In this document: piece by piece, positions 1 through 64,000 of the stretch
How positions within the stretch are numbered: position 1 is the stretch's first letter
How the letters are laid out: the number at the start of each line of letters is the position of its first letter
Source of the DNA: Owenweeksia hongkongensis DSM 17368
GTDB taxonomy: Bacteria; Bacteroidota; Bacteroidia; Flavobacteriales; Schleiferiaceae
DNA length: 64,000 bases
Direction: 5' to 3'
Assembly: GCF_000236705.1 (NCBI RefSeq)
Contig: NC_016599.1
Span: 2,418,001-2,482,000, forward strand
Position numbers and translations under genes: made by a program
The notes under the pieces: generated by a model
The model's input: the letters and a program-made list of their open reading frames with translations, nothing else
What the model was told of the DNA's origin: nothing
Databases searched by the model: none

Positions 1-1071
1 ATTCTTGTAGGTAAGTGAAAAAATATAACCTAGCTTATTTCCATTTTCCAGCATTTTCTGATTTCCCGCTGAAACACCAAGATCATAATCCATAAAGCTA
101 CGTTGCTTCATAGCTCCCAAAGTGGGATTAAAACTTCCGATGAAATCGTTTATTTCCTGATCGCTATAAGTGCTTCTGCTAAATGGAGATGGTATTGGAT
201 TATCATCGGCTCCTTCAGGAAGTGCGCGCGTACCATCATCAAAACCTAAGAAATCTGTTTTACCACCATCATAAGTTATATAGTCGCTATTGAAGTGCAT
301 TGCCGGGTTATAACCCAAACCTACTGAAACATCAAACACAGGTCTATCCGGAAAATCCTTGGTAACAATATCTACCAAACCACCTGTAAAGTCAGCTGGC
401 AATTCAGCCAATCCTGACTTTAGGATAGTCATATTATCAATAAGATTAGTTGGAAAAATATCAATTTGAATAGCGTTTCTATCAGGATCAAGCCCTGGAA
501 CATCCACACCATTCAGCATAGTTTTGGTATAACGATCTCCTATGCCTCGTACATATACATATTTGCCGCCCTCTACTGAAACTCCGGTTACACGTTTTGC
601 AGCATCTCCCGCATCAGAGTCACCCGTTTTCTTAAGCTCTCCGGCAGATATTCCATCTATTACGTTGGTTGATTTTTTCTTTAAAGTCATCATAGCAGCC
701 TGAGTGTTTCTTGCCACTTCGGCTGTAATAACCACTTCGCCAAGCTCATTAGAAGCAGGCTTTAGAGCGATTGCCTCTACTACGGTTACATCTCCTGACT
801 TTACTTTTAAGTCCGTGATGTTTACACTGGCCATTCCTATAAATGTAACTTCAAGATTGTAAGTACCCTCTTCTGCTGATAGTTCAAACTTACCATCAAA
901 ATCGGTGGTGGCACCTGTCATGGTACCCTTCAGTACAGCGTTTGCACTAAATAAAGGTTCACCGGTTTCTCCGTCAATTACCTGACCTCGAATGATACCT
1001 TTTTGTGAAAAACTAACCAATGGCATAGCCAGGGCCAGCATAATAACTAATGTTTTAATTGTGTGATTCAT
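1..1071 (-). CDS. TonB-dependent receptor, N-terminal part (3' end beyond window)
   Basis: The visible 357 residues start with a signal peptide (about residues 1-23, ending SFSQ). A carboxypeptidase-regulatory-like beta-sandwich follows (about 24-100), then a TonB plug domain (about 120-240) containing YVYVRGIGDRYTKTMLNG and FTGGLVDIVTKDFP. The beta-barrel has only just begun when the window ends, so the gene is partial by position, not broken. Such receptors import scarce ligands across the outer membrane using TonB energy. It lies directly downstream of a surface lipoprotein gene (1202-2401) on the same strand, separated by a terminator-like hairpin at 1148-1179. The pair is divergent from a PhoB/PhoR-like system, which suggests phosphate or an organophosphate as ligand; that is inference. 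It lacks the SusC layout of a partner SusD. Confidence 0.9.
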   Translation of the reverse strand, partial: MNHTIKTLVIMLALAMPLVSFSQKGIIRGQVIDGETGEPLFSANAVLKGTMTGATTDFDGKFELSAEEGTYNLEVTFIGMASVNITDLKVKSGDVTVVEAIALKPASNELGEVVITAEVARNTQAAMMTLKKKSTNVIDGISAGELKKTGDSDAGDAAKRVTGVSVEGGKYVYVRGIGDRYTKTMLNGVDVPGLDPDRNAIQIDIFPTNLIDNMTILKSGLAELPADFTGGLVDIVTKDFPDRPVFDVSVGLGYNPAMHFNSDYITYDGGKTDFLGFDDGTRALPEGADDNPIPSPFSRSTYSDQEINDFIGSFNPTLGAMKQRSFMDYDLGVSAGNQKMLENGNKLGYIFSLTYKN

Positions 1072-1147
1072 TACTCCTCTTTTTCTGAATTGTTGCGATA
1101 GAATTCGATCTGGTGTAGATGGAATGAATTTATTTGAAATGAAAAAA

Positions 1148-1179
1148 AAGCATGCTTCGAATCACTCCGAAGCATGCTT
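1148..1179 (-). terminator. Terminator-like hairpin between lipoprotein and receptor genes
   Basis: Perfect 12-bp inverted repeat (arms 1148-1159 and 1168-1179, AAGCATGCTTCG) with an 8-base loop. On the minus strand it is followed by a run of eight Ts, the form of an intrinsic terminator. It lies after the lipoprotein stop and 77 bases before the receptor start, so it could lower receptor expression relative to the lipoprotein, or end the message if the receptor has its own promoter. Confidence 0.75.
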
Positions 1180-1201
1180 GCATTCTATGTTGAATGAATA
1201 A

Positions 1202-2401
1202 TTATTGTCCGATTTTGCTTAGTTCGCCAGAAGCAGCAGCCCAAGTCCAGCCTGCAAACTCTCCGCTATTAGCACCTACAGTGTTAGCACCTTCAGCAAC
1301 TTCAGTTACTTCAGTAGGTACGCTACCTTCAAACAGGTCAGCAAGGGTTCCTCCGTTGATAGTAACTTGGATGTTAGAAGTAGCTCCGCTCATGTCTCCT
1401 CCAAAAGATTCGAATGGAGAAAAGTCAGCAGTAGCAGCATATCCAGAAGCAAGACCGTAGAAGTATACATTTTCTAAAGCAGCATTAGTTTCTGAATCCC
1501 AGTCTACCAAGTGATCAATGTTTTCACCAGCGTAAACAGTACCATTCTTAAACCAGTGAGTTCCAGTTGCAGCAGGACCTTCAGGACCGTCAAGTTCGAA
1601 AGCAGAACCACCATTAGGAGTGATTACTACAAAGTTTTCGCAAGTACCCAACCAATCTTGGTCAGTATCAAGACCATCGTCACCAGAGTTCCAAATAAGA
1701 ACGTCAGATACACTAACAGTTCCACCGAACCACTCGATACCATCATCTTGGTTAGCTACTACTTCGATGTGGTGAATTGTGGTTCCAGAACCAACACCAC
1801 CTAAAGTAAGACCATTGATTTCGTTACCAGAACCAATGTTAGTACCACCGTGACGAATAGAAACGTAAGTAAACTCACCAGAACTGTGAGCAGGCTCAGT
1901 ACCACCGTAAAGACCGTTTTGATCAGAAGTAGGAATACCTTCAATCTGTACTTCAGTAGCTGAAGCAGAAATAGGAGCATTTCCTAAGATGATAACACCA
2001 CCCCAAAGACCGTTGTTTTCAGCATCCATGTTTGGGCTAATTACATCACCAGAAGCAATATCATCAGCGATTGTAGTAAAGATAATTGGCTCAGAAGCTG
2101 TTCCGTTTGCCATAATCTTACCATCACGGGCAATTACAAGTGCAGAAGAAATTGCACCAGCTCCCGGATTTGCCTTTATTACAGTTCCTGGCTCAATAGT
2201 TAAAGTTGCACCAGATACAGTTACACGACCATCAAGGTACCATACCTTATCAGAGGTCAAAGTTTTGTTTTCAGAAATAACTCCAGAAAGCTCAGTATCT
2301 ACTGCTGGAGTAGTAGTTTGCTTGTCGTCTTCACCACAAGAAGTAAGAGTAAAGGCAGCAGCAAAAGCGCTGAACATTACGATTGATTTAATTTTTTTCA
2401 T
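1202..2401 (-). CDS. Surface lipoprotein with parallel beta-helix-like repeats
   Basis: 399 residues. A lipoprotein signal peptide ends at LTSC, making Cys22 the lipidated residue. It is followed by Gly-Glu-Asp-Asp, and acidic residues just after the cysteine are the known Bacteroidota signal for export to the cell surface. The rest is rich in Gly, Asn and Thr with recurring short strands (for example VSGATLTIEPGTVI, GLWGGVIILG, SVSDVLIWNSGDDG), which suggests a right-handed beta-helix. No catalytic motif is recognised. It is the first gene of a pair with the TonB-dependent receptor at 1-1071, so it may be a surface ligand-binding partner. Its promoter region carries 11-bp-spaced repeats of a PhoB-box type. 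Ligand unknown; phosphate linkage is inferred from context. Confidence 0.8.
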   Translation of the reverse strand: MKKIKSIVMFSAFAAAFTLTSCGEDDKQTTTPAVDTELSGVISENKTLTSDKVWYLDGRVTVSGATLTIEPGTVIKANPGAGAISSALVIARDGKIMANGTASEPIIFTTIADDIASGDVISPNMDAENNGLWGGVIILGNAPISASATEVQIEGIPTSDQNGLYGGTEPAHSSGEFTYVSIRHGGTNIGSGNEINGLTLGGVGSGTTIHHIEVVANQDDGIEWFGGTVSVSDVLIWNSGDDGLDTDQDWLGTCENFVVITPNGGSAFELDGPEGPAATGTHWFKNGTVYAGENIDHLVDWDSETNAALENVYFYGLASGYAATADFSPFESFGGDMSGATSNIQVTINGGTLADLFEGSVPTEVTEVAEGANTVGANSGEFAGWTWAAASGELSKIGQ

Positions 2402-2428
2402 CGGGATAGATTGTTTTTAATTCTGCGG

Positions 2429-2473
2429 CAAAGAAATGGCGGCTATGTTATGCCACTGTTAATGGAAGTTGAA
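2429..2473 (-). promoter_or_regulatory. Candidate Pho-type box and -7 element for the lipoprotein operon
   Basis: Read on the minus strand there are three hexamers at exact 11-bp spacing: TTCAAC (2473-2468), TTAACA (2462-2457) and ATAACA (2451-2446). They resemble the TTAACA repeats bound by PhoP/PhoB-type OmpR-family regulators. Nine bases downstream lies TTTCTTTG (2436-2429), one change from the TAnnTTTG -7 element. A box sitting where a -33 element would be is the usual layout of an activated promoter. Confidence 0.5.
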
Positions 2474-2550
2474 CAATACCTCAACATTCACAATCGTACT
2501 CCCCGCTTACAATCACCATTGATTATCAGGCTATAGCGCACAAAAGTCGC

Positions 2551-2631
2551 TTAACACTCTCTTAAAATCCATAATACTGCATTAAGGATTTGTTAATACC
2601 TTACCCTTTATTCAATTATAAATTACTTTTG
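2551..2631 (+). promoter_or_regulatory. Candidate Pho-type boxes and -7 element for the PhoB/PhoR-like operon
   Basis: Two pairs of TTAAnn hexamers with 11-bp spacing are visible: TTAACA (2551) with TTAAAA (2562), and TTAAGG (2582) with TTAATA (2593). A perfect TAnnTTTG -7 element, TACTTTTG, follows at 2624-2631, 23 bases before the start codon at 2654. No -33 TTG is present at the normal distance, consistent with activator dependence and autoregulation. Confidence 0.5.
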
Positions 2632-2653
2632 GCCTCAAATTATATGTAAAGTC

Positions 2654-3337
2654 ATGAACAACAGCGACTTCACCCTACTACTAGTAGATGATGAACCAGA
2701 TATTCTGGAATTTGTAAGCTATAACCTTAAGAAGGAAGGCTTTAACGTACTTACCGCTCCTAATGGAGAGGCTGGACTAAAATTGGCTAAAAAGGAAAAG
2801 CCACAACTTATACTATTAGATGTGATGATGCCTGGTATGGATGGTATCGAAACTTGTGATCAAATTCGCAAGGTGCCGGATTTAGAAAACTCTCTTATTG
2901 CATTTCTTACCGCCCGAGGTGAAGATTACAGCCAAGTAGCAGGTTTTGATGCAGGCGCTGATGATTACATTACAAAACCTATCAAACCAAAAGTATTGGT
3001 GAGCCGCATCAAGGCATTGCTTCGCAGGTACGGACAGTCTTCTACCAGTACATCGCTTTTAGAGTTTGGCGACCTAAGTATAGATCTGGATAAGTATCAG
3101 GTAAATTATAAGGAGCAAAAACTTGACCTTCCCCGTAAGGAATTTGAATTACTTACCTTGCTCACTTCGCGCCCTGGCAAAGTGTTTCATCGCGATGAGA
3201 TACTTGACAAAATTTGGGGCAACGAAGTAGTAGTAGGCGGACGTACGATTGATGTACACATCCGTAAGCTACGCGAAAAGATTGGTGAGAAATACATTAA
3301 AACTGTAAAAGGAGTAGGCTACAAGTTTCAATCTTAA
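2654..3337 (+). CDS. PhoB-like response regulator (OmpR family)
   Basis: 227 residues with a receiver domain (about 1-125) and an OmpR/PhoB winged-helix DNA-binding domain (about 130-227). The acidic pocket is Asp12-Asp13, the phosphoacceptor Asp56 (LILLDVMMPG), the switch Thr87 and the conserved Lys108. All receiver residues are intact. It is followed after 18 bases by its likely partner kinase and is divergent from a TonB receptor/lipoprotein operon. PhoB is the best family match, but OmpR-family regulators with other signals look similar. The candidate Pho boxes on both sides of the intergenic region support phosphate control, including of its own operon. Confidence 0.85.
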   Translation: MNNSDFTLLLVDDEPDILEFVSYNLKKEGFNVLTAPNGEAGLKLAKKEKPQLILLDVMMPGMDGIETCDQIRKVPDLENSLIAFLTARGEDYSQVAGFDAGADDYITKPIKPKVLVSRIKALLRRYGQSSTSTSLLEFGDLSIDLDKYQVNYKEQKLDLPRKEFELLTLLTSRPGKVFHRDEILDKIWGNEVVVGGRTIDVHIRKLREKIGEKYIKTVKGVGYKFQS

Positions 3338-3355
3338 GCCCCTCCTTGCTCTTAG

Positions 3356-4402
3356 ATGCGATTTGACAAGCCCAACATTTTGGCGCTTTCATTGGCCGGT
3401 ATTATTGCCGCGCTTATATGGGCGCTCACTTCTTCGGTACTTTATGTAAGTACCGAAAATGCATACCTATTAGAAGTGGGCATGGTTTCTATTGCCATGT
3501 TTATTGCTTGCTATCTCATCATTCGATATTCTGTGGAGGAGTTCATTTACAATAAAGTAAAGATCATCTACAAAAATATTCATAACCTGAAAATAGGGAA
3601 TGATGAAGACGAAGATGAAGTAGTGCGCAGTAGTGACCTTGATATGGTTACACGTGAAGTATCAGAATGGGCAGAGCAACGCGATATAGAAATTGAAGCT
3701 CTACAAGTACGTGAAGCCTTTAGACGTGAGTTTATTGGCAATGTTTCTCACGAACTGAAAACGCCAATTTTTAATATTCAAGGTTATCTACTTACTCTTT
3801 TGGATGGTGCTTTGGATGATCCTGAAATTAACAGAAGATACCTGAAAAGGGCCAGTAAATCTGTAGATCGCATGATTTACATTATTGACGATTTGGAAAC
3901 TATCAGTAAGCTGGAGTCCAATATGATTCAGCTGGCCTATTCCAATTTCAATATTGTTGGTCTTGTAAAAGAAGTATTTGAAATGCTTGAGGACAAGGCC
4001 AGGGAGCGAAAGATAAAATTGGTCTTTAAGAAGGAATACGACAAACCTATAAAGGTCTATGGTGACCGTCAAAAAGTAGAACAAGTACTCATCAACCTTA
4101 TCACCAATGCCATTAAATATGGTAATGACAAGGGAAAAGTAGAAGTTCGCTTTTATGATATGGATAAGCAAATACTTACCGAAGTGAGCGATGATGGCGT
4201 GGGTATTCCGCAAGAAGATTTAGCAAGAATCTTTGAGAGATTTTACCGTGTAGACAAAAGCCGTTCGCGTGAAGCAGGCGGCACAGGGCTTGGGCTTTCT
4301 ATTGTGAAACACATTATAGAAGCGCACAAGCAAACTATCAATGCCCGCAGTAGCGAAAAAGCTGGCTCAACTTTCTCCTTTACTCTTCAAAAAGGAAAAT
4401 AA
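3356..4402 (+). CDS. PhoR-like sensor histidine kinase
   Basis: 348 residues. Two membrane segments (about 8-30 and 38-57) enclose only a very short periplasmic loop, so the kinase probably senses inside the membrane or through a partner rather than through a periplasmic sensor domain. An acidic linker (GNDEDEDEVV, 81-90) leads to a HisKA domain with phosphoacceptor His132 in FIGNVSHELKTPI. A HATPase_c domain follows with N box (INLITNAIKYG), DDGVGIP and GGTGLGLSIVKH. It belongs to the PhoR/ResE group and is co-transcribed with the upstream response regulator. The signal is inferred from its neighbours. Confidence 0.85.
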   Translation: MRFDKPNILALSLAGIIAALIWALTSSVLYVSTENAYLLEVGMVSIAMFIACYLIIRYSVEEFIYNKVKIIYKNIHNLKIGNDEDEDEVVRSSDLDMVTREVSEWAEQRDIEIEALQVREAFRREFIGNVSHELKTPIFNIQGYLLTLLDGALDDPEINRRYLKRASKSVDRMIYIIDDLETISKLESNMIQLAYSNFNIVGLVKEVFEMLEDKARERKIKLVFKKEYDKPIKVYGDRQKVEQVLINLITNAIKYGNDKGKVEVRFYDMDKQILTEVSDDGVGIPQEDLARIFERFYRVDKSRSREAGGTGLGLSIVKHIIEAHKQTINARSSEKAGSTFSFTLQKGK

Positions 4403-4438
4403 CCTTCTCTCATCTATAAATCACAAAAAAGAAACGCT

Positions 4439-4463
4439 ATTACGTACGTAATTAGTAATTTTG
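4439..4463 (+). promoter_or_regulatory. Palindromic operator and -7 element of the toxin-antitoxin operon
   Basis: A perfect 14-bp palindrome, ATTACGTACGTAAT (4439-4452), is followed by TAATTTTG (4456-4463), a match to the -7 consensus TAnnTTTG. The palindrome fills the -33/-7 spacer, the expected place for antitoxin autorepression. The -7 element ends only 7 bases before the ATG at 4471, so the mRNA leader would be a few bases or absent. Confidence 0.6.
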
Positions 4464-4470
4464 TGATACT

Positions 4471-4722
4471 ATGAAAGTTATAAACTACACAGAATTAAGG
4501 CTTAACCTGAAACGCTGGCTTGACTTGGTTGTTGATGATTTTGAAGAATTAATCATCAAACGCAAAGACAACAGAGATCTAGTATTAATATCTCTTGAGG
4601 AATATCGCTCGCTAAAAGAAACCCAGTATTTAATGTCCGGCAAAAACCGCGATCACTTGATGGAATCTCTTGAACAAGCCAAAAAAGGAGATACGGTACA
4701 AAAAGGTCTCATTGAAGAATGA
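4471..4722 (+). CDS. yefM: Antitoxin, Phd/YefM family
   Basis: 83 residues. The N-terminal half (MKVINYTELRLNLKRWLD onward) has the YefM/Phd fold used for DNA binding and dimerisation, and the C-terminal part is the charged, flexible toxin-binding tail. It neutralises the YoeB toxin encoded immediately downstream (4-base overlap, ATGA) and, as known for the family, represses its own promoter. The 14-bp palindrome just upstream is the likely operator. Assignment rests on length, the N-terminal pattern and the clear YoeB partner. Confidence 0.9.
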   Translation: MKVINYTELRLNLKRWLDLVVDDFEELIIKRKDNRDLVLISLEEYRSLKETQYLMSGKNRDHLMESLEQAKKGDTVQKGLIEE

Positions 4723-4976
4723 GAATCACTTGGACAGCTGCGTGCTGGGATGATTATCTATATTGGCACAAGACCGATAAAAAGAAAATCAAGCGGATTC
4801 ACGAATTGGTAAAAAGTTGCCAGCGCACACCTTTTGAAGGAATAGGAAATCCGGAACCGCTAAAACACGATTTGCAAGGGTTTTGGTCTCGTAGAATTGA
4901 CACTGAACATCGTTTGATTTACAGCCACCAGGAAAATGAACTTTTGATTATCTCCTGCCGATATCACTATCAATAG
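4719..4976 (+). CDS. yoeB: Toxin, YoeB-family ribosome-dependent mRNA endonuclease
   Basis: 85 residues, very close to Escherichia coli YoeB over the whole length (WDDYLYW, RTPFEG, PEPLKH, GFWSRRI, CRYHY). The residues known to matter for cleavage are present at the same numbers: Glu46, Arg65, His83 and Tyr84. The toxin cuts mRNA in the ribosomal A site when YefM is degraded. It overlaps the antitoxin gene by 4 bases. The toxin looks intact and active. The module sits between a two-component system and a glycosyltransferase with no mobile-element remnants in view. Confidence 0.95.
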   Translation: MRITWTAACWDDYLYWHKTDKKKIKRIHELVKSCQRTPFEGIGNPEPLKHDLQGFWSRRIDTEHRLIYSHQENELLIISCRYHYQ

Positions 4977-4992
4977 TTTCTTTTTGCAAAAC

Positions 4993-6063
4993 CTATTCGC
5001 CAGTCCTTAAAAAGGAAAATAACCTTCCCCAATCGGTTTCTTTCGATTCAATATCATTGAAGCCCTGGTACATTTCAGCTTTCTCCAAGTCCTCAGGTAA
5101 GTTTATGTAATCTTGCCCTACGTAGGCAAAGCGCCCTTTGTGTAACTGAAATCTCGCCAAATATTCCTGTTCCGGTTGCCCAGGAGTTGGAATCAGCAAA
5201 GCATGATTTTTCAAAGCATAATAATCCATCAACGAAGAATAGCCCGAGCGGCTGATTGTTGTTTCCGCTTTTGAAATTGCATCATAAATTCCATCGGCTG
5301 CCACCAAATCCTCCACTTTTACATTTTCTGGAACCTCCGCCTTTATCGGTCTGTCTGTTCCTCTTATCATTAAGTGTTGGCCTTCCAGTTTGCTAAGTTC
5401 TTTTAGCAATTTAGTTTCTAGCAAAGTGCGCTGTGGCTCAGGGCCGCTTAGTATGGCGGCTATTCTATATTCTTTCTCCACTGTCGTGGGAATGGCTTCC
5501 GTAAACCGAGAACATGATCCAATATATTCTACCGGAATTTTGGGTTTCAGCTCATGGCCAATAGCGCCAGAAATTCCTTCCCCTTCAAAATCGGGAACCC
5601 AGCATACATCAAACTTCCTAATAAATCGGTGATGCAGCGCTGAAGCAAAGTCCGTGTTCAGCGGCATGATGATTTTCAGCTGATGAGTGATATAAACGGA
5701 AGGCAAATCTTTGTGGTAAAACTCCAGACGGTTATCCGAAATCACTGCTGTGGCCTCGTACTTCTCCACCAGCTTTTTCACTGCTCGGTGCTCCGCCTTC
5801 ATAGCGGTATATATTTTAGGCAGCTGACCAGTAAGCCCCCAAATCTGCCCCATGCCTTTTCGGTACTTTACATTGTAGCCTCGAAGCGTTTCTGTGGCTA
5901 AGTCCGGGAATTCCTTTTTTAGAAAATCTAAAGCCAAGCCATCGGAACAAATAACCACCTCAAAACCATGCTCCAAAAGTTTGTGGATAATTGGAATGGA
6001 ACGCGTGACGTGGCCTAGCCCCCAATTGAGGATGCCGTAAAGAATGGTGGGTTTGTTTTTCAT
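4993..6063 (-). CDS. Glycosyltransferase, GT-B fold (MurG/GT28-like)
   Basis: 356 residues. The N-terminal NWGLGHVTRSIPII pattern is the glycine-rich loop of GT-B glycosyltransferases that walk a list of UDP-sugar donors. The C-terminal half has SRSGYSSLMDYYAL followed by TPGQPEQEYLA, matching the nucleotide-sugar binding region of MurG-like enzymes (normally G-G-x-x-S and P-x-x-x-x-Q). No signal peptide is seen, so it acts at the cytoplasmic face. Donor and acceptor cannot be read from sequence. Homologues in Bacteroidota are usually annotated only as glycosyltransferase. It is monocistronic in this window. Confidence 0.75.
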   Translation of the reverse strand: MKNKPTILYGILNWGLGHVTRSIPIIHKLLEHGFEVVICSDGLALDFLKKEFPDLATETLRGYNVKYRKGMGQIWGLTGQLPKIYTAMKAEHRAVKKLVEKYEATAVISDNRLEFYHKDLPSVYITHQLKIIMPLNTDFASALHHRFIRKFDVCWVPDFEGEGISGAIGHELKPKIPVEYIGSCSRFTEAIPTTVEKEYRIAAILSGPEPQRTLLETKLLKELSKLEGQHLMIRGTDRPIKAEVPENVKVEDLVAADGIYDAISKAETTISRSGYSSLMDYYALKNHALLIPTPGQPEQEYLARFQLHKGRFAYVGQDYINLPEDLEKAEMYQGFNDIESKETDWGRLFSFLRTGE

Positions 6064-6115
6064 TTGACTTGTTTAGCACCAGTGCTTATCCTCTAGAGAC
6101 TGAGAGTAACTATTT

Positions 6116-6547
6116 CTATTTTTTAATCTTTTTAAACTCAATATCCCAGTCCAACTTTTGGATGTCTTCTTTCAATTTGTCAAAAGCCTTCTCTCTAGCT
6201 TCTTTAACCTGAACCTTTTTTCCATTTTTAAAATGAATGATTAATAGCCTACGTGCATATAGGCTCTAATGATAATAATCCCGAATTTCTCTTACATCAG
6301 AAAGGTCAAATTTCTGAGTTCCAAAAACTCTCTCAAATTCTACATGACTTTCATCGATTGTAAGCCTTTTAATATCAAAAAGCATTGCCCACATTATCCC
6401 CGTTGCAGCCACAATTCCTAATACAGCAGCTGTAATTGTCCCAATCTGATAAGAGTCTAAAACCAGGAAAAGGATTGACCCTCCAACTATCGCAAGAATT
6501 GGAAAGCCAATCATTACTTCTTGGTCAAACTTGCTAGAGTATCTCAT
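6116..6547 (-). pseudogene. Small membrane protein with PH-like tail, interrupted by an in-frame TAG
   Basis: A 93-residue frame (6266-6547) has two membrane segments (about 11-28 and 33-55) and a start of a PH-like beta domain (RLTIDESHVEFERVF, FDLSDVREIRD). It stops at TAG (6266-6268). The same frame continues without another stop for 49 further codons to a stop at 6116-6118, reading SLYARRLLIIHFKNGKKV and then a charged helix. The continuation has the LLIIHFKNGK strand expected of such a PH-like domain, so the original protein was probably about 142 residues. Either this is a nonsense pseudogene, or a sequencing error, or the truncated form is still made. No function is assigned. Confidence 0.65.
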
Positions 6548-6647
6548 TTTTCAAATTAGCCACATGACTATTAATCTTCATATTTGCTTTTTCAGATGTA
6601 AAGACTACGCCAATATAGCAATAGATTTATTGAAAACGTGCCATGCA

Positions 6648-6722
6648 TTTCTTCACCGCAGAGCCACCAAGCCCGCAGAGCCTCGCAGAGATTTCTTTGC
6701 TCCTTCGCGCCTCTGCGTGAAA
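6648..6722. repeat. Imperfect palindromic intergenic repeat (CGCAGAG type)
   Basis: The left arm contains repeated CGCAGAG words and the right arm reads CTTTGCTCCTTCGCGCCTC then TGCGTG, roughly its reverse complement. Together they form a long imperfect hairpin. A related element lies at 8668-8756 on the other side of the PLP-enzyme gene. Similar GC-rich, CGCAAAG/CGCAGAG intergenic repeats are known to be dispersed in many Bacteroidota genomes. No coding content is seen. Confidence 0.6.
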
Positions 6723-6727
6723 CCCAT

Positions 6728-8584
6728 CTAGATACTCCTCACAAATTCCCTAAACACCTCTTTGTGTTTCTCCAAATCCATGTTTCCCGAAAGTGACGCA
6801 CGAACGATATAATCCTTGTCGCCCTCCTTGGTGGTGCCTTGAGTAGAAGTTGCCGGTATTGTCCAGTAACAGCCTTTTAGCTGACCATAGCTTACGCAAA
6901 ACTTGCTCTCCTTCGGGATTTCGGTAATCATCAAGTTTATAAGCTTCAAGTTTAGTGCTCTTTTGTAGGCTTCCTTTTCTTCAACAGTATTTCCTTTAGT
7001 AGGAAGGTCTAGTGAAAATACAGAAGGTGTAAATCCTTGCTCAGCCAATTCTTCGGAAACAAAATTGATTTTCGCAGCGGGTAAAACTTCGTGAATGAAG
7101 TTTACAAACTCACGTGTATTCTTGTATGCATCTACAATTCGCTGATTCATTGAAGGCATTTGCTTAGCCAATATTTCATATTGAAGCGGAGTAGCTTCAT
7201 TATCGCAAAGAGCAAGGTGCTTCTCTATTTTTTCCATTAAGGAAACCGTCTTGGTATTTCCTACACAATATCCGGCTGTACACAGTCCACCACTCGGGAA
7301 TTTAGAACCGCTGGCGTAGGAGATTGCTCTTACTTCCGACAGAATTTTTCCTTCTCCCAGGAAAAGGTAATTAGGACAGAAAGTTTGATCTAAAATAAAC
7401 ACCGGATCGATGGCCGTTTCGCCCGAAGGAGTTTTGCGCTCTTTGGACAGAGCCGTTCTCAAATCTTCCAGGTTTGGAACCTCCACTCTTGGGTTCGTGG
7501 GGATTTCAGCAATGATGTATGGGATGGCATCCTCTTGAGCCACTTTCTCCAAAACATACTCAATGCTTTGCACCATGTCATTATCGCCATCTACCGCCAA
7601 ATCCAAAACCTCAACATTATCTAGGCAAGCTGCTACTCGTCTGGCCTGGTCATTGGTTCCGCCATAGCAGTTTGGAGGAACAATAAACTTGATGGCCTTT
7701 CCTTTATGGTTTTGCTGAGCATCATCCACCAAGCCCATCATAATGGCATACTGAATGGACAAACCACTGGAAGCAACCAATGCTTTGGTAGTGGTTCCGG
7801 TAATTGTATTTATCGATTTTACTACGCTGGCCTTATTACCTTCCACATCACTAATGAATGGCTCCGCTGGAGCTTGTGCCACCAAAGATTTTAAAGCAGC
7901 AAGGCAATTGGCGGGTGTCATAGCAATCGTCTCTCTTCTTCTTACATGCTGAATTTCTGAAACGTAGCTTTCATTCTGCTGACCGTTTACAATTAGCACA
8001 CTTCCAAGATTTGGATAAAGATCAAGGTAAAAGTCAAGCCCGATATTCATCGGGGCAAGCTTGCCTATTTGAGTTTGATGAGAAATGAAAACCGTACTTC
8101 CATCAAATGAAGGAACGTCATCTACACTTTCCACTTTGCTTAGCTCAAATGTATAGCCGTAAACCTCGCGAATAACTTCGGCATCAAAACCCGCAGGAAG
8201 CTCATCAGTGTAAGCTACTAAAGTGCTTTTCTTTTCAAATAGATTTTTTCGCAAAACAGCCAAAACTGGCACCGTTTGAGAATCATAGCTAATTACACTT
8301 TCCGATTTCAAATTATTCAACTGGGCGATGGTCCATTCGAGCACAGAAGATAAAGGATGACCCAAACGGATATAATCGTAAGCCGTGGGTAATGCCGCCA
8401 AGCCACTAGCAGCAAAATTGCCTGCATTGTACAAATCTTCAAATTGATCCAAAAACTGGGTTTTGGCCAACTTCTCATCATAAATATCCAGTCGATGTGT
8501 GGTGAGATTCAGCCAGTCAGAAGGCATGTTTTTCAGTACATCACTAATATAATTTCGCACGGTATTGTCTTGCATAATCATCAT
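6728..8584 (-). CDS. Long Cys/Met-metabolism-type PLP-dependent enzyme
   Basis: 618 residues from the ATG chosen here; Met4 is an alternative. The C-terminal about 370 residues are a fold-type I PLP domain of the Cys/Met metabolism family, with the YGGT motif (Tyr307-Gly-Gly-Thr), the aspartate region FILDQTFCPN and the Schiff-base lysine Lys428 in SYASGSK. Typical family members are about 400 residues. The N-terminal about 240 residues are an extra domain, an architecture that recalls the long fungal-type cystathionine gamma-synthases. It probably acts in trans-sulfuration or sulfhydrylation of a homoserine ester, but the substrate is not certain. It stands alone, flanked by two palindromic repeats. 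Confidence 0.7.
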   Translation of the reverse strand: MMIMQDNTVRNYISDVLKNMPSDWLNLTTHRLDIYDEKLAKTQFLDQFEDLYNAGNFAASGLAALPTAYDYIRLGHPLSSVLEWTIAQLNNLKSESVISYDSQTVPVLAVLRKNLFEKKSTLVAYTDELPAGFDAEVIREVYGYTFELSKVESVDDVPSFDGSTVFISHQTQIGKLAPMNIGLDFYLDLYPNLGSVLIVNGQQNESYVSEIQHVRRRETIAMTPANCLAALKSLVAQAPAEPFISDVEGNKASVVKSINTITGTTTKALVASSGLSIQYAIMMGLVDDAQQNHKGKAIKFIVPPNCYGGTNDQARRVAACLDNVEVLDLAVDGDNDMVQSIEYVLEKVAQEDAIPYIIAEIPTNPRVEVPNLEDLRTALSKERKTPSGETAIDPVFILDQTFCPNYLFLGEGKILSEVRAISYASGSKFPSGGLCTAGYCVGNTKTVSLMEKIEKHLALCDNEATPLQYEILAKQMPSMNQRIVDAYKNTREFVNFIHEVLPAAKINFVSEELAEQGFTPSVFSLDLPTKGNTVEEKEAYKRALNLKLINLMITEIPKESKFCVSYGQLKGCYWTIPATSTQGTTKEGDKDYIVRASLSGNMDLEKHKEVFREFVRSI

Positions 8585-8667
8585 CTAAATTGGGGGCGCA
8601 ACTTACGTTAATTGCAGGTTTTGGAAAAAGGATATAGACTCTTTCTGTTAGGTGGCTTGATTAGAAC

Positions 8668-8756
8668 TCATTGTCTCGCAAAGTCGCCAAGCACGCAGAA
8701 CACAATCAATATTACCTTCAATTAAAACTTCGCGTTCTTAGCGTCTTTGCGTGAAC
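8668..8756. repeat. Imperfect palindromic intergenic repeat, second copy
   Basis: The left arm TCTCGCAAAGTCGCCAAGCA and the right arm CTTCGCGTTCTTAGCGTCTT followed by TGCGTGAA are imperfect reverse complements separated by an AT-rich loop. It is the same repeat type as at 6648-6722. The right end supplies the TTG (8747-8749) that fits as -33 element for trmB. Confidence 0.6.
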
Positions 8757-8775
8757 TGTATCTTCCCTATTTTTG
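8747..8775 (+). promoter_or_regulatory. Promoter of trmB
   Basis: TTG at 8747-8749 and TATTTTTG at 8768-8775 (perfect TAnnTTTG) are separated by 18 bases, the Bacteroidota vegetative promoter layout. The -7 element ends 4 bases before the ATG at 8780, so transcription would start at or next to the start codon. The -33 element lies within the palindromic repeat. Confidence 0.55.
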
Positions 8776-8779
8776 CCGC

Positions 8780-9451
8780 ATGGCAAGAAAAAAATTAGCT
8801 CGCTTTAAAGAGAATGAAAGTTTCAGGCATGTGATAGAGCCTGCCCGCGACGATGTAGTTCAGAATTTGGAATGGCGAGGAAAGTGGAATGAGTTTTTTG
8901 GAAACGATAATCCTATCGTTTTAGAATTGGGTTGTGGAAAGGGTGAATACACCGTAGCTATGGCCAAAAATGATCCCGACAAAAACTTTATTGGTGTAGA
9001 TATTAAAGGCTCACGAATTTGGTACGGAGCCACTGAAATTCAGGAAAACAACCTGAAGAACGGTGCTTTTCTTCGTACACAAATAGAACTGCTGGAATAC
9101 TGCTTTGCTGAAAATGAGGTTTCCGAAATATGGATCACTTTCCCTGATCCTCAGATAAAATATAAGCGCGTAAAGCACCGCCTTACCAATCCAGACTTTT
9201 TGAAGCGTTATGCTAAAATCCTGAAACAGGATGGTTTGATGCACCTGAAAACCGACAGTGAGTTTTTACACGGATACACACATGGTATTTTACAAGCTTT
9301 AGATTTGCCCGTTCACCGCGCTTTCCATGATATAGACCTTCAGATTTACGACAAGAACAACATACTGCACAGCGTACGCACCCATTACGAAGGCCTTTTC
9401 CGCGAAAAAGGAAAAGCCATCACCTACATCCAATTTGGCGTACATGGCTGA
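8780..9451 (+). CDS. trmB: tRNA (guanine-N7-)-methyltransferase
   Basis: 223 residues from MARKKLARF; a longer in-frame start upstream would overlap the promoter and repeat, so it was rejected. It is a class I SAM methyltransferase of the TrmB family that methylates G46 of tRNA variable loops. The SAM-binding motif is LELGCGKGEYT and the family signature IWITFPDPQIKYKRVKHRL is complete. The length is normal. The 3' end overlaps the alkyltransferase-like gene by 8 bases, so the two are translationally coupled. Confidence 0.93.
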   Translation: MARKKLARFKENESFRHVIEPARDDVVQNLEWRGKWNEFFGNDNPIVLELGCGKGEYTVAMAKNDPDKNFIGVDIKGSRIWYGATEIQENNLKNGAFLRTQIELLEYCFAENEVSEIWITFPDPQIKYKRVKHRLTNPDFLKRYAKILKQDGLMHLKTDSEFLHGYTHGILQALDLPVHRAFHDIDLQIYDKNNILHSVRTHYEGLFREKGKAITYIQFGVHG

Positions 9452-9788
9452 TGACAACTTTTTTGAGCGCGTATATGCCGTAGCCAAACTCATCCCTTAC
9501 GGAAGAGTGACGAGCTACGGGGCTATTGCCAAATTTATTGGTGCTCCAAAAAGTGCAAGAATGGTGGGCTACGCGATGAATGGTTCAATTAGCGAACACG
9601 ATATTCCGGCTCACCGAGTGGTTAATCGAAATGGAATTTTGAGCGGCAAGTCACACTTTGGCGGAAGCCGCGTGATGGAGCAGTTGCTGCAAAGTGAAGG
9701 CATTTCAGTAGAGGATGATCAGGTACAGGATTTTGAAAAAGTGTTTTGGGATCCTTTTATTGAGTTGGATAGAGAAACGTTCTTGTAA
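9444..9788 (+). CDS. Alkyltransferase-like protein (MGMT homologue lacking the active cysteine)
   Basis: 114 residues from MADDNFFERV (ATG at 9444). It matches the C-terminal DNA-binding domain of O6-alkylguanine-DNA alkyltransferase: helix-turn-helix (YGRVTSYGAIAKFIG), arginine-finger region (SARMVGYAMN) and active-site loop. In true alkyltransferases the loop reads PCHRV; here it is PAHRVV, so the acceptor cysteine is replaced by alanine. Proteins of this ATL type bind alkylated bases, flip them and recruit nucleotide excision repair instead of repairing directly. It is coupled to trmB by an 8-base overlap. The alanine variant is known in the family, so the gene is probably functional. Confidence 0.88.
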   Translation: MADDNFFERVYAVAKLIPYGRVTSYGAIAKFIGAPKSARMVGYAMNGSISEHDIPAHRVVNRNGILSGKSHFGGSRVMEQLLQSEGISVEDDQVQDFEKVFWDPFIELDRETFL

Positions 9789-9894
9789 ACTCTAAATTCG
9801 AAAACCTAAACTCTAAACAAAATTCAAATGCCAAATTCTAAAATCGAAATCTGCACCAATCATATAACCGATAACTTATAACCACATTTTCCCC

Positions 9895-10569
9895 ATGAGC
9901 GGCAAACTATACATCGTACCCACACCAATTGGTAACCTTAAGGACATCACTCTTCGTGCGTTAGAAGTATTGAAAGAAGTAGATGTGATTTTAGCAGAGG
10001 ATACCCGCACCAGCGGAAAGCTGATGAATCATTACAGCATCAGCACTTCGCTGCGTCCGTACCATATGCATAATGAGCACAAAACTCTGGAGGGTCTTGT
10101 CAAGGAATTGCGAGCCGGCCGCATCATGGCGATAATTACCGATGCCGGTACTCCTGCTATTTCTGACCCTGGTTTTCTATTGGTGAGAGAAGCTATTGGT
10201 GAAGATATTCCGGTAGAAACCTTGCCTGGAGCTACGGCTTTTGTGCCTGCTTTGGTAAACTCAGGATTGCCGGCTCACAGCTTCACTTTTGAAGGATTTA
10301 TTCCTGTAAAGAAGGGCCGCCAAACAAAATTCACCGAACTAGCGGATGAAACCCGAACCATGATTTTTTACGAATCGCCTTACCGCATTGCTAAAACTTT
10401 GGGCGAAATGGCAAAATACTGGGGAGCTGATAGACAAGCTTCTGTTTCTCGTGAGATAACCAAAAAGTTTGAGGAAACCCTCCGCGGCACGGTGACAGAA
10501 TTGGAAGATCACTTCAAAAAAAATTCCCCAAAAGGGGAATTCGTAATATGTGTAAGTGGAAAGGAATAG
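9895..10569 (+). CDS. rsmI: 16S rRNA (cytidine1402-2'-O)-methyltransferase
   Basis: 224 residues. It is a tetrapyrrole-methylase-fold SAM enzyme with the RsmI signatures PTPIGNLKDITLRALE, ILAEDTRTSGKLM and ITDAGTPAISDPG. RsmI methylates the ribose of C1402 in the 30S decoding centre. The protein ends close to the methylase core and lacks the C-terminal extension seen in enterobacterial RsmI, which is usual in Bacteroidota. The 106 bases before it hold only AT-rich words of the form CTAAAnTC and no recognised signal. Confidence 0.92.
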   Translation: MSGKLYIVPTPIGNLKDITLRALEVLKEVDVILAEDTRTSGKLMNHYSISTSLRPYHMHNEHKTLEGLVKELRAGRIMAIITDAGTPAISDPGFLLVREAIGEDIPVETLPGATAFVPALVNSGLPAHSFTFEGFIPVKKGRQTKFTELADETRTMIFYESPYRIAKTLGEMAKYWGADRQASVSREITKKFEETLRGTVTELEDHFKKNSPKGEFVICVSGKE

Positions 10570-10572
10570 TGC

Positions 10573-11127
10573 CTATACGTGCATTATTTCCGCTTCCTTC
10601 TTTTCATACACTTCATCAATTTTCTTTACAAAAGAATCAGTAATCGCTTGAACGCGAGCTTCACCATCCTTTTGAAAATCTTCTGAAATGCCGTCAATCG
10701 CTTTTATTTCGTCATTGGCTTCCTTACGTGCATTTCTGATACCAACTCTTGCGTGCTCAGCTTCGGCTTTTGCCTGTTTTGCCAAATCCTTTCTACGCTC
10801 CTCAGTAAGTGCAGGAATATTGATCATCACCACCTCTCCATTATTCTGAGGGTTTAGTCCAAGGTTACTGTTAAGAATCGCCTTTTCAATATCAGCTATC
10901 AAACCTTTTTCCCATGGCTGCACTTGCAAAGTACGAGCGTCAGGAGTGCTAATATTTGAAACCTGAGCCAAAGGTGTTTGACTTCCGTAATAGTCTACCT
11001 TCACGCTACTGAGCATAGCAGGATTGGCTCGTCCGGCTCTAATTTTCAGCAATTCTTTTTCCAAATGCTTAATAGAAGCCTGCATTTGCTCCTTGGCAGT
11101 TTCTAAAATAATATCAATTTCCTCCAT
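10573..11127 (-). CDS. frr: Ribosome recycling factor
   Basis: 184 residues, the usual size. It contains the family signature (LLKIRAGRANPAMLSSVKVDYYG in segments; then IPALTEERRKDL) and the long helical arms. With EF-G it splits post-termination ribosomes. It lies 27 bases downstream of pyrH, the conserved pyrH-frr order of bacteria, and ends convergently 3 bases from rsmI. Confidence 0.96.
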   Translation of the reverse strand: MEEIDIILETAKEQMQASIKHLEKELLKIRAGRANPAMLSSVKVDYYGSQTPLAQVSNISTPDARTLQVQPWEKGLIADIEKAILNSNLGLNPQNNGEVVMINIPALTEERRKDLAKQAKAEAEHARVGIRNARKEANDEIKAIDGISEDFQKDGEARVQAITDSFVKKIDEVYEKKEAEIMHV

Positions 11128-11154
11128 CTCTCTTTTGTGGAATTTGGTTTTAAA

Positions 11155-11862
11155 TTAATTCTGAACTAAAGTACCCACTACATCACCTTTCACCACCTTG
11201 GTAAGGTTGCCCGGGGTGTTCATGTCAAATACCAAAATTGGCAATTTGTTTTCTTTACTCAAAGTAAAAGCCGTCATATCCATTACATTCAGGCCTTTTT
11301 CATACACTTCTTTAAAAGATAGTGTGTCGTATTTTGTAGCAGTTGAATCTTTTTCAGGGTCAGCTGTGTAAATTCCATCTACACGTGTTCCTTTCAAAAT
11401 TACGTCTGCATCAATTTCGATGGCTCTTAGAGTTGCAGCAGTATCTGTGGTAAAATATGGATTACCGGTACCTCCTCCAAAAATAACTACTCTGTTCTTT
11501 TCAAGGTGGCGAGTTGCTCTCCTTCTGATGAAGGGCTCAGCAATTTTGTCCATCTCTATGGCACTTTGAAGTCTGGTTTTCACACCGCTTTCTTCCAAAG
11601 CTGACTGCAAAGCCAGGCCATTAATCATGGTTGCCAACATTCCCATGTGGTCGGCTTGCACGCGGTCCATACCTTCGCTAGCACCTGCCAGGCCACGAAA
11701 AATATTACCACCACCAACAACTACGGCCACTTGTACACCAAGCTCCACTACTTGTTTGATTTCATTGGCATACTCAAGCAGTCTTTCGCCATTTATACCA
11801 AACTCTTGATCACCCATTAGGGCTTCACCGCTAAGTTTTAGGAGTATTCTATTGTACTTCAT
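11155..11862 (-). CDS. pyrH: UMP kinase
   Basis: 235 residues. Amino-acid-kinase fold with [11 protein letters not shown] at the N terminus, [11 protein letters not shown] and [14 protein letters not shown]. It phosphorylates UMP to UDP in pyrimidine synthesis. It is the first gene of the pyrH-frr pair. Length and motifs are normal. A TATATTTG -7 element lies 25 bases upstream of the start codon. Confidence 0.96.
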
Positions 11863-11887
11863 GATAATATTTTCTCGAAAATTTCAG

Positions 11888-11895
11888 CAAATATA
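11888..11895 (-). promoter_or_regulatory. -7 element of the pyrH-frr operon
   Basis: TATATTTG on the minus strand (11895-11888) matches TAnnTTTG exactly and lies 25 bases before the pyrH ATG, implying a leader of about 20 bases. A convincing -33 TTG was not seen. Confidence 0.45.
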
Positions 11896-12064
11896 AGCCC
11901 TTAGATCGTACCTAACCGTCAAAGTTTCTATTCTTGTTTGTCACAATTTTGAAACGTACACATAAAATAGTCTAAAACTATAATCGCAAAGGCATTTGCT
12001 CGAAAATTGGAGAAGAATCCTCAATTTTACCGCGTCATTTAAAAGACTTCCAAACGCTTGGCTT

Positions 12065-12637
12065 ATGCATCGTTTTCTTTTTCTGTTTGCCTTTTTGATT
12101 TGCACCATAAAACCTGTGGTGGCTCAAAGTCATTTTTCGGTGGACGCCCAATATGTTCAGGGATTTCAATCACACACACTAGAGCTTTTTCATATTCCCG
12201 TTGATCAATACTTTGCCTCTGGACTCAATGGGCACTTATATTATGAGTACCATTTCGCAAAACCTGCTATTAACCTCCGCTTGGGCCTTGGCGGCCAAAT
12301 GATGTATTTCAATGGAGAATCAGGTGGTGAGGAGTTTAGCGGCAATTCGGCAAAGTTTGAAATCTTGCTACAGGGTCTTTATAGGTTTAGTGAAAAATGG
12401 AAAGCTGGTTTAGGAGTTAACCTTGAAAATAACAGGGATGGTGACCAATTTCGCGCTAAAAGCACAGACAACTTTAGATACAATGCCCTGCTGGATGTAC
12501 ATTATAATGTTAGTCAACGCTTCTCGCTACTACTCAGATATAGCCATGTGATTTATCCGAATGTGGATGCTTACTTGCTTTACAATCCGGCTCAGAGGTT
12601 GAGCTTTGGTATAAACTATCAAATCACTAAGCCATGA
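12065..12637 (+). CDS. Outer-membrane beta-barrel-like protein
   Basis: 190 residues from MHRFLFLFAFLI; the in-frame extension to 11996 would put a charged tail before the signal peptide, so it was rejected. A signal peptide ends near PVVAQS. The rest alternates hydrophobic and polar residues with aromatic girdle residues and ends RLSFGINYQITKP, as in small Bacteroidota outer-membrane barrels. It overlaps the CotH-family lipoprotein gene by 4 bases (ATGA), so they are made together. No specific family is recognised. Confidence 0.65.
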   Translation: MHRFLFLFAFLICTIKPVVAQSHFSVDAQYVQGFQSHTLELFHIPVDQYFASGLNGHLYYEYHFAKPAINLRLGLGGQMMYFNGESGGEEFSGNSAKFEILLQGLYRFSEKWKAGLGVNLENNRDGDQFRAKSTDNFRYNALLDVHYNVSQRFSLLLRYSHVIYPNVDAYLLYNPAQRLSFGINYQITKP

Positions 12638-13845
12638 AAAAGTATTTGATTGGCCTATTGGCAATTTTGGCATTAGCCGCTTGCAGCGAGCTGAACGTGG
12701 AAAATAAAAACCTCCCAGGTGTTAATGGTATTACACCTACTACCATAAGCACTAAGTTTAGTGTGGCAAACATTGAGTGCGACCAGGCGGAGTTTGATAA
12801 AATGTACAGGCTTTATTCCCGTGATTTAAGTGTCGATGCGCGCCTTTTCTTTTACAATCAAAATGGAGATCTACGTCTAAATGCCACTCCTGCTCAAATA
12901 GAAGTTAAGGGCAACGGATCGGCTTCTTTGGTATTAAAATCTATAGGCATACGCTTCAATCACCCCTTGAATAATGATAGTGCTCAAATCTTTCAACCTA
13001 CACGTTTGATAAATAATCACTCGGTGAACACTTTTCACGCCTTACGTTTCCGCAATAGCGGCCAAGATTTTGGGCGAACCATGATCAAGGATATTGCCTA
13101 TACTGAGCTGGCCATTCAGGCGGGCTTAGATTTTGAGATGATGTATTATGAACCCGTTCATGTATTTATAAATGATGAATACTATGGGCTTATGAATATG
13201 CGAACCGAAAATGAAGCCTTTGGAATTGCCGGGCTGATTGATGTGCCTGTTTCAGGTATTACCACCATGGATAGCCAAATGAAGGATGGTGAGTTTGAAT
13301 GGGAATCCGGGCCAGAAGAACCTTCGAACGAATTACTTGAGGCGATTGAAAACAAAGACTGGCAGGAGATTGAAGAATTGGTGGACATGTCTTCCTACAT
13401 CGACTATTTGATTTATGAAGATTATATCGGCAACCGCGACTGGCCAAACAATAACCTACGCTTATATAGCTCAAATGGCGGTCGGTTCAGGTTTATGTTT
13501 TATGATTCTGATTGGTCTGCAGATAGGCCAAAAGATCCCGAGCTTCCAAAACTCGAATATGATGAAAGTGGGATGGCTTCTATTTACCAAAGTATGAAAG
13601 ATGCTCCCGCTTATCGCGAGAGATTTATAGCACGGCAAAAAGAGCTTTACTCATTTTTTAGTTCTGAAAAGTTTAACACCATAGTAGATCGCTTGGCTAC
13701 AGATATTGAAGATGACATCCCTTATTTGATTTCAAAATATCAAAAGCCGGAAAGCCGCATGCATTGGAGACAAAATATTGAAATACTGAAGCGCGAATTT
13801 GAACGACAGGACAAGTATATAAGGAAGAAACACAAGCTCGATTGA
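12634..13845 (+). CDS. CotH-kinase-family lipoprotein
   Basis: 403 residues with lipobox LAAC (Cys17), so it is exported and lipidated. The core fits the CotH family, which has an atypical protein-kinase fold: HALRFRNSGQDF, a central helical part with SYIDYLIYEDYIGNRDWPN followed by NNLRLY, and FRFMFYDSDWSAD, where the conserved Asp residues would bind metal and nucleotide. Secreted CotH proteins can phosphorylate protein substrates in Bacillus spores; the role in Bacteroidota is not established. It is coupled to the upstream beta-barrel gene, its best candidate partner. Confidence 0.8.
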   Translation: MKKYLIGLLAILALAACSELNVENKNLPGVNGITPTTISTKFSVANIECDQAEFDKMYRLYSRDLSVDARLFFYNQNGDLRLNATPAQIEVKGNGSASLVLKSIGIRFNHPLNNDSAQIFQPTRLINNHSVNTFHALRFRNSGQDFGRTMIKDIAYTELAIQAGLDFEMMYYEPVHVFINDEYYGLMNMRTENEAFGIAGLIDVPVSGITTMDSQMKDGEFEWESGPEEPSNELLEAIENKDWQEIEELVDMSSYIDYLIYEDYIGNRDWPNNNLRLYSSNGGRFRFMFYDSDWSADRPKDPELPKLEYDESGMASIYQSMKDAPAYRERFIARQKELYSFFSSEKFNTIVDRLATDIEDDIPYLISKYQKPESRMHWRQNIEILKREFERQDKYIRKKHKLD

Positions 13846-13872
13846 GCAAAATTTTAGACAGAACAACTTCCT

Positions 13873-13880
13873 TATATTTG
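13873..13880 (+). promoter_or_regulatory. -7 element upstream of the Pycsar-effector-like gene
   Basis: TATATTTG at 13873-13880 matches TAnnTTTG and lies 19 bases before the ATG at 13900. The gene therefore probably has its own promoter, although it follows the CotH-family gene by only 54 bases. No -33 TTG is at the right distance. Confidence 0.4.
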
Positions 13881-13899
13881 GAATAGTATAAAACCATCC

Positions 13900-15165
13900 A
13901 TGGACAATATTTCTACCAGCAAACTAAATACCACTGTTCTTACCAAAGTTCAACTTCACTCCATGGAGTGTATTATTGAAAATGCTACTCGTGTGGTGTA
14001 CCACGATGTGCGCTTTGCCAAAAGGCTGATTGCCCACATAAATACTATTACGGCTGACGAGGAAATAGGTGAAGATGATCTTCAAATCCTTTCAATTTGT
14101 GCTTGGCTGTATACCACCCTATTTGGTAATATTAGAACAGGATCAAAAAATAAGAATCAGCTCTTTGACGAATCTTCTATATATATAGATGAGCACTACC
14201 CTAAATTGCTCGACAGTTTCGGAATGGACAAAATTGATAGTGTAAGAATTATTAATCTAGTAAAAGCTGCCATAAAAACTGAAGTACCTCATAATCGGCT
14301 GAGCGGCATTTTTACTGATGCCGTGGTAATGGATCTTACTGGAGATCAAGCCATGGATCGTTTAAAGAAGCTGTATGAAGAAGCGGTACTTGGTGATGTG
14401 AACCTTAGCTTAAGCAAGTTTTATGATTTGATGATTGGTTATTTGAGCCCATATAATGCCAATACAGAATATGGTAAAGCTCACATTCAACCTGCTGCAC
14501 TGGAACTCATTCACAAGCTGGAAAAGGAAAAGAGAAAGCTCTCTCAGAAGAAAAATATCATCCTGAAAAAGCAGCTAGAGATTTCAGAAGATGAATTGAA
14601 AGAACTTCGTAAAAACCTGGTTGGTGTAAAAGGAAGAGACGTTCGTGGAATTCAAACCTTATTTAGAACCACCTCGCGAAATCACTACACACTAAACCAA
14701 ATGGTAGACCGCAAAGCCAGCATTATGATTACGGTAAATGCTATTATTCTTTCGGTAGTAATTGGTGGCTTGCTTCGATCCACAGGAGACACCTTACTAG
14801 GCATTCTGCCCATGGCTATTTTGTCTATCGCCTCTCTGTTTTCTATCATTTTCGCTATCCTTTCCATTACGCCCAATCGCACACAGGGCGAGTTTACAGT
14901 AGATGATATTCGAAACAAAAAAGGAAACCTATTATACTTCGGCAACTTTCACAATATGGAATTTAGAGACTATGAATGGGGAATGTTGCAAAAGCTCAGC
15001 GATAGTAATTTTCTGTACAGCTCCATGATTCGTGACCTTTACTATTTGGGCAAAACCCTGCAGAAAAAATATACACTCATCCGTATTTCCCTTCAGTTCT
15101 TTGTGATTGGCCTAGTAAGCTCCTTCGTTCTATTTATGATAAGTCGCTTAGTTGTATTTTACTAA
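13900..15165 (+). CDS. Pycsar-effector-like membrane protein with degenerate HD domain
   Basis: 421 residues. Residues about 20-180 have the helical pattern of an HD phosphohydrolase, but the motifs are eroded: Tyr34-His35-Asp36 stands where YHNxxHT is expected, LYTTLFGN (70-77) replaces the FHDxG motif, and only Asp140 may remain of the last metal ligand. A coiled coil (about 203-245) leads to MVDRKASIMITVNAIILSVV (268-287), which resembles the PycTM/DUF5706 domain of membrane effectors in cyclic-pyrimidine (Pycsar) anti-phage systems. Membrane segments are about 274-293, 298-324 and 394-416. No pyrimidine cyclase gene is next to it. Solitary family members occur in Bacteroidota, so a defence role is possible but unproven. 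Confidence 0.7.
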   Translation: MDNISTSKLNTTVLTKVQLHSMECIIENATRVVYHDVRFAKRLIAHINTITADEEIGEDDLQILSICAWLYTTLFGNIRTGSKNKNQLFDESSIYIDEHYPKLLDSFGMDKIDSVRIINLVKAAIKTEVPHNRLSGIFTDAVVMDLTGDQAMDRLKKLYEEAVLGDVNLSLSKFYDLMIGYLSPYNANTEYGKAHIQPAALELIHKLEKEKRKLSQKKNIILKKQLEISEDELKELRKNLVGVKGRDVRGIQTLFRTTSRNHYTLNQMVDRKASIMITVNAIILSVVIGGLLRSTGDTLLGILPMAILSIASLFSIIFAILSITPNRTQGEFTVDDIRNKKGNLLYFGNFHNMEFRDYEWGMLQKLSDSNFLYSSMIRDLYYLGKTLQKKYTLIRISLQFFVIGLVSSFVLFMISRLVVFY

Positions 15166-15196
15166 TCTCACTTTAGCATAAAGTGAATTTCACCTC

Positions 15197-15898
15197 ATGA
15201 AAAAACTTCTCTACACCTTATTTATAGTCTCGCCCTTTTTGGCCACGAGCCAAACGCCAACTCTTACGGATGGTGAAGTTTGGTTTGGCGCCAGCTATAA
15301 GCTAAAGTTTGAAAACAAGCTAGAAGTACAGCTTGAGGAGCAGGTTCGAATTCACAATAATCTTGATCAAATAAAAAAGACTTTTACCGAATTAAGCATT
15401 GGGTATGAGGTTTTCAAAGATTTTGAAGTAGGCTTTAAATATCGTTTTAGCATTTTCCCCAATAGCTTTGCTGAAAATGCGATTGACAGATCCAACTTTA
15501 ACACCAGCCGTATTTCACTTGACGCCAGCTACGAGTTTGACAAGAAAAATTTTCCGCTTTCGCTAGAAGTGCGTACTCGTTTTCAGGATGCGAAAGAGCA
15601 TTACACAGATCAAAAAATCACCTTTTGGAGAAACAAGTTTTCACTAGAGTGGGAAGCTTCAAAAAACATAACTCCCTTTGTAGAGTATGAAAGTTTCTTT
15701 CGCCTTAATAAGAAAAATGAATTTCGCCAGGATAGATACACCGCAGGTGTAGAGTGGCGAATAAATAAAGAAATGGATCTTTCTACTTTTTACCGAGTGG
15801 ATATGGAAACCAACAAAAAGCTAAACGGACGCCAAAACATTGTCGGCATCATGTTTTCGTATTCTATGGATTATAAAAAGAAGGAGAAGATAGATTAG
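15197..15898 (+). CDS. DUF2490-family outer-membrane protein
   Basis: 233 residues with a signal peptide ending near LATSQ. The sequence is a series of amphipathic strands with the DUF2490 pattern: DGEVWFGASYKLKFENKLEV near the start, then LSIGYEVFKDFEVGFKYRF and a C-terminal IVGIMFSYSMDYKK. Predicted small outer-membrane barrel of unknown function. It follows the Pycsar-effector-like gene by 31 bases in the same direction and ends convergently, overlapping the gatC stop by 4 bases. Confidence 0.8.
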   Translation: MKKLLYTLFIVSPFLATSQTPTLTDGEVWFGASYKLKFENKLEVQLEEQVRIHNNLDQIKKTFTELSIGYEVFKDFEVGFKYRFSIFPNSFAENAIDRSNFNTSRISLDASYEFDKKNFPLSLEVRTRFQDAKEHYTDQKITFWRNKFSLEWEASKNITPFVEYESFFRLNKKNEFRQDRYTAGVEWRINKEMDLSTFYRVDMETNKKLNGRQNIVGIMFSYSMDYKKKEKID

Positions 15899-16194
15899 TC
15901 TTCTTTGCGCTGAAGCACCTTTGGCACACGGAAATAATCAGTGTCTTTATCTGGAGCATTTTTCAAAGCCTCATCTTTAGTCACCTGAGTGATTACCTCA
16001 TCTTTTCGCATCACGTTTTCCTCTTCCGTAAGGTAAACCAGCGGTTTTACATTTTCCAGATCCAGCTCACTGATTTTGTCTACAAAGGCAAGAATCTTGT
16101 CCATATCCTGCACCATCGTTTCTTTCTCTTCTTCCGAAAATTCAAGACGTGACAGGTGAGCTAATTTTTCTACAGTATTCTTATCGATGTTCAT
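15895..16194 (-). CDS. gatC: Asp-tRNA(Asn)/Glu-tRNA(Gln) amidotransferase subunit C
   Basis: 99 residues, normal for GatC. It matches the family by VEKLAHLSRLEFSEEEKE, a central DMDKILAFVDKISELD and the C-terminal DYFRVPKVLQRKED. GatC is the small subunit that holds GatA and GatB together for making Gln-tRNA and/or Asn-tRNA by transamidation. An asparaginyl-tRNA synthetase is encoded at 45252, so here Gln-tRNA formation is the more likely need. It stands alone; gatA and gatB are not in the window. Confidence 0.92.
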   Translation of the reverse strand: MNIDKNTVEKLAHLSRLEFSEEEKETMVQDMDKILAFVDKISELDLENVKPLVYLTEEENVMRKDEVITQVTKDEALKNAPDKDTDYFRVPKVLQRKED

Positions 16195-16222
16195 GGAAAA
16201 CGCATTTGCTTTTAAAACGGGG

Positions 16223-16230
16223 CAAAGGTA
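16223..16230 (-). promoter_or_regulatory. -7 element of gatC
   Basis: TACCTTTG on the minus strand (16230-16223) matches TAnnTTTG and is 28 bases upstream of the gatC ATG. No -33 TTG is obvious. Confidence 0.4.
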
Positions 16231-16267
16231 ATTACTTATTGCATTGAACGCATACGATCTGCTTCTC

Positions 16268-17113
16268 TTAATTTAATGTCTGATTTTTCTTTAAAGGAAT
16301 TCTATAACCTAATCCTATTTTATAAGCCTCATCTATAATTGCCGGATCGGAACCCTGGATAACAAACGTCCCTATGAGATCAAATGCCTTATAACCTAAT
16401 CCACAGTCAAACTGATGAGTAATACTATTTTCGTATATCTCAGTAACATACATGTATCCGATACCGCCTCCTAATCTTATACGAGAATATTTACCCACCT
16501 TAAAGTTTGCTATTATACTTAGGGACGCATTATAAACCAGTGCATCCCGGGGATGAGTTACAGAAAACATTTCAGATCTCTCACCTACATTGTACCACTC
16601 ATCTCTCAGCTCTCCGTATTCTCCAAAATCACGACTAACACCAACTTGCAACTGAGCCACCCTAAGGCTAACCTTTTCCGAATTAATATCATAAGAGATA
16701 TTCGCCTTTGCTCCTAATCCATAAGTAGCATATTTCCAACCTCGTGGGCTTACAACTGGGCTGCTACTTTCAGCTCTAAAACTTCCATACATCCCCGTAA
16801 GTCCCAAGGCATAACTAAATCGTTTCTGGCTTCGGCCGTAAACAATCTCCGCAAAACCGTAATCGATTGTTGATTTATAGTCATAATACCCTGAGTAAAA
16901 AAAATTATTATCGTCTTCTATCTCTGAGTCAGCTATGCCTAGTTTTGAATAACCTGCCGAGATCTGTAACATACTCTCATTCTCCCCCTTGTAAAGTGGC
17001 TTCTCCATTAAATTAGAGTTTTGTAAATACACGCCAGAAGGAAGTGAAGAAGGCGTGTAGCAGGATGACAATACAAAAATTAGCGCAAGCACTAAAAGCA
17101 AATTAGTTTTCAT
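16268..17113 (-). CDS. Lipoprotein with predicted beta-barrel body, unknown function
   Basis: 281 residues. The lipoprotein signal ends LSSC (Cys18). The remainder is beta-rich with many aromatic residues (SMLQISAGYSKLG, SKVSLRVAQLQVG-like strands, IRLGGGIGYMYV, KIGLGYRIPLKKN), typical of a secreted barrel-like protein of Bacteroidota. I recognise no family. It is monocistronic, between gatC and plsC, with 137 bases of AT-rich sequence upstream that hold no clear promoter consensus. Confidence 0.65.
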   Translation of the reverse strand: MKTNLLLVLALIFVLSSCYTPSSLPSGVYLQNSNLMEKPLYKGENESMLQISAGYSKLGIADSEIEDDNNFFYSGYYDYKSTIDYGFAEIVYGRSQKRFSYALGLTGMYGSFRAESSSPVVSPRGWKYATYGLGAKANISYDINSEKVSLRVAQLQVGVSRDFGEYGELRDEWYNVGERSEMFSVTHPRDALVYNASLSIIANFKVGKYSRIRLGGGIGYMYVTEIYENSITHQFDCGLGYKAFDLIGTFVIQGSDPAIIDEAYKIGLGYRIPLKKNQTLN

Positions 17114-17250
17114 TGAGCTTGAGGTATTGGTTTAGTCCAAATTACAATATTTTATATGAATTTTTTAATGGTAATCCAGCAGTAACCTTTTACCATCAAT
17201 GGTAAATCAGATTTCTATTTCTGAATTTCCACCACAACCTCAACCTTATC

Positions 17251-18006
17251 TTATTTGCTCAATTCTAGGTTTTGTGAGACACTCCCCAACCCAGAAAGTA
17301 TAGCTTCACGGCACTTTTCCATAAGTATTTCCACCTCATGCTCCTCGGCACCTTTAGGCTCAATAAATGGGTGCACTACAGCCCTCAACACTCCTGGACC
17401 ACCTTTGGTAAAATCAAAAGGCAGGTGTTTTTTATTATCAAGAAAAGAAACCGGAATAATGGTGATCTGCTTATTTACGGCAAGGCGAAAGGCCCCTGTT
17501 TTAAAAGGAGCCAACATTACATCCGTATCTGGCACACCTCCTTCTGGGAAAATGCATAAGCCATAACCTTCGTCAATTTTTACTGCCGCACGATCAAAAA
17601 CTGTTTTGCGGCTACGCATACTTTTACGATCTACAAGCAGGTTCGTCTTTTTATAGAAATATCCAAAAAGCGGGAGTTTTGCCAATTCCTTTTTACCAAT
17701 AAAGAGGAAACAATTTGGAAAAAGCGCCAAAGTCATCATGATATCAATCATGCTAGTGTGGTTGGCACAAATAATATAAATACCATCTCTATCAGGTTTT
17801 TGCAACCAGGTAGTTTTGGGTATAAACCCAGAAAGCAAAAGCACCGTCCACGCCCAAACCCTTGACAGGTAAAAGAATGACTTATACCACGCAGGATTTG
17901 CAGATGTAATAACCAGAAGTGGAAAAAGCATGAGGATGGCGATAAGTATGGTGGTATAGTACCACACTTTCCAGATTGACGATAATGCTGCGCTAATAAT
18001 ATTCAC
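17251..18006 (-). CDS. plsC: 1-acyl-sn-glycerol-3-phosphate acyltransferase
   Basis: 251 residues. An N-terminal membrane anchor (about 12-34) is followed by the acyltransferase motifs: NHTSMID (the catalytic His-x4-Asp), NLLVDRKS, FPEGG and the late IIPVSF. It makes phosphatidic acid at the inner membrane. The gene is divergent from trpS; the two promoters share a 67-base gap. Length and motifs are normal. Confidence 0.88.
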   Translation of the reverse strand: MNIISAALSSIWKVWYYTTILIAILMLFPLLVITSANPAWYKSFFYLSRVWAWTVLLLSGFIPKTTWLQKPDRDGIYIICANHTSMIDIMMTLALFPNCFLFIGKKELAKLPLFGYFYKKTNLLVDRKSMRSRKTVFDRAAVKIDEGYGLCIFPEGGVPDTDVMLAPFKTGAFRLAVNKQITIIPVSFLDNKKHLPFDFTKGGPGVLRAVVHPFIEPKGAEEHEVEILMEKCREAILSGLGSVSQNLELSK

Positions 18007-18010
18007 GCTG

Positions 18011-18051
18011 CAAAAATAGAATTTTGAATTAGGCCTGAATACTTACTTTTG
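18011..18051. promoter_or_regulatory. Divergent plsC and trpS promoters
   Basis: On the plus strand TACTTTTG (18044-18051), with TTG at 18024-18026 (17 bases apart), serves trpS and starts transcription about 17 bases before its ATG. On the minus strand TATTTTTG (18018-18011) serves plsC and ends only 4 bases before its ATG, implying a leaderless or nearly leaderless plsC message. Confidence 0.55.
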
Positions 18052-18073
18052 GGCTCCATTAATAAAAACACAA

Positions 18074-19045
18074 ATGGCCAGAGTACTTACAGGAATACAA
18101 AGCAGCGGAAGACCTCATCTTGGAAACATTTTGGGAGCAATCGTCCCTGCTATTGAATTAGCTGAAAACGACAAAAACGAGTCTTTCATTTTTATTGCCA
18201 ACATGCATTCCCTCACTACAGAGAAGGATGGCGAAACGCGCAAACATAATGTATATGCCGTAGCTGCCGCCTGGCTAGCCTTTGGTTTAGATACCGATCG
18301 CAATGTGTTTTATCGTCAAAGTGATTTGCCTGAAGTAGCTGAACTTACCTGGTATTTAAATTGCTTTACGCCTTATCCTATGTTGGCCAATGCGCATTCA
18401 TTTAAAGATAAAAGTGATCGCCTTAGTGACGTGAATGCTGGTCTTTTTGATTACCCGGTTTTAATGGCAGCCGACATCCTTTTGTATGATGCTGAAGTAG
18501 TGCCTGTGGGGAAAGACCAAAAGCAACACCTTGAAATCACCCGTGACATTGCCAGTGCCCTGAACAATAAAATGGGTGAGGAGATTTTGATCTTACCGGA
18601 GTCCGCTATTCGCGAAGACGTGATGACTATCCCTGGAACGGACGGCCAAAAGATGAGCAAATCTTATGGAAACATTATTGATGTCTTTTTGCCTCCAAAG
18701 CAATTGAAAAAGCAAGTGATGAGCATCGAGACCGACAGCACACCTTTGGAAGAACCAAAAGATCCGGACACCTGCAACGTATTTGCATTGTATAAAATAA
18801 TAGGCACCGAAGATCAAGTTGCAGAAATGCGTGCTAACTACCTTGGCGGAAATTACGGTTACGGTCACGCCAAATTAGCTTTGCTAAACCTCATTACTGA
18901 AAAGTATGCCCCGCAAAGAGAGAAGTTTAGCCACTACATGGAAAACACGCACCTGATAGAAGAACAACTTCAAAAAGGAGCGGAAAAAGCCAGACCTATT
19001 GCGAGGGAAGTTTTGGGGAGAGTGAGGAGTAAGTTGGGGTTTTAG
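18074..19045 (+). CDS. trpS: Tryptophanyl-tRNA synthetase
   Basis: 323 residues, normal for bacterial TrpRS. Class I motifs are intact: HLGN (HIGH form) in SGRPHLGNILG, and KMSKS in DGQKMSKSYGN. Tryptophan-site elements such as MAADILLYDAEVVPVGKDQ are present. It charges tRNA-Trp. It is transcribed alone and ends convergently with lepA; a 16-bp inverted repeat lies between the stops. Confidence 0.97.
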   Translation: MARVLTGIQSSGRPHLGNILGAIVPAIELAENDKNESFIFIANMHSLTTEKDGETRKHNVYAVAAAWLAFGLDTDRNVFYRQSDLPEVAELTWYLNCFTPYPMLANAHSFKDKSDRLSDVNAGLFDYPVLMAADILLYDAEVVPVGKDQKQHLEITRDIASALNNKMGEEILILPESAIREDVMTIPGTDGQKMSKSYGNIIDVFLPPKQLKKQVMSIETDSTPLEEPKDPDTCNVFALYKIIGTEDQVAEMRANYLGGNYGYGHAKLALLNLITEKYAPQREKFSHYMENTHLIEEQLQKGAEKARPIAREVLGRVRSKLGF

Positions 19046-19051
19046 AAAACA

Positions 19052-19096
19052 GTTTCCAGTTGGCAATTTGCAAACAGCCTATTGCCAACTAGAAAC
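19052..19096. repeat. Inverted repeat between convergent trpS and lepA
   Basis: Arms of 16 bp (19052-19067 GTTTCCAGTTGGCAAT and 19081-19096) pair with one mismatch around a 13-base loop. There is no T-run next to the stem. It may act as a bidirectional terminator, or be a copy of the AGTTGGCA-type palindromic repeats seen between Bacteroidota genes. Confidence 0.55.
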
Positions 19097-19109
19097 TCCC
19101 GACTAAAAA

Positions 19110-20906
19110 CTAGTCGTTCAGCTTCAACACCGCTAAAAACGCCTCTTGAGGAATTTCTACGTTTCCTACCTGGCGCATACGCTTCTTACCTGCTTTTTGC
19201 TTTTCAAGTAGTTTACGCTTACGCGAGATATCACCACCATAACATTTTGCGGTAACGTCTTTACGCAAGGCGCTCAAAGTTTCGCGGGCAATAATTTTAG
19301 CACCGATTGCTGCCTGTATAGCAATCATAAACTGCTGGCGCGGGATTAGTTCTTTTAGCTTTTCGCAGATTTTCTTTCCAATATCATAGGCATTACTTCG
19401 GTGTACCAATGCAGAAAGTGCATCTACAATTTCACCGTTTAGCATGATGTCAACTTTAGAAAGTTCTGACTCTACATAGCCAATTGGGTGATAATCAAAA
19501 GAGGCGTATCCGCGAGAAATAGATTTTAGGCGATCATAAAAGTCAAACACGATTTCGGCCAAAGGCATGTCAAAAGAAAGCTCGACACGCTCTGAAGTCA
19601 AATAGGTTTGATTTTTAAGAATTCCGCGCTTCTCAATACAAAGATTCATCACCGCACCTACATAGTCAGATTTAGTAATAATCTGAGCTTTGATGTATGG
19701 CTCTTCCATACGATCCAATTTGGTAGGATCAGGAAATTCGGTTGGGTTGGTTACAATCTCTCTTACGTCCGGAGTTTTCTTCATGTAAGCATAGTAACTT
19801 ACGTTGGGCACGGTAGTAATTACCGTCATGTTAAACTCACGCTCCAATCGCTCCTGAATAATTTCCATGTGCAACATCCCCAAGAATCCGCAACGGAAAC
19901 CAAATCCTAGCGCAACTGAAGATTCAGGCTCAAAAGTCAATGAAGCATCATTTAGCTGCAGCTTTTCCAATGAAGCACGGAGCTCTTCAAACTCTTCGGT
20001 ATCTACAGGGTAAATTCCAGCAAATACCATTGGCTTTACATCTTCAAAACCAGAGATAGCTTTATCGGCAGGTCTTTCAGCCACGGTGATGGTATCACCC
20101 ACTTTTACTTCTTTGGCTTCTTTTATTCCAGAAATAATGTAGCCTACGTTTCCGGCCTTTATTTCTTTTACGGGCTGCTGCTTAAGTTTAAGCACACCTA
20201 TTTCATCGGCAAAATACGTTTTACCGGTGTTCATGAATTTCACCTTTTCACCAGACTTTAAGGTTCCGTTTACTACCTTAAAGAAAGCTTCAATGCCTCG
20301 ATAAGGGTTAAAAACAGAGTCAAAAATCAAAGCTTGAAGTGGAGCTTCTTCATCACCCACAGGATGAGGAATACGGTCTACAATGGTGTCCAGAATTTCC
20401 TGAATTCCAAGTCCGGTTTTGGCGGAAGCCAGAAGGATGTCCTCGTCTTCACAACCTATAAGGTCAATAATCTGATCTTTTACTTCTTCAGGGTTGGCAC
20501 TTGGCAAATCAATTTTATTGAGCACTGGAATAATTTCCAAATCATGCTCTAAGGCCAAATAAAGGTTTGAGATAGTTTGCGCCTGAATACCTTGTGCGGC
20601 ATCTACAATAAGTAGGGCACCTTCGCAGGCAGCAATGGCACGAGATACTTCGTATGAAAAATCTACGTGTCCAGGAGTGTCAATGAGGTTGAAAACATAG
20701 TCCGTCCCATCCTTTTCATGCACCATTTGTATTGCATGACTTTTAATGGTGATTCCTCGTTCGCGCTCCAGGTCCATATCATCGAGCAACTGCTCTTTCT
20801 TTTCTCTCTCGGTTACCGTTTTGGTAGAGTCCAAAAGTCTATCTGCCAAGGTGCTTTTACCATGGTCAATATGCGCGATGATGCAAAAGTTACGGATGTT
20901 CTTCAT
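19110..20906 (-). CDS. lepA: Elongation factor 4 (back-translocating GTPase)
   Basis: 598 residues from [19 protein letters not shown], the start usual for LepA. An ATG five codons upstream (20921) is possible, but its AAAGGAG is too close to be a good ribosome site. The GTPase motifs [17 protein letters not shown] and NKID are intact. They are followed by EF-G-like domains and the LepA-specific C-terminal domain ([20 protein letters not shown]). It rescues or remodels stalled ribosomes. Confidence 0.96.
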
Positions 20907-21098
20907 ACAGTCAAATATCATTCTCCTTTAGTAAGCGCGAAAATAAGCTAAATGAAATTGCTACAAACCTGCTGTTCAATTATTCTACGGAATACAGTTT
21001 TGTCACTCATTCCTAACTATTGGATTCTAAGTCACTGTTTCCAAATTATGATTATAGAGTGAAATTCGAGCTTCAATCGACTTAATTATCCATTTGCC

Positions 21099-23384
21099 AT
21101 GAAAAAGTTAATATTCTTTCTCGCTACAATATTTACAAGTTTCAGCCTTTCGGCCAGTCACTTTGCTGGTGCAGAAATTGGTTACGAATACTTGAGTACC
21201 AATACCAACGGAAGTCACGATTATAAAGTAAGGCTCCAAATCTATAGAGATATCAGTGGAATACCTCTTGACCTCAATCAGTCGCTGTGTATTTCATCAT
21301 CTTGTTTTGGCCAGCAAACTGTTGCTCTTACATTTCTGCCTGTGCTTCCACAAAATGGAGGTAATGCTCGCCAGGCACTGCCTGTTCCTGGTCTTTCTGA
21401 CTGTGTAGATGCCAATGATCCTGATTTGGTAACCATCGAAATTTACTATTTTGAAGCTACCGTAACATTGCAGGGAAACTGTCCCAATTGGAAATTTAGT
21501 TGGCATGGAAATGCTCGAAATGTAAATAATATCGATAATCTTACATTCATAGGCAACTCAGACTTATACGTTGAAACTCTTCTCAATAACACTATTGGCC
21601 AAAATACCAGCCCAACCTTTGTAAACCCAGCAGCAAAATCATTTTGTGTAGGCTCTCCATTTACATGGTCACAAGCAGCCACTGAGCCTGATGGCGACTC
21701 TTTGAGATACTCATTCGGACATCCTCTTAATGCTCCTTTTGGCGCAGTGTGCACCACACCTACTTTAGCCACATTTGCAACTGGATATAGTGTTCTACAG
21801 CCTATGACCACCGTTTCCGGTATTAATATTGACGAAAAGGTTGGAACGTTCTCCTTCACCCCTAGCCAAATAGAAACGGATGTGGTAAATGTAATTGTGG
21901 AAGAATATCGATTAGACCCGGTAACAACTCTATGGCTAAAAGTAGGCACCACAGTTCGCGACCTTCAAATACCAGTTGTTGGGGCCTGTTTGCAGGCCAC
22001 AGCAGCTGGTCCAAAAATTAATACTTCGGCTTCTGGATTTTCAAATGAAGCTATTGAAGCAGATACAATGCGCACCTTTCTTTATGGGCTGGGGCTTACA
22101 AAGGCTGTATTTGATAGCACCCTTTCTCCTCGCACAGATTCAATAGGGGTAGTTGAGTATAATTGCGGAGATTCTATTATCACTTTGAGCTTCAGTAGTG
22201 ATGTTTTATGCAGCACGGTTTCTCCTGATGGAACAGATTTTAGGTTGGTGGGGCCAGACAGTGCCGCTACCGCCATTCCCGCAGTTTCATTCGCTTGCCA
22301 AACAGATCTTACCACAAATAATATTGCACTGTTATTGCATCAACCACTAGATCAAAATGGTGACTACTATCTCCAAATAAAAAATGGCAATGATGGCAAT
22401 ACTTTACAAAATGAGTGTGGCTTTAGCCTAACACCTTTTTATACTTTAAAAGTAAAGGTTCAAGGTTGTACCCAGCCTATTTACAAATTAGAAAATGTAA
22501 CAGTTGTGGCTGATAGCACCATTAAGATAGAGTGGACGAAAATTGACTCTACTGTTTCCAAAAAACTATTCACAAGTTGGAATATTTTAAGATCTAACAA
22601 TAATCAATTTTATCCAATTGATAATGTAACTGATTATAATGCCACAAGTTATGTTGATAACTCTGCGGATGCCAATGCTGTGGACAACATTCAGTTTCAG
22701 TATGCTATTCAACTAGTTCAAAACTTTAATGCCAAATCACCTAGCAATACCATCAATAACATATTATTGAAAGAAAGCACCAACGATCAAATGACAACTT
22801 TTGACTGGAGTGATTATTTGGGGTGGACAAATGCAGAGTACAATTTTGAGTACAGAAACACAAGTACTTCCGAGCCATGGCAATCTTTAGCTGGCCCCAC
22901 TGCTAGCATTCTTTCGTATAGTTATGATCATCCAGAAATAACTGCGGCCAATGAAGGCATCTACGTTTATCGAGTAATAGCCACCAATCCAGCTGCTCCA
23001 GCCGCCTATATTGCCGAAAGTAATTGGTTATATCTTGAGTTTAAAAATGAACCTGTAATTGATGATGAGCCATATATCGCTAACATTCCAAATGTGATAA
23101 CACCAAATGGGGATTCTCAAAATGATTTTTTCTATATAAATGATAACACCTACTCCAACATCAGTGTGAGCATTTTCAACAGGTGGGGTAAACTTGTTTA
23201 TCAAGACCTTAATGCATCAAGCCAAGATTATACGCAAGGTAAGGGCTGGGATGGTACGGACATAAACACCGGCCAGCCGGCATCAGATGGCGTATACTTC
23301 TACCTAGTAGAGGCCTCAGATTTCGTAAGTGGCAAATCAGAAGAATTAAAAGGCCCCCTCACAATTATCCGAGGCACCCATTAA
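21099..23384 (+). CDS. Secreted adhesin-like protein with type-B T9SS C-terminal domain (copy 1)
   Basis: 761 residues. A signal peptide precedes SHFAGAEIGYEYLS, the N-terminal pattern shared by a family of large gliding-associated surface proteins. The middle is Ig/fibronectin-like without recognised enzyme motifs and is cysteine-containing, as expected for an extracellular protein. Residues about 670-761 form a CHU_C/type-B sorting domain (NVITPNGDSQNDFFYI, IFNRWGKLVYQ, KGWDGTDINTGQPASDGVYF) that directs export by the type IX secretion system. A close paralogue follows at 23520, so the pair is a tandem duplication. Likely surface attachment or gliding; ligand unknown. Confidence 0.85.
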   Translation: MKKLIFFLATIFTSFSLSASHFAGAEIGYEYLSTNTNGSHDYKVRLQIYRDISGIPLDLNQSLCISSSCFGQQTVALTFLPVLPQNGGNARQALPVPGLSDCVDANDPDLVTIEIYYFEATVTLQGNCPNWKFSWHGNARNVNNIDNLTFIGNSDLYVETLLNNTIGQNTSPTFVNPAAKSFCVGSPFTWSQAATEPDGDSLRYSFGHPLNAPFGAVCTTPTLATFATGYSVLQPMTTVSGINIDEKVGTFSFTPSQIETDVVNVIVEEYRLDPVTTLWLKVGTTVRDLQIPVVGACLQATAAGPKINTSASGFSNEAIEADTMRTFLYGLGLTKAVFDSTLSPRTDSIGVVEYNCGDSIITLSFSSDVLCSTVSPDGTDFRLVGPDSAATAIPAVSFACQTDLTTNNIALLLHQPLDQNGDYYLQIKNGNDGNTLQNECGFSLTPFYTLKVKVQGCTQPIYKLENVTVVADSTIKIEWTKIDSTVSKKLFTSWNILRSNNNQFYPIDNVTDYNATSYVDNSADANAVDNIQFQYAIQLVQNFNAKSPSNTINNILLKESTNDQMTTFDWSDYLGWTNAEYNFEYRNTSTSEPWQSLAGPTASILSYSYDHPEITAANEGIYVYRVIATNPAAPAAYIAESNWLYLEFKNEPVIDDEPYIANIPNVITPNGDSQNDFFYINDNTYSNISVSIFNRWGKLVYQDLNASSQDYTQGKGWDGTDINTGQPASDGVYFYLVEASDFVSGKSEELKGPLTIIRGTH

Positions 23385-23421
23385 TTCACTATCGCAAACT
23401 TTTTTAAACTCACCCTTTACT

Positions 23422-23453
23422 AAATCCCCTATCGAATTATCGTTAGGGGGTTT
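23422..23453 (+). terminator. Terminator-like hairpin between the two T9SS paralogues
   Basis: Arms AAATCCCCTA (23422-23431) and TAGGGGGTTT (23444-23453) pair with one G-T wobble around a 12-base loop. It lies 38 bases after the first gene. The T-run is short, so termination may be partial. Confidence 0.5.
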
Positions 23454-23519
23454 GGTCATTAAATAGCATTGCTCTAATTTTATGCGCATTTTAGTGGCGA
23501 AAGCCTAAACCACAGACTT

Positions 23520-25871
23520 ATGAAAAAAATACTATTTACACTATTTGCTGCGCTATTTCTACTGGGTATGCCTCAGGAAGCGAAAGCCAGCCATGCCGCA
23601 GGAGGAGAGATTACCTACAAATACATAGGCGACTCAACCGGGATACCTTACCATTATTGTATCTACCTTACTGTTTATCGCAGAAATGAATCTGGTAGTG
23701 CATCATTACCAGCTACCTTATCTCCTCAGCTACAAGTTACAAGTGGTTGCTTTGGAACTCAATCTTTATCGATGCCTAGAACACCTCCTCCTCCTGGTCG
23801 TGCGGCTGGCGATGGTGGTTGGACTCCTCTAAACTATACCTCGTGCGTTGATGAAAATGATCCAGCAGGTTTTAATATATCTGAGCATAGATACCAAACA
23901 TGTGTTGTACTTCCTGGCAAGTGCTCAGATTTTAAATTTTCATGGTCTCTATGCTGTAGAAACTCAAACATTACAAACCTAGTTAATCCTGCAGGTAATA
24001 ATCTATACCTAGAATCTACCCTTAATAATACTTTAGGACCAAATACTTCAGGTAGATTTTTGAATGCTGCTGCAAAGCAGTTCTGTGTTGGCACATCTTT
24101 CACTTGGTCACAAGCTGCTGCTGAGCCTGATGGCGACTCTTTGCGTTACTCAAAAGGACAACCTTGGAGCGGACCAAATGCCCCAATCCAATGGGCTGCA
24201 ACATACTCTACTCCACAGCCCATGAAAACTGCTAATGGATATAATCTGGATCAAAAGACTGGTACTTTTACATTTGAACCTAGCCAAGTAGAGGTTGATG
24301 TACTTAAGGTTGTAGTTGAAGAATATCGCTATGATTCTACATTTAGTGTATGGCTGCAAAATGGTACAGCAATTCGAGAAATGCAGGTACCTATTGTATC
24401 TCAGTGTAACATTTTAGCGCAGCAAGGATTGACAATTGATACAAACCTTACAGGACCAGGAAACATTCCTGCTAACACTTCTACATTTAATACTGACAGT
24501 CTAAGAGAAATTTATGGCATTACTCAAATTGGAAATGACTCTACCGCTAGCGCGGGTGGATACAATGTCAAAATCCCTGGAGTTCCTTACTTCTGCTATG
24601 ACTCTGTTGTTACCATTGGTTTTAGTACCCGATTGAAGTGTTCTACTTTCTCACCTAATGGTTCTGAATTTAGAATTATTGGGCCTGATGGCGTTACCAG
24701 ACCAGTGGTTGGCGTAAACACCAAATGTGGAACTGACTTGCTTACCGATGAAGTTGATCTTATACTGCACCGTCCATTAGATACTAATGGCCTATTCTTA
24801 CTTTATCTAAAAACTGGTGATGACGGTGATGTACTGGAAAATGAGTGCGGATTTGCTGTTAATCCTTTCTATGCTATTATGATTGAGGTTAATGATTGTC
24901 CTATCCTTGATTATCGCATGTTGAATACTTCGGTAGAGCGTGATATTGACATCAGAATTGATTGGGAAGCTGACAATACCACCTTTAGTGAAAATGTATT
25001 TACCACATGGCAAATCTTAAGAGCTAATAATGACGATCAATTCTACCTACACGACAATGTAGATGATGTACATGCACGTACCTACCTGGACACCACCTTG
25101 AGTGCAGAGCTGGTAGATGGTAGCCCATTTCAATATGCCGTGCAATTAGTACAGAATTATAAAGCTATAACTCCTACTAATGCTATTCGCAGTATTTTAC
25201 TTACTCAAGATAATAATGGAGATAGCACTTCCACATTTACATGGACTGCATACGATGGTTTTGATAATGATACCATATCAGCCAGCAATGATGCTGACAG
25301 CTCTACTTACGAATTTGAAGGAGGTCCCGTAGTTGGGGGTACACCACAGTGGGAAAATATTTGGGGTCCGGCTGCCAACACTGGTGTTTATACCAATTTG
25401 TATAATTGGCCAGATGTAGCCAAAGGAGACTCTGTAGTTTACGCCTACCGCGTTCTAGCTACTGAACCTCAAAATCCAAATAATCCTTTTATTTCGGAAT
25501 CTAATTGGGTTTACCTTGAATTTAAAACGCCAAAAGATCCACCTATTATAATACCTAATGAACCTGTAATTCCAAATGTGTTTACGCCTAATGGTGATGG
25601 GATGAATGACATATTTTATATTCAGTCTGATTACTCCAACGTAAGCATCTCTATATATAACAGATGGGGGAAAATGGTATTTGAAGATATAGATGCTCCA
25701 CAAACGGATTATGACGAAGGCGGAAAAGGCTGGGATGGTAAAGACATAAACAGTGGAAATCAGCTTGCTGATGGCACTTATTATTATGTAATTGAATTAA
25801 GTGACGAAGCTTCTGGCGAAAAGGAGCAACTTAAAGGTCACCTAAATATTTTCACTAGTGGTACCCGCTAG
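23520..25871 (+). CDS. Secreted adhesin-like protein with type-B T9SS C-terminal domain (copy 2)
   Basis: 783 residues, paralogous to the upstream gene over its full length. Shared landmarks are SHAAGGEITYKYIGDS after the signal peptide, a CSDFKFSWSLCCRN core like CPNWKFSWHG in copy 1, SFTWSQAAAEPDGDSLRYS, and the C-terminal PNVFTPNGDGMNDIFYI, IYNRWGKMVFE and KGWDGKDINSG of a type-B T9SS sorting domain. The mature protein should be outside the cell, attached or released by T9SS. A strong terminator follows at 25893. Function as for copy 1: surface adhesion or gliding is inferred; no ligand-binding or enzyme motif is recognised. Confidence 0.85.
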   Translation: MKKILFTLFAALFLLGMPQEAKASHAAGGEITYKYIGDSTGIPYHYCIYLTVYRRNESGSASLPATLSPQLQVTSGCFGTQSLSMPRTPPPPGRAAGDGGWTPLNYTSCVDENDPAGFNISEHRYQTCVVLPGKCSDFKFSWSLCCRNSNITNLVNPAGNNLYLESTLNNTLGPNTSGRFLNAAAKQFCVGTSFTWSQAAAEPDGDSLRYSKGQPWSGPNAPIQWAATYSTPQPMKTANGYNLDQKTGTFTFEPSQVEVDVLKVVVEEYRYDSTFSVWLQNGTAIREMQVPIVSQCNILAQQGLTIDTNLTGPGNIPANTSTFNTDSLREIYGITQIGNDSTASAGGYNVKIPGVPYFCYDSVVTIGFSTRLKCSTFSPNGSEFRIIGPDGVTRPVVGVNTKCGTDLLTDEVDLILHRPLDTNGLFLLYLKTGDDGDVLENECGFAVNPFYAIMIEVNDCPILDYRMLNTSVERDIDIRIDWEADNTTFSENVFTTWQILRANNDDQFYLHDNVDDVHARTYLDTTLSAELVDGSPFQYAVQLVQNYKAITPTNAIRSILLTQDNNGDSTSTFTWTAYDGFDNDTISASNDADSSTYEFEGGPVVGGTPQWENIWGPAANTGVYTNLYNWPDVAKGDSVVYAYRVLATEPQNPNNPFISESNWVYLEFKTPKDPPIIIPNEPVIPNVFTPNGDGMNDIFYIQSDYSNVSISIYNRWGKMVFEDIDAPQTDYDEGGKGWDGKDINSGNQLADGTYYYVIELSDEASGEKEQLKGHLNIFTSGTR

Positions 25872-25892
25872 GCTCAAGTAAAACATAAGTCT

Positions 25893-25932
25893 AAAAAATC
25901 CCGCTCTGCATATTGCAGAGCGGGATTTTTTT
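25893..25932 (+). terminator. Intrinsic terminator after the T9SS paralogues
   Basis: A GC-rich stem AATCCCGCTCTGCA with its exact complement TGCAGAGCGGGATT around TAT, followed by a T-run on the plus strand. The A-run on the left also makes it partly active in the other direction. Confidence 0.85.
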
Positions 25933-26004
25933 GTTGTCCCAACCTTTGACTAATGCAGGGTCTACTCTCAGAGAGAACTTCAATAAGATTGATTTTAAAA
26001 CAAA

Positions 26005-26036
26005 AAAGCCGCCTCGAAATATTTTGAGGCGGCTTT
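26005..26036 (-). terminator. Intrinsic terminator of the accC operon
   Basis: Arms AAAGCCGCCTC (26005-26015) and GAGGCGGCTTT (26026-26036) are exact complements. On the minus strand the stem is followed by a run of Ts. It lies 28 bases after the accC stop and ends the fatty-acid operon. Confidence 0.85.
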
Positions 26037-26064
26037 CATAAGAACTATATGCGTTTTCTAATTT

Positions 26065-27408
26065 CTAAGCCTTCTCAAGCTTAAAATCTTCCATAAACTT
26101 CGTTGTATAGTTTCCTGCCAAATACTCAGGATCATCCATCAAGGCTCTGTGGAAAGGAATAGTTGTTTTAACACCTTCTATTACAAACTCATCCAAGGCT
26201 CTACGCATTTTGTCAATGGCCTCTTCGCGGGTTTGAGCTGTAGTAATAAGCTTCGCAATCATTGAATCATAGTATGGAGGAATCATATATCCTGCATAAA
26301 CGTGAGTGTCCAACCTTACTCCATGACCACCTGGGGCATGAAAAGTAGTAATGGCACCTGGTGACGGTCTGAAGCCATTCAAAGGATCTTCAGCATTAAT
26401 TCTACATTCGATAGAATGCAACTGCGGCTCATAATTCTTACCCGAAATTGGGATGCCTGCAGCTACTTTAATCTGCTCTCTAATCAAGTCATAATCTATA
26501 ACCTGCTCAGTAATTGGATGCTCTACCTGAATACGCGTATTCATTTCCATAAAGTAGAAATTGCGATGCTTATCAACCAAAAATTCGATTGTACCTGCAC
26601 CTTCGTACTTAATGTACTCAGAAGCTTTTACAGCAGCTTCTCCCATTCGCTTACGCAAATCCTTTGTCATAAACGGGGAAGGAGTTTCTTCCGTAAGCTT
26701 TTGGTGCCTGCGCTGAATTGAGCAATCTCTTTCTGAAAGGTGACAAGCTTTACCCGTAGAATCACCTACCACCTGAATCTCGATATGACGAGGTTCCTCG
26801 ATAAGCTTTTCCATGTACATTCCATCATTACCAAAAGCTGCACCAGCTTCCTGACGGGCACTGTCCCAAGCTTTTCTAAGGTCTTCTTTTTTCCAAACAG
26901 CACGCATACCTTTACCACCACCACCGGCAGTAGCTTTTAGCATTACTGGGTAACCCATTTCAGCGGCAAGCTTTTCAGTCTCTTCGTAAGACTCCAATAG
27001 GCCATCAGACCCGGGAATTGTAGGCACACCAGCGGCTTTCATGGTAGCTTTGGCCGTGGCCTTGTCTCCCATTTGGTCAATCATTTCTGGGGTTGGCCCT
27101 ATAAACTTGATACCATTCTCAGTACAAATTCTAGAAAACTTACTGTTTTCTGACAAGAAACCATAACCAGGATGTACTGCATCAGCGTTGGTGATTTCTG
27201 CAGCAGCAATAATATTGGGTATGTTTAGGTACGATTCGCTGCTCGCTGCAGGACCAATACATACCGCTTCATCTGCAAACCTAACGTGGAGGCTATCTTT
27301 ATCAGCGGTGCTATACACAGCCACTGTTTTGATGCCCATTTCCTTGCACGTTCTTATTACGCGCAAAGCAATTTCACCTCGGTTGGCTATTAATATTTTC
27401 TTAAACAT
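26065..27408 (-). CDS. accC: Acetyl-CoA carboxylase, biotin carboxylase subunit
   Basis: 447 residues, full length. It has the biotin-carboxylase N-terminal fold ([21 protein letters not shown]), an ATP-grasp domain with [12 protein letters not shown], the signature [15 protein letters not shown], and the C-terminal domain. It carboxylates the biotin on AccB with bicarbonate and ATP. It is the last gene of the DUF177-rpmF-plsX-fabH-accB-accC cluster. The carboxyltransferase genes accA and accD are not in the window. Confidence 0.96.
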
Positions 27409-27444
27409 AAGATGTAAATTTTGTGAAGATAGATTTGAAAAATC

Positions 27445-27948
27445 CTAAGAAGGATCTACCAAGAATAATGGTTGATCGTACTCTACAGGAGTTTGATCAT
27501 CCACTAGTATCTTAACAATTTTACCGCTCACTTCACTCTCAATTTCATTGAAAAGCTTCATAGCTTCAATAATACAAACTACTGAACCAGAAGAAATATC
27601 ATCACCAACGTTTACAAACAATTCCTTATCAGGACTTGGTCTGCGATAGAAAGTTCCGATCATTGGGCTCTTGATGGCAATGTATTTTGAATCATCATCT
27701 TCTGCAGCTGGAGCAGCAGGAGCGTCTCCACCTGTAGGAGCAGGAGCAGCAGCCTGAGGAGCAGCTTGCTGAGGCATAGGTGCCTGAGCCATTTGCGGCA
27801 TAGAGTATACCTGTGGAACAGGGTTTTCGCTCTTATATGCAGCGTCAGTTTTAATATTGATTTTAAAGTCTTCCGTTTCCAGATTCACTTCAGCTGCTCC
27901 TGAACGAGCTACGAATTTTATTAAGTTCTGTATTTCTTTAATATCCAT
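27445..27948 (-). CDS. accB: Acetyl-CoA carboxylase biotin carboxyl carrier protein
   Basis: 167 residues. An N-terminal helical region ([20 protein letters not shown]) precedes a flexible Ala/Pro/Gln-rich linker (about 45-82) and the biotinyl domain. The biotin-accepting lysine is in [10 protein letters not shown], the standard motif. It carries carboxybiotin between AccC and the carboxyltransferase. It is 36 bases upstream of accC, in the common accB-accC order. Confidence 0.96.
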
Positions 27949-27989
27949 TTTCGAACTGTTTACAGTTTATACACAAATCTATTAAAATG

Positions 27990-28985
27990 CTATGAAGGGT
28001 CGTACGCCCATTTAAGGTACAATGCTCCCCAGGTAAATCCACCGCCAAAGGCAGCGAGTACTAAGTTATCTCCTTTTTTCAATTGCTTCTCATAATCCCA
28101 CAATAAAAGCGGTAACGTACCATTGGTAGTATTCCCATACCTATCTATGTTAAGCATCACCTTTTCTTCCCCTAAACCCATACGGTTTGCGGTAGCACTG
28201 ATGATACGCATATTAGCCTGGTGTGGAACCAACCAGTTAACATCTTCAGCAGTAAGGTTATTGCGCTCCATTATTTTAGCGCTGTAATCTGCCATATTGG
28301 TCACGGCAAATTTAAACACCTGCTGGCCTTCCTGATGAACAAAGTGTTCCTTGTTTTCAACAGTTTCTTTGGAAGGCGGTGACATAGAGCCTCCTGATTT
28401 TATATACAGAAACTCTCTACCCCCACCATCACTCTTCAAAATTGAATCTTGTACACCAAGGCCTTCTTCGCTTGGCTCGAGCAGAACGGCTCCAGCACCA
28501 TCACCAAAAATCACACAAGTAGTACGGTCCGAATAATCGATGATAGAAGACATTTTATCTCCACCAATCACCAATACTTTTGAATATTTTCCGGTTTCAA
28601 TAAACTGAGAACCAGTGGTAAGACCAAACAAAAAGCCAGAACATGCAGCTTGCAAATCCCAACCAAAAGCATTGGTTGCTCCTATTTGTGTTGCCACATA
28701 AGCAGCCGTGGAAGCTACTGGCATATCAGGTGTTGCGGTACAACAAATCACCAACTCTATTTCTTTAGGGTCAAGGTTGCGTTTGGCCAACAAATCTTCC
28801 GCAGCTTTTATAGCCATGAAAGAGGTGCCTAAACCTTCCCCCTTTAAAATTCTTCTTTCCTTAATTCCGGTACGGGTCATTATCCATTCATCCGTAGTAT
28901 CTACCATGGTTTCCAATATTTTATTGGTCAACCTATACTCGGGAACGTATCCCCCAACCGCTGTAATCGCAGCTTTCAATCCCAT
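27990..28985 (-). CDS. fabH: 3-oxoacyl-ACP synthase III
   Basis: 331 residues. The thiolase-fold triad is visible: Cys in LQAACSGFLFG, His in WLVPHQANMRI and Asn in YGNTTNGTLPL. It condenses acetyl-CoA (or a branched starter, common in Bacteroidota) with malonyl-ACP to begin fatty acid synthesis. Its start codon overlaps the plsX stop by one base (TAATG), so the two are translationally coupled. Confidence 0.96.
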   Translation of the reverse strand: MGLKAAITAVGGYVPEYRLTNKILETMVDTTDEWIMTRTGIKERRILKGEGLGTSFMAIKAAEDLLAKRNLDPKEIELVICCTATPDMPVASTAAYVATQIGATNAFGWDLQAACSGFLFGLTTGSQFIETGKYSKVLVIGGDKMSSIIDYSDRTTCVIFGDGAGAVLLEPSEEGLGVQDSILKSDGGGREFLYIKSGGSMSPPSKETVENKEHFVHQEGQQVFKFAVTNMADYSAKIMERNNLTAEDVNWLVPHQANMRIISATANRMGLGEEKVMLNIDRYGNTTNGTLPLLLWDYEKQLKKGDNLVLAAFGGGFTWGALYLKWAYDPS

Positions 28986-29932
28986 TACTTTTTAAAAACC
29001 TTAGTTATGTTTTCCGATAATTTTGCTTTGGCCACTTTTTCAGTAGCCAATATCATATTAGCAATGGCAGTAGATCCGGATACACCGTGACCTAAAATCA
29101 CATTACCATTAACCCCCAAAATTGGAGTTCCTCCGTATCGCTCGTAATTGAACTTATCCAGAAATGGATCTTCGATGTTTCTATATTGAAGCAATTTATA
29201 AAAAGCCTCTGCTTGTTTCAAAAACACATTTCCAGTAAAACCATCACAAACGGTAACATCCACACGATTCTCATAAAAATCTCGTGCTTCAAGATTACCC
29301 ACAAATGTAAGGTCTTTTGCTGTCTTTAAAATTTCATAAGCTTTTTGATAAAGGAGACTTCCTTTACCTTCTTCTGCGCCAGTATTTAATAGGCCTATTC
29401 TTGGTGATTCTACACCATGAACCAGACGAGCATACGTTTCGCCCAGCTTGGCAAATTGCAGAAACATTTCGGGTTTGGCATCTACGTTTATACCTACATC
29501 CACTAATGTATTAAACCCACCATCCTTTTGGGGAAATGAGCTTACCACACATGGACGAAGCACACCTTCTATTGGCTTTAATGCATTAAAAGCACCCACC
29601 ATCATGGCTCCTGAGTTTCCGGCACTGCCAAAACCCTGAAGCACACCACGAGAGAGCAAGCCAAAGCCTACAGCCAAAGATGAGTTTGTTTTTTGCTGCA
29701 AAGCTTTTACCGGATGTTCATCCATAGCAATAGCTTCTTCAGCGTTGACCACCTTTAGCTTTTCACTTTCACTCAAGCCATTTTTGGCTAAAAATTCATG
29801 AATAGGTTTTTCAGGGCCAATAAGGTAAAGACAGGTGTCTTCACCTAAGTCAGGCAGTGCTTTCGCACTACCCTCCAGTGTAACTTTGGGTGCCGAGTCG
29901 CCACCCATAATATCTATTCCGATATTAGTCAT
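28985..29932 (-). CDS. plsX: Phosphate acyltransferase PlsX
   Basis: 315 residues from MTNIGIDIMGGD; an ATG two codons upstream is also possible. It has the PlsX signature DIMGGDSAPKV, DEHPVKALQQK and FVGNLEARDF, and the C-terminal GVNGNVILGHG. It makes acyl-phosphate from acyl-ACP for phospholipid synthesis. The order rpmF-plsX-fabH is conserved across bacteria. A hairpin with a U-run lies directly before the start codon. Confidence 0.95.
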   Translation of the reverse strand: MTNIGIDIMGGDSAPKVTLEGSAKALPDLGEDTCLYLIGPEKPIHEFLAKNGLSESEKLKVVNAEEAIAMDEHPVKALQQKTNSSLAVGFGLLSRGVLQGFGSAGNSGAMMVGAFNALKPIEGVLRPCVVSSFPQKDGGFNTLVDVGINVDAKPEMFLQFAKLGETYARLVHGVESPRIGLLNTGAEEGKGSLLYQKAYEILKTAKDLTFVGNLEARDFYENRVDVTVCDGFTGNVFLKQAEAFYKLLQYRNIEDPFLDKFNYERYGGTPILGVNGNVILGHGVSGSTAIANMILATEKVAKAKLSENITKVFKK

Positions 29933-29936
29933 AAAC

Positions 29937-29966
29937 AAAAAAAGGCAGCTTTAAACTACCTTTTTT
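29937..29966 (-). terminator. Attenuator-like hairpin between rpmF and plsX
   Basis: On the minus strand AAAAAAGGTAG, a loop and CTGCCTTTTTT form an 11-bp stem including one G-U pair, followed by more Ts. It lies 4 bases upstream of the plsX start codon, inside the operon. It may reduce read-through from the ribosomal-protein gene into the lipid genes. Confidence 0.5.
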
Positions 29967-29972
29967 CAGCAT

Positions 29973-30161
29973 TTAAGCTACTTCTTTTTCCATTACCACT
30001 TTACCTTTATAGTAAAGCTTTCCTTCGTGCCAGTGTGCACGGTGGTAAAGGTGAGGCTCGCCTGTAGTAGCGCAAATTGCTACGGTAGGAGCTACAGCTT
30101 TGTAGTGAGTTCTACGCTTGTCTCTTCTTGTTTTTGATATCTTCCGTTTAGGATGTGCCAT
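29973..30161 (-). CDS. rpmF: 50S ribosomal protein L32
   Basis: 62 residues. It begins [19 protein letters not shown], the L32 signature. The zinc-ribbon cysteines of the classical form are missing except for one ([18 protein letters not shown]), so this is the zinc-independent type common in flavobacteria. It sits 21 bases after the DUF177 gene and before plsX, the usual arrangement. Confidence 0.95.
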
Positions 30162-30182
30162 TGCGTATGGTTTATTACAATT

Positions 30183-30698
30183 TTAATTCAGTAAATCCTT
30201 TAACTTATCCCAGCGTGGATCCGTACTTTCGTCTTCACCACCTTTTAAGTCCTCAAGTTTATTCAACACTTCTTTTCCCTTCTCTCCATTTTGAACCTCC
30301 GGGCTTACTCGTTTCAAAGGAATAGCCAATGCTGTAGTTTCATATAAATATTGCCCTACGTAGAGAAGGTATTCACCATGCGGCAAAATTAAAATCTCTT
30401 CATTGGAATCATTGTACTCTTCTCCAAACTTCACGAGGAGCGAAAAATCACCTTCAATAGGCAAATCAAACGGCTCACCGCTAATGTCACAAAGAATCTC
30501 TACAACACCTTTTACAACTGCCTTCACTTCAAGCCCGTTTTCCTTTTTCACAAGGTCCACGTCAGCTTTTATTCTCGGGCGCGTAAATTCCGAATACTCA
30601 AAATGTTCAAAGAACTTGTCATCCAATTGAAATTCAAAAGAATGCATCCCTAACTTAAGGCCTGAAAACTTGATGTTATATTCCTTCAAATTCTTCAT
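30183..30698 (-). CDS. DUF177 (YceD-family) protein
   Basis: 171 residues. The core has VKGVVEILCDISGEPFDLPIE and LVKFGEEYNDSN, corresponding to the central C-x-R-x-L-E-P region of the DUF177 family, although the second cysteine is absent, and an acidic C terminus (GGEDESTDPRWDKLKDLL). The DPRW near the end is characteristic. Homologues lie next to rpmF in most bacteria and are linked to 23S rRNA or 50S biogenesis. The exact activity is not known. It is the first gene of the rpmF-plsX-fabH-accB-accC cluster. Confidence 0.88.
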   Translation of the reverse strand: MKNLKEYNIKFSGLKLGMHSFEFQLDDKFFEHFEYSEFTRPRIKADVDLVKKENGLEVKAVVKGVVEILCDISGEPFDLPIEGDFSLLVKFGEEYNDSNEEILILPHGEYLLYVGQYLYETTALAIPLKRVSPEVQNGEKGKEVLNKLEDLKGGEDESTDPRWDKLKDLLN

Positions 30699-30763
30699 TT
30701 CACCCTATTCATCGTTAGAGCCGGCAAAGATATAAAATCTTTTAGTACGCAAGTGCGTAATAA

Positions 30764-31819
30764 TCAGTAATCTTTCTTGCCCTTTTTTATCGGAAGTGGA
30801 TTTTTATGTATTTCCACGCTTATTCCTTTATTTCTCACCAAGTCACAAGCTAAGTAAACCGCCTCTCTAAAAGAAGATTCAGAGGCTTCTCCCTTTCCTG
30901 CAATGTCAAAACCTGTTCCGTGGTCCGGGCTGGTGCGAATAACATTTAGCCCGGCTGTATAATTTACCCCTTGCCCAAAAGACATAGACTTAAAAGGTAT
31001 CAGACCTTGATCGTGATACATCGCCAAAATAGCATCATAATGCTTATGCTTGTTGCTCCCAAAAAAACTATCTGCAGGAAACGGCCCAAAAGCCATCACC
31101 CCTTTATCAAAAGCTGCCTGAATAGCCGGGGAAACAATTTTCTCATCTTCATCACCAATCACGCCTCCATCACCAGCATGAGGATTTAGCGCAAGCACAG
31201 CAATCTTTCCCTTCTTTTTATGAAAATCATAATTGAGGCTTCGGCTTAGCTCCACCAATTTATTGGTCAACATTTCCGTATTGATAGTTCCGGTAACCTT
31301 TGCAAGCGGAATATGAACAGTTGCCAAAGCCATGCGCATCTCTTCGCTCACCATCATCATGGTGCTCTTTCCTTCAAAATTACTTTCAAGAAAATCTGTG
31401 TGACCGGTAAACTTAAATTCCTCGCTTTGTATGCTGTTTTTGTGAATTGGAGCTGTTACAATAGCATCAATCTTTCCGTCTTTGAAAGCTTCAACAGCGG
31501 CTTGCAAAGATTTTAAGGCAAACTTACCCACCTCCTTATTTTCCTTTCCAAATTCAAGATTTACCTCGTCATTCCAGCAATTTAGCAAATTAGCTTTACG
31601 ATCTGATATCTGACCAAAGTCATTACAAATATGGAAATTGAAATGATCCATATTTAACGCCTTGCGGTGATAAGACGCCACTTTAGAAGAAGCAAAAACC
31701 ACAGGTGTGCACAAATCCATCATGTCTCCATTGCTGAAGGTTTTCATGATAATTTCCATACCAATGCCATTCAGGTCTCCACAACTAATGCCTATTATCG
31801 GCTTTCTCGATTCGCTCAT
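30764..31819 (-). CDS. pdxA: 4-hydroxythreonine-4-phosphate dehydrogenase
   Basis: 351 residues. It has the PdxA landmarks GISCGDLNGIGMEI, FTGHTDFLE, TVHIPLAKV, LNPHAGDGG, MYHDQGLIPFK and TSPDHGTGFDIAG, with the metal-binding histidines in place. It oxidises 4-phosphohydroxy-threonine in the DXP-dependent route to pyridoxal phosphate; that route needs DXP, which the Dxs encoded at 36690 could supply. Its start overlaps the pepA stop by one base. Confidence 0.95.
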   Translation of the reverse strand: MSESRKPIIGISCGDLNGIGMEIIMKTFSNGDMMDLCTPVVFASSKVASYHRKALNMDHFNFHICNDFGQISDRKANLLNCWNDEVNLEFGKENKEVGKFALKSLQAAVEAFKDGKIDAIVTAPIHKNSIQSEEFKFTGHTDFLESNFEGKSTMMMVSEEMRMALATVHIPLAKVTGTINTEMLTNKLVELSRSLNYDFHKKKGKIAVLALNPHAGDGGVIGDEDEKIVSPAIQAAFDKGVMAFGPFPADSFFGSNKHKHYDAILAMYHDQGLIPFKSMSFGQGVNYTAGLNVIRTSPDHGTGFDIAGKGEASESSFREAVYLACDLVRNKGISVEIHKNPLPIKKGKKDY

Positions 31820-33246
31820 TATGCCATAGATTTTACAAAATCAAACAACATTCTCACACCAACTCCGGTTCCTCCTTGCAAACGGTAGCTATCATCACTA
31901 CCCAAAAACGCAGGACCGGCAATATCTAAATGTATCCATGGATAATCAGTAAAACGCTCCAGGAACTTTCCAGCCGTAATCGCCCCGCCTTCGCGACCAC
32001 CAATATTTTTCACATCGGCAATAGTAGATTTTAACAAGTCATTGTATTCATCCCAAAAAGGAAACTGAGCAATACGCTCGTACACTTCTTTACCAGAATT
32101 ATCCAAACGATTCATTGCTTCTTGACCTGCCGTTCCCATGGCCACAACTCCAAATTTGCCAATCGCCACAGCTGCCGCTCCGGTAAGTGTGGCTAAATCA
32201 ATTACCAATGCTGGGTTCAACTTTTTGGCGTAAGCCAGTGCGTCTGCCAAAATCATTCTTCCTTCGGCATCGGTATTCAACACCTCAACGGTACTGCCAT
32301 CATACATAGTAATCACATCGCCTGGCACGTAAGCAATTTCGCCAGGTCGATTGTCCGTTGCTGGAATAAGTCCAATAACTTTTACAGGAAGTTTTGCTTC
32401 GGCAATAGCAGACATTGCACCGATTACCGCTGCGGCTCCACCCATATCACTCTTCATACTATCCATAGACCCAGCAGTTGGCTTAAGGCTCAAACCACCT
32501 GTATCGTATACCACACCTTTACCAACAAGAACTAATGGCTTTTCGTTAGTGGCGTTTTCTGGGGTGTACTCCAAAATAGAAAAAGTAGGAGGGTCAATAC
32601 TTCCGCGATTTACAGCAAGAAGCCCACCCATCTTAAGGGTTTCGATTTTCTTCTTGTTCATCACCTCTACTTTGAAGCCTTTCTCTTTTCCGAGTTTAGA
32701 AGCCTCTTCAGCTAACTGAACTGCCGTTAAATAACTTAAAGGCTCGTTTACTAGATTTCGAGCAGCGTACACACCATTAGTTGTGGCCTGTAACTCAGTT
32801 ACTCTTTCATCACTAATTCCGTGTAGTATAATTTCTTCTAAACCGTGATGGCGCTTTTCTTTATCAGAAAAGTATTTTAGAAACTGGTAAGCTCCCAAAG
32901 CCAATCCCTCCGCCAGATAGTATGCGTTTTCATTTGCCGAAAGGCTAGAAACCGAAACCACTTTTGTTTTTTGCGAAGCCAACATTTTGAAGCACTTCAC
33001 ACCTTCCATTCTTAATTTTTCCTGAAACTGTTCTTTAGCAAGCTTTTTGCTTGATACTTTTACCAAATAAAGAAATGCAGGAAATCTGTTGATTCTTGAA
33101 ATATTTCGAGCTTCGTCTTTAGCTGAATCTTCAACATAAGCTAATTCGCTCTTGGAAAGGTTCAAAGATTCTAGTTCCTTTATTTCAGAATATATGTAGA
33201 CTGAGCTTTCTGTAGCTTCTGCGCTCTTGGCTGCTCTAATGTTCAT
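31819..33246 (-). CDS. pepA: Leucyl aminopeptidase (M17 family)
   Basis: 475 residues. The C-terminal M17 catalytic domain is intact, with the metal and catalytic residues in VGKGVVYDTGGLSLKP, MKSDMGGAAAV and VLNTDAEGRMILADAL. The N-terminal domain is more variable. It is a cytoplasmic dizinc aminopeptidase that removes N-terminal residues from peptides. It is co-transcribed with pdxA through a one-base overlap. Confidence 0.94.
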   Translation of the reverse strand: MNIRAAKSAEATESSVYIYSEIKELESLNLSKSELAYVEDSAKDEARNISRINRFPAFLYLVKVSSKKLAKEQFQEKLRMEGVKCFKMLASQKTKVVSVSSLSANENAYYLAEGLALGAYQFLKYFSDKEKRHHGLEEIILHGISDERVTELQATTNGVYAARNLVNEPLSYLTAVQLAEEASKLGKEKGFKVEVMNKKKIETLKMGGLLAVNRGSIDPPTFSILEYTPENATNEKPLVLVGKGVVYDTGGLSLKPTAGSMDSMKSDMGGAAAVIGAMSAIAEAKLPVKVIGLIPATDNRPGEIAYVPGDVITMYDGSTVEVLNTDAEGRMILADALAYAKKLNPALVIDLATLTGAAAVAIGKFGVVAMGTAGQEAMNRLDNSGKEVYERIAQFPFWDEYNDLLKSTIADVKNIGGREGGAITAGKFLERFTDYPWIHLDIAGPAFLGSDDSYRLQGGTGVGVRMLFDFVKSMA

Positions 33247-33392
33247 CTAAGTATTTTATTAAATTTGATAGCAAAAGTATTATTATTTCAGGCAACCACT
33301 AACCAGAGTGCAACTCCTTTAAAATATGCTTGTTTAAATAGAGTTATAAAGCTAGGCGAAAACAATTATGCTAGCGCTCTCAAGAAATTTTC

Positions 33393-36101
33393 ATGAAGAA
33401 ACACCTACTTATATATTTCCTTCTACTTTTTAGTCTAAAGGGATTTGCCACTCACAACCGTGCTGGTGAAATCACCTATGAGTCTCTAGGAAACAATCAG
33501 TACAAAATCACAATTGCTACCTATACCAAGGATTCAGCTCCTGCTGACCGTTGCAAGCTTGAAATAAACTGGGGAGATGGCACCAGTTCGATTTTAAGCA
33601 GAGTAAATGGAGTAATTGATAACAGCCAAGGGGACTGTAATGGAACAAGGAGAGGTGAGATAGTAGGCAATGACGTAAGAAAAAACCTTTATACAGGAAC
33701 ACACGCCTACCCTAACGCTGGAACCTATATTCTTTCTTTTGAAGATATGAACAGAAACTCTGGGATTTCAAATATCCCTCAATCTGTAAACAAACCTTTT
33801 TACGTTCAGTCTGAATTAAAAGTTGCCCCAGGGGTTGGCCCCAATAGCTCCCCCGTTCTTACCAATCCTCCAATTGATGACGGATGTCTCAACAGGCGTT
33901 TTGAACATAACCCTGGCGCCTATGATGCGGATGGAGATCTATTAACATACTCACTGGTTCTTTGCCGGGAATCTGGAGGCGCTACCATCCCTACAACCTA
34001 TGACCCCAATATTGTTCAAGCACCAGTAACCATCGACTCACTAAACGGTGATTTGATTTGGGACAAACCACAAAATATTGGACAGTACAATTTTGCCATT
34101 CAAATTACCGAGTGGAGACAAACAGGCAATGGAGGTTATCGTCAAATAGGCTATGTGGTAAGAGATTTGCAAGTAGACATAAAGAGTTGCAACAACAACC
34201 CTCCAGTTATTCAACCCGTTGGACCGTTTTGTGTAGAAGCCGGTCAAAACCTAAACTTTAACATCACTGCAATTGACCCTGACTCTGGCCCCGCATTGCC
34301 ACCAGCAACAGGAACCGCTTATGATGAAGTTACAATGACTGCCTTTGGTGGACCTTTTGAAGTGATTTTTCCTGCTGACTCTGTTTATGCCAGAGGGTTA
34401 CAAAATGTTACCGCCACTTTTAATTGGGATGCCAAATGTGAGCATGTTCGAAAGCTTCCTTACCAAGTTACCTTTAAAGCCGAGGATGACCCAAGTGCAA
34501 GGGCTACTAATGAAACCAAGTTAGTAGATTTATACACTACCGAAATTCAAGTCGTAGCTCCAGCTCCTAAAAACCCGCAAGCAACGGGAATAAAAGATGC
34601 TATTGACCTAAGCTGGGATAAAAGCTTTTGTACGGACGCCAGTGGTTACAAAATTTATAGGCGAGAAGGAACTTATGGCTTTGTTCCCGATCCTTGTGAA
34701 ACGGGCGTTCCCGCTTATACTGGCTATAAATTTCATGGCGAGACACCGCATGTGGACTCTCTCAACTTTAGAGATACTACTGACTTACTAAATGGTGTAC
34801 AGTATTGCTACATGGTGATAGCCTATTTTGCTGATAGCTCAGAAAGCTATGCATCAGTAGAGTTCTGCTCATCCAAACAAGTAGAATCACCCCTAATCAC
34901 CAATGTCGACATTCTAAATACAGACACTCAAAATGGTGGGATAGATATTAAATGGATTGCACCACCAACCATTGACAGCAATACTTATCCCCCTCCCTAC
35001 AGCTATAAACTTTATCGGGCAGACGAGATTGACGGAGTGAATTTTGTGGAAGTAGGAAACTTTCCCACCATTACAGATACATTTTATAATGACCCCACAC
35101 TGAACACACAGGATCGTGGTTACAACTATAAAGTAGAATTTTACTCTGGCTCACCTGCGGTTTTGGCTTCCACTTCCGACCCTGCTTCTTCGGTGTTTCT
35201 TGAGGTGCAACCCAGCGATGAATCCAACATCCTTCGCTTCCGACATTTCACCCCTTGGCAAAATGACACTTTTGTGGTATTTCGTGAAAACCCAACGGGC
35301 AGTGCAGTTTTTGACAGCCTAGACCTTTCCTTTAGCAATACATATATTGATACTGGCTTGGTAAATGGTGACAACTATTGCTATAAAGCTTTGGCCATAG
35401 GACAATACACGGCACCAAACACCCCAGGTAATTTGCTAAACAACTCACAAATTGCCTGTGGCTCTCCATTAGATACTAATGCTCCTTGCCCTCCCATCGC
35501 ACAAGCTGACACTATAAATTGTGAAGAGGATGAACTGCGGTTATCCTGGAGCCTAAGCACAGATTCTGGATGTGTGAATGACATCACCTATTTTAATGTG
35601 TATTATAAACCCTCCAGAGATGGAGACTTCCCTGCACAGCCGATGTTTTCAAATATCACCAACTTTTATCTGGATATTTCCAATCAATCTGTAGCTGGAT
35701 GCTATGCCATCACTGCTGTAGATGATGCCGGAAGCGACCCCAATGGTCAGCCTAACGAAAGTATGATTAGCAATGTGATTTGTGTAGAAGCGTGTCCGCT
35801 AATTGATTTTCCAAATGTATTTACACCTAACGGAGATGGTAACAATGACTTTTTCACCGCCATTAATTATAAAGATGTAGCTGAACTAAATATTCAAGTG
35901 TTTAACCGCTGGGGAACTATGGTATATGAAAGCGACAGCCCAATAGACTTTTTTGAAAATGGCTGGGATGGTTCAGATATAAATACTGGCCAGCCTTGCT
36001 CTGATGGGGTGTATTATTATGTTGCCCATTATACTCCCACAGCAATTACAGAAGTACAAGAGCAAGTTGACAAGGGCTTTGTACATTTGTTCCGAAATTA
36101 A
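33393..36101 (+). CDS. Secreted multidomain protein with PKD/fibronectin-like repeats and type-B T9SS domain
   Basis: 902 residues. The signal peptide is followed by ATHNRAGEITYESLGNNQYK, the N-terminal pattern also seen in the two T9SS proteins at 21099 and 23520. The middle carries several Ig/fibronectin-III-like units (for example KNPQATGIKDAIDLSWDKS and SYKLYRADEIDG) with cysteines. The end (about 815-902) is a CHU_C sorting domain with FPNVFTPNGDGNNDFF, VFNRWGTMVYE and NGWDGSDINTGQPC. It is predicted to be secreted by the type IX system and to act in adhesion or gliding; no enzyme motif is seen. ribE follows after 9 bases. Confidence 0.85.
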   Translation: MKKHLLIYFLLLFSLKGFATHNRAGEITYESLGNNQYKITIATYTKDSAPADRCKLEINWGDGTSSILSRVNGVIDNSQGDCNGTRRGEIVGNDVRKNLYTGTHAYPNAGTYILSFEDMNRNSGISNIPQSVNKPFYVQSELKVAPGVGPNSSPVLTNPPIDDGCLNRRFEHNPGAYDADGDLLTYSLVLCRESGGATIPTTYDPNIVQAPVTIDSLNGDLIWDKPQNIGQYNFAIQITEWRQTGNGGYRQIGYVVRDLQVDIKSCNNNPPVIQPVGPFCVEAGQNLNFNITAIDPDSGPALPPATGTAYDEVTMTAFGGPFEVIFPADSVYARGLQNVTATFNWDAKCEHVRKLPYQVTFKAEDDPSARATNETKLVDLYTTEIQVVAPAPKNPQATGIKDAIDLSWDKSFCTDASGYKIYRREGTYGFVPDPCETGVPAYTGYKFHGETPHVDSLNFRDTTDLLNGVQYCYMVIAYFADSSESYASVEFCSSKQVESPLITNVDILNTDTQNGGIDIKWIAPPTIDSNTYPPPYSYKLYRADEIDGVNFVEVGNFPTITDTFYNDPTLNTQDRGYNYKVEFYSGSPAVLASTSDPASSVFLEVQPSDESNILRFRHFTPWQNDTFVVFRENPTGSAVFDSLDLSFSNTYIDTGLVNGDNYCYKALAIGQYTAPNTPGNLLNNSQIACGSPLDTNAPCPPIAQADTINCEEDELRLSWSLSTDSGCVNDITYFNVYYKPSRDGDFPAQPMFSNITNFYLDISNQSVAGCYAITAVDDAGSDPNGQPNESMISNVICVEACPLIDFPNVFTPNGDGNNDFFTAINYKDVAELNIQVFNRWGTMVYESDSPIDFFENGWDGSDINTGQPCSDGVYYYVAHYTPTAITEVQEQVDKGFVHLFRN

Positions 36102-36110
36102 TTCCACCCC

Positions 36111-36701
36111 ATGTTCACAGGTATTATTGAAGGCTTAGGCACGCTTCAGCACATTGAAGACGAAGGCACAAATCGTCACTTTAAATTTTCCAGCCCTTTT
36201 ACGAGTGAGCTCAAAATTGACCAAAGCTTAGCTCATAATGGCGTTTGCCTTACTGTGGTTTCTATTGATGGAAGTAACTATGTGGTAACGGCTATTAAAG
36301 AAACATTGGATCGCACCAATTTGGGTCAACTAAAACAAGGAGATATTGTAAACCTTGAAAGATGCATGATTGCCAATGGCCGCTTGGATGGACACATTGT
36401 ACAAGGCCATGTGGATCAAACTGGGGTTTGCGAAAAAATAGAAGAAGTAGATGGTAGCTGGAAATTCTTTATTCGTTACAATCCAAAAGTCGATAATGTG
36501 ACTGTAGAAAAAGGCTCTATTTGCATAAATGGCGTTAGCCTTACTGTAGTAGATTCCGAAAAGGATATGTTCTCAGTGGCAATTATTCCTTACACCTATG
36601 AGCACACTACTTTTAGAAATTTAGAAGTGGGCAAAACGGTAAATCTGGAGTTTGACATTATTGGCAAGTACGTTGCCCGAATGATGGCCTTACGCCAGTA
36701 A
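36111..36701 (+). CDS. ribE: Riboflavin synthase (alpha chain)
   Basis: 196 residues made of two lumazine-binding repeats (about 1-97 and 98-196), starting with the diagnostic MFTGIIEGLG and carrying CLTVVSIDG and its repeat GVSLTVVDSEK. It dismutates two dimethyl-ribityllumazine molecules to riboflavin. It follows the T9SS gene by 9 bases, too little for an FMN riboswitch. It converges with dxs, overlapping its 3' end by 12 bases. Confidence 0.95.
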   Translation: MFTGIIEGLGTLQHIEDEGTNRHFKFSSPFTSELKIDQSLAHNGVCLTVVSIDGSNYVVTAIKETLDRTNLGQLKQGDIVNLERCMIANGRLDGHIVQGHVDQTGVCEKIEEVDGSWKFFIRYNPKVDNVTVEKGSICINGVSLTVVDSEKDMFSVAIIPYTYEHTTFRNLEVGKTVNLEFDIIGKYVARMMALRQ

Positions 36702-38339
36702 GAAGGCTTGTCTTAAACTTTCAGCATCCAACCCACAGTCTTTCAAAAGTTCGGTGCGGCTTCCATGCTCAATAAATTTATCGGGTAAGCTTAGGCTTAA
36801 AAATTTTGTCCCTAGATGTTCATTTTTATGTAAAATAGAACCCACCGTATCGCCCAATCCTCCTCTAGGGCTGTTTTCTTCAACGGTGATTAGCACCTCA
36901 TAATTCGAAGCAAGCTCATGAATAAAGGATTCATCCAAAGGTTTTAATTGGCGAATGTCATAATGGGCATAGGCCAATTCATCCAAACCTTTTTCCACCT
37001 CCTCTCCTACTGAGCCAAAGCTCAAAACAACTTTTCCCTCTCCTGTTTTCAAGCACTTCGGTTTTGGAGCAAAGCTTTTGCTTAAAGCTCCATCATAATT
37101 TGTATTGGCTTTTGGGTAACGAATAAACCACACTCCATGATTCGCAACAGCATAATTCAACATGGCTTTCAAATCATCACCATTTCTAGGCGCCAAAATA
37201 TTTACACCTGGAAGAGTGTTTAAAAACCCCACATCGAAGGTACCGTGGTGCGTAGCACCATCTTCACCCACCAATCCAGCTCTATCCAAACAGAAAACCA
37301 TGTGAAGGTTTTGGAGGGCTACATCATGAATTATTTGGTCATAACCTCTTTGAGCAAAAGTTGAATATAAATGTACCAACGGAACAGAGCCTGCTGCAGC
37401 CATTCCCGCGGCCATAGTCACCGCATGTTGCTCAGCAATGCCTACATCAAAAGTCCTTTCTGGGAACTGCTTTTGAAAAGCACCAAAACCGCCACCAGAA
37501 AGCATGGCCGGGCTTACCACTACCAATTTTTCATTTTGAGCTCCGAGCTCGCAAATTGTATTGCCAAGCACCGTCTGAAAAGTAGTTTCCGGCTTGCCGC
37601 CAATAGAAGCTGGTTTCTCAGCCTTGGGAAACTGCTTTGAAGTAGTTACCCTAATGCATCTAGGCCCATTAACTCCAAGTGCTGAGTTTAAAGATTCCAC
37701 TACCTCTTTAACATCCAAGCCATTTACAGAGCCAAGAAAATTTACACCGAGAGATTCAAAATACTGCTTGTAATTTTTGGAAACAGAAAGGGCTCCCTTA
37801 TTATCGTCAATTGACTGATTGTTGTCGTTCAGAACAATCAGAACATCCAAATTTCTTTCACCAATGTAATTTAGAGCTTCAAAACTCATCCCGCCCGTAA
37901 GAGCACCATCACCAATTACCGCTACACGATTTCGCTTTAACTTATTTAAAATATCAGCCTCGGCAAATCCGGCCACAGCCGAAATTGAAGTAGACGAGTG
38001 CCCCGCACCGAATGGATCATATTGGCTTTCGGTACGCTTAGTAAAACCCGAAACACCACCTTTTAACCTATTAGTATGGAACTGGTTTTTACGCCCTGTT
38101 AGTACTTTATGAATGTAGGCTTGATGCCCAACATCCCAAACTAAAATATCATTTGGAGTATTTAGAGTATAATGCAGAGCCACGCTCAATTCTGTTACTC
38201 CTAAACTAGCGTTTATATGCCCTTCCTTACGCTGTGTGGTTTGGGGAACAAATGCACGTAATTCTTCACAAAGCTGTGGAAGTTCTTCCACGGCTAGGTG
38301 CTTTAAATCGGCTGGTATGTTGATTTTATCTAATAACAC
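36690..38339 (-). CDS. dxs: 1-deoxy-D-xylulose-5-phosphate synthase, short variant
   Basis: 549 residues, about 70 fewer than typical Dxs. It starts at GTG (the frame is closed upstream by a stop without an ATG). Intact parts are His71 and His114 (VGHQ, GAGHSS), the TPP motif GDGALTGGMSFEALN (144-158), catalytic Glu303 in AEQHAVT, and DRAGLVGEDGATHHGTFD. The linker between the TPP and pyrimidine domains is shortened: the usual KGxGYxPAE...FH segment with its conserved His reads TTSKQFPKAEKPASIGGK. A substrate-phosphate Arg of RYPRG is Lys (RYPKA). It joins pyruvate and glyceraldehyde 3-phosphate to DXP for isoprenoids and vitamin B6. The enzyme looks divergent but not broken. Confidence 0.88.
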   Translation of the reverse strand: MLLDKINIPADLKHLAVEELPQLCEELRAFVPQTTQRKEGHINASLGVTELSVALHYTLNTPNDILVWDVGHQAYIHKVLTGRKNQFHTNRLKGGVSGFTKRTESQYDPFGAGHSSTSISAVAGFAEADILNKLKRNRVAVIGDGALTGGMSFEALNYIGERNLDVLIVLNDNNQSIDDNKGALSVSKNYKQYFESLGVNFLGSVNGLDVKEVVESLNSALGVNGPRCIRVTTSKQFPKAEKPASIGGKPETTFQTVLGNTICELGAQNEKLVVVSPAMLSGGGFGAFQKQFPERTFDVGIAEQHAVTMAAGMAAAGSVPLVHLYSTFAQRGYDQIIHDVALQNLHMVFCLDRAGLVGEDGATHHGTFDVGFLNTLPGVNILAPRNGDDLKAMLNYAVANHGVWFIRYPKANTNYDGALSKSFAPKPKCLKTGEGKVVLSFGSVGEEVEKGLDELAYAHYDIRQLKPLDESFIHELASNYEVLITVEENSPRGGLGDTVGSILHKNEHLGTKFLSLSLPDKFIEHGSRTELLKDCGLDAESLRQAFLLA

Positions 38340-38346
38340 GAAGTGG

Positions 38347-38354
38347 CAAATGTA
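38347..38354 (-). promoter_or_regulatory. -7 element of dxs
   Basis: TACATTTG on the minus strand (38354-38347) matches TAnnTTTG and ends 7 bases before the GTG start of dxs, implying a very short leader. This supports the GTG as the real start. Confidence 0.45.
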
Positions 38355-38378
38355 CGATGGAGTTTCTTCTTAAAATGA

Positions 38379-38412
38379 AAAAGGGCCTCTAACGAAACGC
38401 TAGAGACCCCTT
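38379..38412 (-). terminator. Intrinsic terminator of the RND efflux operon
   Basis: On the minus strand AGGGGTCTCTAGCG, TTT and CGTTAGAGGCCCTT form a hairpin with a G-U pair and one bulge, followed by a T-run. It lies 31 bases after the RND permease stop and upstream of dxs. Confidence 0.75.
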
Positions 38413-38422
38413 GGTCAACCAA
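38411..38422. promoter_or_regulatory. Isolated TTGGTCAACCAA palindrome
   Basis: This 12-mer is identical to the second operator copy before the alginate-locus regulator (49161-49172); the match extends to TTGGTCAACCAATT. It lies 72 bases upstream of the dxs start. A regulator site is possible, chance cannot be excluded. Confidence 0.3.
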
Positions 38423-38442
38423 TTAACCAAACCTTAACCTAA

Positions 38443-41400
38443 TTAACTTGCGAACTTATTAAAAAGTTCTCGACTTTTTCTGGTTAGTCGTTCAAATATT
38501 AAATACATAACAGGTACAACGACCAACGTTAAGAATGTAGCAAACACCAGGCCAAAAATAACTGTCCAGGCCATTGGGCTCCAAAATACCGCGTTATCAC
38601 CTCCAAAATATATATTAGGGTCATAACTGGAAAGCATGCCTATAAAGTCAATATTAAGACCTACAGCCAGCGGTAACAGCCCTAACACTGTAGTAATGGC
38701 GGTAAGCAATACAGGGCGCAAACGAACTTTACCCGCTAACTCAATAGCAGTTCTCAAATCTTCATCCGTAAGTTCATGATTACCTGTTACCCCTTTTGCT
38801 TCTCGCTGACGAGACCTACTGAGTTCAATAAAGTCAATCAAAACTATACCGTTATTTACAACAATACCTGCCAGCGAAACGATACCAATACCTGTCATAA
38901 TTACAACAAAGTCCATTTGGAAAATACCCAAGCCGAGGAACACCCCGATAGTACTAAATACCACGGTCATAATAATAATGAATGGCTTAACTAGTGAGTT
39001 AAACTGTGACACCAGGATAATGGAAATTAATGCAATAGCCATTAGCATTGCTGTACCCAAAAATGCTGAAGATTCATCTTGCTCCTGCTGGGCTCCAGTA
39101 AACTTTAGGTCATAACCTTGTGGCAACTTGAAATTCTTCAATGTAGCCTTTATCTGATTGTTTACTTCTGTTTCGTTGTACCCTTCAATAACGTTAGAAT
39201 AAACTGTAATCAATCGTTCAGAATCAAGACGCTTAATGGAATTGAATGAATTATTAAACTCATAACTCGCAACAGCTGAAATTGGCACCTGAACAATTTT
39301 TCCTGTTGCTTGTGAGCGAAAAGTAACCAGTTGATTCATCAAACTCGCTACATCATAGCGGTACTCTTTTTTAAGTCGAATTTCGATTGGGTACTCATCT
39401 TCACCTTCCTTGTATTTACTTGCCTCTCTACCGTACAAAGCAGTGCGCAATACCAGTGCTATTTGCTGTGTAGAAACACCCAATCTTCTTGCTCTTTCAC
39501 GATCAATCTTAATAAGCATTTCGGGCTTATTGGTTTCCAAATCAATTTGTAAACCTTCAATACCCGGAATATTGGCCGCATCCACCTCATTCTTCACATC
39601 GGACGCAATCTCAATTAGCTGATCAAACTCCTCACCGGTGATTTCAATATTAATTGGCTTACCAACAGGAGGTCCATTTTGTTCTTTCTCTACCGTAAAG
39701 GTGACACCTGGTAAGTAGCCCAGCAATTGATTAGTTACATCCTTCTGTATTTCGGTAGTCTCAATGCCATTTCTGTATTGATACTCCACAAAAGCGATTG
39801 TAATTCTAGCTTTATTAGGAGTGGACTGACCACCACCTCCAAAGTCATTTTGACTAGCTGTTTCGGCTCCTACGTTAGTCACCACCGATTCAATCACTTC
39901 TCCGTAAGGCTCAAGGATTTCATCCAACTTAGACTCAACTATGCGCGTAACGCTATCAGTAGCCTGCACATCTGTACCCAACGGCACCTCTACATATACA
40001 TTTATAAAGTTTGGCTCATTTACTGGAAAGAACACAACCTTTGGATTACTACCAAAATAAAACATGATAGAAACTACCATTAACACAAATGTGCCAATCA
40101 AAATCACAATTGGCCTAATACCATCCAACGCCCATTTTAGTGTACGAGCATATAGGTTTTCCAGCTTTACTAATGCCCCTGTTTGAAACTTTACCGCTAA
40201 AGGCTCTAATACGTAAGCGAAGATTAATATCAGCGCAGCAATGATCAACATCAAATTCCCAAATACAAAGACACCGGCAAGAATAAATAACGCTCCTAAG
40301 CCTCCAAAAATGGCTGCTGAGATTAATGCTCGCTTGTAATTCGGCTTTTTCTTTAAGTCTTGTTTTTTAATAAAAGTAGCCGTGATTACCGGGTTAATTA
40401 CCAAAGCCACAAAAAGTGAAGAGGCCAGAACAATGATCAAGGTTTTGGGCAAGAAACCCATAAACTCACCAATAATGCTATCCCAAAATAGTAATGGAAA
40501 AAATGCCGCCAGCGTAGTAGCCGTACTACTGATAATAGGTACGGCAATCTCGCCTACCCCTTGTCTTGAGGCTTCAAATTTGGACAGACCTTCCTCTTCA
40601 TAGAGTCGGTAAATATTTTCAATGGTTACAATTCCATTATCCACCAGCATACCCAAGGCAAGTATTAGCCCAAATAACACCATGAAATTCAGGGTAATAC
40701 CAAGGGCACTTAGCACAAGGAAACAGATGAACATTGAAAACGGTATAGACAAACCAACAAAGATTGCGTTTCTCAATCCGAGGAAAAATAAAAGAACAAG
40801 AATCACCAGGATTACTCCACTAATAATGGAATTTTCCAGGTTGCTAATCTGATTTCGAGTTTGCACGGACTGATCATTTGTCGTTGTAATACGAAGTCCT
40901 TTTGGCAACATTCCATTCTTTTTTGACTCCTGCAGAATCTCTGTAATCTTATCAGTGGCGTTTAATAAGTTCTCGCCACTCTTCTTAATTACATTCAGAG
41001 AAACCACCTGCTCACCCCCAAGACGCGCAAAACTTTCCACTTCTTTGTAGGTAAACAATACATCAGCTACATCCTTTAAGTACACAATGTTATTATTCTC
41101 GTGCTTTACAATGATGTTTTTAATCTGATTCATATCCTGAAACTCCGCGTCAGTACGAATACTTCTACGCGTATTTCCCAGTAAAATATCACCTGCCCCA
41201 ATGTTCACGTTTTCACTGGCAATGGCATTTTCTATATCAGTAAAGCTAATTTGGTTTGCCTTAAGCAAAGGTAAATCCACATTTATCTGAACCTCCTTTT
41301 CCTTATCGCCTGTGATGGTTGCCTCTGAAATTTCAGGTAATTCCTCAATTTCGTCCTGCAGATCTTCCGCAAAATCCACCAACTGATCGATAGAATAATC

Positions 41401-41862
41401 CCCCGAAAGATTGATATTCAAAATAGGGATCCGGGAAAGGTCAATATCCATTACCAGTGGCTCTTGATCCAAGTCTGTAGGCAAGTCTGTCCTTGCGCGA
41501 TCTACCGCATCTTTCACATCCTGAAGCGCCTTTTCGGTATCCACATCAATATTAAATTCCACATTAATGATGGACACGTCTTGTACGGATTCAGAATTCA
41601 AATCCTTGATACCATCCACACCCTTAATTTCTTTTTCAAGAGGTCGGGTTATAAGGTTTTCAATATCGGCTGGGGTGTTTCCAGCATAAGGTGTTTGCAC
41701 ATAAATTAGTGGAAACACAATTTCGGGAAACGACTCTTTGGGCATGGTACGATAGGAGTACAATCCAAAGAGAAGTAGTAGTGCCGAAAGAATAAATACA
41801 CTTATCGAGTTATTGAGCGAAAGTGTACTTAACTTAAAATTTCTTTCTGTTTTATTTGCCAT
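38443..41862 (-). CDS. RND efflux transporter permease subunit (AcrB/HAE family)
   Basis: 1139 residues. The 12-helix RND layout is visible, with the first membrane helix at about 18-36, a large periplasmic loop, the helix 2-6 block (about 330-480), a second periplasmic loop, and the last helix block. The proton-relay region is GMLVDNGIVTIENIYRL; here a single Asp followed by Asn replaces the Asp-Asp pair of AcrB, as in many MdtBC/CusA-like pumps. It works with the adaptor and TolC-like genes just upstream. The extra length against AcrB (1049) lies partly in an added helix region (about 505-560). Substrate unknown. Confidence 0.9.
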   Translation of the reverse strand: MANKTERNFKLSTLSLNNSISVFILSALLLLFGLYSYRTMPKESFPEIVFPLIYVQTPYAGNTPADIENLITRPLEKEIKGVDGIKDLNSESVQDVSIINVEFNIDVDTEKALQDVKDAVDRARTDLPTDLDQEPLVMDIDLSRIPILNINLSGDYSIDQLVDFAEDLQDEIEELPEISEATITGDKEKEVQINVDLPLLKANQISFTDIENAIASENVNIGAGDILLGNTRRSIRTDAEFQDMNQIKNIIVKHENNNIVYLKDVADVLFTYKEVESFARLGGEQVVSLNVIKKSGENLLNATDKITEILQESKKNGMLPKGLRITTTNDQSVQTRNQISNLENSIISGVILVILVLLFFLGLRNAIFVGLSIPFSMFICFLVLSALGITLNFMVLFGLILALGMLVDNGIVTIENIYRLYEEEGLSKFEASRQGVGEIAVPIISSTATTLAAFFPLLFWDSIIGEFMGFLPKTLIIVLASSLFVALVINPVITATFIKKQDLKKKPNYKRALISAAIFGGLGALFILAGVFVFGNLMLIIAALILIFAYVLEPLAVKFQTGALVKLENLYARTLKWALDGIRPIVILIGTFVLMVVSIMFYFGSNPKVVFFPVNEPNFINVYVEVPLGTDVQATDSVTRIVESKLDEILEPYGEVIESVVTNVGAETASQNDFGGGGQSTPNKARITIAFVEYQYRNGIETTEIQKDVTNQLLGYLPGVTFTVEKEQNGPPVGKPINIEITGEEFDQLIEIASDVKNEVDAANIPGIEGLQIDLETNKPEMLIKIDRERARRLGVSTQQIALVLRTALYGREASKYKEGEDEYPIEIRLKKEYRYDVASLMNQLVTFRSQATGKIVQVPISAVASYEFNNSFNSIKRLDSERLITVYSNVIEGYNETEVNNQIKATLKNFKLPQGYDLKFTGAQQEQDESSAFLGTAMLMAIALISIILVSQFNSLVKPFIIIMTVVFSTIGVFLGLGIFQMDFVVIMTGIGIVSLAGIVVNNGIVLIDFIELSRSRQREAKGVTGNHELTDEDLRTAIELAGKVRLRPVLLTAITTVLGLLPLAVGLNIDFIGMLSSYDPNIYFGGDNAVFWSPMAWTVIFGLVFATFLTLVVVPVMYLIFERLTRKSRELFNKFAS

Positions 41863-41882
41863 TTCTGTGCTGGTTATAAAGC

Positions 41883-43010
41883 TTAGTGTACGCTTACAGT
41901 TTCTCCATTATTTACCTGATTGTAACCATCAGTAATAATTTTATCACCTTCTTTAAGGCCACTCAAAATTTCAGTTTCAGGCCCTGATGACCTTCCTTTT
42001 TTAATGTACTTTTTAATAGCCTTTAGTTCGCCACCTTCATTTGAAGCTACATACACAAAGTCACCTTTAAGGTCTTTTGTAATCACCTTTGAAGGAACCA
42101 CAATTGCGGTATCATTTGTGTAGTCATTAATCATAAGATTGGCCAATACATTTGGCTTAATGCGACCATCTTTATTGTCAAGATTTACCTTCACCTTAAA
42201 GCTTCTATTGTCAGGATTTATTACCTGGCTCACAAATGTCACTGGAGCAGTAAGCTCAACTCCCAAAGCAGGGATTTTCACCTTTACACTATCTCCCTTG
42301 TGCACATTAGTCATGTACTGCTCCGAAAGCTCTGCTTCAATTTCCACTTTTGCCAAGTCTACCACACGCACTATGGGAGTACCTACACTTACAAACTCAC
42401 CTTCGTTTACCTGAATCACATCTACTGATCCATTTATAGGAGCTTTAATCATGGTATTATTATACTGAGTTTGTATTTGTGCATATCGACTACGAGTGCT
42501 TTCAAAGTTTGATTTTGCCTGCAAATACTCAATCTCCGAACCTATGTTTTGATCCCAAAGGTTTTTGCGTTTCTTGTAGGTAGTCTCGGCAAGTTCAAAT
42601 GCAGTTTTAGCTTCAGCTAATTGATTTCCTACTGCTTCATTTTCGATCCGCACCAAGATTTGACCCTTGCTTACCTTCTGCCCTTCCTCTGCCGGAACGC
42701 TTACTATTCGCCCCCCAGCTTCCGCGCTAATCATGATATTCTCCTTAGAGGTAACAGTACCTGTAAGCTGTACATGGTGACTGAATTTTTGCTTTTTAAG
42801 CTCAGCAACTTTAATTGAAGTAGACACTTCGTTACTGGTAGTATCCATCTCACTGATTTCCTCTTTCAAGGTTTCAATTTCTGCCTGCAATGCTGCCACT
42901 TCTGACTCCTTCTCTCCAAGCAAAACACGCTTTTCTTCAAGTGAACTTGCCTCTTGGGTAGAGCATGAAACTGCTAAAACGGATATGGCAATTATTAAAA
43001 ATCTTTTCAT
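41883..43010 (-). CDS. RND efflux periplasmic adaptor subunit (membrane fusion protein)
   Basis: 375 residues from MKRFLIIAISVLAVSC; the frame extends upstream into the tolC-like gene, but this Met gives a proper lipoprotein signal (Cys17), so it was chosen. A coiled coil (about 27-57) precedes a split barrel-sandwich (GGRIVSVPAEEGQKVSKGQ and ... APINGSVDVIQVNEGEF) and a beta-barrel. It bridges the inner-membrane pump and the outer-membrane channel. It is 20 bases upstream of the permease gene in the same operon. Confidence 0.9.
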   Translation of the reverse strand: MKRFLIIAISVLAVSCSTQEASSLEEKRVLLGEKESEVAALQAEIETLKEEISEMDTTSNEVSTSIKVAELKKQKFSHHVQLTGTVTSKENIMISAEAGGRIVSVPAEEGQKVSKGQILVRIENEAVGNQLAEAKTAFELAETTYKKRKNLWDQNIGSEIEYLQAKSNFESTRSRYAQIQTQYNNTMIKAPINGSVDVIQVNEGEFVSVGTPIVRVVDLAKVEIEAELSEQYMTNVHKGDSVKVKIPALGVELTAPVTFVSQVINPDNRSFKVKVNLDNKDGRIKPNVLANLMINDYTNDTAIVVPSKVITKDLKGDFVYVASNEGGELKAIKKYIKKGRSSGPETEILSGLKEGDKIITDGYNQVNNGETVSVH

Positions 43011-43038
43011 TGTGGGATAATTTACTGTGTGGGTTTTA

Positions 43039-44388
43039 TTAAGGTTGACCAATTGCTGCGTCAAGGTTTTCTTTAGCATTTAGCAATTGCTGCAATGCCT
43101 GTAAATAATTCTGCTGTATTTCAAAATATTGATTTTCGACTTGAGTAAGATCCAAGCTACTTGAAATACCTTCCTGATATTTTATTCTGGTTTTGTCCCT
43201 TATGCGCTTACTCAACTCCACGTTTCTTTTGGTGGTATTGTAATTATCAAAAGCGTATTCATAGTCCGATTTTGCCTGCTCGTATTGCATGGTAAGCTGA
43301 TTAGCCGTTTGCATTCTAGCCAAAGTTGCCTGTTCCAGATCAAGTTTTGCTTTTTGAGTTACTGCATTTCTCCTAAGGCCTGTAAACAAATCCCATTTTA
43401 GGCTAGCGCCTATTGCAGTATTGGGAATCCAATAGTGATTGAAATCAAATGTTTGATCAAAATCATTAGTGTAGTTTGACTGACCATGTCTCACGAAACC
43501 TGAAATGGTTGGTGCATATTTCCACTTTTCATTTTTTACAGAAAGCTGAGCACCACGCTCTACCGCCTGTACATATTTAAAATTGACATTAGCATCTAAC
43601 TTAAATGCTGATTCCTGCACAGCCTCCTCACTTACCATTAACTCCTCCGTTTTATCAGTAAGTTCAATTTCTGTTTCTATATACCTTCCCATATTAAAGT
43701 TGAGCAGCATCTTGGCTAAAATCAATTGCCTTTCACTTCTATCCAGTGTATTTTCCAGTCCGGTAACTAACAGTTCCAACTGATCTACGTCCTGCTCCTC
43801 TACAAATCCATTATCATACAAAGCGCGAGTTTCCTTAAAGTTCTTTTGAAGACTCTCTACATTCTCTTTAATAATCTCAATTGTTTCTTCAGTTACCAAA
43901 ACACCATAATACGCCTGTGCTACATCCCTTCTGATTTCAATTTCTGAACGCTGCACATCCAGTCTTGCGCCTTCCTTAACCACTTTACTAGCCTGTAAAG
44001 CCACAAAGTAAGATCCATCAAAAATTAGTTGATTAACGTTAAGGTTACCAATATTTGAATAGGTTACCCCCATTGGTAAATAAAATATATCCCCTGGAGC
44101 CATTCCTGGGAATGATTCCGATGGAATTGCTGTTTTTCCAATTTGAGCATTGTAAGTAAAATCTAAACCTGCAGAAACCTGCGGCAAACCAATAGCTCGC
44201 GTTTCATTTATGGTTCTTTTTGCTTTTTCAAACTCCAGCTCTCTATCCCTATTACTAAAAGCATGTGTCAGAGCATACTCCTGAGCCTCCTTTAGGCTAA
44301 AGGCCGTTTTATTTTCTTTCTCTTCGTCAACCTGACTCCAAGCTGTAACGCCAAAAACCATTAGCATTAAAAGTCCTAATGTTCGCAT
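43039..44388 (-). CDS. TolC-family outer-membrane channel
   Basis: 449 residues. A signal peptide ends near VTAWSQ. The two-fold repeat of long coiled-coil helices and short barrel strands of TolC proteins is visible (QEYALTHAFSNRDRELEFEK, LYDNGFVEEQDVDQLE, then YQEGISSSLDLTQVENQY). It forms the exit duct of the tripartite pump. It follows the TetR gene by 3 bases and precedes the adaptor gene by 28 bases. Confidence 0.9.
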   Translation of the reverse strand: MRTLGLLMLMVFGVTAWSQVDEEKENKTAFSLKEAQEYALTHAFSNRDRELEFEKAKRTINETRAIGLPQVSAGLDFTYNAQIGKTAIPSESFPGMAPGDIFYLPMGVTYSNIGNLNVNQLIFDGSYFVALQASKVVKEGARLDVQRSEIEIRRDVAQAYYGVLVTEETIEIIKENVESLQKNFKETRALYDNGFVEEQDVDQLELLVTGLENTLDRSERQLILAKMLLNFNMGRYIETEIELTDKTEELMVSEEAVQESAFKLDANVNFKYVQAVERGAQLSVKNEKWKYAPTISGFVRHGQSNYTNDFDQTFDFNHYWIPNTAIGASLKWDLFTGLRRNAVTQKAKLDLEQATLARMQTANQLTMQYEQAKSDYEYAFDNYNTTKRNVELSKRIRDKTRIKYQEGISSSLDLTQVENQYFEIQQNYLQALQQLLNAKENLDAAIGQP

Positions 44389-44391
44389 ATT

Positions 44392-45006
44392 CTATATTGA
44401 CTTATTCTTTAATTTTTGTTCCAAATATTCCAATCCTTTAGGTGTGGCCAAACCCCGAATGTGATACTCCAAAGCCTGATGCATCACAAATGGCATAGAG
44501 TGATTATCAAAAAGCTCGCGCTCCTCTTCCGGCATGGTTTCCATTTTAGCACAGTACAAAAATGAAATCACCTCTGTGCTCGCCTCAGGCCTGTATAATC
44601 CATCACGCTTTCCACTTTCAATGTTTTCCTGAATCATCATGCTTAGCATTTCATGACGTCCTTCAAACACCTCGCTAAAAGTTTCTGGGTAGTATTTCTG
44701 CAGCTGAAACTGCATACTGTGATTGTGGTTTCTCATTATACGACCAACTACGGCATCCACCTCCATTAGCTCATCAATGGCATTTGTAGTACGACTATGA
44801 ATTTCTAAAAGGCTTTGCTGTATTTCGGCAAACTTATTTATGATGCTCTTATGTATAAGGTCTGCCTTGTTTTCAAAATACTTGTAAATCGTCTTTTTGG
44901 AAATGCCCAATTCCTTGGCCACATCATCCATCGTCACGCTCCTGATGCCATATTTATTAAACATCCTAAGCGCACACTCCATTATTTCTCTCTCCTGCTT
45001 TTCCAT
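44392..45006 (-). CDS. TetR/AcrR-family repressor of the efflux operon
   Basis: 204 residues. The N-terminal helix-turn-helix is typical: RSVTMDDVAKELGISKKTIY followed by KYFENKADL (about 23-51). The C-terminal ligand domain is not conserved, as usual. It is the first gene of the tetR-tolC-adaptor-RND operon, so it most likely represses its own promoter and is released by a pump substrate. An inverted repeat GGAAAC-N16-GTTTCC just upstream is a possible operator. Confidence 0.88.
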   Translation of the reverse strand: MEKQEREIMECALRMFNKYGIRSVTMDDVAKELGISKKTIYKYFENKADLIHKSIINKFAEIQQSLLEIHSRTTNAIDELMEVDAVVGRIMRNHNHSMQFQLQKYYPETFSEVFEGRHEMLSMMIQENIESGKRDGLYRPEASTEVISFLYCAKMETMPEEERELFDNHSMPFVMHQALEYHIRGLATPKGLEYLEQKLKNKSI

Positions 45007-45016
45007 AAATCGGGCG

Positions 45017-45068
45017 CAAATATATACACAAATGTCTTTCGGAAACTATTGAGGCTTTAAAAGTTTCC
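45017..45068 (-). promoter_or_regulatory. Promoter and possible TetR operator of the efflux operon
   Basis: TATATTTG on the minus strand (45024-45017) matches the -7 consensus, 10 bases before the tetR start codon. GGAAAC (45041-45046) and GTTTCC (45063-45068) form an inverted repeat whose inner arm covers the -33 position, suitable for repression. The operator part is inferred. Confidence 0.4.
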
Positions 45069-45200
45069 TTGGTTTCCAAAAAACATAACTTGCTTAACAT
45101 CAAGGCAGAAGAAACCCAGTCAACCCCAACCTATTCCTCTAGGTTGTTTCGATTCATCCCATCCGAATAATTAGCCATCCTAAAACCGATATTTACCTTA

Positions 45201-45228
45201 TTGCGATTGCAGAATTTTAAGAACTTTG
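45201..45228 (+). promoter_or_regulatory. Promoter of asnS
   Basis: TTG at 45201-45203 and GAACTTTG at 45221-45228 (one change from TAnnTTTG, followed by the CGCCC often seen) are 17 bases apart and predict a start about 18 bases before the asnS ATG. Confidence 0.4.
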
Positions 45229-45251
45229 CGCCCTCAAAATATCAGACCACA

Positions 45252-46682
45252 ATGGATCATATTTCAATAAAAGAACTACTTAGCAAAAAGCCGATTGGCA
45301 CCACAGCAACCGTTAAAGGCTGGGTTAGAAATTTTAGAAGCAACCGTTTTATCGCTCTTAGCGATGGTAGCACTATAAAAACCCTTCAAGCAGTTGTGAA
45401 TTTTGAAAACACTCCGGAAGAGGTACTGAAAAAAATCACCGTGGGTGCTTGTATAAAGGTGACTGGTGATGTGGTAAGTTCACAAGGCGCTGGGCAAGAT
45501 TTAGAAATACAAGCCACGGGTGTGGCAATTCTTGGGGAAAGTAACCCTGAAGAATATCCACTTCAACCTAAAAAGCACTCGATGGAATTTTTGCGCGAAA
45601 AAGCGCATTTGCGTCCACGCACTAATACATTTGGAGCTGTATTGAGAATTCGTCACAGTTTATCTTTTGCCATTCATCAGTATTTCCATGAGCGTGGTTT
45701 TTACAATATGCACACCCCTATTATTACAGGAAGTGATGCTGAAGGAGCAGGGGAAATGTTCAACGTTTCTGCATTAGACAAAAAGAACATCCCACTTACT
45801 GAAGACGGAGAAGTAGATTTCAGCGAAGATTTTTTTGGGAAAGAAACCAATCTTACAGTTTCTGGCCAGCTCGAGGCAGAACTTGGTGCATTGGCTCTTG
45901 GAAAAGTTTACACTTTCGGACCGACTTTTAGAGCTGAAAACTCAAACACCACTCGCCATCTTGCAGAATTCTGGATGATTGAGCCTGAGGTAGCTTTTGC
46001 TGATCTTGATGACAACATGGATTTGGCCGAAGACTTTTTGCGAAAAGTGATAAAGTTTGCTCTGGACAATTGTGCTGATGATATCGAGTTTTTGAGTAAA
46101 AGGCTGGAAGATGAGGAAAAAACCAAGCCTCAGGCCGAGCGCAGCGAAATGTCATTGAAAGATCGCTTGGAGTTTGTAGCAGACAATAACTTCCGCAGAG
46201 TAAGTTATACGGAGGCAGTTGAAATTTTGAGAAACTCTAAACCTAACAAAAAGAAGAAATTTCAATATCTAATTAATGAGTGGGGGGTAGACCTTCAATC
46301 AGAGCACGAAAAGTTTTTGGTAAAACACTTTGGCTGTCCGGTTATTCTTTATGATTACCCTGCTACTATCAAAGCTTTTTACATGCGCCTCAATGATGAT
46401 GAAAAGACCGTTCGTGCTATGGACATCCTTTTCCCAGGAATTGGAGAAATAGTAGGAGGCTCACAAAGAGAAGAGCGTCACGATGTCCTTCTACAAAAAA
46501 TGGAGGAATTTGGCATTGACCCAAAAGAGCTTTGGTGGTACCTCGACACTCGTAAATTCGGAACCTGTGTGCACAGCGGATTCGGCCTTGGCTTTGAAAG
46601 ACTCGTGCTTTTTGTAACAGGAATGACCAATATTAGAGACGTAATTCCTTTCCCAAGAACACCTGGTAACGCAGATTTTTAA
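45252..46682 (+). CDS. asnS: Asparaginyl-tRNA synthetase
   Basis: 476 residues from [10 protein letters not shown]; the longer in-frame start overlaps the promoter. It has an OB-fold anticodon domain (about 12-105), then class IIb catalytic motifs: [20 protein letters not shown] (motif 2 region) and [20 protein letters not shown] (motif 3). The ARHLAEF-type sequence and the lack of Asp-specific residues support AsnRS over AspRS. It charges tRNA-Asn directly. Confidence 0.95.
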
Positions 46683-46819
46683 AAAATACTTGCTTTTGAA
46701 GGTCGTTTTGTGAAGCTATCTTCTTACTTTTATTAACTTCGGCAACATATTTGATAGAGCGCCTTTTTTTCAAAATGAGAAAAGGCCTGTCACAAACTAA
46801 AAAGCTACGTTAATAAAAA

Positions 46820-48271
46820 ATGCTAAAACAGCACCTCAGTCAAAAATTACTGCAAAAGTTATCTCCTCAGCAAATACAGCTGATGAAGCTTATTCAGTTG
46901 CCTACACAGGCTCTGGAGCAGAAAATAAAAGAGGAGCTTGAGGCTAATCCTGCGCTTGAAGAAGGGATGGATGCAGATGAGCATCCCGAAGATGATTACC
47001 CAGAATATGATGAGGGTGACAATCAATCTATAGAAGCCGAGGATATTAATGTAGACGAATACCTGAGTGATGATGAAGTGCCTGACTATAGAATGAAGGC
47101 CAACAATTACTCAGCTGATGACGAAGACGCACGTGTTCCTATTTCGGGCGGTACATCTTTTACTGAATATTTGATGGACCAAATCAGCATGAGCCGCCTC
47201 AAAGAAGAGGATCGCAAAATTGCTGAATATCTCATAGGAAACATTGACGATGACGGTTACATCAGACGCGAACTGAACGCTATTGTAGATGACCTCGCTT
47301 TCACCCAAAATGTATTTGTAGACGAACCTAGATTAGAGGAGGTGTTACACATCATCCAATCACTTGACCCACCTGGAGTGGGAGCTCGTGATTTGCAAGA
47401 ATGCCTGGTTCTTCAACTTGAAAGAAAAGAAAACACCAATGCTATTCGAGTAGCACGTGAAATTCTAAAAAATTACTTTGACGAATTTATAAAGAAGCAT
47501 TACTCCAAGTTGATGGAGCGCATGGAAATTGATGAAGAGTTTTTGAAAGATGCTATTTCGGAAATTAGCAGACTAAACCCAAAACCTGGTAATTCATCAA
47601 CTAACACCCAAAAGTCTATTCAATCAGTAATTCCTGATTTTACCATAAGTATAGAAGAAGGCGAACTAGAGCTTACGCTAAACTCTAGAAACGCCCCTGA
47701 ATTGAACGTTAGTCGCGAGTATAAAGACATGCTCGAAACCTACAAAAGTTCACAAGAAAAAAGCAAGTCACAAAAAGAAGCTGTGATGTTTGTGAAGCAA
47801 AAGCTGGATGGCGCAAAATGGTTTATTGATGCCATTCGTCAACGCCAACAAACGCTTTTAGTTACCATGTCTTCCATCATGAATTTTCAGCAAGAATATT
47901 TTCTTACCGGGGATCAGCGCAAGCTTCGCCCAATGATTTTGAAAGACATTGCTGATGAAATTGGAATGGATATTTCCACGGTTTCCAGGGTGGCTAGCAA
48001 CAAATATGTGCAAACACCTTATGGCACTTTTCTTATAAAGGAGTTTTTTAGCGAAAGCATGAAAAACGATGCGGGCGAAGATGTTTCTACCAAAGAAATC
48101 AAGAAGATTTTAGAAGACTCCATTGGCGAAGAAAATAAGCGCAGCCCACTTACCGATGACCGTTTGGCCAAGCTTCTAAAAGAAAAAGGCTATCCCATTG
48201 CCCGAAGAACTGTGGCCAAATATCGCGAACAGTTAAACATTCCGGTAGCCAGACTAAGAAAACAACTTTAA
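46820..48271 (+). CDS. rpoN: RNA polymerase sigma-54 factor
   Basis: 483 residues. Region I (LKQHLSQKLLQKLSPQQIQL, about 2-45) is glutamine- and leucine-rich and binds enhancer-binding proteins. It is followed by an acidic region II (about 48-95), the core-binding domain, and a C-terminal helix-turn-helix with the RpoN box RRTVAKYREQ. It directs transcription from -24/-12 promoters. No sigma-54 activator gene is in the window. A PAP2-like membrane protein gene starts 1 base after it and is co-transcribed. Confidence 0.95.
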   Translation: MLKQHLSQKLLQKLSPQQIQLMKLIQLPTQALEQKIKEELEANPALEEGMDADEHPEDDYPEYDEGDNQSIEAEDINVDEYLSDDEVPDYRMKANNYSADDEDARVPISGGTSFTEYLMDQISMSRLKEEDRKIAEYLIGNIDDDGYIRRELNAIVDDLAFTQNVFVDEPRLEEVLHIIQSLDPPGVGARDLQECLVLQLERKENTNAIRVAREILKNYFDEFIKKHYSKLMERMEIDEEFLKDAISEISRLNPKPGNSSTNTQKSIQSVIPDFTISIEEGELELTLNSRNAPELNVSREYKDMLETYKSSQEKSKSQKEAVMFVKQKLDGAKWFIDAIRQRQQTLLVTMSSIMNFQQEYFLTGDQRKLRPMILKDIADEIGMDISTVSRVASNKYVQTPYGTFLIKEFFSESMKNDAGEDVSTKEIKKILEDSIGEENKRSPLTDDRLAKLLKEKGYPIARRTVAKYREQLNIPVARLRKQL

Positions 48272-48272
48272 G

Positions 48273-48875
48273 GTGAATAGGTCTTTTGCCCAAGCACTTT
48301 CCTATTTATTACATCCAGCGGTTTTCCCCTTATTGGGCACCTTGGCTGTAATGCAATTTAGTCCCTATTTTATTCCTTCTAATGTACTTATCATCACCTT
48401 GGCTTTGGTTTTTACAGGCACCTATGTTTTACCTCTAGCCATCAGCTACCTTCTTTACAAGCTAGATGTAATCAAAAGCTTGGAAATGAAAACCGCCCAA
48501 GAAAGACGAATACCTTATCTCGTAGGGGCCATTTGCTATTACTTCATTGCTACCATGATAAATGTGTTGCAACTCCCGCGAGAAGCTTACCTCTTTTTAC
48601 TTGCCAGCACTATTATTATTGTATTGCATCTAATGCTTTTACGGTTTATGAAACCGAGTGCTCACCTTGGCGGCATTGCAGGTTTCACCGCTTTGCTTTT
48701 TGCGCTTTCGCTAAAATTTCAAATCAACCTTCTTCCACTTATTGCTTTGTGCATAATACTATGTGGCTTCCTCGCCAGCGCCAGATTATATTTAAAAGCT
48801 CATACACCCACTGAAATTATAACTGGTTTTCTGACCGGAGTAATTGTTGTTTTTACGGTAATCACTTTGGGTTAA
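48273..48875 (+). CDS. PAP2-like integral membrane protein
   Basis: 200 residues starting at GTG, one base after the rpoN stop; no ATG gives a complete first helix. About six membrane helices are predicted. Remnants of the three PAP2 phosphatase motifs are in order: KTAQERRIPY (motif 1, K-x6-RP-like), KPSAHLGG (motif 2, PSGH-like) and SARLYLKAHTPTEIITG (motif 3, SR-x5-H-x3-D with Glu for Asp). It may hydrolyse a lipid phosphate such as undecaprenyl pyrophosphate, but the altered motifs leave activity uncertain. It is co-transcribed with rpoN. Confidence 0.65.
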   Translation: MNRSFAQALSYLLHPAVFPLLGTLAVMQFSPYFIPSNVLIITLALVFTGTYVLPLAISYLLYKLDVIKSLEMKTAQERRIPYLVGAICYYFIATMINVLQLPREAYLFLLASTIIIVLHLMLLRFMKPSAHLGGIAGFTALLFALSLKFQINLLPLIALCIILCGFLASARLYLKAHTPTEIITGFLTGVIVVFTVITLG

Positions 48876-49109
48876 GCAATGTTGTTTCTTCCTAACACAA
48901 TGACGTAGGAATATCCCTAAAAACTACTTTACCACCTTCCCTTTCGCAACGTAGTTTTTTTGCGTTTTAGGTTACCCAAATGTCATTTTTTGAAGAAATC
49001 AACTTAAAATTTTCACTTCCCACCGGCAACTCCACACATAATTCTAAAATAAAAACCACTTCGCAACACCACTATTAATCAGGATTTAACCTCTCTTCAC
49101 TGTTTTTTT

Positions 49110-49172
49110 TTGAGTAAAATTTGCAAATAGAATAATTTTAGTAATATTGGTAAACCAATTTTGGTCAACCAA
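49110..49172 (+). promoter_or_regulatory. Promoter and tandem FadR/UxuR-type operators of the alginate-locus regulator
   Basis: TTG (49110-49112) and TAATTTTA (49133-49140) are 20 bases apart and fit a -33/-7 promoter. Immediately downstream, TTGGTAAACCAA (49147-49158) and TTGGTCAACCAA (49161-49172) are two palindromes of the TTGGTnnACCAA type, the half-sites known for the FadR subfamily (UxuR, PdhR, FadR). Their centres are 14 bp apart. Lying on the transcription start, they would give autorepression. Confidence 0.7.
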
Positions 49173-49182
49173 TTTTTATGCT

Positions 49183-49911
49183 ATGGGGCAACGTGATTTA
49201 CTAAGAAATCTTACGGAGATTGAAATCGAATCTCCAGTTGACATCATCATACGTCAAATAAGAAATTTGATCGTTGATGGAGAGCTAAAGCCTGGAGAAA
49301 AACTTCCCCCTGAAAGGAAGTTGGCCGAAAAACTTGGTATTGGCCGCAGTTATGTACGCGAAGCCATTAAAAAGCTAGAATTTTATGGAATTCTAAAAAC
49401 ACTTCCTCAAAGTGGCACCATAGTATCAGGAATTGGAATTACCGCACTTGAAGGCTTAATATCTGATGTACTCAAGTTGCATGAAGATGACTTTTCATCT
49501 TTGGTAGAAACCCGATACATCTTAGAAATACAATCAGCAAGAAATGCTGCTTTGCGTAGAACTGAAGAAGATTTAGTAATGCTTGAGGAGGCATACAAAG
49601 CTTATGAAAAAGAAGTGATGCTTGGCAAGCAAGCTATTGATCAAGATTTAATGTTTCACCTAAAAATAGCGGAAGCAAGTAAGAATCAAGTTCTTAAATC
49701 TTTGATGATGCTAATAACTCCGGATATTCTAAGAAATTATATTTCTAAGAATGTATGTGGAGATGGTAAATTTTATAAAGCTCTTCAAGAGCACCGTCAA
49801 ATTCTAGAAGCTATTAAGGAGCAAAATCCTGATAAGGCTGAAGCGGGAATGGCGGAACACCTAAGTGATATCCTAAACTCTAATAATCCGAAAAATACCT
49901 TTAATGAATAA
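49183..49911 (+). CDS. GntR-family (FadR subfamily) regulator of the alginate locus
   Basis: 242 residues from MGQRDLLRNLTEIEI. An in-frame TTG at 49147 was rejected because it lies within the operators. The winged-helix domain (about 15-80: IIRQIRNLIVDGELKPGEKL and PPERKLAEKLGIGRSYVREA) is followed by an all-helical FCD ligand domain with Asp/His metal-ligand positions (FHLKIAEASKN, EHRQILEAI, MAEHLSDIL). It probably binds a uronate intermediate such as KDG and releases repression. It precedes the susC gene and ends at a strong hairpin. Confidence 0.88.
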   Translation: MGQRDLLRNLTEIEIESPVDIIIRQIRNLIVDGELKPGEKLPPERKLAEKLGIGRSYVREAIKKLEFYGILKTLPQSGTIVSGIGITALEGLISDVLKLHEDDFSSLVETRYILEIQSARNAALRRTEEDLVMLEEAYKAYEKEVMLGKQAIDQDLMFHLKIAEASKNQVLKSLMMLITPDILRNYISKNVCGDGKFYKALQEHRQILEAIKEQNPDKAEAGMAEHLSDILNSNNPKNTFNE

Positions 49912-49928
49912 AGACAATTCCAGTTAAA

Positions 49929-49960
49929 AAAAGGATCAGTAACTAAATACTGATCCTTTT
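49929..49960 (+). terminator. Hairpin terminator between the regulator and susC
   Basis: Perfect 13-bp stem, AAAAGGATCAGTA with its complement at 49948-49960, and a 6-base loop, ending in a short T-run. It separates the regulator message from the susC operon, which must then start in the 120 bases before 50081 or arise by read-through. Confidence 0.75.
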
Positions 49961-50080
49961 ATCGTTGCACCCACACCCAACAGACACCGAGCCTACCTGC
50001 AAGTATCACCGGTCAAAGTCGTCAGGGGAACGTGCGTTTATTATTTAGCAAAAATACAACACATAATTAAAACCTATGTT
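49961..50080 (+). other. Leader/promoter region of susC, no clear consensus
   Basis: The first about 75 bases (49966-50040) are richer in G and C than other intergenic stretches here, then the sequence turns AT-rich with TATTTAGC, a poor match to a -7 element. No TTGGTnnACCAA site is present. A structured leader or small RNA is possible but nothing is proven. Confidence 0.3.
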
Positions 50081-53000
50081 ATGAAAAAATTATTACAAAT
50101 CCTTTTATTAATCACCTGTTTTACGGTCTGTTACGAGCCACTTAACGCTCAAGACACGAAGACAATTTCAGGTGTGATTACCTCACCCACGGATGGACTA
50201 CCACTACCTGGTGCCGCTGTGGTAGTAAAGGGCTCAGAAGCCGCCACTATTACCGATGCCAATGGAGCCTTTACAATCCAAGCAAGCCCAGATGCCATAC
50301 TCGAGGTTTCATTTATCGGGCACAAAACTCAACAAGTTTCAGTTTCAGGTAGAACGCAAATCAACATCTCACTGGAAGAAGAGACCAGCGTGCTGGAACA
50401 AGTAGTTGTTGTTGGTTATGGTACTCAAAAGAAATCACATGTTACCGGATCAGTAAGTAAAGCCGAGGGTAGCGAAATGGCTCAAATTGCTGTACCTCGT
50501 GCTGATCAAGCGCTTGTTGGTAAGCTAGCTGGAGTTCAAGTAACTAACACTAGCGCAGAAGCCGGAGCAGCGCCAACCATTCAAGTGAGAGGTTTAACCT
50601 CCATTAGCGCTAGTACTTCTCCACTTATTGTAATTGATGGATACCCTATTCAAGGTGATCTCTCTACTATTGACATGAATGACGTTGAGTCTATTGAAGT
50701 ATTAAAAGATGCTGCATCTGCCTCTATATATGGATCTAGAGGTGCTAACGGAGTAATTCTGGTTACAACCAAAAGTGGCGGAAGCTCTTACGGTGCAAAA
50801 CCTGCAACATTTACTTTCAACTCATATGTTGGCGTAAAAACTCCCATAAAACAAGAAATTTATCCTTCAAGTGATGAATGGTCAAACTATGTAAGAAGCA
50901 ATCTTTCACAAATGGGCTTAACTACCGTACCTGATGAAATTGTACAAATGGACAATTTAGGTACCAACACAGACTGGGAAGATGTGATGATGCGTAACGG
51001 TTTAATTCAAAATTACTCCTTAGGCGTATCTGGTGGAACTCAAGGAGTAAACTATTACATAGGTGGTAGTTACATTGGAGATGAAGGTGTGCTTCGCACT
51101 AACGATTATGACAAGTATAACCTTAGGGTAAATATTGACAGTAAACTAAATGACTGGTTAGAAGTAGGCGTAAATATAAACCCAAGCATGAGCAAGCAGC
51201 AAATTCTTGGAGTTGGTCTACATGATGCTCTTCGCTCTCAGCCATGGTTGCCTGAATATCATACATCTGAAACCGTACAATATGCAGCTGCTGCCGGCTA
51301 TGATGTACAGGTGGGCGATATTGCTCATGAAAGACATTTTTCGGATGTAAATGGAGTGAACCTTCAGCTTACAAGCAACAATAGTAGCTTGGCAAAAGTA
51401 GACGGCCGAACCCGCACCTCACAGTATTTTAGCAACATTGCGAATGCTTATGCCAAAGTAAAGCTTACCAAGTCTCTGTCCTTCAGAACAAGCTTTGGTA
51501 CTTTTAATAGCTCAGCACAAAATGAGTACTTCCAAGAGTCTTGGTCAATCAGAACTGAGGCGACAGAAGGAACTTACTCTGAAGACAAAATTTTTGACTG
51601 GTTAAGTGAAAATACACTTACGTTTGATAAGTCATTTGGAGATCATGACCTGAATGTTCTTGGTGGGTTTTCAGCACAAAAAACAACTTACTCAAATACC
51701 AGCCTTGCGGCTAACTCTTTCTTAACCGACCAAATATCTACATTGAACGCTGGTATTATTTCTAGCGGAAGCACTTTTGAAGAGCAGTCTTCTCTAGCGT
51801 CACTTTTTTCTAGAGTAAACTACTCCTACAAAAACAAATACATGGTTTCGTTAAGTGCCCGTGGGGATGGAAGCTCAAAGTTTGGAATAAACAATCAATG
51901 GGGATTTTTCCCTTCAGCATCTTTAGGATGGCGTGTTAGTCAGGAAGATTTCTTCAAGCCACTTACCAACACCATTAATGAATTTAAGCTTAGAGCTACT
52001 GTGGGAAAAACAGGAAACAATGGTATCCCAAACTATGCTGCCTACGGCACATTGACCCCGGTAAATAGCATAAACAACAATACCATAGAGCAAGGCTTTG
52101 CACAAACCTCTACCTCAAATCCTGACCTAAGTTGGGAGAGTACTACTGAGACAAACTTTGGTATTGACATGGCCTTCATGGAAAATCGCCTGTATTTCTC
52201 ATTTGACTACTACATTGCCGAAACTGACCAGCTCCTTCTACTTGTTCCAATTTCTGCTGTAACTGGTTTTACTGAAGAATATCAGAACATTGGTAAAATG
52301 AAAAATACAGGGTTTGACTTTGAGGTAAACTTTGTAGCCATTGACAATGATAAATTTACATGGAGAATTGGCGGAAATATTTCGCACTACCGCAATGAGT
52401 TGCTTGACTTTGCCGGTGTAGATCAATTGATTTCAACTCCTGATGAAAAACGTCCAAGTCAGTACATCGCACAAGTGGGATCTCCCTTAGTACAGTTTTA
52501 TGGATATGAAACTGCTTCACAAATAAGCACTTCAGATCTTGCTACACCTTACTGGCCGGTAAATGTAGGTGCCGATGCTGTATATGTAAAAGACCTGAAT
52601 GGAGATGGTGTAATTACCGATGAGGACAGAACTGTTTTAGGGTCACCAATTCCAGATTTTGTTTGGGGTATCACCACTAGTATGAACTATAAAGCCTTCG
52701 ATCTTTCCATGGTATGGCAAGGTTCTCAAGGTGCTGAAGTTTTCAACATTGACCCATATTACTATGAGTCTCAATGGAAAGGTGCCAACACACTTACTGC
52801 TGATGAGCAAGCCAAAACTCGCCTTAAGGTAGAAACTGATGACATGATTCAGGACGCATCTTTTACTGCTCTTAGATCATTAAACATTGGGTACACACTC
52901 CCAAAAACCTGGACCAAAAAAGCAGGCGTGCGTGTATACTTTACGGGCTATAACCTACTATACTTTACAGCTGACGATTATACCAGCTATAATCCTGAAG

Positions 53001-53101
53001 GTGTAAACTTGTTTAACGACAACCCACTTACCATGGGATATCAGCGTGGTGCTGCTCCTCAGTACAGATCTTACGCCTTGGGCCTTAATCTAAACTTTTA
53101 A
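50081..53101 (+). CDS. SusC-like TonB-dependent outer-membrane transporter for alginate oligomers
   Basis: 1006 residues. The signal peptide ends near PLNAQ. It is followed by a carboxypeptidase-D-like domain (about 28-100), a TonB-box region (EQVVVVGYGTQKKSHVTGSV), the plug (about 120-235, with RGANGVILVTTKSG) and a 22-strand barrel ending GLNLNF with the terminal Phe. This is the SusC/RagA layout. It imports oligosaccharides together with the SusD lipoprotein encoded 11 bases downstream. The substrate, alginate oligomers, is inferred from the lyases in the operon. Confidence 0.93.
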   Translation: MKKLLQILLLITCFTVCYEPLNAQDTKTISGVITSPTDGLPLPGAAVVVKGSEAATITDANGAFTIQASPDAILEVSFIGHKTQQVSVSGRTQINISLEEETSVLEQVVVVGYGTQKKSHVTGSVSKAEGSEMAQIAVPRADQALVGKLAGVQVTNTSAEAGAAPTIQVRGLTSISASTSPLIVIDGYPIQGDLSTIDMNDVESIEVLKDAASASIYGSRGANGVILVTTKSGGSSYGAKPATFTFNSYVGVKTPIKQEIYPSSDEWSNYVRSNLSQMGLTTVPDEIVQMDNLGTNTDWEDVMMRNGLIQNYSLGVSGGTQGVNYYIGGSYIGDEGVLRTNDYDKYNLRVNIDSKLNDWLEVGVNINPSMSKQQILGVGLHDALRSQPWLPEYHTSETVQYAAAAGYDVQVGDIAHERHFSDVNGVNLQLTSNNSSLAKVDGRTRTSQYFSNIANAYAKVKLTKSLSFRTSFGTFNSSAQNEYFQESWSIRTEATEGTYSEDKIFDWLSENTLTFDKSFGDHDLNVLGGFSAQKTTYSNTSLAANSFLTDQISTLNAGIISSGSTFEEQSSLASLFSRVNYSYKNKYMVSLSARGDGSSKFGINNQWGFFPSASLGWRVSQEDFFKPLTNTINEFKLRATVGKTGNNGIPNYAAYGTLTPVNSINNNTIEQGFAQTSTSNPDLSWESTTETNFGIDMAFMENRLYFSFDYYIAETDQLLLLVPISAVTGFTEEYQNIGKMKNTGFDFEVNFVAIDNDKFTWRIGGNISHYRNELLDFAGVDQLISTPDEKRPSQYIAQVGSPLVQFYGYETASQISTSDLATPYWPVNVGADAVYVKDLNGDGVITDEDRTVLGSPIPDFVWGITTSMNYKAFDLSMVWQGSQGAEVFNIDPYYYESQWKGANTLTADEQAKTRLKVETDDMIQDASFTALRSLNIGYTLPKTWTKKAGVRVYFTGYNLLYFTADDYTSYNPEGVNLFNDNPLTMGYQRGAAPQYRSYALGLNLNF

Positions 53102-53112
53102 AAAACAGACTT

Positions 53113-54474
53113 ATGAAAGCAATAAAATATATCACCCTTGGATTGATACTGGCAGTTTCTGCGTCTTGCGAAAAGTTCTTAGAGCTTGAGCCAGAGTCTG
53201 AGCTAACGGCAGAAGGATACTATGAAGATGCCGAACAAATAGAGTCTGGACTGTATGCCTGTTATGACGGTTTGCAGCAAACGATTCAAATCGAATTTAT
53301 ACTTACCGAAATGCGCTCCGATAATGGAACCACCGTGCTAAACGAAGGTGGATTTGGTCAGCTTGATAAATTCAATGACGCTACCACTAATAACTACACA
53401 CTAAACTATTGGCAGCTTAGCTACAACACGATTATGCGTGCCAACACAGTTTTGAAATATCTTGACGTGGTGACAGATGCCGGACAGCGCTCATCCTTTG
53501 AAGGTGAAGCAAGATTGATAAGAGCAATCAACTACTTTAACTTAGTAAGGTTGTATGGTGCTGTGCCTTTGGTAGATGATGTAATTCTTTCTTCAGAAGA
53601 CGAATTCTTCAAAAGAGTGGATGAAGCAACAATCTATAACTTTATCAAAAGTGATTTGCAATTTGCCGCTCAAAGCCTGCCCGCTACCAGTGATGCAGGT
53701 CGACCAAATCTTTACACGGCTATGACCCTTTTAGGAAAAGTACACTTGACTCTAAAAGAATATAGTGATGCTAAAATCCAATTAGGTAATGTTATCAATA
53801 TGGGTGGGTACGCTCTGGAGCCTAATTATGAGGATGTATTTAGCATTTCTAATGAGCTTAATGATGAAATCATTATGGCTATTGAGTTTAAAGAAAACTC
53901 AAATGGAGAAGGACAATCATTTAGTCATGAAATGACTATTCAGGGTGAGTTTGGAGGATTGAATAATCCTACTACGGATTTTATTAACTCCGCTGCTGCT
54001 GAAGATAGCATTCGTACCAGCTTCTTGATTACAAATGATTCTCCTCCCCTTTGTGGAAAGTATCTATCATCCGCAAACCCACTAGATGCGGGTAATGACT
54101 GGCCTTTGCTGCGCTATGCCGATGTACTACTAATGTATGGGGAAGCGGAAAATGAACTTAACGGCCCTACACAGGATGCCTTGGATTACCTAAATGAAAC
54201 ACGAAACAGAGCAGGCCTATCATCTCTTACTACCACAGACATTACTACTGCAGATGAGTATCGTACTGCTATGGAAGAGGAGCGTAGATACGAGCTGGCC
54301 TTTGAAAACCATCGTTGGTTTGACCTACTTCGCACAGGCCGTGCATTCGATGTAATGAATGCTCAAGGTGCAACAGAAGGTTTTTCTGTACCTACCTATA
54401 GACTGCTTTATCCAATACCGCAAAGAGAAATTGATGTAAGCAATGGTTTGCTAACTCAAAATTCAGGATACTAA
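53113..54474 (+). CDS. SusD-like surface glycan-binding lipoprotein
   Basis: 453 residues. The lipobox ends SASC (Cys19), followed by Glu-Lys and an acidic stretch, consistent with surface export. The SusD/RagB helical TPR fold is indicated by LELEPESELTAEGYYED, the ARLIRAINYFNLVRLYGAVP motif and a C-terminal ENHRWFDLLRTGRAFDVM. It forms the lid on the SusC barrel and binds the oligosaccharide. It lies between susC and the PL6 lyase gene, after which a hairpin is found. Confidence 0.93.
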   Translation: MKAIKYITLGLILAVSASCEKFLELEPESELTAEGYYEDAEQIESGLYACYDGLQQTIQIEFILTEMRSDNGTTVLNEGGFGQLDKFNDATTNNYTLNYWQLSYNTIMRANTVLKYLDVVTDAGQRSSFEGEARLIRAINYFNLVRLYGAVPLVDDVILSSEDEFFKRVDEATIYNFIKSDLQFAAQSLPATSDAGRPNLYTAMTLLGKVHLTLKEYSDAKIQLGNVINMGGYALEPNYEDVFSISNELNDEIIMAIEFKENSNGEGQSFSHEMTIQGEFGGLNNPTTDFINSAAAEDSIRTSFLITNDSPPLCGKYLSSANPLDAGNDWPLLRYADVLLMYGEAENELNGPTQDALDYLNETRNRAGLSSLTTTDITTADEYRTAMEEERRYELAFENHRWFDLLRTGRAFDVMNAQGATEGFSVPTYRLLYPIPQREIDVSNGLLTQNSGY

Positions 54475-54487
54475 AAACTTAACATTT

Positions 54488-54523
54488 GAATGGGGTCGGG
54501 GGTGTAAAAGCCCCTCTCCATTC
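54488..54523 (+). terminator. Hairpin between susD and the PL6 lyase gene
   Basis: GAATGG (54488-54493) pairs with CCATTC (54518-54523), and inside it GGGG pairs with CCCC around an A-rich loop. A weak CTTTTC follows. It probably acts as a partial terminator that keeps susCD messages above those of the enzyme genes. Confidence 0.5.
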
Positions 54524-54545
54524 CTTTTCGAACACATAGACCTTC

Positions 54546-56813
54546 ATGTCCAAATATTCATTTATCGTATTATCTCTTTTCGCACTTTTTAGTTGTGACC
54601 AACAAAAGGTTACCACTCTTAATGTTGAAAGTTTAAATGAAAAGATATCCTCAGCAAAACCTGGTGACACCGTATTGGTACCCTCAGGAACTTATGAAGA
54701 TGTAATAATTCATTTTAGTGCAAATGGCGAAGAAAATGCTCCCATCGTTTTAATGGCAGAAAATGCAGGAAACACAATTTTTAGCGGACAATCTCAGGTG
54801 TATATCTCAGGATCACATTTAGTACTTCATGGCCTCAAATTCGAAAATGGTTTTTCACCAAAAGGTTCAGTAATATCATTTAGCTCAGAAGATGGAAAAC
54901 AAAAAGCATCATACACCAGAGTTACGGAATGCGCAATTATCAATTACTCAAACCCTGATAGAATAAAGAAAGACAGCTGGGTGACTATTGACGGAACTCA
55001 CAATAGATTCGACCACAACTACATCGGAACAAAACTCAACTTGGGCACTACACTTATTGTAGAAATTGCCGACTCGCTTGCTATAAACAATTATCACTCT
55101 ATCGACTCCAATTACTTTGCCCCAAAACCACGCATGGGCAGTAATGGTGGTGAAACTATCCGTGTGGGAGCATCATCACAATCTTTAAAACCAAGCCACT
55201 TAACTTTAAAAAATAACTACTTCGACCGATGCAATGGCGAAGTGGAAGCCGTATCAATAAAGAGCAGTCAAAACGCTGTGTCCGGTAACGTTTTTTATGA
55301 ATGCGAAGGCGTATTAGCCATGCGCCATGGAAACGAAAACCTTGTAGAAAACAACTATTTCATTGGCAACGGAGTTGCAGCCACGGGCGGACTTCGAGTA
55401 ATAAATGCTGGCCATACTATCAAGCACAATTACTTCAGTGGAATTAGGGGCAAACGCTTTTTTGCGGCATTGGCAGTGATGAATGGAGTTCCAAACTCAC
55501 CCATCAACCGCTATCACCAAGTAAACAATGTGCTCATAGACAGTAACATTTTTATCGATTGTACTCAAATAGCTTTTGGAATTGGTAGCGATAATGAGCG
55601 CACTGCGGCACCCATCAATACCACCTTTAGCAACAATATTATTTATCAGGATGATAAAGATTGGCAAGTAGAATTTTTAGACGATATATCAGGCGTAAAG
55701 TTTGAGAACAATGTGTTAAGTGACGTTGATGTTGCGCATTCAGGCTTTTCTGAAGCAGACCTTATGCTAGCGGAATCTTCGGAAGGCCTGGATGCCATCA
55801 ACGGTTACCCTCAACCTAAATTACCTGTACAAAAATCCGAAACAGGTCCGCATTGGCTGGACAAGAATCAATTCGAAAAGGAAGGTTCAAGAACCGGTGA
55901 AGCATTTCACATTAACCAAAGTACTAAAGCAGATCTCGCAAGTACCGTTGCCAATATGCAAACTGGTGACACCCTTTGGATTGATGAAGCTGGAGAATAT
56001 CCATTTGAGCAACCAATAGAAGCTTCAAAGTCCATTCACATTGTAGCGAAAGCAGGTATTGAGCACCCGCAATTTGTGCCTGGTAAAAATTTTAGAGGCC
56101 GCGCATTTATTGAAATTACTGACGGTGTTGACGTGACTATAGATGGAATTTCATTCATCGGACGATCGGCTTATGGCGATGTTCCATTTGGCGTTTCAGC
56201 CATCGCTCCAATGCTCAAGCATTACAACCTTACGGTCAATAATTGCCGCTTTTCAGAATTTAACGAAGGTAGCTTTGCCGGTATTTCTGCCGAGAAGGGA
56301 ACTTTTGCAGACAGCATTAAAGTAAGCAATTCGTGGTTTAAAACTATCTCTGGCCAAGGCATAAAACTGGCTTCCGAAAACGATGATAAAGGCCGCTACA
56401 ACGCAGAGTTTATAACTATTGAAAATTGTGTTTTTGCCAACATAATGGGCGAAGCCATCAATATTTACCGAGGCGGAAATGACGAAAGCACATTAGGACC
56501 ATTTGCCACAATTAGCAATTGCACATTTGCCAACGTTTGTAATCGTGAGCTAGGCACAGTGGTTCGTATGATTGGAGTCCAAGATGCTGAAATCTACAAT
56601 TGCAATTTCACTGAATCTGGCAAAAGTGGCCGTGTAATTTTATTTGAAGATCCTGCTTGGGCAGAGATTTCTATACATGATTGTAATGTCTACAACTCTG
56701 GGCGTATCCAAACATTTTACCCTTCAAGGGTTCAAAGAAATTCCATCACGCAAAAGCCGGTAAGCTATAGCAACGAAGCAATCAATAATTGGCAGTTAGA
56801 AGAAACCAAATGA
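54546..56813 (+). CDS. Alginate lyase, polysaccharide lyase family 6 (two-domain)
   Basis: 755 residues. A lipoprotein signal ends FSC (Cys17), so it is anchored, probably at the cell surface. Residues about 20-390 are a right-handed beta-helix of the chondroitinase-B/PL6 type, with the catalytic Lys239 (EAVSIKSSQN) and Arg260 (VLAMRHGNE) 21 residues apart as in known PL6 enzymes, and acidic Ca-binding residues Glu232 and Glu234 nearby. A second beta-helix (about 410-755) matches the two-domain AlyGC-like subgroup. It cuts alginate, likely exolytically, at guluronate or mixed sites. It overlaps the PL17 gene by 4 bases. Confidence 0.88.
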   Translation: MSKYSFIVLSLFALFSCDQQKVTTLNVESLNEKISSAKPGDTVLVPSGTYEDVIIHFSANGEENAPIVLMAENAGNTIFSGQSQVYISGSHLVLHGLKFENGFSPKGSVISFSSEDGKQKASYTRVTECAIINYSNPDRIKKDSWVTIDGTHNRFDHNYIGTKLNLGTTLIVEIADSLAINNYHSIDSNYFAPKPRMGSNGGETIRVGASSQSLKPSHLTLKNNYFDRCNGEVEAVSIKSSQNAVSGNVFYECEGVLAMRHGNENLVENNYFIGNGVAATGGLRVINAGHTIKHNYFSGIRGKRFFAALAVMNGVPNSPINRYHQVNNVLIDSNIFIDCTQIAFGIGSDNERTAAPINTTFSNNIIYQDDKDWQVEFLDDISGVKFENNVLSDVDVAHSGFSEADLMLAESSEGLDAINGYPQPKLPVQKSETGPHWLDKNQFEKEGSRTGEAFHINQSTKADLASTVANMQTGDTLWIDEAGEYPFEQPIEASKSIHIVAKAGIEHPQFVPGKNFRGRAFIEITDGVDVTIDGISFIGRSAYGDVPFGVSAIAPMLKHYNLTVNNCRFSEFNEGSFAGISAEKGTFADSIKVSNSWFKTISGQGIKLASENDDKGRYNAEFITIENCVFANIMGEAINIYRGGNDESTLGPFATISNCTFANVCNRELGTVVRMIGVQDAEIYNCNFTESGKSGRVILFEDPAWAEISIHDCNVYNSGRIQTFYPSRVQRNSITQKPVSYSNEAINNWQLEETK

Positions 56814-58963
56814 AGAAACTGCTGATACATATTACCATGGCCTTTTGTGGCCTGATGCTCCTTGCTTGTGCAAACCAAGAAGAAACAGAAGCCACCGTGA
56901 ATACCCATGCGCCAAAATTACTATTGACCCAAAATGGCGCTGATTTTATAATGGCGCATCAGGATAATGTGCTTATAGAAAAATCGCTTGGAAAGCTAAG
57001 AACAGCTTTTAATACAGCTGTAGAAAAGCCGCTTGAATTTCCACAACCGCTTGATGCTGGCGGTGGATATTCTCACGAAACGCACAAAGCAAATTACCAA
57101 AATGCGCTTACAGCTGCCACCCTTTATTTACTGGAAAGTGACACGTCTGCATTGGCTTACGCTAAAGAAATTCTAATTGGCTACGCAGCCATGTATCCAA
57201 ATTTATCTACCCACCCAGAAGGAAAAACGCAAGCACCCGGCAAACTATTTTGGCAAATATTGAACGAAGAAGTTTCATTGGTTTACCTAATCCAAGCTTT
57301 TGACGCAATCAATTCGGCTCTTTCTGAAAACGAACGAGCTACCATCATCACCGGCTTGTTTGAGCCTATGGTAAGTTTTATCAAAGACGAATCTGCCAGC
57401 ACATTTAACAAAATACACAACCACGCCATGTGGGGTGTTGCGGGTGTTGGTATGGCCGGTTACGTTTTAGATCATCCAGAGTGGGTTGATGCCGCCCTCA
57501 ACGGAGGAGACAAATCGGGAAACAGTGGCTATTTTAAGCAAATAGACCAGCTTTTTTCACCTGACGGATATTATTCTGAAGGCCCATATTATCAGCGCTA
57601 CGCTCTAATGCCACTGGTGATTTTGGCCCAAGCTATAGAAGCAAATCAGCCTGAGATAAAAGTACTGGAGTACAAGGACGGTGTGATTTTAAAAACCATT
57701 GAAACCACAGTACAACTAAGTGCCTGCAACGGATATTTCTTTCCGCTAAACGATGCGGTAAAAGCGAAAAGCATCGAAACTCCAGAGCTAGGTTATGCCT
57801 TGCCACTGGTTTTTGATCACAGCGAAAACCCGGATCTATGGGTTGAGGTGATGAAACAAAACGGAAATGTAGTACTGACCGATGCTTTGGTTGGACTTCA
57901 TAAAAAGAAATGTGAGCCTTTTAAGCGAAATACACTTTACATAAAAGATGGTCCGAAAGGTGAAAGTGGAGCTTTAGCCATTTTGCGTTCCGATCCGTTT
58001 TGTGGTGGAACAACTGCACTTTTAAAGTTCGGTACACACGGCATGGGACACGGTCATTTTGATCAGCTTGGTATATTGTGGTACGGCCATGGCAATGAAA
58101 TTTTAGCTGATTATGGCGCTGCTCGTTACCACAACATTCCTCAAAAATTTGGAGGGAGATATTTGCCCGAAAATGATACTTGGGCCAATCAAACCATTGC
58201 GCACAATACATTGGTGGTAGACGAAAACAACCAATACGGTGGCGATGATGATTTAGCCGATCAGCATCATGGTGATGGCATTTACTTTATCAATTCGGAC
58301 TCTATAAAAGCTGCTGCTGCAAAAAACAACACGGCCTACCCGGGGATAAACTTACAACGCCATGTAGCCTTGGTCACCTTAGAAGGACTTGGGGCTGTAA
58401 CTATAGACATAACTACCGCTAATAGCGAGCAAAGTCACCAACTTGATTTGCCCTTTCACTACAAAGGAGACATAGTATTTCGCAAGCCAGCGGTACAAAT
58501 GGAAGCCAATCAACTTACAGTTTTGGGTAAAGAAAATGGCTATCAACACCTTTGGCTGCGTGGCGCTTCAGAAACCACCAAACTGGCACAAAGCACATTG
58601 GTAAACGGCAATTCATTTTACACCATTAGCACAACAGCTACCCAGCCTTTTAAAGTGCTTTGGGCGCAAACTGGAGCTAATGATCCAGAGGCAAATTTGC
58701 TTCATCAAGAAGCTTTGATTTACAGAAGCAAAGAAAAATCGCAAACCTGGGTTTCAGTTTTAGAGCCTCATGGCGATTACAACACCATTCACGAAAAAAC
58801 ATCTGGCGCAGCAACTCAAATTTCTGGCCTTACAGCCGAAGAAAACAACGGAGTGCTTACTCTAAAAATTACCACGGTTTCATCTCAGGAATTTCAACTT
58901 GAGTTTGAACTTTCAGAAAATCAAAATTTTAACAACCCGCATATATCAATATCAAAAGTATGA
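56810..58963 (+). CDS. Oligoalginate lyase, polysaccharide lyase family 17
   Basis: 717 residues from MKKLLIHITM. Lipoprotein signal with Cys20 (LLAC). An alpha/alpha-toroid (about 40-370) is followed by a heparinase II/III-like beta-sandwich. Catalytic residues of PL17 are recognisable: Asn204-His205 in KIHNHAMWGV and Tyr261 in YYSEGPYYQRY, plus HGMGHGHFDQLG in the second domain. It removes unsaturated monouronate units from alginate oligomers, giving the substrate for KdgF. It overlaps the PL6 gene and the KdgF gene by 4 bases each, so the three are coupled. Confidence 0.9.
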   Translation: MKKLLIHITMAFCGLMLLACANQEETEATVNTHAPKLLLTQNGADFIMAHQDNVLIEKSLGKLRTAFNTAVEKPLEFPQPLDAGGGYSHETHKANYQNALTAATLYLLESDTSALAYAKEILIGYAAMYPNLSTHPEGKTQAPGKLFWQILNEEVSLVYLIQAFDAINSALSENERATIITGLFEPMVSFIKDESASTFNKIHNHAMWGVAGVGMAGYVLDHPEWVDAALNGGDKSGNSGYFKQIDQLFSPDGYYSEGPYYQRYALMPLVILAQAIEANQPEIKVLEYKDGVILKTIETTVQLSACNGYFFPLNDAVKAKSIETPELGYALPLVFDHSENPDLWVEVMKQNGNVVLTDALVGLHKKKCEPFKRNTLYIKDGPKGESGALAILRSDPFCGGTTALLKFGTHGMGHGHFDQLGILWYGHGNEILADYGAARYHNIPQKFGGRYLPENDTWANQTIAHNTLVVDENNQYGGDDDLADQHHGDGIYFINSDSIKAAAAKNNTAYPGINLQRHVALVTLEGLGAVTIDITTANSEQSHQLDLPFHYKGDIVFRKPAVQMEANQLTVLGKENGYQHLWLRGASETTKLAQSTLVNGNSFYTISTTATQPFKVLWAQTGANDPEANLLHQEALIYRSKEKSQTWVSVLEPHGDYNTIHEKTSGAATQISGLTAEENNGVLTLKITTVSSQEFQLEFELSENQNFNNPHISISKV

Positions 58964-59331
58964 ACAGAAGCGAAGAATTTATTCTAACTCAAAACATGGA
59001 TTGGGAAGAACTTGGAGGCGGTGTGAGCCGCAAATTTCTAGGATATGACAACCAAATCATGATGGTGAAAGTAAAGTTTGAAAAAGGTGCCGTGGGCTCT
59101 CCCCACCATCATTTTCATACACAAGCCACCTACTGTGTAGAGGGCAAATTTGAATTTGAAATAGACGGTAAAAAGCAAATCGTAAATGGCGGTGATGGAG
59201 TTTACATTCCACCAAATGCGCTACATGGCGCTGTATGCCTTGAAGCCGGAATGCTGATTGACGTTTTCAGCCCTGTTCGTGAAGATTTTCTTGACGGAAG
59301 TGGCGTGTCTTATTTTGGCGACAAAGACTAA
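58960..59331 (+). CDS. kdgF: KdgF-type cupin, unsaturated uronate linearising enzyme
   Basis: 123 residues, a single cupin domain. The metal-binding residues are in SPHHHFHTQATYCVEG (His49-51, His53, Gln55) and the late His89 (IPPNALHGAV). KdgF opens the 4,5-unsaturated monouronate made by lyases to the linear keto-acid DEH. It lacks a signal peptide, so it acts in the cytoplasm. Its start overlaps the PL17 stop by 4 bases; the MFS gene follows after 17 bases. Confidence 0.9.
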   Translation: MNRSEEFILTQNMDWEELGGGVSRKFLGYDNQIMMVKVKFEKGAVGSPHHHFHTQATYCVEGKFEFEIDGKKQIVNGGDGVYIPPNALHGAVCLEAGMLIDVFSPVREDFLDGSGVSYFGDKD

Positions 59332-59348
59332 CGGATTAATAAAACAAG

Positions 59349-60620
59349 ATGAAACTAAAAGGATTAAGGTGGTGGATTATAGGGTTGATTTTTATCGCAA
59401 CCGTTATAAACTATATTGATAGAACTGCCTTTGCATTATTGTGGCCTCAGATGGGCGAAGACTTGGGCATGGACAAGTCGGACTACGCGGTAATGCTAAA
59501 TGTTTTTATGGCGTGCTATGCCTTCGGAAAATTTGCTTCGGGCAAGTTGTATGACGTTATCGGAACACGCCTCGGCTTTACCGTTTCCATTATCGTTTGG
59601 TCGGTAGCATCGGCTTTTCATGCTTTCGCTCGAGGCTTAATTACGCTCTCTATTTTTAGAGGTCTTTTAGGAATTGGCGAAGCCGGAAACTGGCCCGGTG
59701 CCGTGAAGAGCAACGGGGAATGGTTTCCTGTAAAAGAACGCGCTATTGCCCAAGGTATATTTAATGCAGGAGCCTCCATTGGTAATGTAATTGCTCCTTT
59801 TGTAATTGTTTTGCTTTACAGTCAATTTGGTTGGAAAACCACCTACATCATTTTAGGAGCACTTGGTATTTTATGGGTTATTCCATGGCTGTTTCTAAAT
59901 AAATCTACGCCTGAAAAACATCCTTGGGTAACAGAGAAAGAAAGAAACTTAATTCTTTCCAGCAGAATAGATGAGGAAGATGACCCTTCTAAAAAAGCCA
60001 AAAGCCTTAGTGTTGCAAAAATTTTAAGCCACAAAGAATCTTGGGGAGTATTAGCCTGCCGCTTTTTTATAGAGCCCATCTGGTGGTTTTTTGCTGGCTG
60101 GATGCCAATTTACTTGAATGACAAGTTCGGTTTGAGCATTGAAGAAATTGCCGGTACGATGTGGATCTCCTATTTGATGGCAGCAGCCGGAAGTATTTTA
60201 GGAGGAATCTTTACTGGAGAGTTAATGAAGCGATTCTCGGTAGATGCTTCTAGAAAAGCAACCATAGTAGTGGGAGGAGTATTGATTTTAGCGGCCTTCG
60301 TTTCCATAATAATGTTTGTGAGACAAGACAACTTCATGACATTTATCTACCTGGCAGGTATCGCTCTATTTGGTTTTCAGTTTGCCATTGGCAACATCCA
60401 AACCATATCAAGTGATTTATTCAGAGGCCCATCTGTAGGCACATTAGCAGGATTAGCAGGCACAGTAGCAGCCATTTCTCCCATGATTATGAACTGGTTT
60501 GTAGGTCAAATAACCACAAGTTCCTACACACCAGCATTTATAGCAATATGCGTAGCCGTTGCCATGGGCGTATTATCCATTTTCATATTAATAAAAAACA
60601 TAGGCCCTGTAAGGGAATAG
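59349..60620 (+). CDS. MFS hexuronate/uronate transporter
   Basis: 423 residues with about 12 membrane helices. The N-terminal part has the anion:cation symporter (ExuT/GudP) pattern: ATVINYIDRTAFALLWPQM, RGLLGIGEAGNWPGAVKS and EWFPVKERAIAQGIFNAGAS. It moves uronate monomers across the inner membrane. Within this operon the likely substrate is the unsaturated mannuronate/guluronate or DEH. It lies between kdgF and the SDR gene. Confidence 0.9.
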   Translation: MKLKGLRWWIIGLIFIATVINYIDRTAFALLWPQMGEDLGMDKSDYAVMLNVFMACYAFGKFASGKLYDVIGTRLGFTVSIIVWSVASAFHAFARGLITLSIFRGLLGIGEAGNWPGAVKSNGEWFPVKERAIAQGIFNAGASIGNVIAPFVIVLLYSQFGWKTTYIILGALGILWVIPWLFLNKSTPEKHPWVTEKERNLILSSRIDEEDDPSKKAKSLSVAKILSHKESWGVLACRFFIEPIWWFFAGWMPIYLNDKFGLSIEEIAGTMWISYLMAAAGSILGGIFTGELMKRFSVDASRKATIVVGGVLILAAFVSIIMFVRQDNFMTFIYLAGIALFGFQFAIGNIQTISSDLFRGPSVGTLAGLAGTVAAISPMIMNWFVGQITTSSYTPAFIAICVAVAMGVLSIFILIKNIGPVRE

Positions 60621-60657
60621 TAAATCAACAAGTCAAATACATTTAATTAGAATAAAC

Positions 60658-61416
60658 ATGAGTGCACAAAAAATAGCAGTAGTAACCGGAGCCACCGGAG
60701 GAATAGGTTTTGAAGTTTCCAAGAGACTAGGACAAGACGGTTTCACCGTAATTCTGAACGGCATAGATGATGAAGCAGGAGCAGCAAAAGTAAAGGAGCT
60801 ATCTTCTTTGGGTATTAAAGCTGAATACCGCGGATTTGATGTGACAGACGAAAACGCTGTGAACGAAAACATCAAAGCAATTGGAGAAAAATATAGCAAA
60901 ATTGACACCGTAGTAAACAATGCTGGTGGTCTTGGCGGAAGATCAAGATTTGAAGAAATGACCACTGAGTTTTACAGAGGTGTGATGGCTTTGAACCTTG
61001 ATTCTACTTTCTTCGTTTCTAGAGCCGCAATTCCATTTTTGAAAAAAGGCGAAAACGCTAACATCATTAACTATACTTCTAACGCAGGTTGGAATGCTGG
61101 TGGCCCTGGAGCTGGAATTTACGGTACATCCAAAGCCGGAGTTCATGCTATCACAAGAGCTTTAGCCAAGGATTTAGCTGAGTACGGAATCCGTGTAAAC
61201 GCTGTTTCTCCGGGAACTATCGACACCCCTTTCCACGCTCAAATCAAGTCTACCAAACCAGAAGTTTTTGCTTCATGGAAAAACAACATTCTACTTGGAA
61301 GACTAGGTCAACCAGAAGAAGTAGCTTCTGTAGTTTCATTTTTAGCTAGCAAGGATGCATCATTCATCACTGCTGAAACAATTCAAATAGGCGGAGGTCA
61401 GGCCTTAGGTATCTAA
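60658..61416 (+). CDS. Short-chain dehydrogenase, probable DEH reductase
   Basis: 252 residues, a classical SDR. The cofactor motif is TGATGGIGFEV, followed by NNAGG and the catalytic YGTSK (Tyr-x3-Lys), with Ser nearby in YTSNAG. In alginate loci this gene reduces 4-deoxy-L-erythro-5-hexoseulose uronate (DEH) to 2-keto-3-deoxygluconate (KDG) with NAD(P)H. The substrate follows from its position between the uronate transporter and KDG kinase; SDR sequence alone does not fix it. Confidence 0.85.
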   Translation: MSAQKIAVVTGATGGIGFEVSKRLGQDGFTVILNGIDDEAGAAKVKELSSLGIKAEYRGFDVTDENAVNENIKAIGEKYSKIDTVVNNAGGLGGRSRFEEMTTEFYRGVMALNLDSTFFVSRAAIPFLKKGENANIINYTSNAGWNAGGPGAGIYGTSKAGVHAITRALAKDLAEYGIRVNAVSPGTIDTPFHAQIKSTKPEVFASWKNNILLGRLGQPEEVASVVSFLASKDASFITAETIQIGGGQALGI

Positions 61417-61433
61417 TTTTTAAAAAGATTAAA

Positions 61434-62474
61434 ATGAAAAAAGTTGTAACATTTGGGGAGATCATGCTTCGCTTGTCACCTAATGGATTTTTAAGATTTT
61501 CTCAAGCCAATAGCTTTGATGTTGTTTACGGAGGTGGAGAATCTAACGTAGCTGTATCACTAGCGAACTATGGGGTTCCTGTAGATTTTGTAACGCGTTT
61601 GCCTCAAAACGACATTGGCGAATGTGCCATGATGGAAATGCGCAAAAGAGGTGTAAACTGTGAAAACATCATCTGGGGAGGCGACCGTTTAGGTATTTAT
61701 TTTCTAGAAACCGGTGCTGTAAATAGAGGTAGTAAAGTAGTGTACGACAGAGCTCATTCTGCTATGGCAGAAATTAAGCCTGGCATGGTAGACTGGAAAA
61801 AAGCCTTTGAAGGAGCTGATTGGTTTCACTGGACCGGCATTACACCAGCTATTTCGCAAGGTGCAGCCGATGCTTGTCTTGAAGCATTGAAAGTAGCCAG
61901 CGAAATGGGATTGACCATTTCTACCGACTTGAACTATCGCCAAAAGCTGTGGAAATACGGTGGCGATCGTGAGAAGATAATGACCGAATTAACGGCTTAC
62001 TGCGACATCATTTTGGGCAACGAAGAAGATGCTGAAAAGCACTTTGGCATTAAGCCCGAAGGATTGGATATTACCACTCAAGGCGAGCACGTAAAAGGCG
62101 AAGCATTTTTATCGGTTTGCGACCAAATGCTGAAAAAATTCCCTCGCGCCAAAAAAGTAATTACCACATTAAGAGGTTCTATTTCTGCTTCTCACAACTC
62201 GTGGGCAGGTGTTCTCTATGATGGTAAAACATTGTACGAATCTCCACAGTATCAAATCACCGATATCGTAGATCGTGTAGGTGGTGGAGACTCATTTATG
62301 GGTGGACTGATTTACGGATTGCTGAAGTATGATGGTGATGACCAACAGGCACTAAACTTTGCAGTAGCTGCTTCATGTTTGAAACACACCATTAAAGGTG
62401 ATGCCAACCTGGTAACCATCGCAGAAGTAGAAAAATTAATGGGTGGTGATTCTTCTGGTAGAGTTGCGAGATAA
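61434..62474 (+). CDS. kdgK: 2-keto-3-deoxygluconate kinase (PfkB family)
   Basis: 346 residues. PfkB-family motifs are present: VYGGGESNVAVSLANYG near the N terminus and the ATP/catalytic motif RVGGGDSFMGGLIYG with the catalytic Asp. It phosphorylates KDG to KDPG. It follows the SDR gene by 17 bases and precedes the aldolase gene by 9 bases. Confidence 0.93.
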   Translation: MKKVVTFGEIMLRLSPNGFLRFSQANSFDVVYGGGESNVAVSLANYGVPVDFVTRLPQNDIGECAMMEMRKRGVNCENIIWGGDRLGIYFLETGAVNRGSKVVYDRAHSAMAEIKPGMVDWKKAFEGADWFHWTGITPAISQGAADACLEALKVASEMGLTISTDLNYRQKLWKYGGDREKIMTELTAYCDIILGNEEDAEKHFGIKPEGLDITTQGEHVKGEAFLSVCDQMLKKFPRAKKVITTLRGSISASHNSWAGVLYDGKTLYESPQYQITDIVDRVGGGDSFMGGLIYGLLKYDGDDQQALNFAVAASCLKHTIKGDANLVTIAEVEKLMGGDSSGRVAR

Positions 62475-62483
62475 TTTCCAATT

Positions 62484-63137
62484 ATGAAAAAAGAAGATGT
62501 AATAGCCAAAATGGCGGAAACGAAAATAGTTCCGCTATTTTATAACGCTGATGCTGAAGTAGCTAAAAAGCTTGTAGACGCTTGCTTTGCTGGAGGAGCC
62601 CGAGTAATAGAATTTACCAATCGTGGTGAAAAAGCAGTGGAGGTATTTGAAAATCTTTTGGCTTACTGCAATTCCAAGTACCCGGAACTTGCTTTGGGTA
62701 TTGGTTCAATTTCTAGCGTGGATCAAGCCAAACAATTTATAGAAATAGGAGCTCACTTTTTGGTATCCCCTTTTATTAATGAAGATTTAGCAAAAACAGC
62801 CAGTGCCAATGATATTTTTTGGACTGGAGGCTGTGGTACCATTACTGAAATGCAAACTGCATACAGTTGGGGCGTGCCTTTGTTAAAACTGTTTCCAGGT
62901 AACATATATGGCCCAGCTATGATAAAAGGTGCAAAAGCTCCTTGTCCATGGCTGCAAATTATGCCCACCGGTGGCGTGGAACCTACTGAGGATAATTTGA
63001 ACAGCTGGTTTAGCGCTGGTGCAATGTGCGTAGGTATGGGTTCTAAGCTTTTTGCAAAAAAAGAAAACGGAGAATTTGACTACGATGCTATACAAGAAAA
63101 AGTCTCCATAAGTGTAAATATAGCATCGCACTATTAA
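62484..63137 (+). CDS. kdgA: KDPG aldolase (2-keto-3-deoxy-6-phosphogluconate / 4-hydroxy-2-oxoglutarate aldolase)
   Basis: 217 residues. Class I aldolase with the Schiff-base Lys135 in PLLKLFPGN and the catalytic Glu43 in VIEFTNRG; these correspond to Lys133 and Glu45 of Escherichia coli KDPG aldolase. MPTGGVEP forms the phosphate-binding region. It splits KDPG to pyruvate and glyceraldehyde 3-phosphate. Last gene of the alginate locus, followed by a terminator-like hairpin. Confidence 0.94.
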   Translation: MKKEDVIAKMAETKIVPLFYNADAEVAKKLVDACFAGGARVIEFTNRGEKAVEVFENLLAYCNSKYPELALGIGSISSVDQAKQFIEIGAHFLVSPFINEDLAKTASANDIFWTGGCGTITEMQTAYSWGVPLLKLFPGNIYGPAMIKGAKAPCPWLQIMPTGGVEPTEDNLNSWFSAGAMCVGMGSKLFAKKENGEFDYDAIQEKVSISVNIASHY

Positions 63138-63191
63138 GATTTACTAGCCTATTTAGGCAACAACATTAAAGTTTCACTTTAATTTTAGGCC

Positions 63192-63235
63192 AAGAGAGGG
63201 AAATGTCATTTGATGTTTCTCTCTCTTATTTTTTG
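63192..63235 (+). terminator. Terminator of the alginate locus
   Basis: Arms AAGAGAGGGAAA (63192-63203) and TTTCTCTCTCTT (63216-63227) pair with one G-U wobble around a 12-base loop, followed by ATTTTTTG. It lies 54 bases after the aldolase stop. Confidence 0.75.
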
Positions 63236-63356
63236 GGCATACCCTAAATACAGTATCGTATAAGTGAGCTCTTCGCTTTCACAAATTACATGGCTCTTAG
63301 TATGCTTAGTCTAAAACACCTAAATTAGACTAGCACAACCAAACCTCCAATCCATC

Positions 63357-64000
63357 ATGGCCTACGACCCTAACAACGTTGGCAAATACTACTACTGTAG
63401 AAACAGGTTTGCCGAGTCCTTTATTTCTATTGGAAACAAACCAGGACAGTGTATTCCGTTTTCTTCAAGATATTGGAATGGAACCCACCATGAACTCCGC
63501 TCTGGTGAAACAACCTTTACTCTGGGCACATACATTGCCTTTCTGGCCACTGAGTACCGTCTTTTTAAAAATTCAAACCTCAGCACTGAGCAAACAGTAA
63601 AAGAATTGTTCTACGCCTTGGACGCTTTAAACCGGCTAGATTATAATGCAGAAACATTTACGCAGATTCCAAACTCCAACCCACCAAAAAACTTTCCACC
63701 AAAACTGAGTGGGTACCTTGTAAGGCACGACATTGACTATTCTACTTTTTTAGAGGAGAATCCTAAAATCACCTCCGGGTTTCCAGACGTAAACGCAAGT
63801 GCAATCACAGGCTACATTAAAAATTCAGGGCTAACCACAACCATAAATAAAATTAGGGCAGCCTCTTACAAACCCGTATCACGTGATCATATTTTTAGAA
63901 TAATCTGGGGCTTGCTGCTCGCTACTAAATTGCTGGATGATGACTTACACTTTGCCCAAGAAAAGTTTATGGATGGAGAAAGTGATTTTAAAACAGAATG
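63357..64000 (+). CDS. Unrecognised protein, 5' part (runs off window)
   Basis: An uninterrupted frame of 214 codons from the ATG at 63357 to the window end. It begins MAYDPNNVGKYYYCRNRFAE, with no signal peptide or membrane segment in the visible part. Aromatic-rich stretches (FSSRYWNGTHHE, TYIAFLATEYRLFKN) are followed by a helix-like ELFYALDALNRLDYNAETF. I do not recognise a family. It is separated from the alginate locus by a terminator and 121 bases without a clear promoter consensus. The frame is long and consistent, so it is most likely a real gene. Confidence 0.7.
   Translation, partial: MAYDPNNVGKYYYCRNRFAESFISIGNKPGQCIPFSSRYWNGTHHELRSGETTFTLGTYIAFLATEYRLFKNSNLSTEQTVKELFYALDALNRLDYNAETFTQIPNSNPPKNFPPKLSGYLVRHDIDYSTFLEENPKITSGFPDVNASAITGYIKNSGLTTTINKIRAASYKPVSRDHIFRIIWGLLLATKLLDDDLHFAQEKFMDGESDFKTE

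Follow-up and report, generated by a model that had tools for sequence, protein, structure and literature searches.

Predicted tandem operators with 11-bp periodicity in the divergent control region of a probable phoBR-type locus of Owenweeksia hongkongensis

The DNA analyzed here (the window) is a stretch of 64,000 nucleotides from the Owenweeksia hongkongensis DSM 17368 genome (NC_016599.1, positions 2,418,001 to 2,482,000). Near its start, a divergent intergenic region of 252 bp separates a lipoprotein gene on the minus strand from a response regulator gene on the plus strand (Table 1). No Pfam or NCBIfam match was found for the lipoprotein, and the TonB-dependent receptor is predicted to be the second gene, after the lipoprotein. 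The regulator is the genome's best match to the PhoB equivalog TIGR02154 (219.5 of 296.2 bits) and, as with the equivalog NF053854 (212.7 of 270), scores below the cut-off; among solved full-length structures, RegX3 and MtrA are nearest to it in sequence. The best NCBIfam match of the kinase is PnpS, also under the cut-off, and its scores likewise fall under the PhoR cut-offs. A YefM/YoeB-type toxin-antitoxin pair (4471 to 4976, plus strand) lies between the kinase gene and a gene for a glycosyltransferase.

Table 1. Genes and predicted control elements at the divergent locus (positions are those of the window)
Feature	Position	Strand	Description
TonB-dependent receptor, 974 aa	1..1071, extends beyond window	-	Plug, TonB_dep_Rec_b-barrel, CarbopepD_reg_2; matched by tblastn in 28 of 80 loci
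Lipoprotein, 399 aa, predicted target	1202..2401	-	matched by tblastn in 22 of 80 loci; homologue in Flavobacteriaceae phoB clusters
-7-type element of lipoprotein promoter	2429..2436	-	TTTCTTTG; 8 bp downstream of operator 1; composite match
Operator 1 (predicted)	2445..2462	-	TTAACAGTGGCATAACAT; faces lipoprotein/receptor genes; top score in the 64-kb window with both matrices; equivalent in relatives
Third, weaker repeat of operator 1	2468..2473	-	TTCAAC
Operator 2 (predicted)	2551..2568	+	TTAACACTCTCTTAAAAT; upstream of regulator gene; window rank 2 (other-family matrix) and 3 (family matrix)
Operator 3 (predicted)	2579..2596	-	TTAACAAATCCTTAATGC; proximal operator of regulator promoter; window rank 13 (other-family matrix) and 4 (family matrix)
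-7-type element of regulator promoter	2624..2631	+	TACTTTTG (TAnnTTTG); 27 bp downstream of operator 3
PhoB-like OmpR-family response regulator, 227 aa	2654..3337	+	Response_reg and Trans_reg_C; predicted binder
PhoR/PnpS-like histidine kinase, 348 aa	3356..4402	+	HisKA and HATPase_c; next gene after regulator

Two opposed arrays of TTAACA-like repeats had been described in the intergenic region by the initial annotation, and the hexamers can be read directly from the sequence. On the minus strand, TTCAAC (2473 to 2468), TTAACA (2462 to 2457), and ATAACA (2451 to 2446) follow one another in steps of 11 bp, and on the plus strand the pairs TTAACA (2551)/TTAAAA (2562) and TTAAGG (2582)/TTAATA (2593) each have an internal spacing of 11 bp. 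However, the 2582/2593 pair had probably been assigned to the wrong strand. With the two matrices described below, its minus-strand reading scored higher than its plus-strand reading (7.2 versus 5.6 with the other-family matrix and 15.4 versus 10.5 with the family matrix), and the minus orientation is the one conserved in relatives, so that the three predicted operators do not simply form one array per direction. Operator 3 falls in a ATTAAnnnnTTGTTAA-like block that can be aligned through most of the same-family promoters. No role is given here to a plus-strand match at 2470 to 2487 (rank 6 in the window with the other-family matrix), which shares bases with the distal repeat of operator 1. 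A -7-type element had also been placed beyond each array: on the regulator side the match to TAnnTTTG, the Bacteroidota-type -7 consensus, is exact, and on the lipoprotein side it has one mismatch. A sigma-70 scan gave one promoter-like match (1.8 expected), the sigma-70 model being one that does not cover Bacteroidota promoters.

The 11-bp period was examined in relatives of the locus. Eighty relatives of the regulator were retrieved from genome contigs, and starts were set in 62 loci (Bacteroidota and near relatives). The upstream regions of 57 of these and of the window gave 58 regions for lag counts, the five loci left out being L027 and L053 (without upstream DNA), L059 and L060 (start ambiguous), and L050 (11-bp gap). 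Pairs of TTAACA (at most one mismatch) at a lag of 11 bp numbered 74, compared with 6.4 ± 2.9 in dinucleotide shuffles, and the harmonics of the period were also represented (28 pairs at lag 22 and 32 at lag 33; other lags, at most 27, at lag 19). The self-similarity of the upstream regions, calculated free of any motif, was also maximal at lag 11 (z, 9.1; next, 4.2). Among same-family upstream regions, which came from 29 of 38 matching genomes among 41, lag 11 was the highest of 30 lags (41 pairs versus 2.2 ± 1.3 in shuffles). Since the upstream sequences are related rather than independent, we place weight on the contrast between lags, which corrects in part for kinship, and not on z. Comparison intergenic regions of the same loci also held lag-11 pairs (41 versus 12.7 shuffled; 179 regions) and are thus no clean control; 12 of these pairs are at lipoprotein genes, 10 are at one further gene, and 19 are scattered, about half of the excess coming from cluster genes. 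The gene with 10 pairs, found in four Flavobacterium-type loci at ~2.15 kb past the start of the regulator, would by analogy be a porin like Fjoh_0542.

De novo expectation maximization (EM), given no motif and at most one site per sequence, returned TTAACATTA..TTAACAT from 54 AT-rich regions including the window, and the same motif was obtained after retraining without the window, while unrestricted EM over 57/58 regions returned only GC-rich or blurred background. Two matrices were used for scoring: an 18-bp other-family matrix, from whose training set both the window and the Schleiferiaceae locus L041 were excluded, and a family matrix built from same-family sites with the genome of the window and its nearest twin left out. 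The 252-bp region scored a P value of 0.007 with the former (400 dinucleotide shuffles). Both matrices placed the three operators among the 13 best matches of the 64-kb window (Table 1), the ranking by the family matrix being a statement of conservation because its training set contains homologous promoters. Among same-family promoters, P values below 0.05 against shuffles were seen in 19 of 21 with the divergent lipoprotein gene (own included) and in 3 of 9 without that gene. These data indicate that the arrays are most likely real conserved binding sites. Rank 2 with the family matrix was taken by TTAACCAAACCTTAACCT (38423 to 38440, plus strand), just past the end of a gene for a 1,139-aa ACR_tran efflux protein; 17 letters of it are repeated at genome position 2495091, and it is probably not a promoter site.

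The distance between operator and core promoter is fixed at the lipoprotein promoters and less fixed at the regulator promoter. On the lipoprotein side, the gap from the operator to T[AT]NNTTTG, a pattern widened to this form after the window was seen, could be scored in 13 same-family loci. It is exactly 8 bp in 11 of them, the window's own locus among these, and 69 and 52 bp in the other two (L205 and L207, respectively). These 13 belong to a set of 21 lipoprotein-bearing loci, in which a further six have an operator without a recognized -7 element and two have no operator near enough. On the regulator side, minus-strand operators lie most often 26 to 28 bp (16 pairs) or 36 to 38 bp (12 pairs) before TAnnTTT[GA], likewise a widened form of the -7 pattern, together 28 of 84 listed pairs when several -7 candidates are counted per promoter, and the two classes differ by about one helical turn. 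The plus-strand operator is separated from the -7 element by 54 to 55 bp in the window and in six same-family promoters. An activator that contacts RNA polymerase while bound to a single face of the helix would require such spacing.

Gene content was compared by tblastn over the 80 loci with flanks of up to 4 kb. In addition to the lipoprotein and the receptor (Table 1), matches to the glycosyltransferase were found in 28 loci and matches to the kinase in 67, some of the latter being generic kinases from other phyla. The regulator and lipoprotein genes are separated by the receptor gene in 16 Flavobacteriaceae loci. With six other lipoprotein-bearing loci excluded, the lipoprotein gene has an array of its own in 7 of these 16 (P < 0.05), and their lipoprotein upstream regions gave 14 pairs at lag 11, compared with 1.6. 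No site was found in the O. hongkongensis glycosyltransferase promoter (202 bp upstream; P = 0.874), and this gene could be transcribed from the preceding gene. Assignment of the receptor and lipoprotein to the regulon, as originally suggested, is supported for the lipoprotein and for the receptor behind it, and phosphate control of both would follow from their homologues.

The closest known of these homologues belong to the phoBR cluster of Flavobacterium johnsoniae (PUSIV region; PMC8115612), in which a regulator, a kinase, a TonB receptor, a lipoprotein, and a PF04101-type glycosyltransferase also occur together; arrays before the lipoprotein gene are a further likeness, seen in the Flavobacteriaceae loci described above. 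According to Table 1 of PMC8115612, low phosphate raised the lipoprotein (FII FC 9.9), receptor (8.0), glycosyltransferase (5.4), and phoB (3.1) genes of Fjoh_0541 to Fjoh_0546, whereas phoR (0.76) and OprP (-1.3) showed no significant change; we take these FC values to be log2, since log2FC is the form used in that paper's text. The same source reports that the cluster lipoproteins are repressed under N and Fe limitation and that PstSABC is absent from plant-associated Bacteroidetes; the word "mutant" is absent from its main text. The O. hongkongensis locus differs in that the lipoprotein gene, not the receptor gene, adjoins the regulator gene, in that the gap between kinase and glycosyltransferase genes holds the YefM/YoeB pair and no porin-sized reading frame, and in that the glycosyltransferase promoter lacks a site, although the gene in F. 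johnsoniae is Pi induced.

Outside the locus, motif counts alone were not informative. Genome-wide, two-half-site matches showed no excess over a reversed control (58 versus 63), and neither did composites of an operator, an 8-bp gap, and a -7 element (14 versus 21; at most two mismatches, 4 Mb). A tighter pattern separated only weakly from its reversed control (22 versus 14), and the strict pattern TTAACAN5TTAACA had zero matches in the genome. Because the count was barely separable from the control, a regulon list by motif alone was abandoned. Of the 14 composites, 9 lie inside reading frames and 5 lie upstream of a correctly oriented gene (lipoprotein, moxR, phoX, and two others).

Sites at phosphate genes had been proposed as a check on the initial reading, and the outcome was mixed. 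A second PhoX gene (2928926), whose product is T9SS sorted, shares a divergent promoter with moxR (L130, 2139 to 2427; genome, 2928638 to 2928926), and in this promoter the operator-8 bp-(-7) composites face both ways. PhoX was picked by family and not by motif, the intergenic match being already present in the genome-wide list. For this region, the other-family matrix gave a P value of only 0.070, and the family matrix gave one of 0.025. In the best 15 PhoX loci (own included), the upstream regions gave a Fisher P value of 1e-10 and the coding controls one of 0.075, values that ignore relatedness; 10 of the 15 were individually below 0.05, and moxR is retained beside PhoX in 11 of them (own included). 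The promoter of phoX1 was borderline (P = 0.050), and the Na/Pi cotransporter promoter had no site (P = 0.596). At moxR promoters from 26 other-family genomes (30 loci returned, with 4 own-family loci set aside), lag 11 gave 28 pairs versus 2.8, and 8 of 26 scored below 0.05, compared with 1 of 26 coding controls.

Two of the three exact matches to the tighter pattern sit 68 to 77 bp before receptor genes, one of which is followed by a PF01663 phosphodiesterase gene and the other by susD; the third is inside a gene. A receptor, a T9SS-sorted PF01663 phosphodiesterase, and a LamG/purple-acid-phosphatase-N protein are encoded in a row (L233, 1731 to 9703; genome, 2594230 to 2602202), and it is the receptor of this row that one exact site precedes; the row is possibly an operon for organic-phosphorus uptake. 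Overlapping matches in 11-bp register, with at least three half-sites, were also observed at genome positions 1710428 to 1710456, 38022 to 38050, and 3222648 to 3222676. The adjoining genes encode a protein of 122 aa whose start is signal-like, one of 363 aa whose start resembles that of a lipoprotein (both as judged by eye), and a TonB receptor.

Neither a PstB over the cut-off (best score, 149.6 of 343.2; the Pst search being one for PstB) nor a separate PhoU was found in the genome, in which PhoU domains occur only within one 574-aa Na/Pi cotransporter (PF02690 plus PhoU). The PstSCAB-PhoU input of classic PhoR signaling therefore appears to be missing, as judged on PstB and PhoU.

The E. 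coli Pho box consists of two or more direct half-sites (CTGTCAT) 11 bp apart that stand in place of the upstream promoter element. The sites described here share the direct half-sites, their spacing, and the replaced upstream element, but they have TTAACA as the half-site, a Bacteroidota -7 element at 8 bp, and no Pst-PhoU input that we could find. An E. coli Pho box proper was rejected on the half-site found de novo, TTAACAT versus CTGTCAT. The PhoP box of Bacillus subtilis resembles the present sites in its TTAACA-like half-sites at 11-bp steps and differs in phylum, in promoter type, and in usually having four half-sites. With direct half-sites 11 bp apart, as in the tandem sites of the OmpR/PhoB family, and with a conserved location in the promoter of the presumed cognate regulator, the arrays are of the Pho-box type, the adjacent regulator being the predicted binder. 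Of the Pho box originally claimed, the tandem operator of an OmpR/PhoB-family regulator and its autoregulation are thus supported, and the phosphate part would rest on analogy with homologues.

A further counterpart is PhoP of Riemerella anatipestifer, for which PMC9603813 describes a DAP-seq motif with the core TTTAACA, likened to that of ArcA and tied by the authors to ArcA and oxygen, electrophoretic mobility shifts (EMSA) for the phoPR and moxR upstream regions, and direct activation of moxR, batA, and batC. PMC5399024 reports that this system is conserved throughout the Flavobacteriaceae and that pstS rose eight-fold when it was deleted. The likeness to the O. hongkongensis arrays lies in the TTTAACA core, in binding before the own operon (in Riemerella), and in the moxR/bat target. 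However, Riemerella PhoP is presented as a virulence and redox regulator, and the parts of PMC9603813 considered here mention no tandem 11-bp structure and no "spacer." The motif, the target, and the reported conservation suggest that the O. hongkongensis regulator may be an orthologue of Riemerella PhoP.

Taken together, the 252-bp region can be read, with a probability of roughly 80%, as controlling a phoBR-type locus of Flavobacteriales through three tandem operators, phosphate depletion being the likeliest signal. The sequence, periodicity, conservation, and spacing of the operators are direct observations. Each operator would present two TTAACA-like half-sites at a spacing of 11 bp, or roughly a turn of the helix, to which the adjacent PhoB-like regulator would bind head to tail as a dimer. 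At the lipoprotein/TonB-receptor promoter, operator 1 lies 8 bp from the -7 element and would occupy the place of the -33 element. RNA polymerase would then be recruited by the bound regulator, in the manner of PhoB at the pho promoters of E. coli. On the regulator's side, operator 2 ends 55 bp and operator 3 ends 27 bp upstream of the -7 element, and both probably serve autoregulation. Autoregulation and control of the surface lipoprotein/receptor operon by the regulator are probable, with dimer binding and activation in O. hongkongensis being what we infer. Phosphate is likely to be the signal in O. hongkongensis as well, to judge from the homologues.

Of the other readings, the one that fares best keeps the operators with this regulator but gives it an ArcA-like use in responses to envelope, redox, or oxygen conditions (aerotolerance), with moxR/bat as the core target. 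The direct activation of moxR, batA, and batC by Riemerella PhoP, the ArcA-like motif (PMC9603813), the raised pstS of the deletion strain (PMC5399024), the array at moxR promoters across other families, and the failure to find a PstB over the cut-off or a separate PhoU all agree with it. We nevertheless consider it unlikely, since the F. johnsoniae cluster is strongly Pi induced, with its lipoproteins repressed under N and Fe limitation (PMC8115612), and since the sites also face phoX and the receptor-phosphodiesterase gene row. Repeats of 11 bp are common across OmpR-family regulators, and five further full-length OmpR-type regulators of the genome match TIGR02154 (E < 1e-40), so that one of these might bind the arrays instead; this is improbable, as the array precedes the adjacent regulator's own gene across many genomes and the best matches of the next two regulators are MtrA and copper/silver models, below their cut-offs. 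Chance likeness of AT-rich DNA without function would fit the lack of a clear genome-wide excess of two-half-site matches but is contradicted by the specificity of lag 11, the conservation, the -7 spacing, and the top window rank, and it is very hard to credit.

With the phosphate-responsive phoBR-type reading preferred, the switch itself is well conserved and of a fairly ordinary kind. More tentatively, and with the odds somewhat against so broad a picture, Flavobacteriales may have a distinct type of Pho regulon, in which there is no Pst-PhoU sensor, TTAACA tandem operators stand 8 bp from the Bacteroidota -7 element, outer-membrane receptors and surface lipoproteins are the main outputs instead of Pst, the moxR/bat envelope operon is a conserved arm sharing a divergent promoter with phoX, and the "PhoP" of Riemerella and the "PhoB" of Flavobacterium are the same regulator. 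Among the papers listed in searches of the open full-text literature, a body that leaves subscription papers and preprints outside, a Pho box for Bacteroidota is not stated in any title or abstract opening, and Bacteroidota are described as prominent contributors to phosphorus mobilization in the rhizosphere (PMC8115612). The half-site, its period, and its spacing to the -7 element provide an explicit and testable operator model for phosphate control in Bacteroidota, and one motif would join two literatures, that on phosphate scavenging in Flavobacterium and that on PhoP-dependent virulence in Riemerella.
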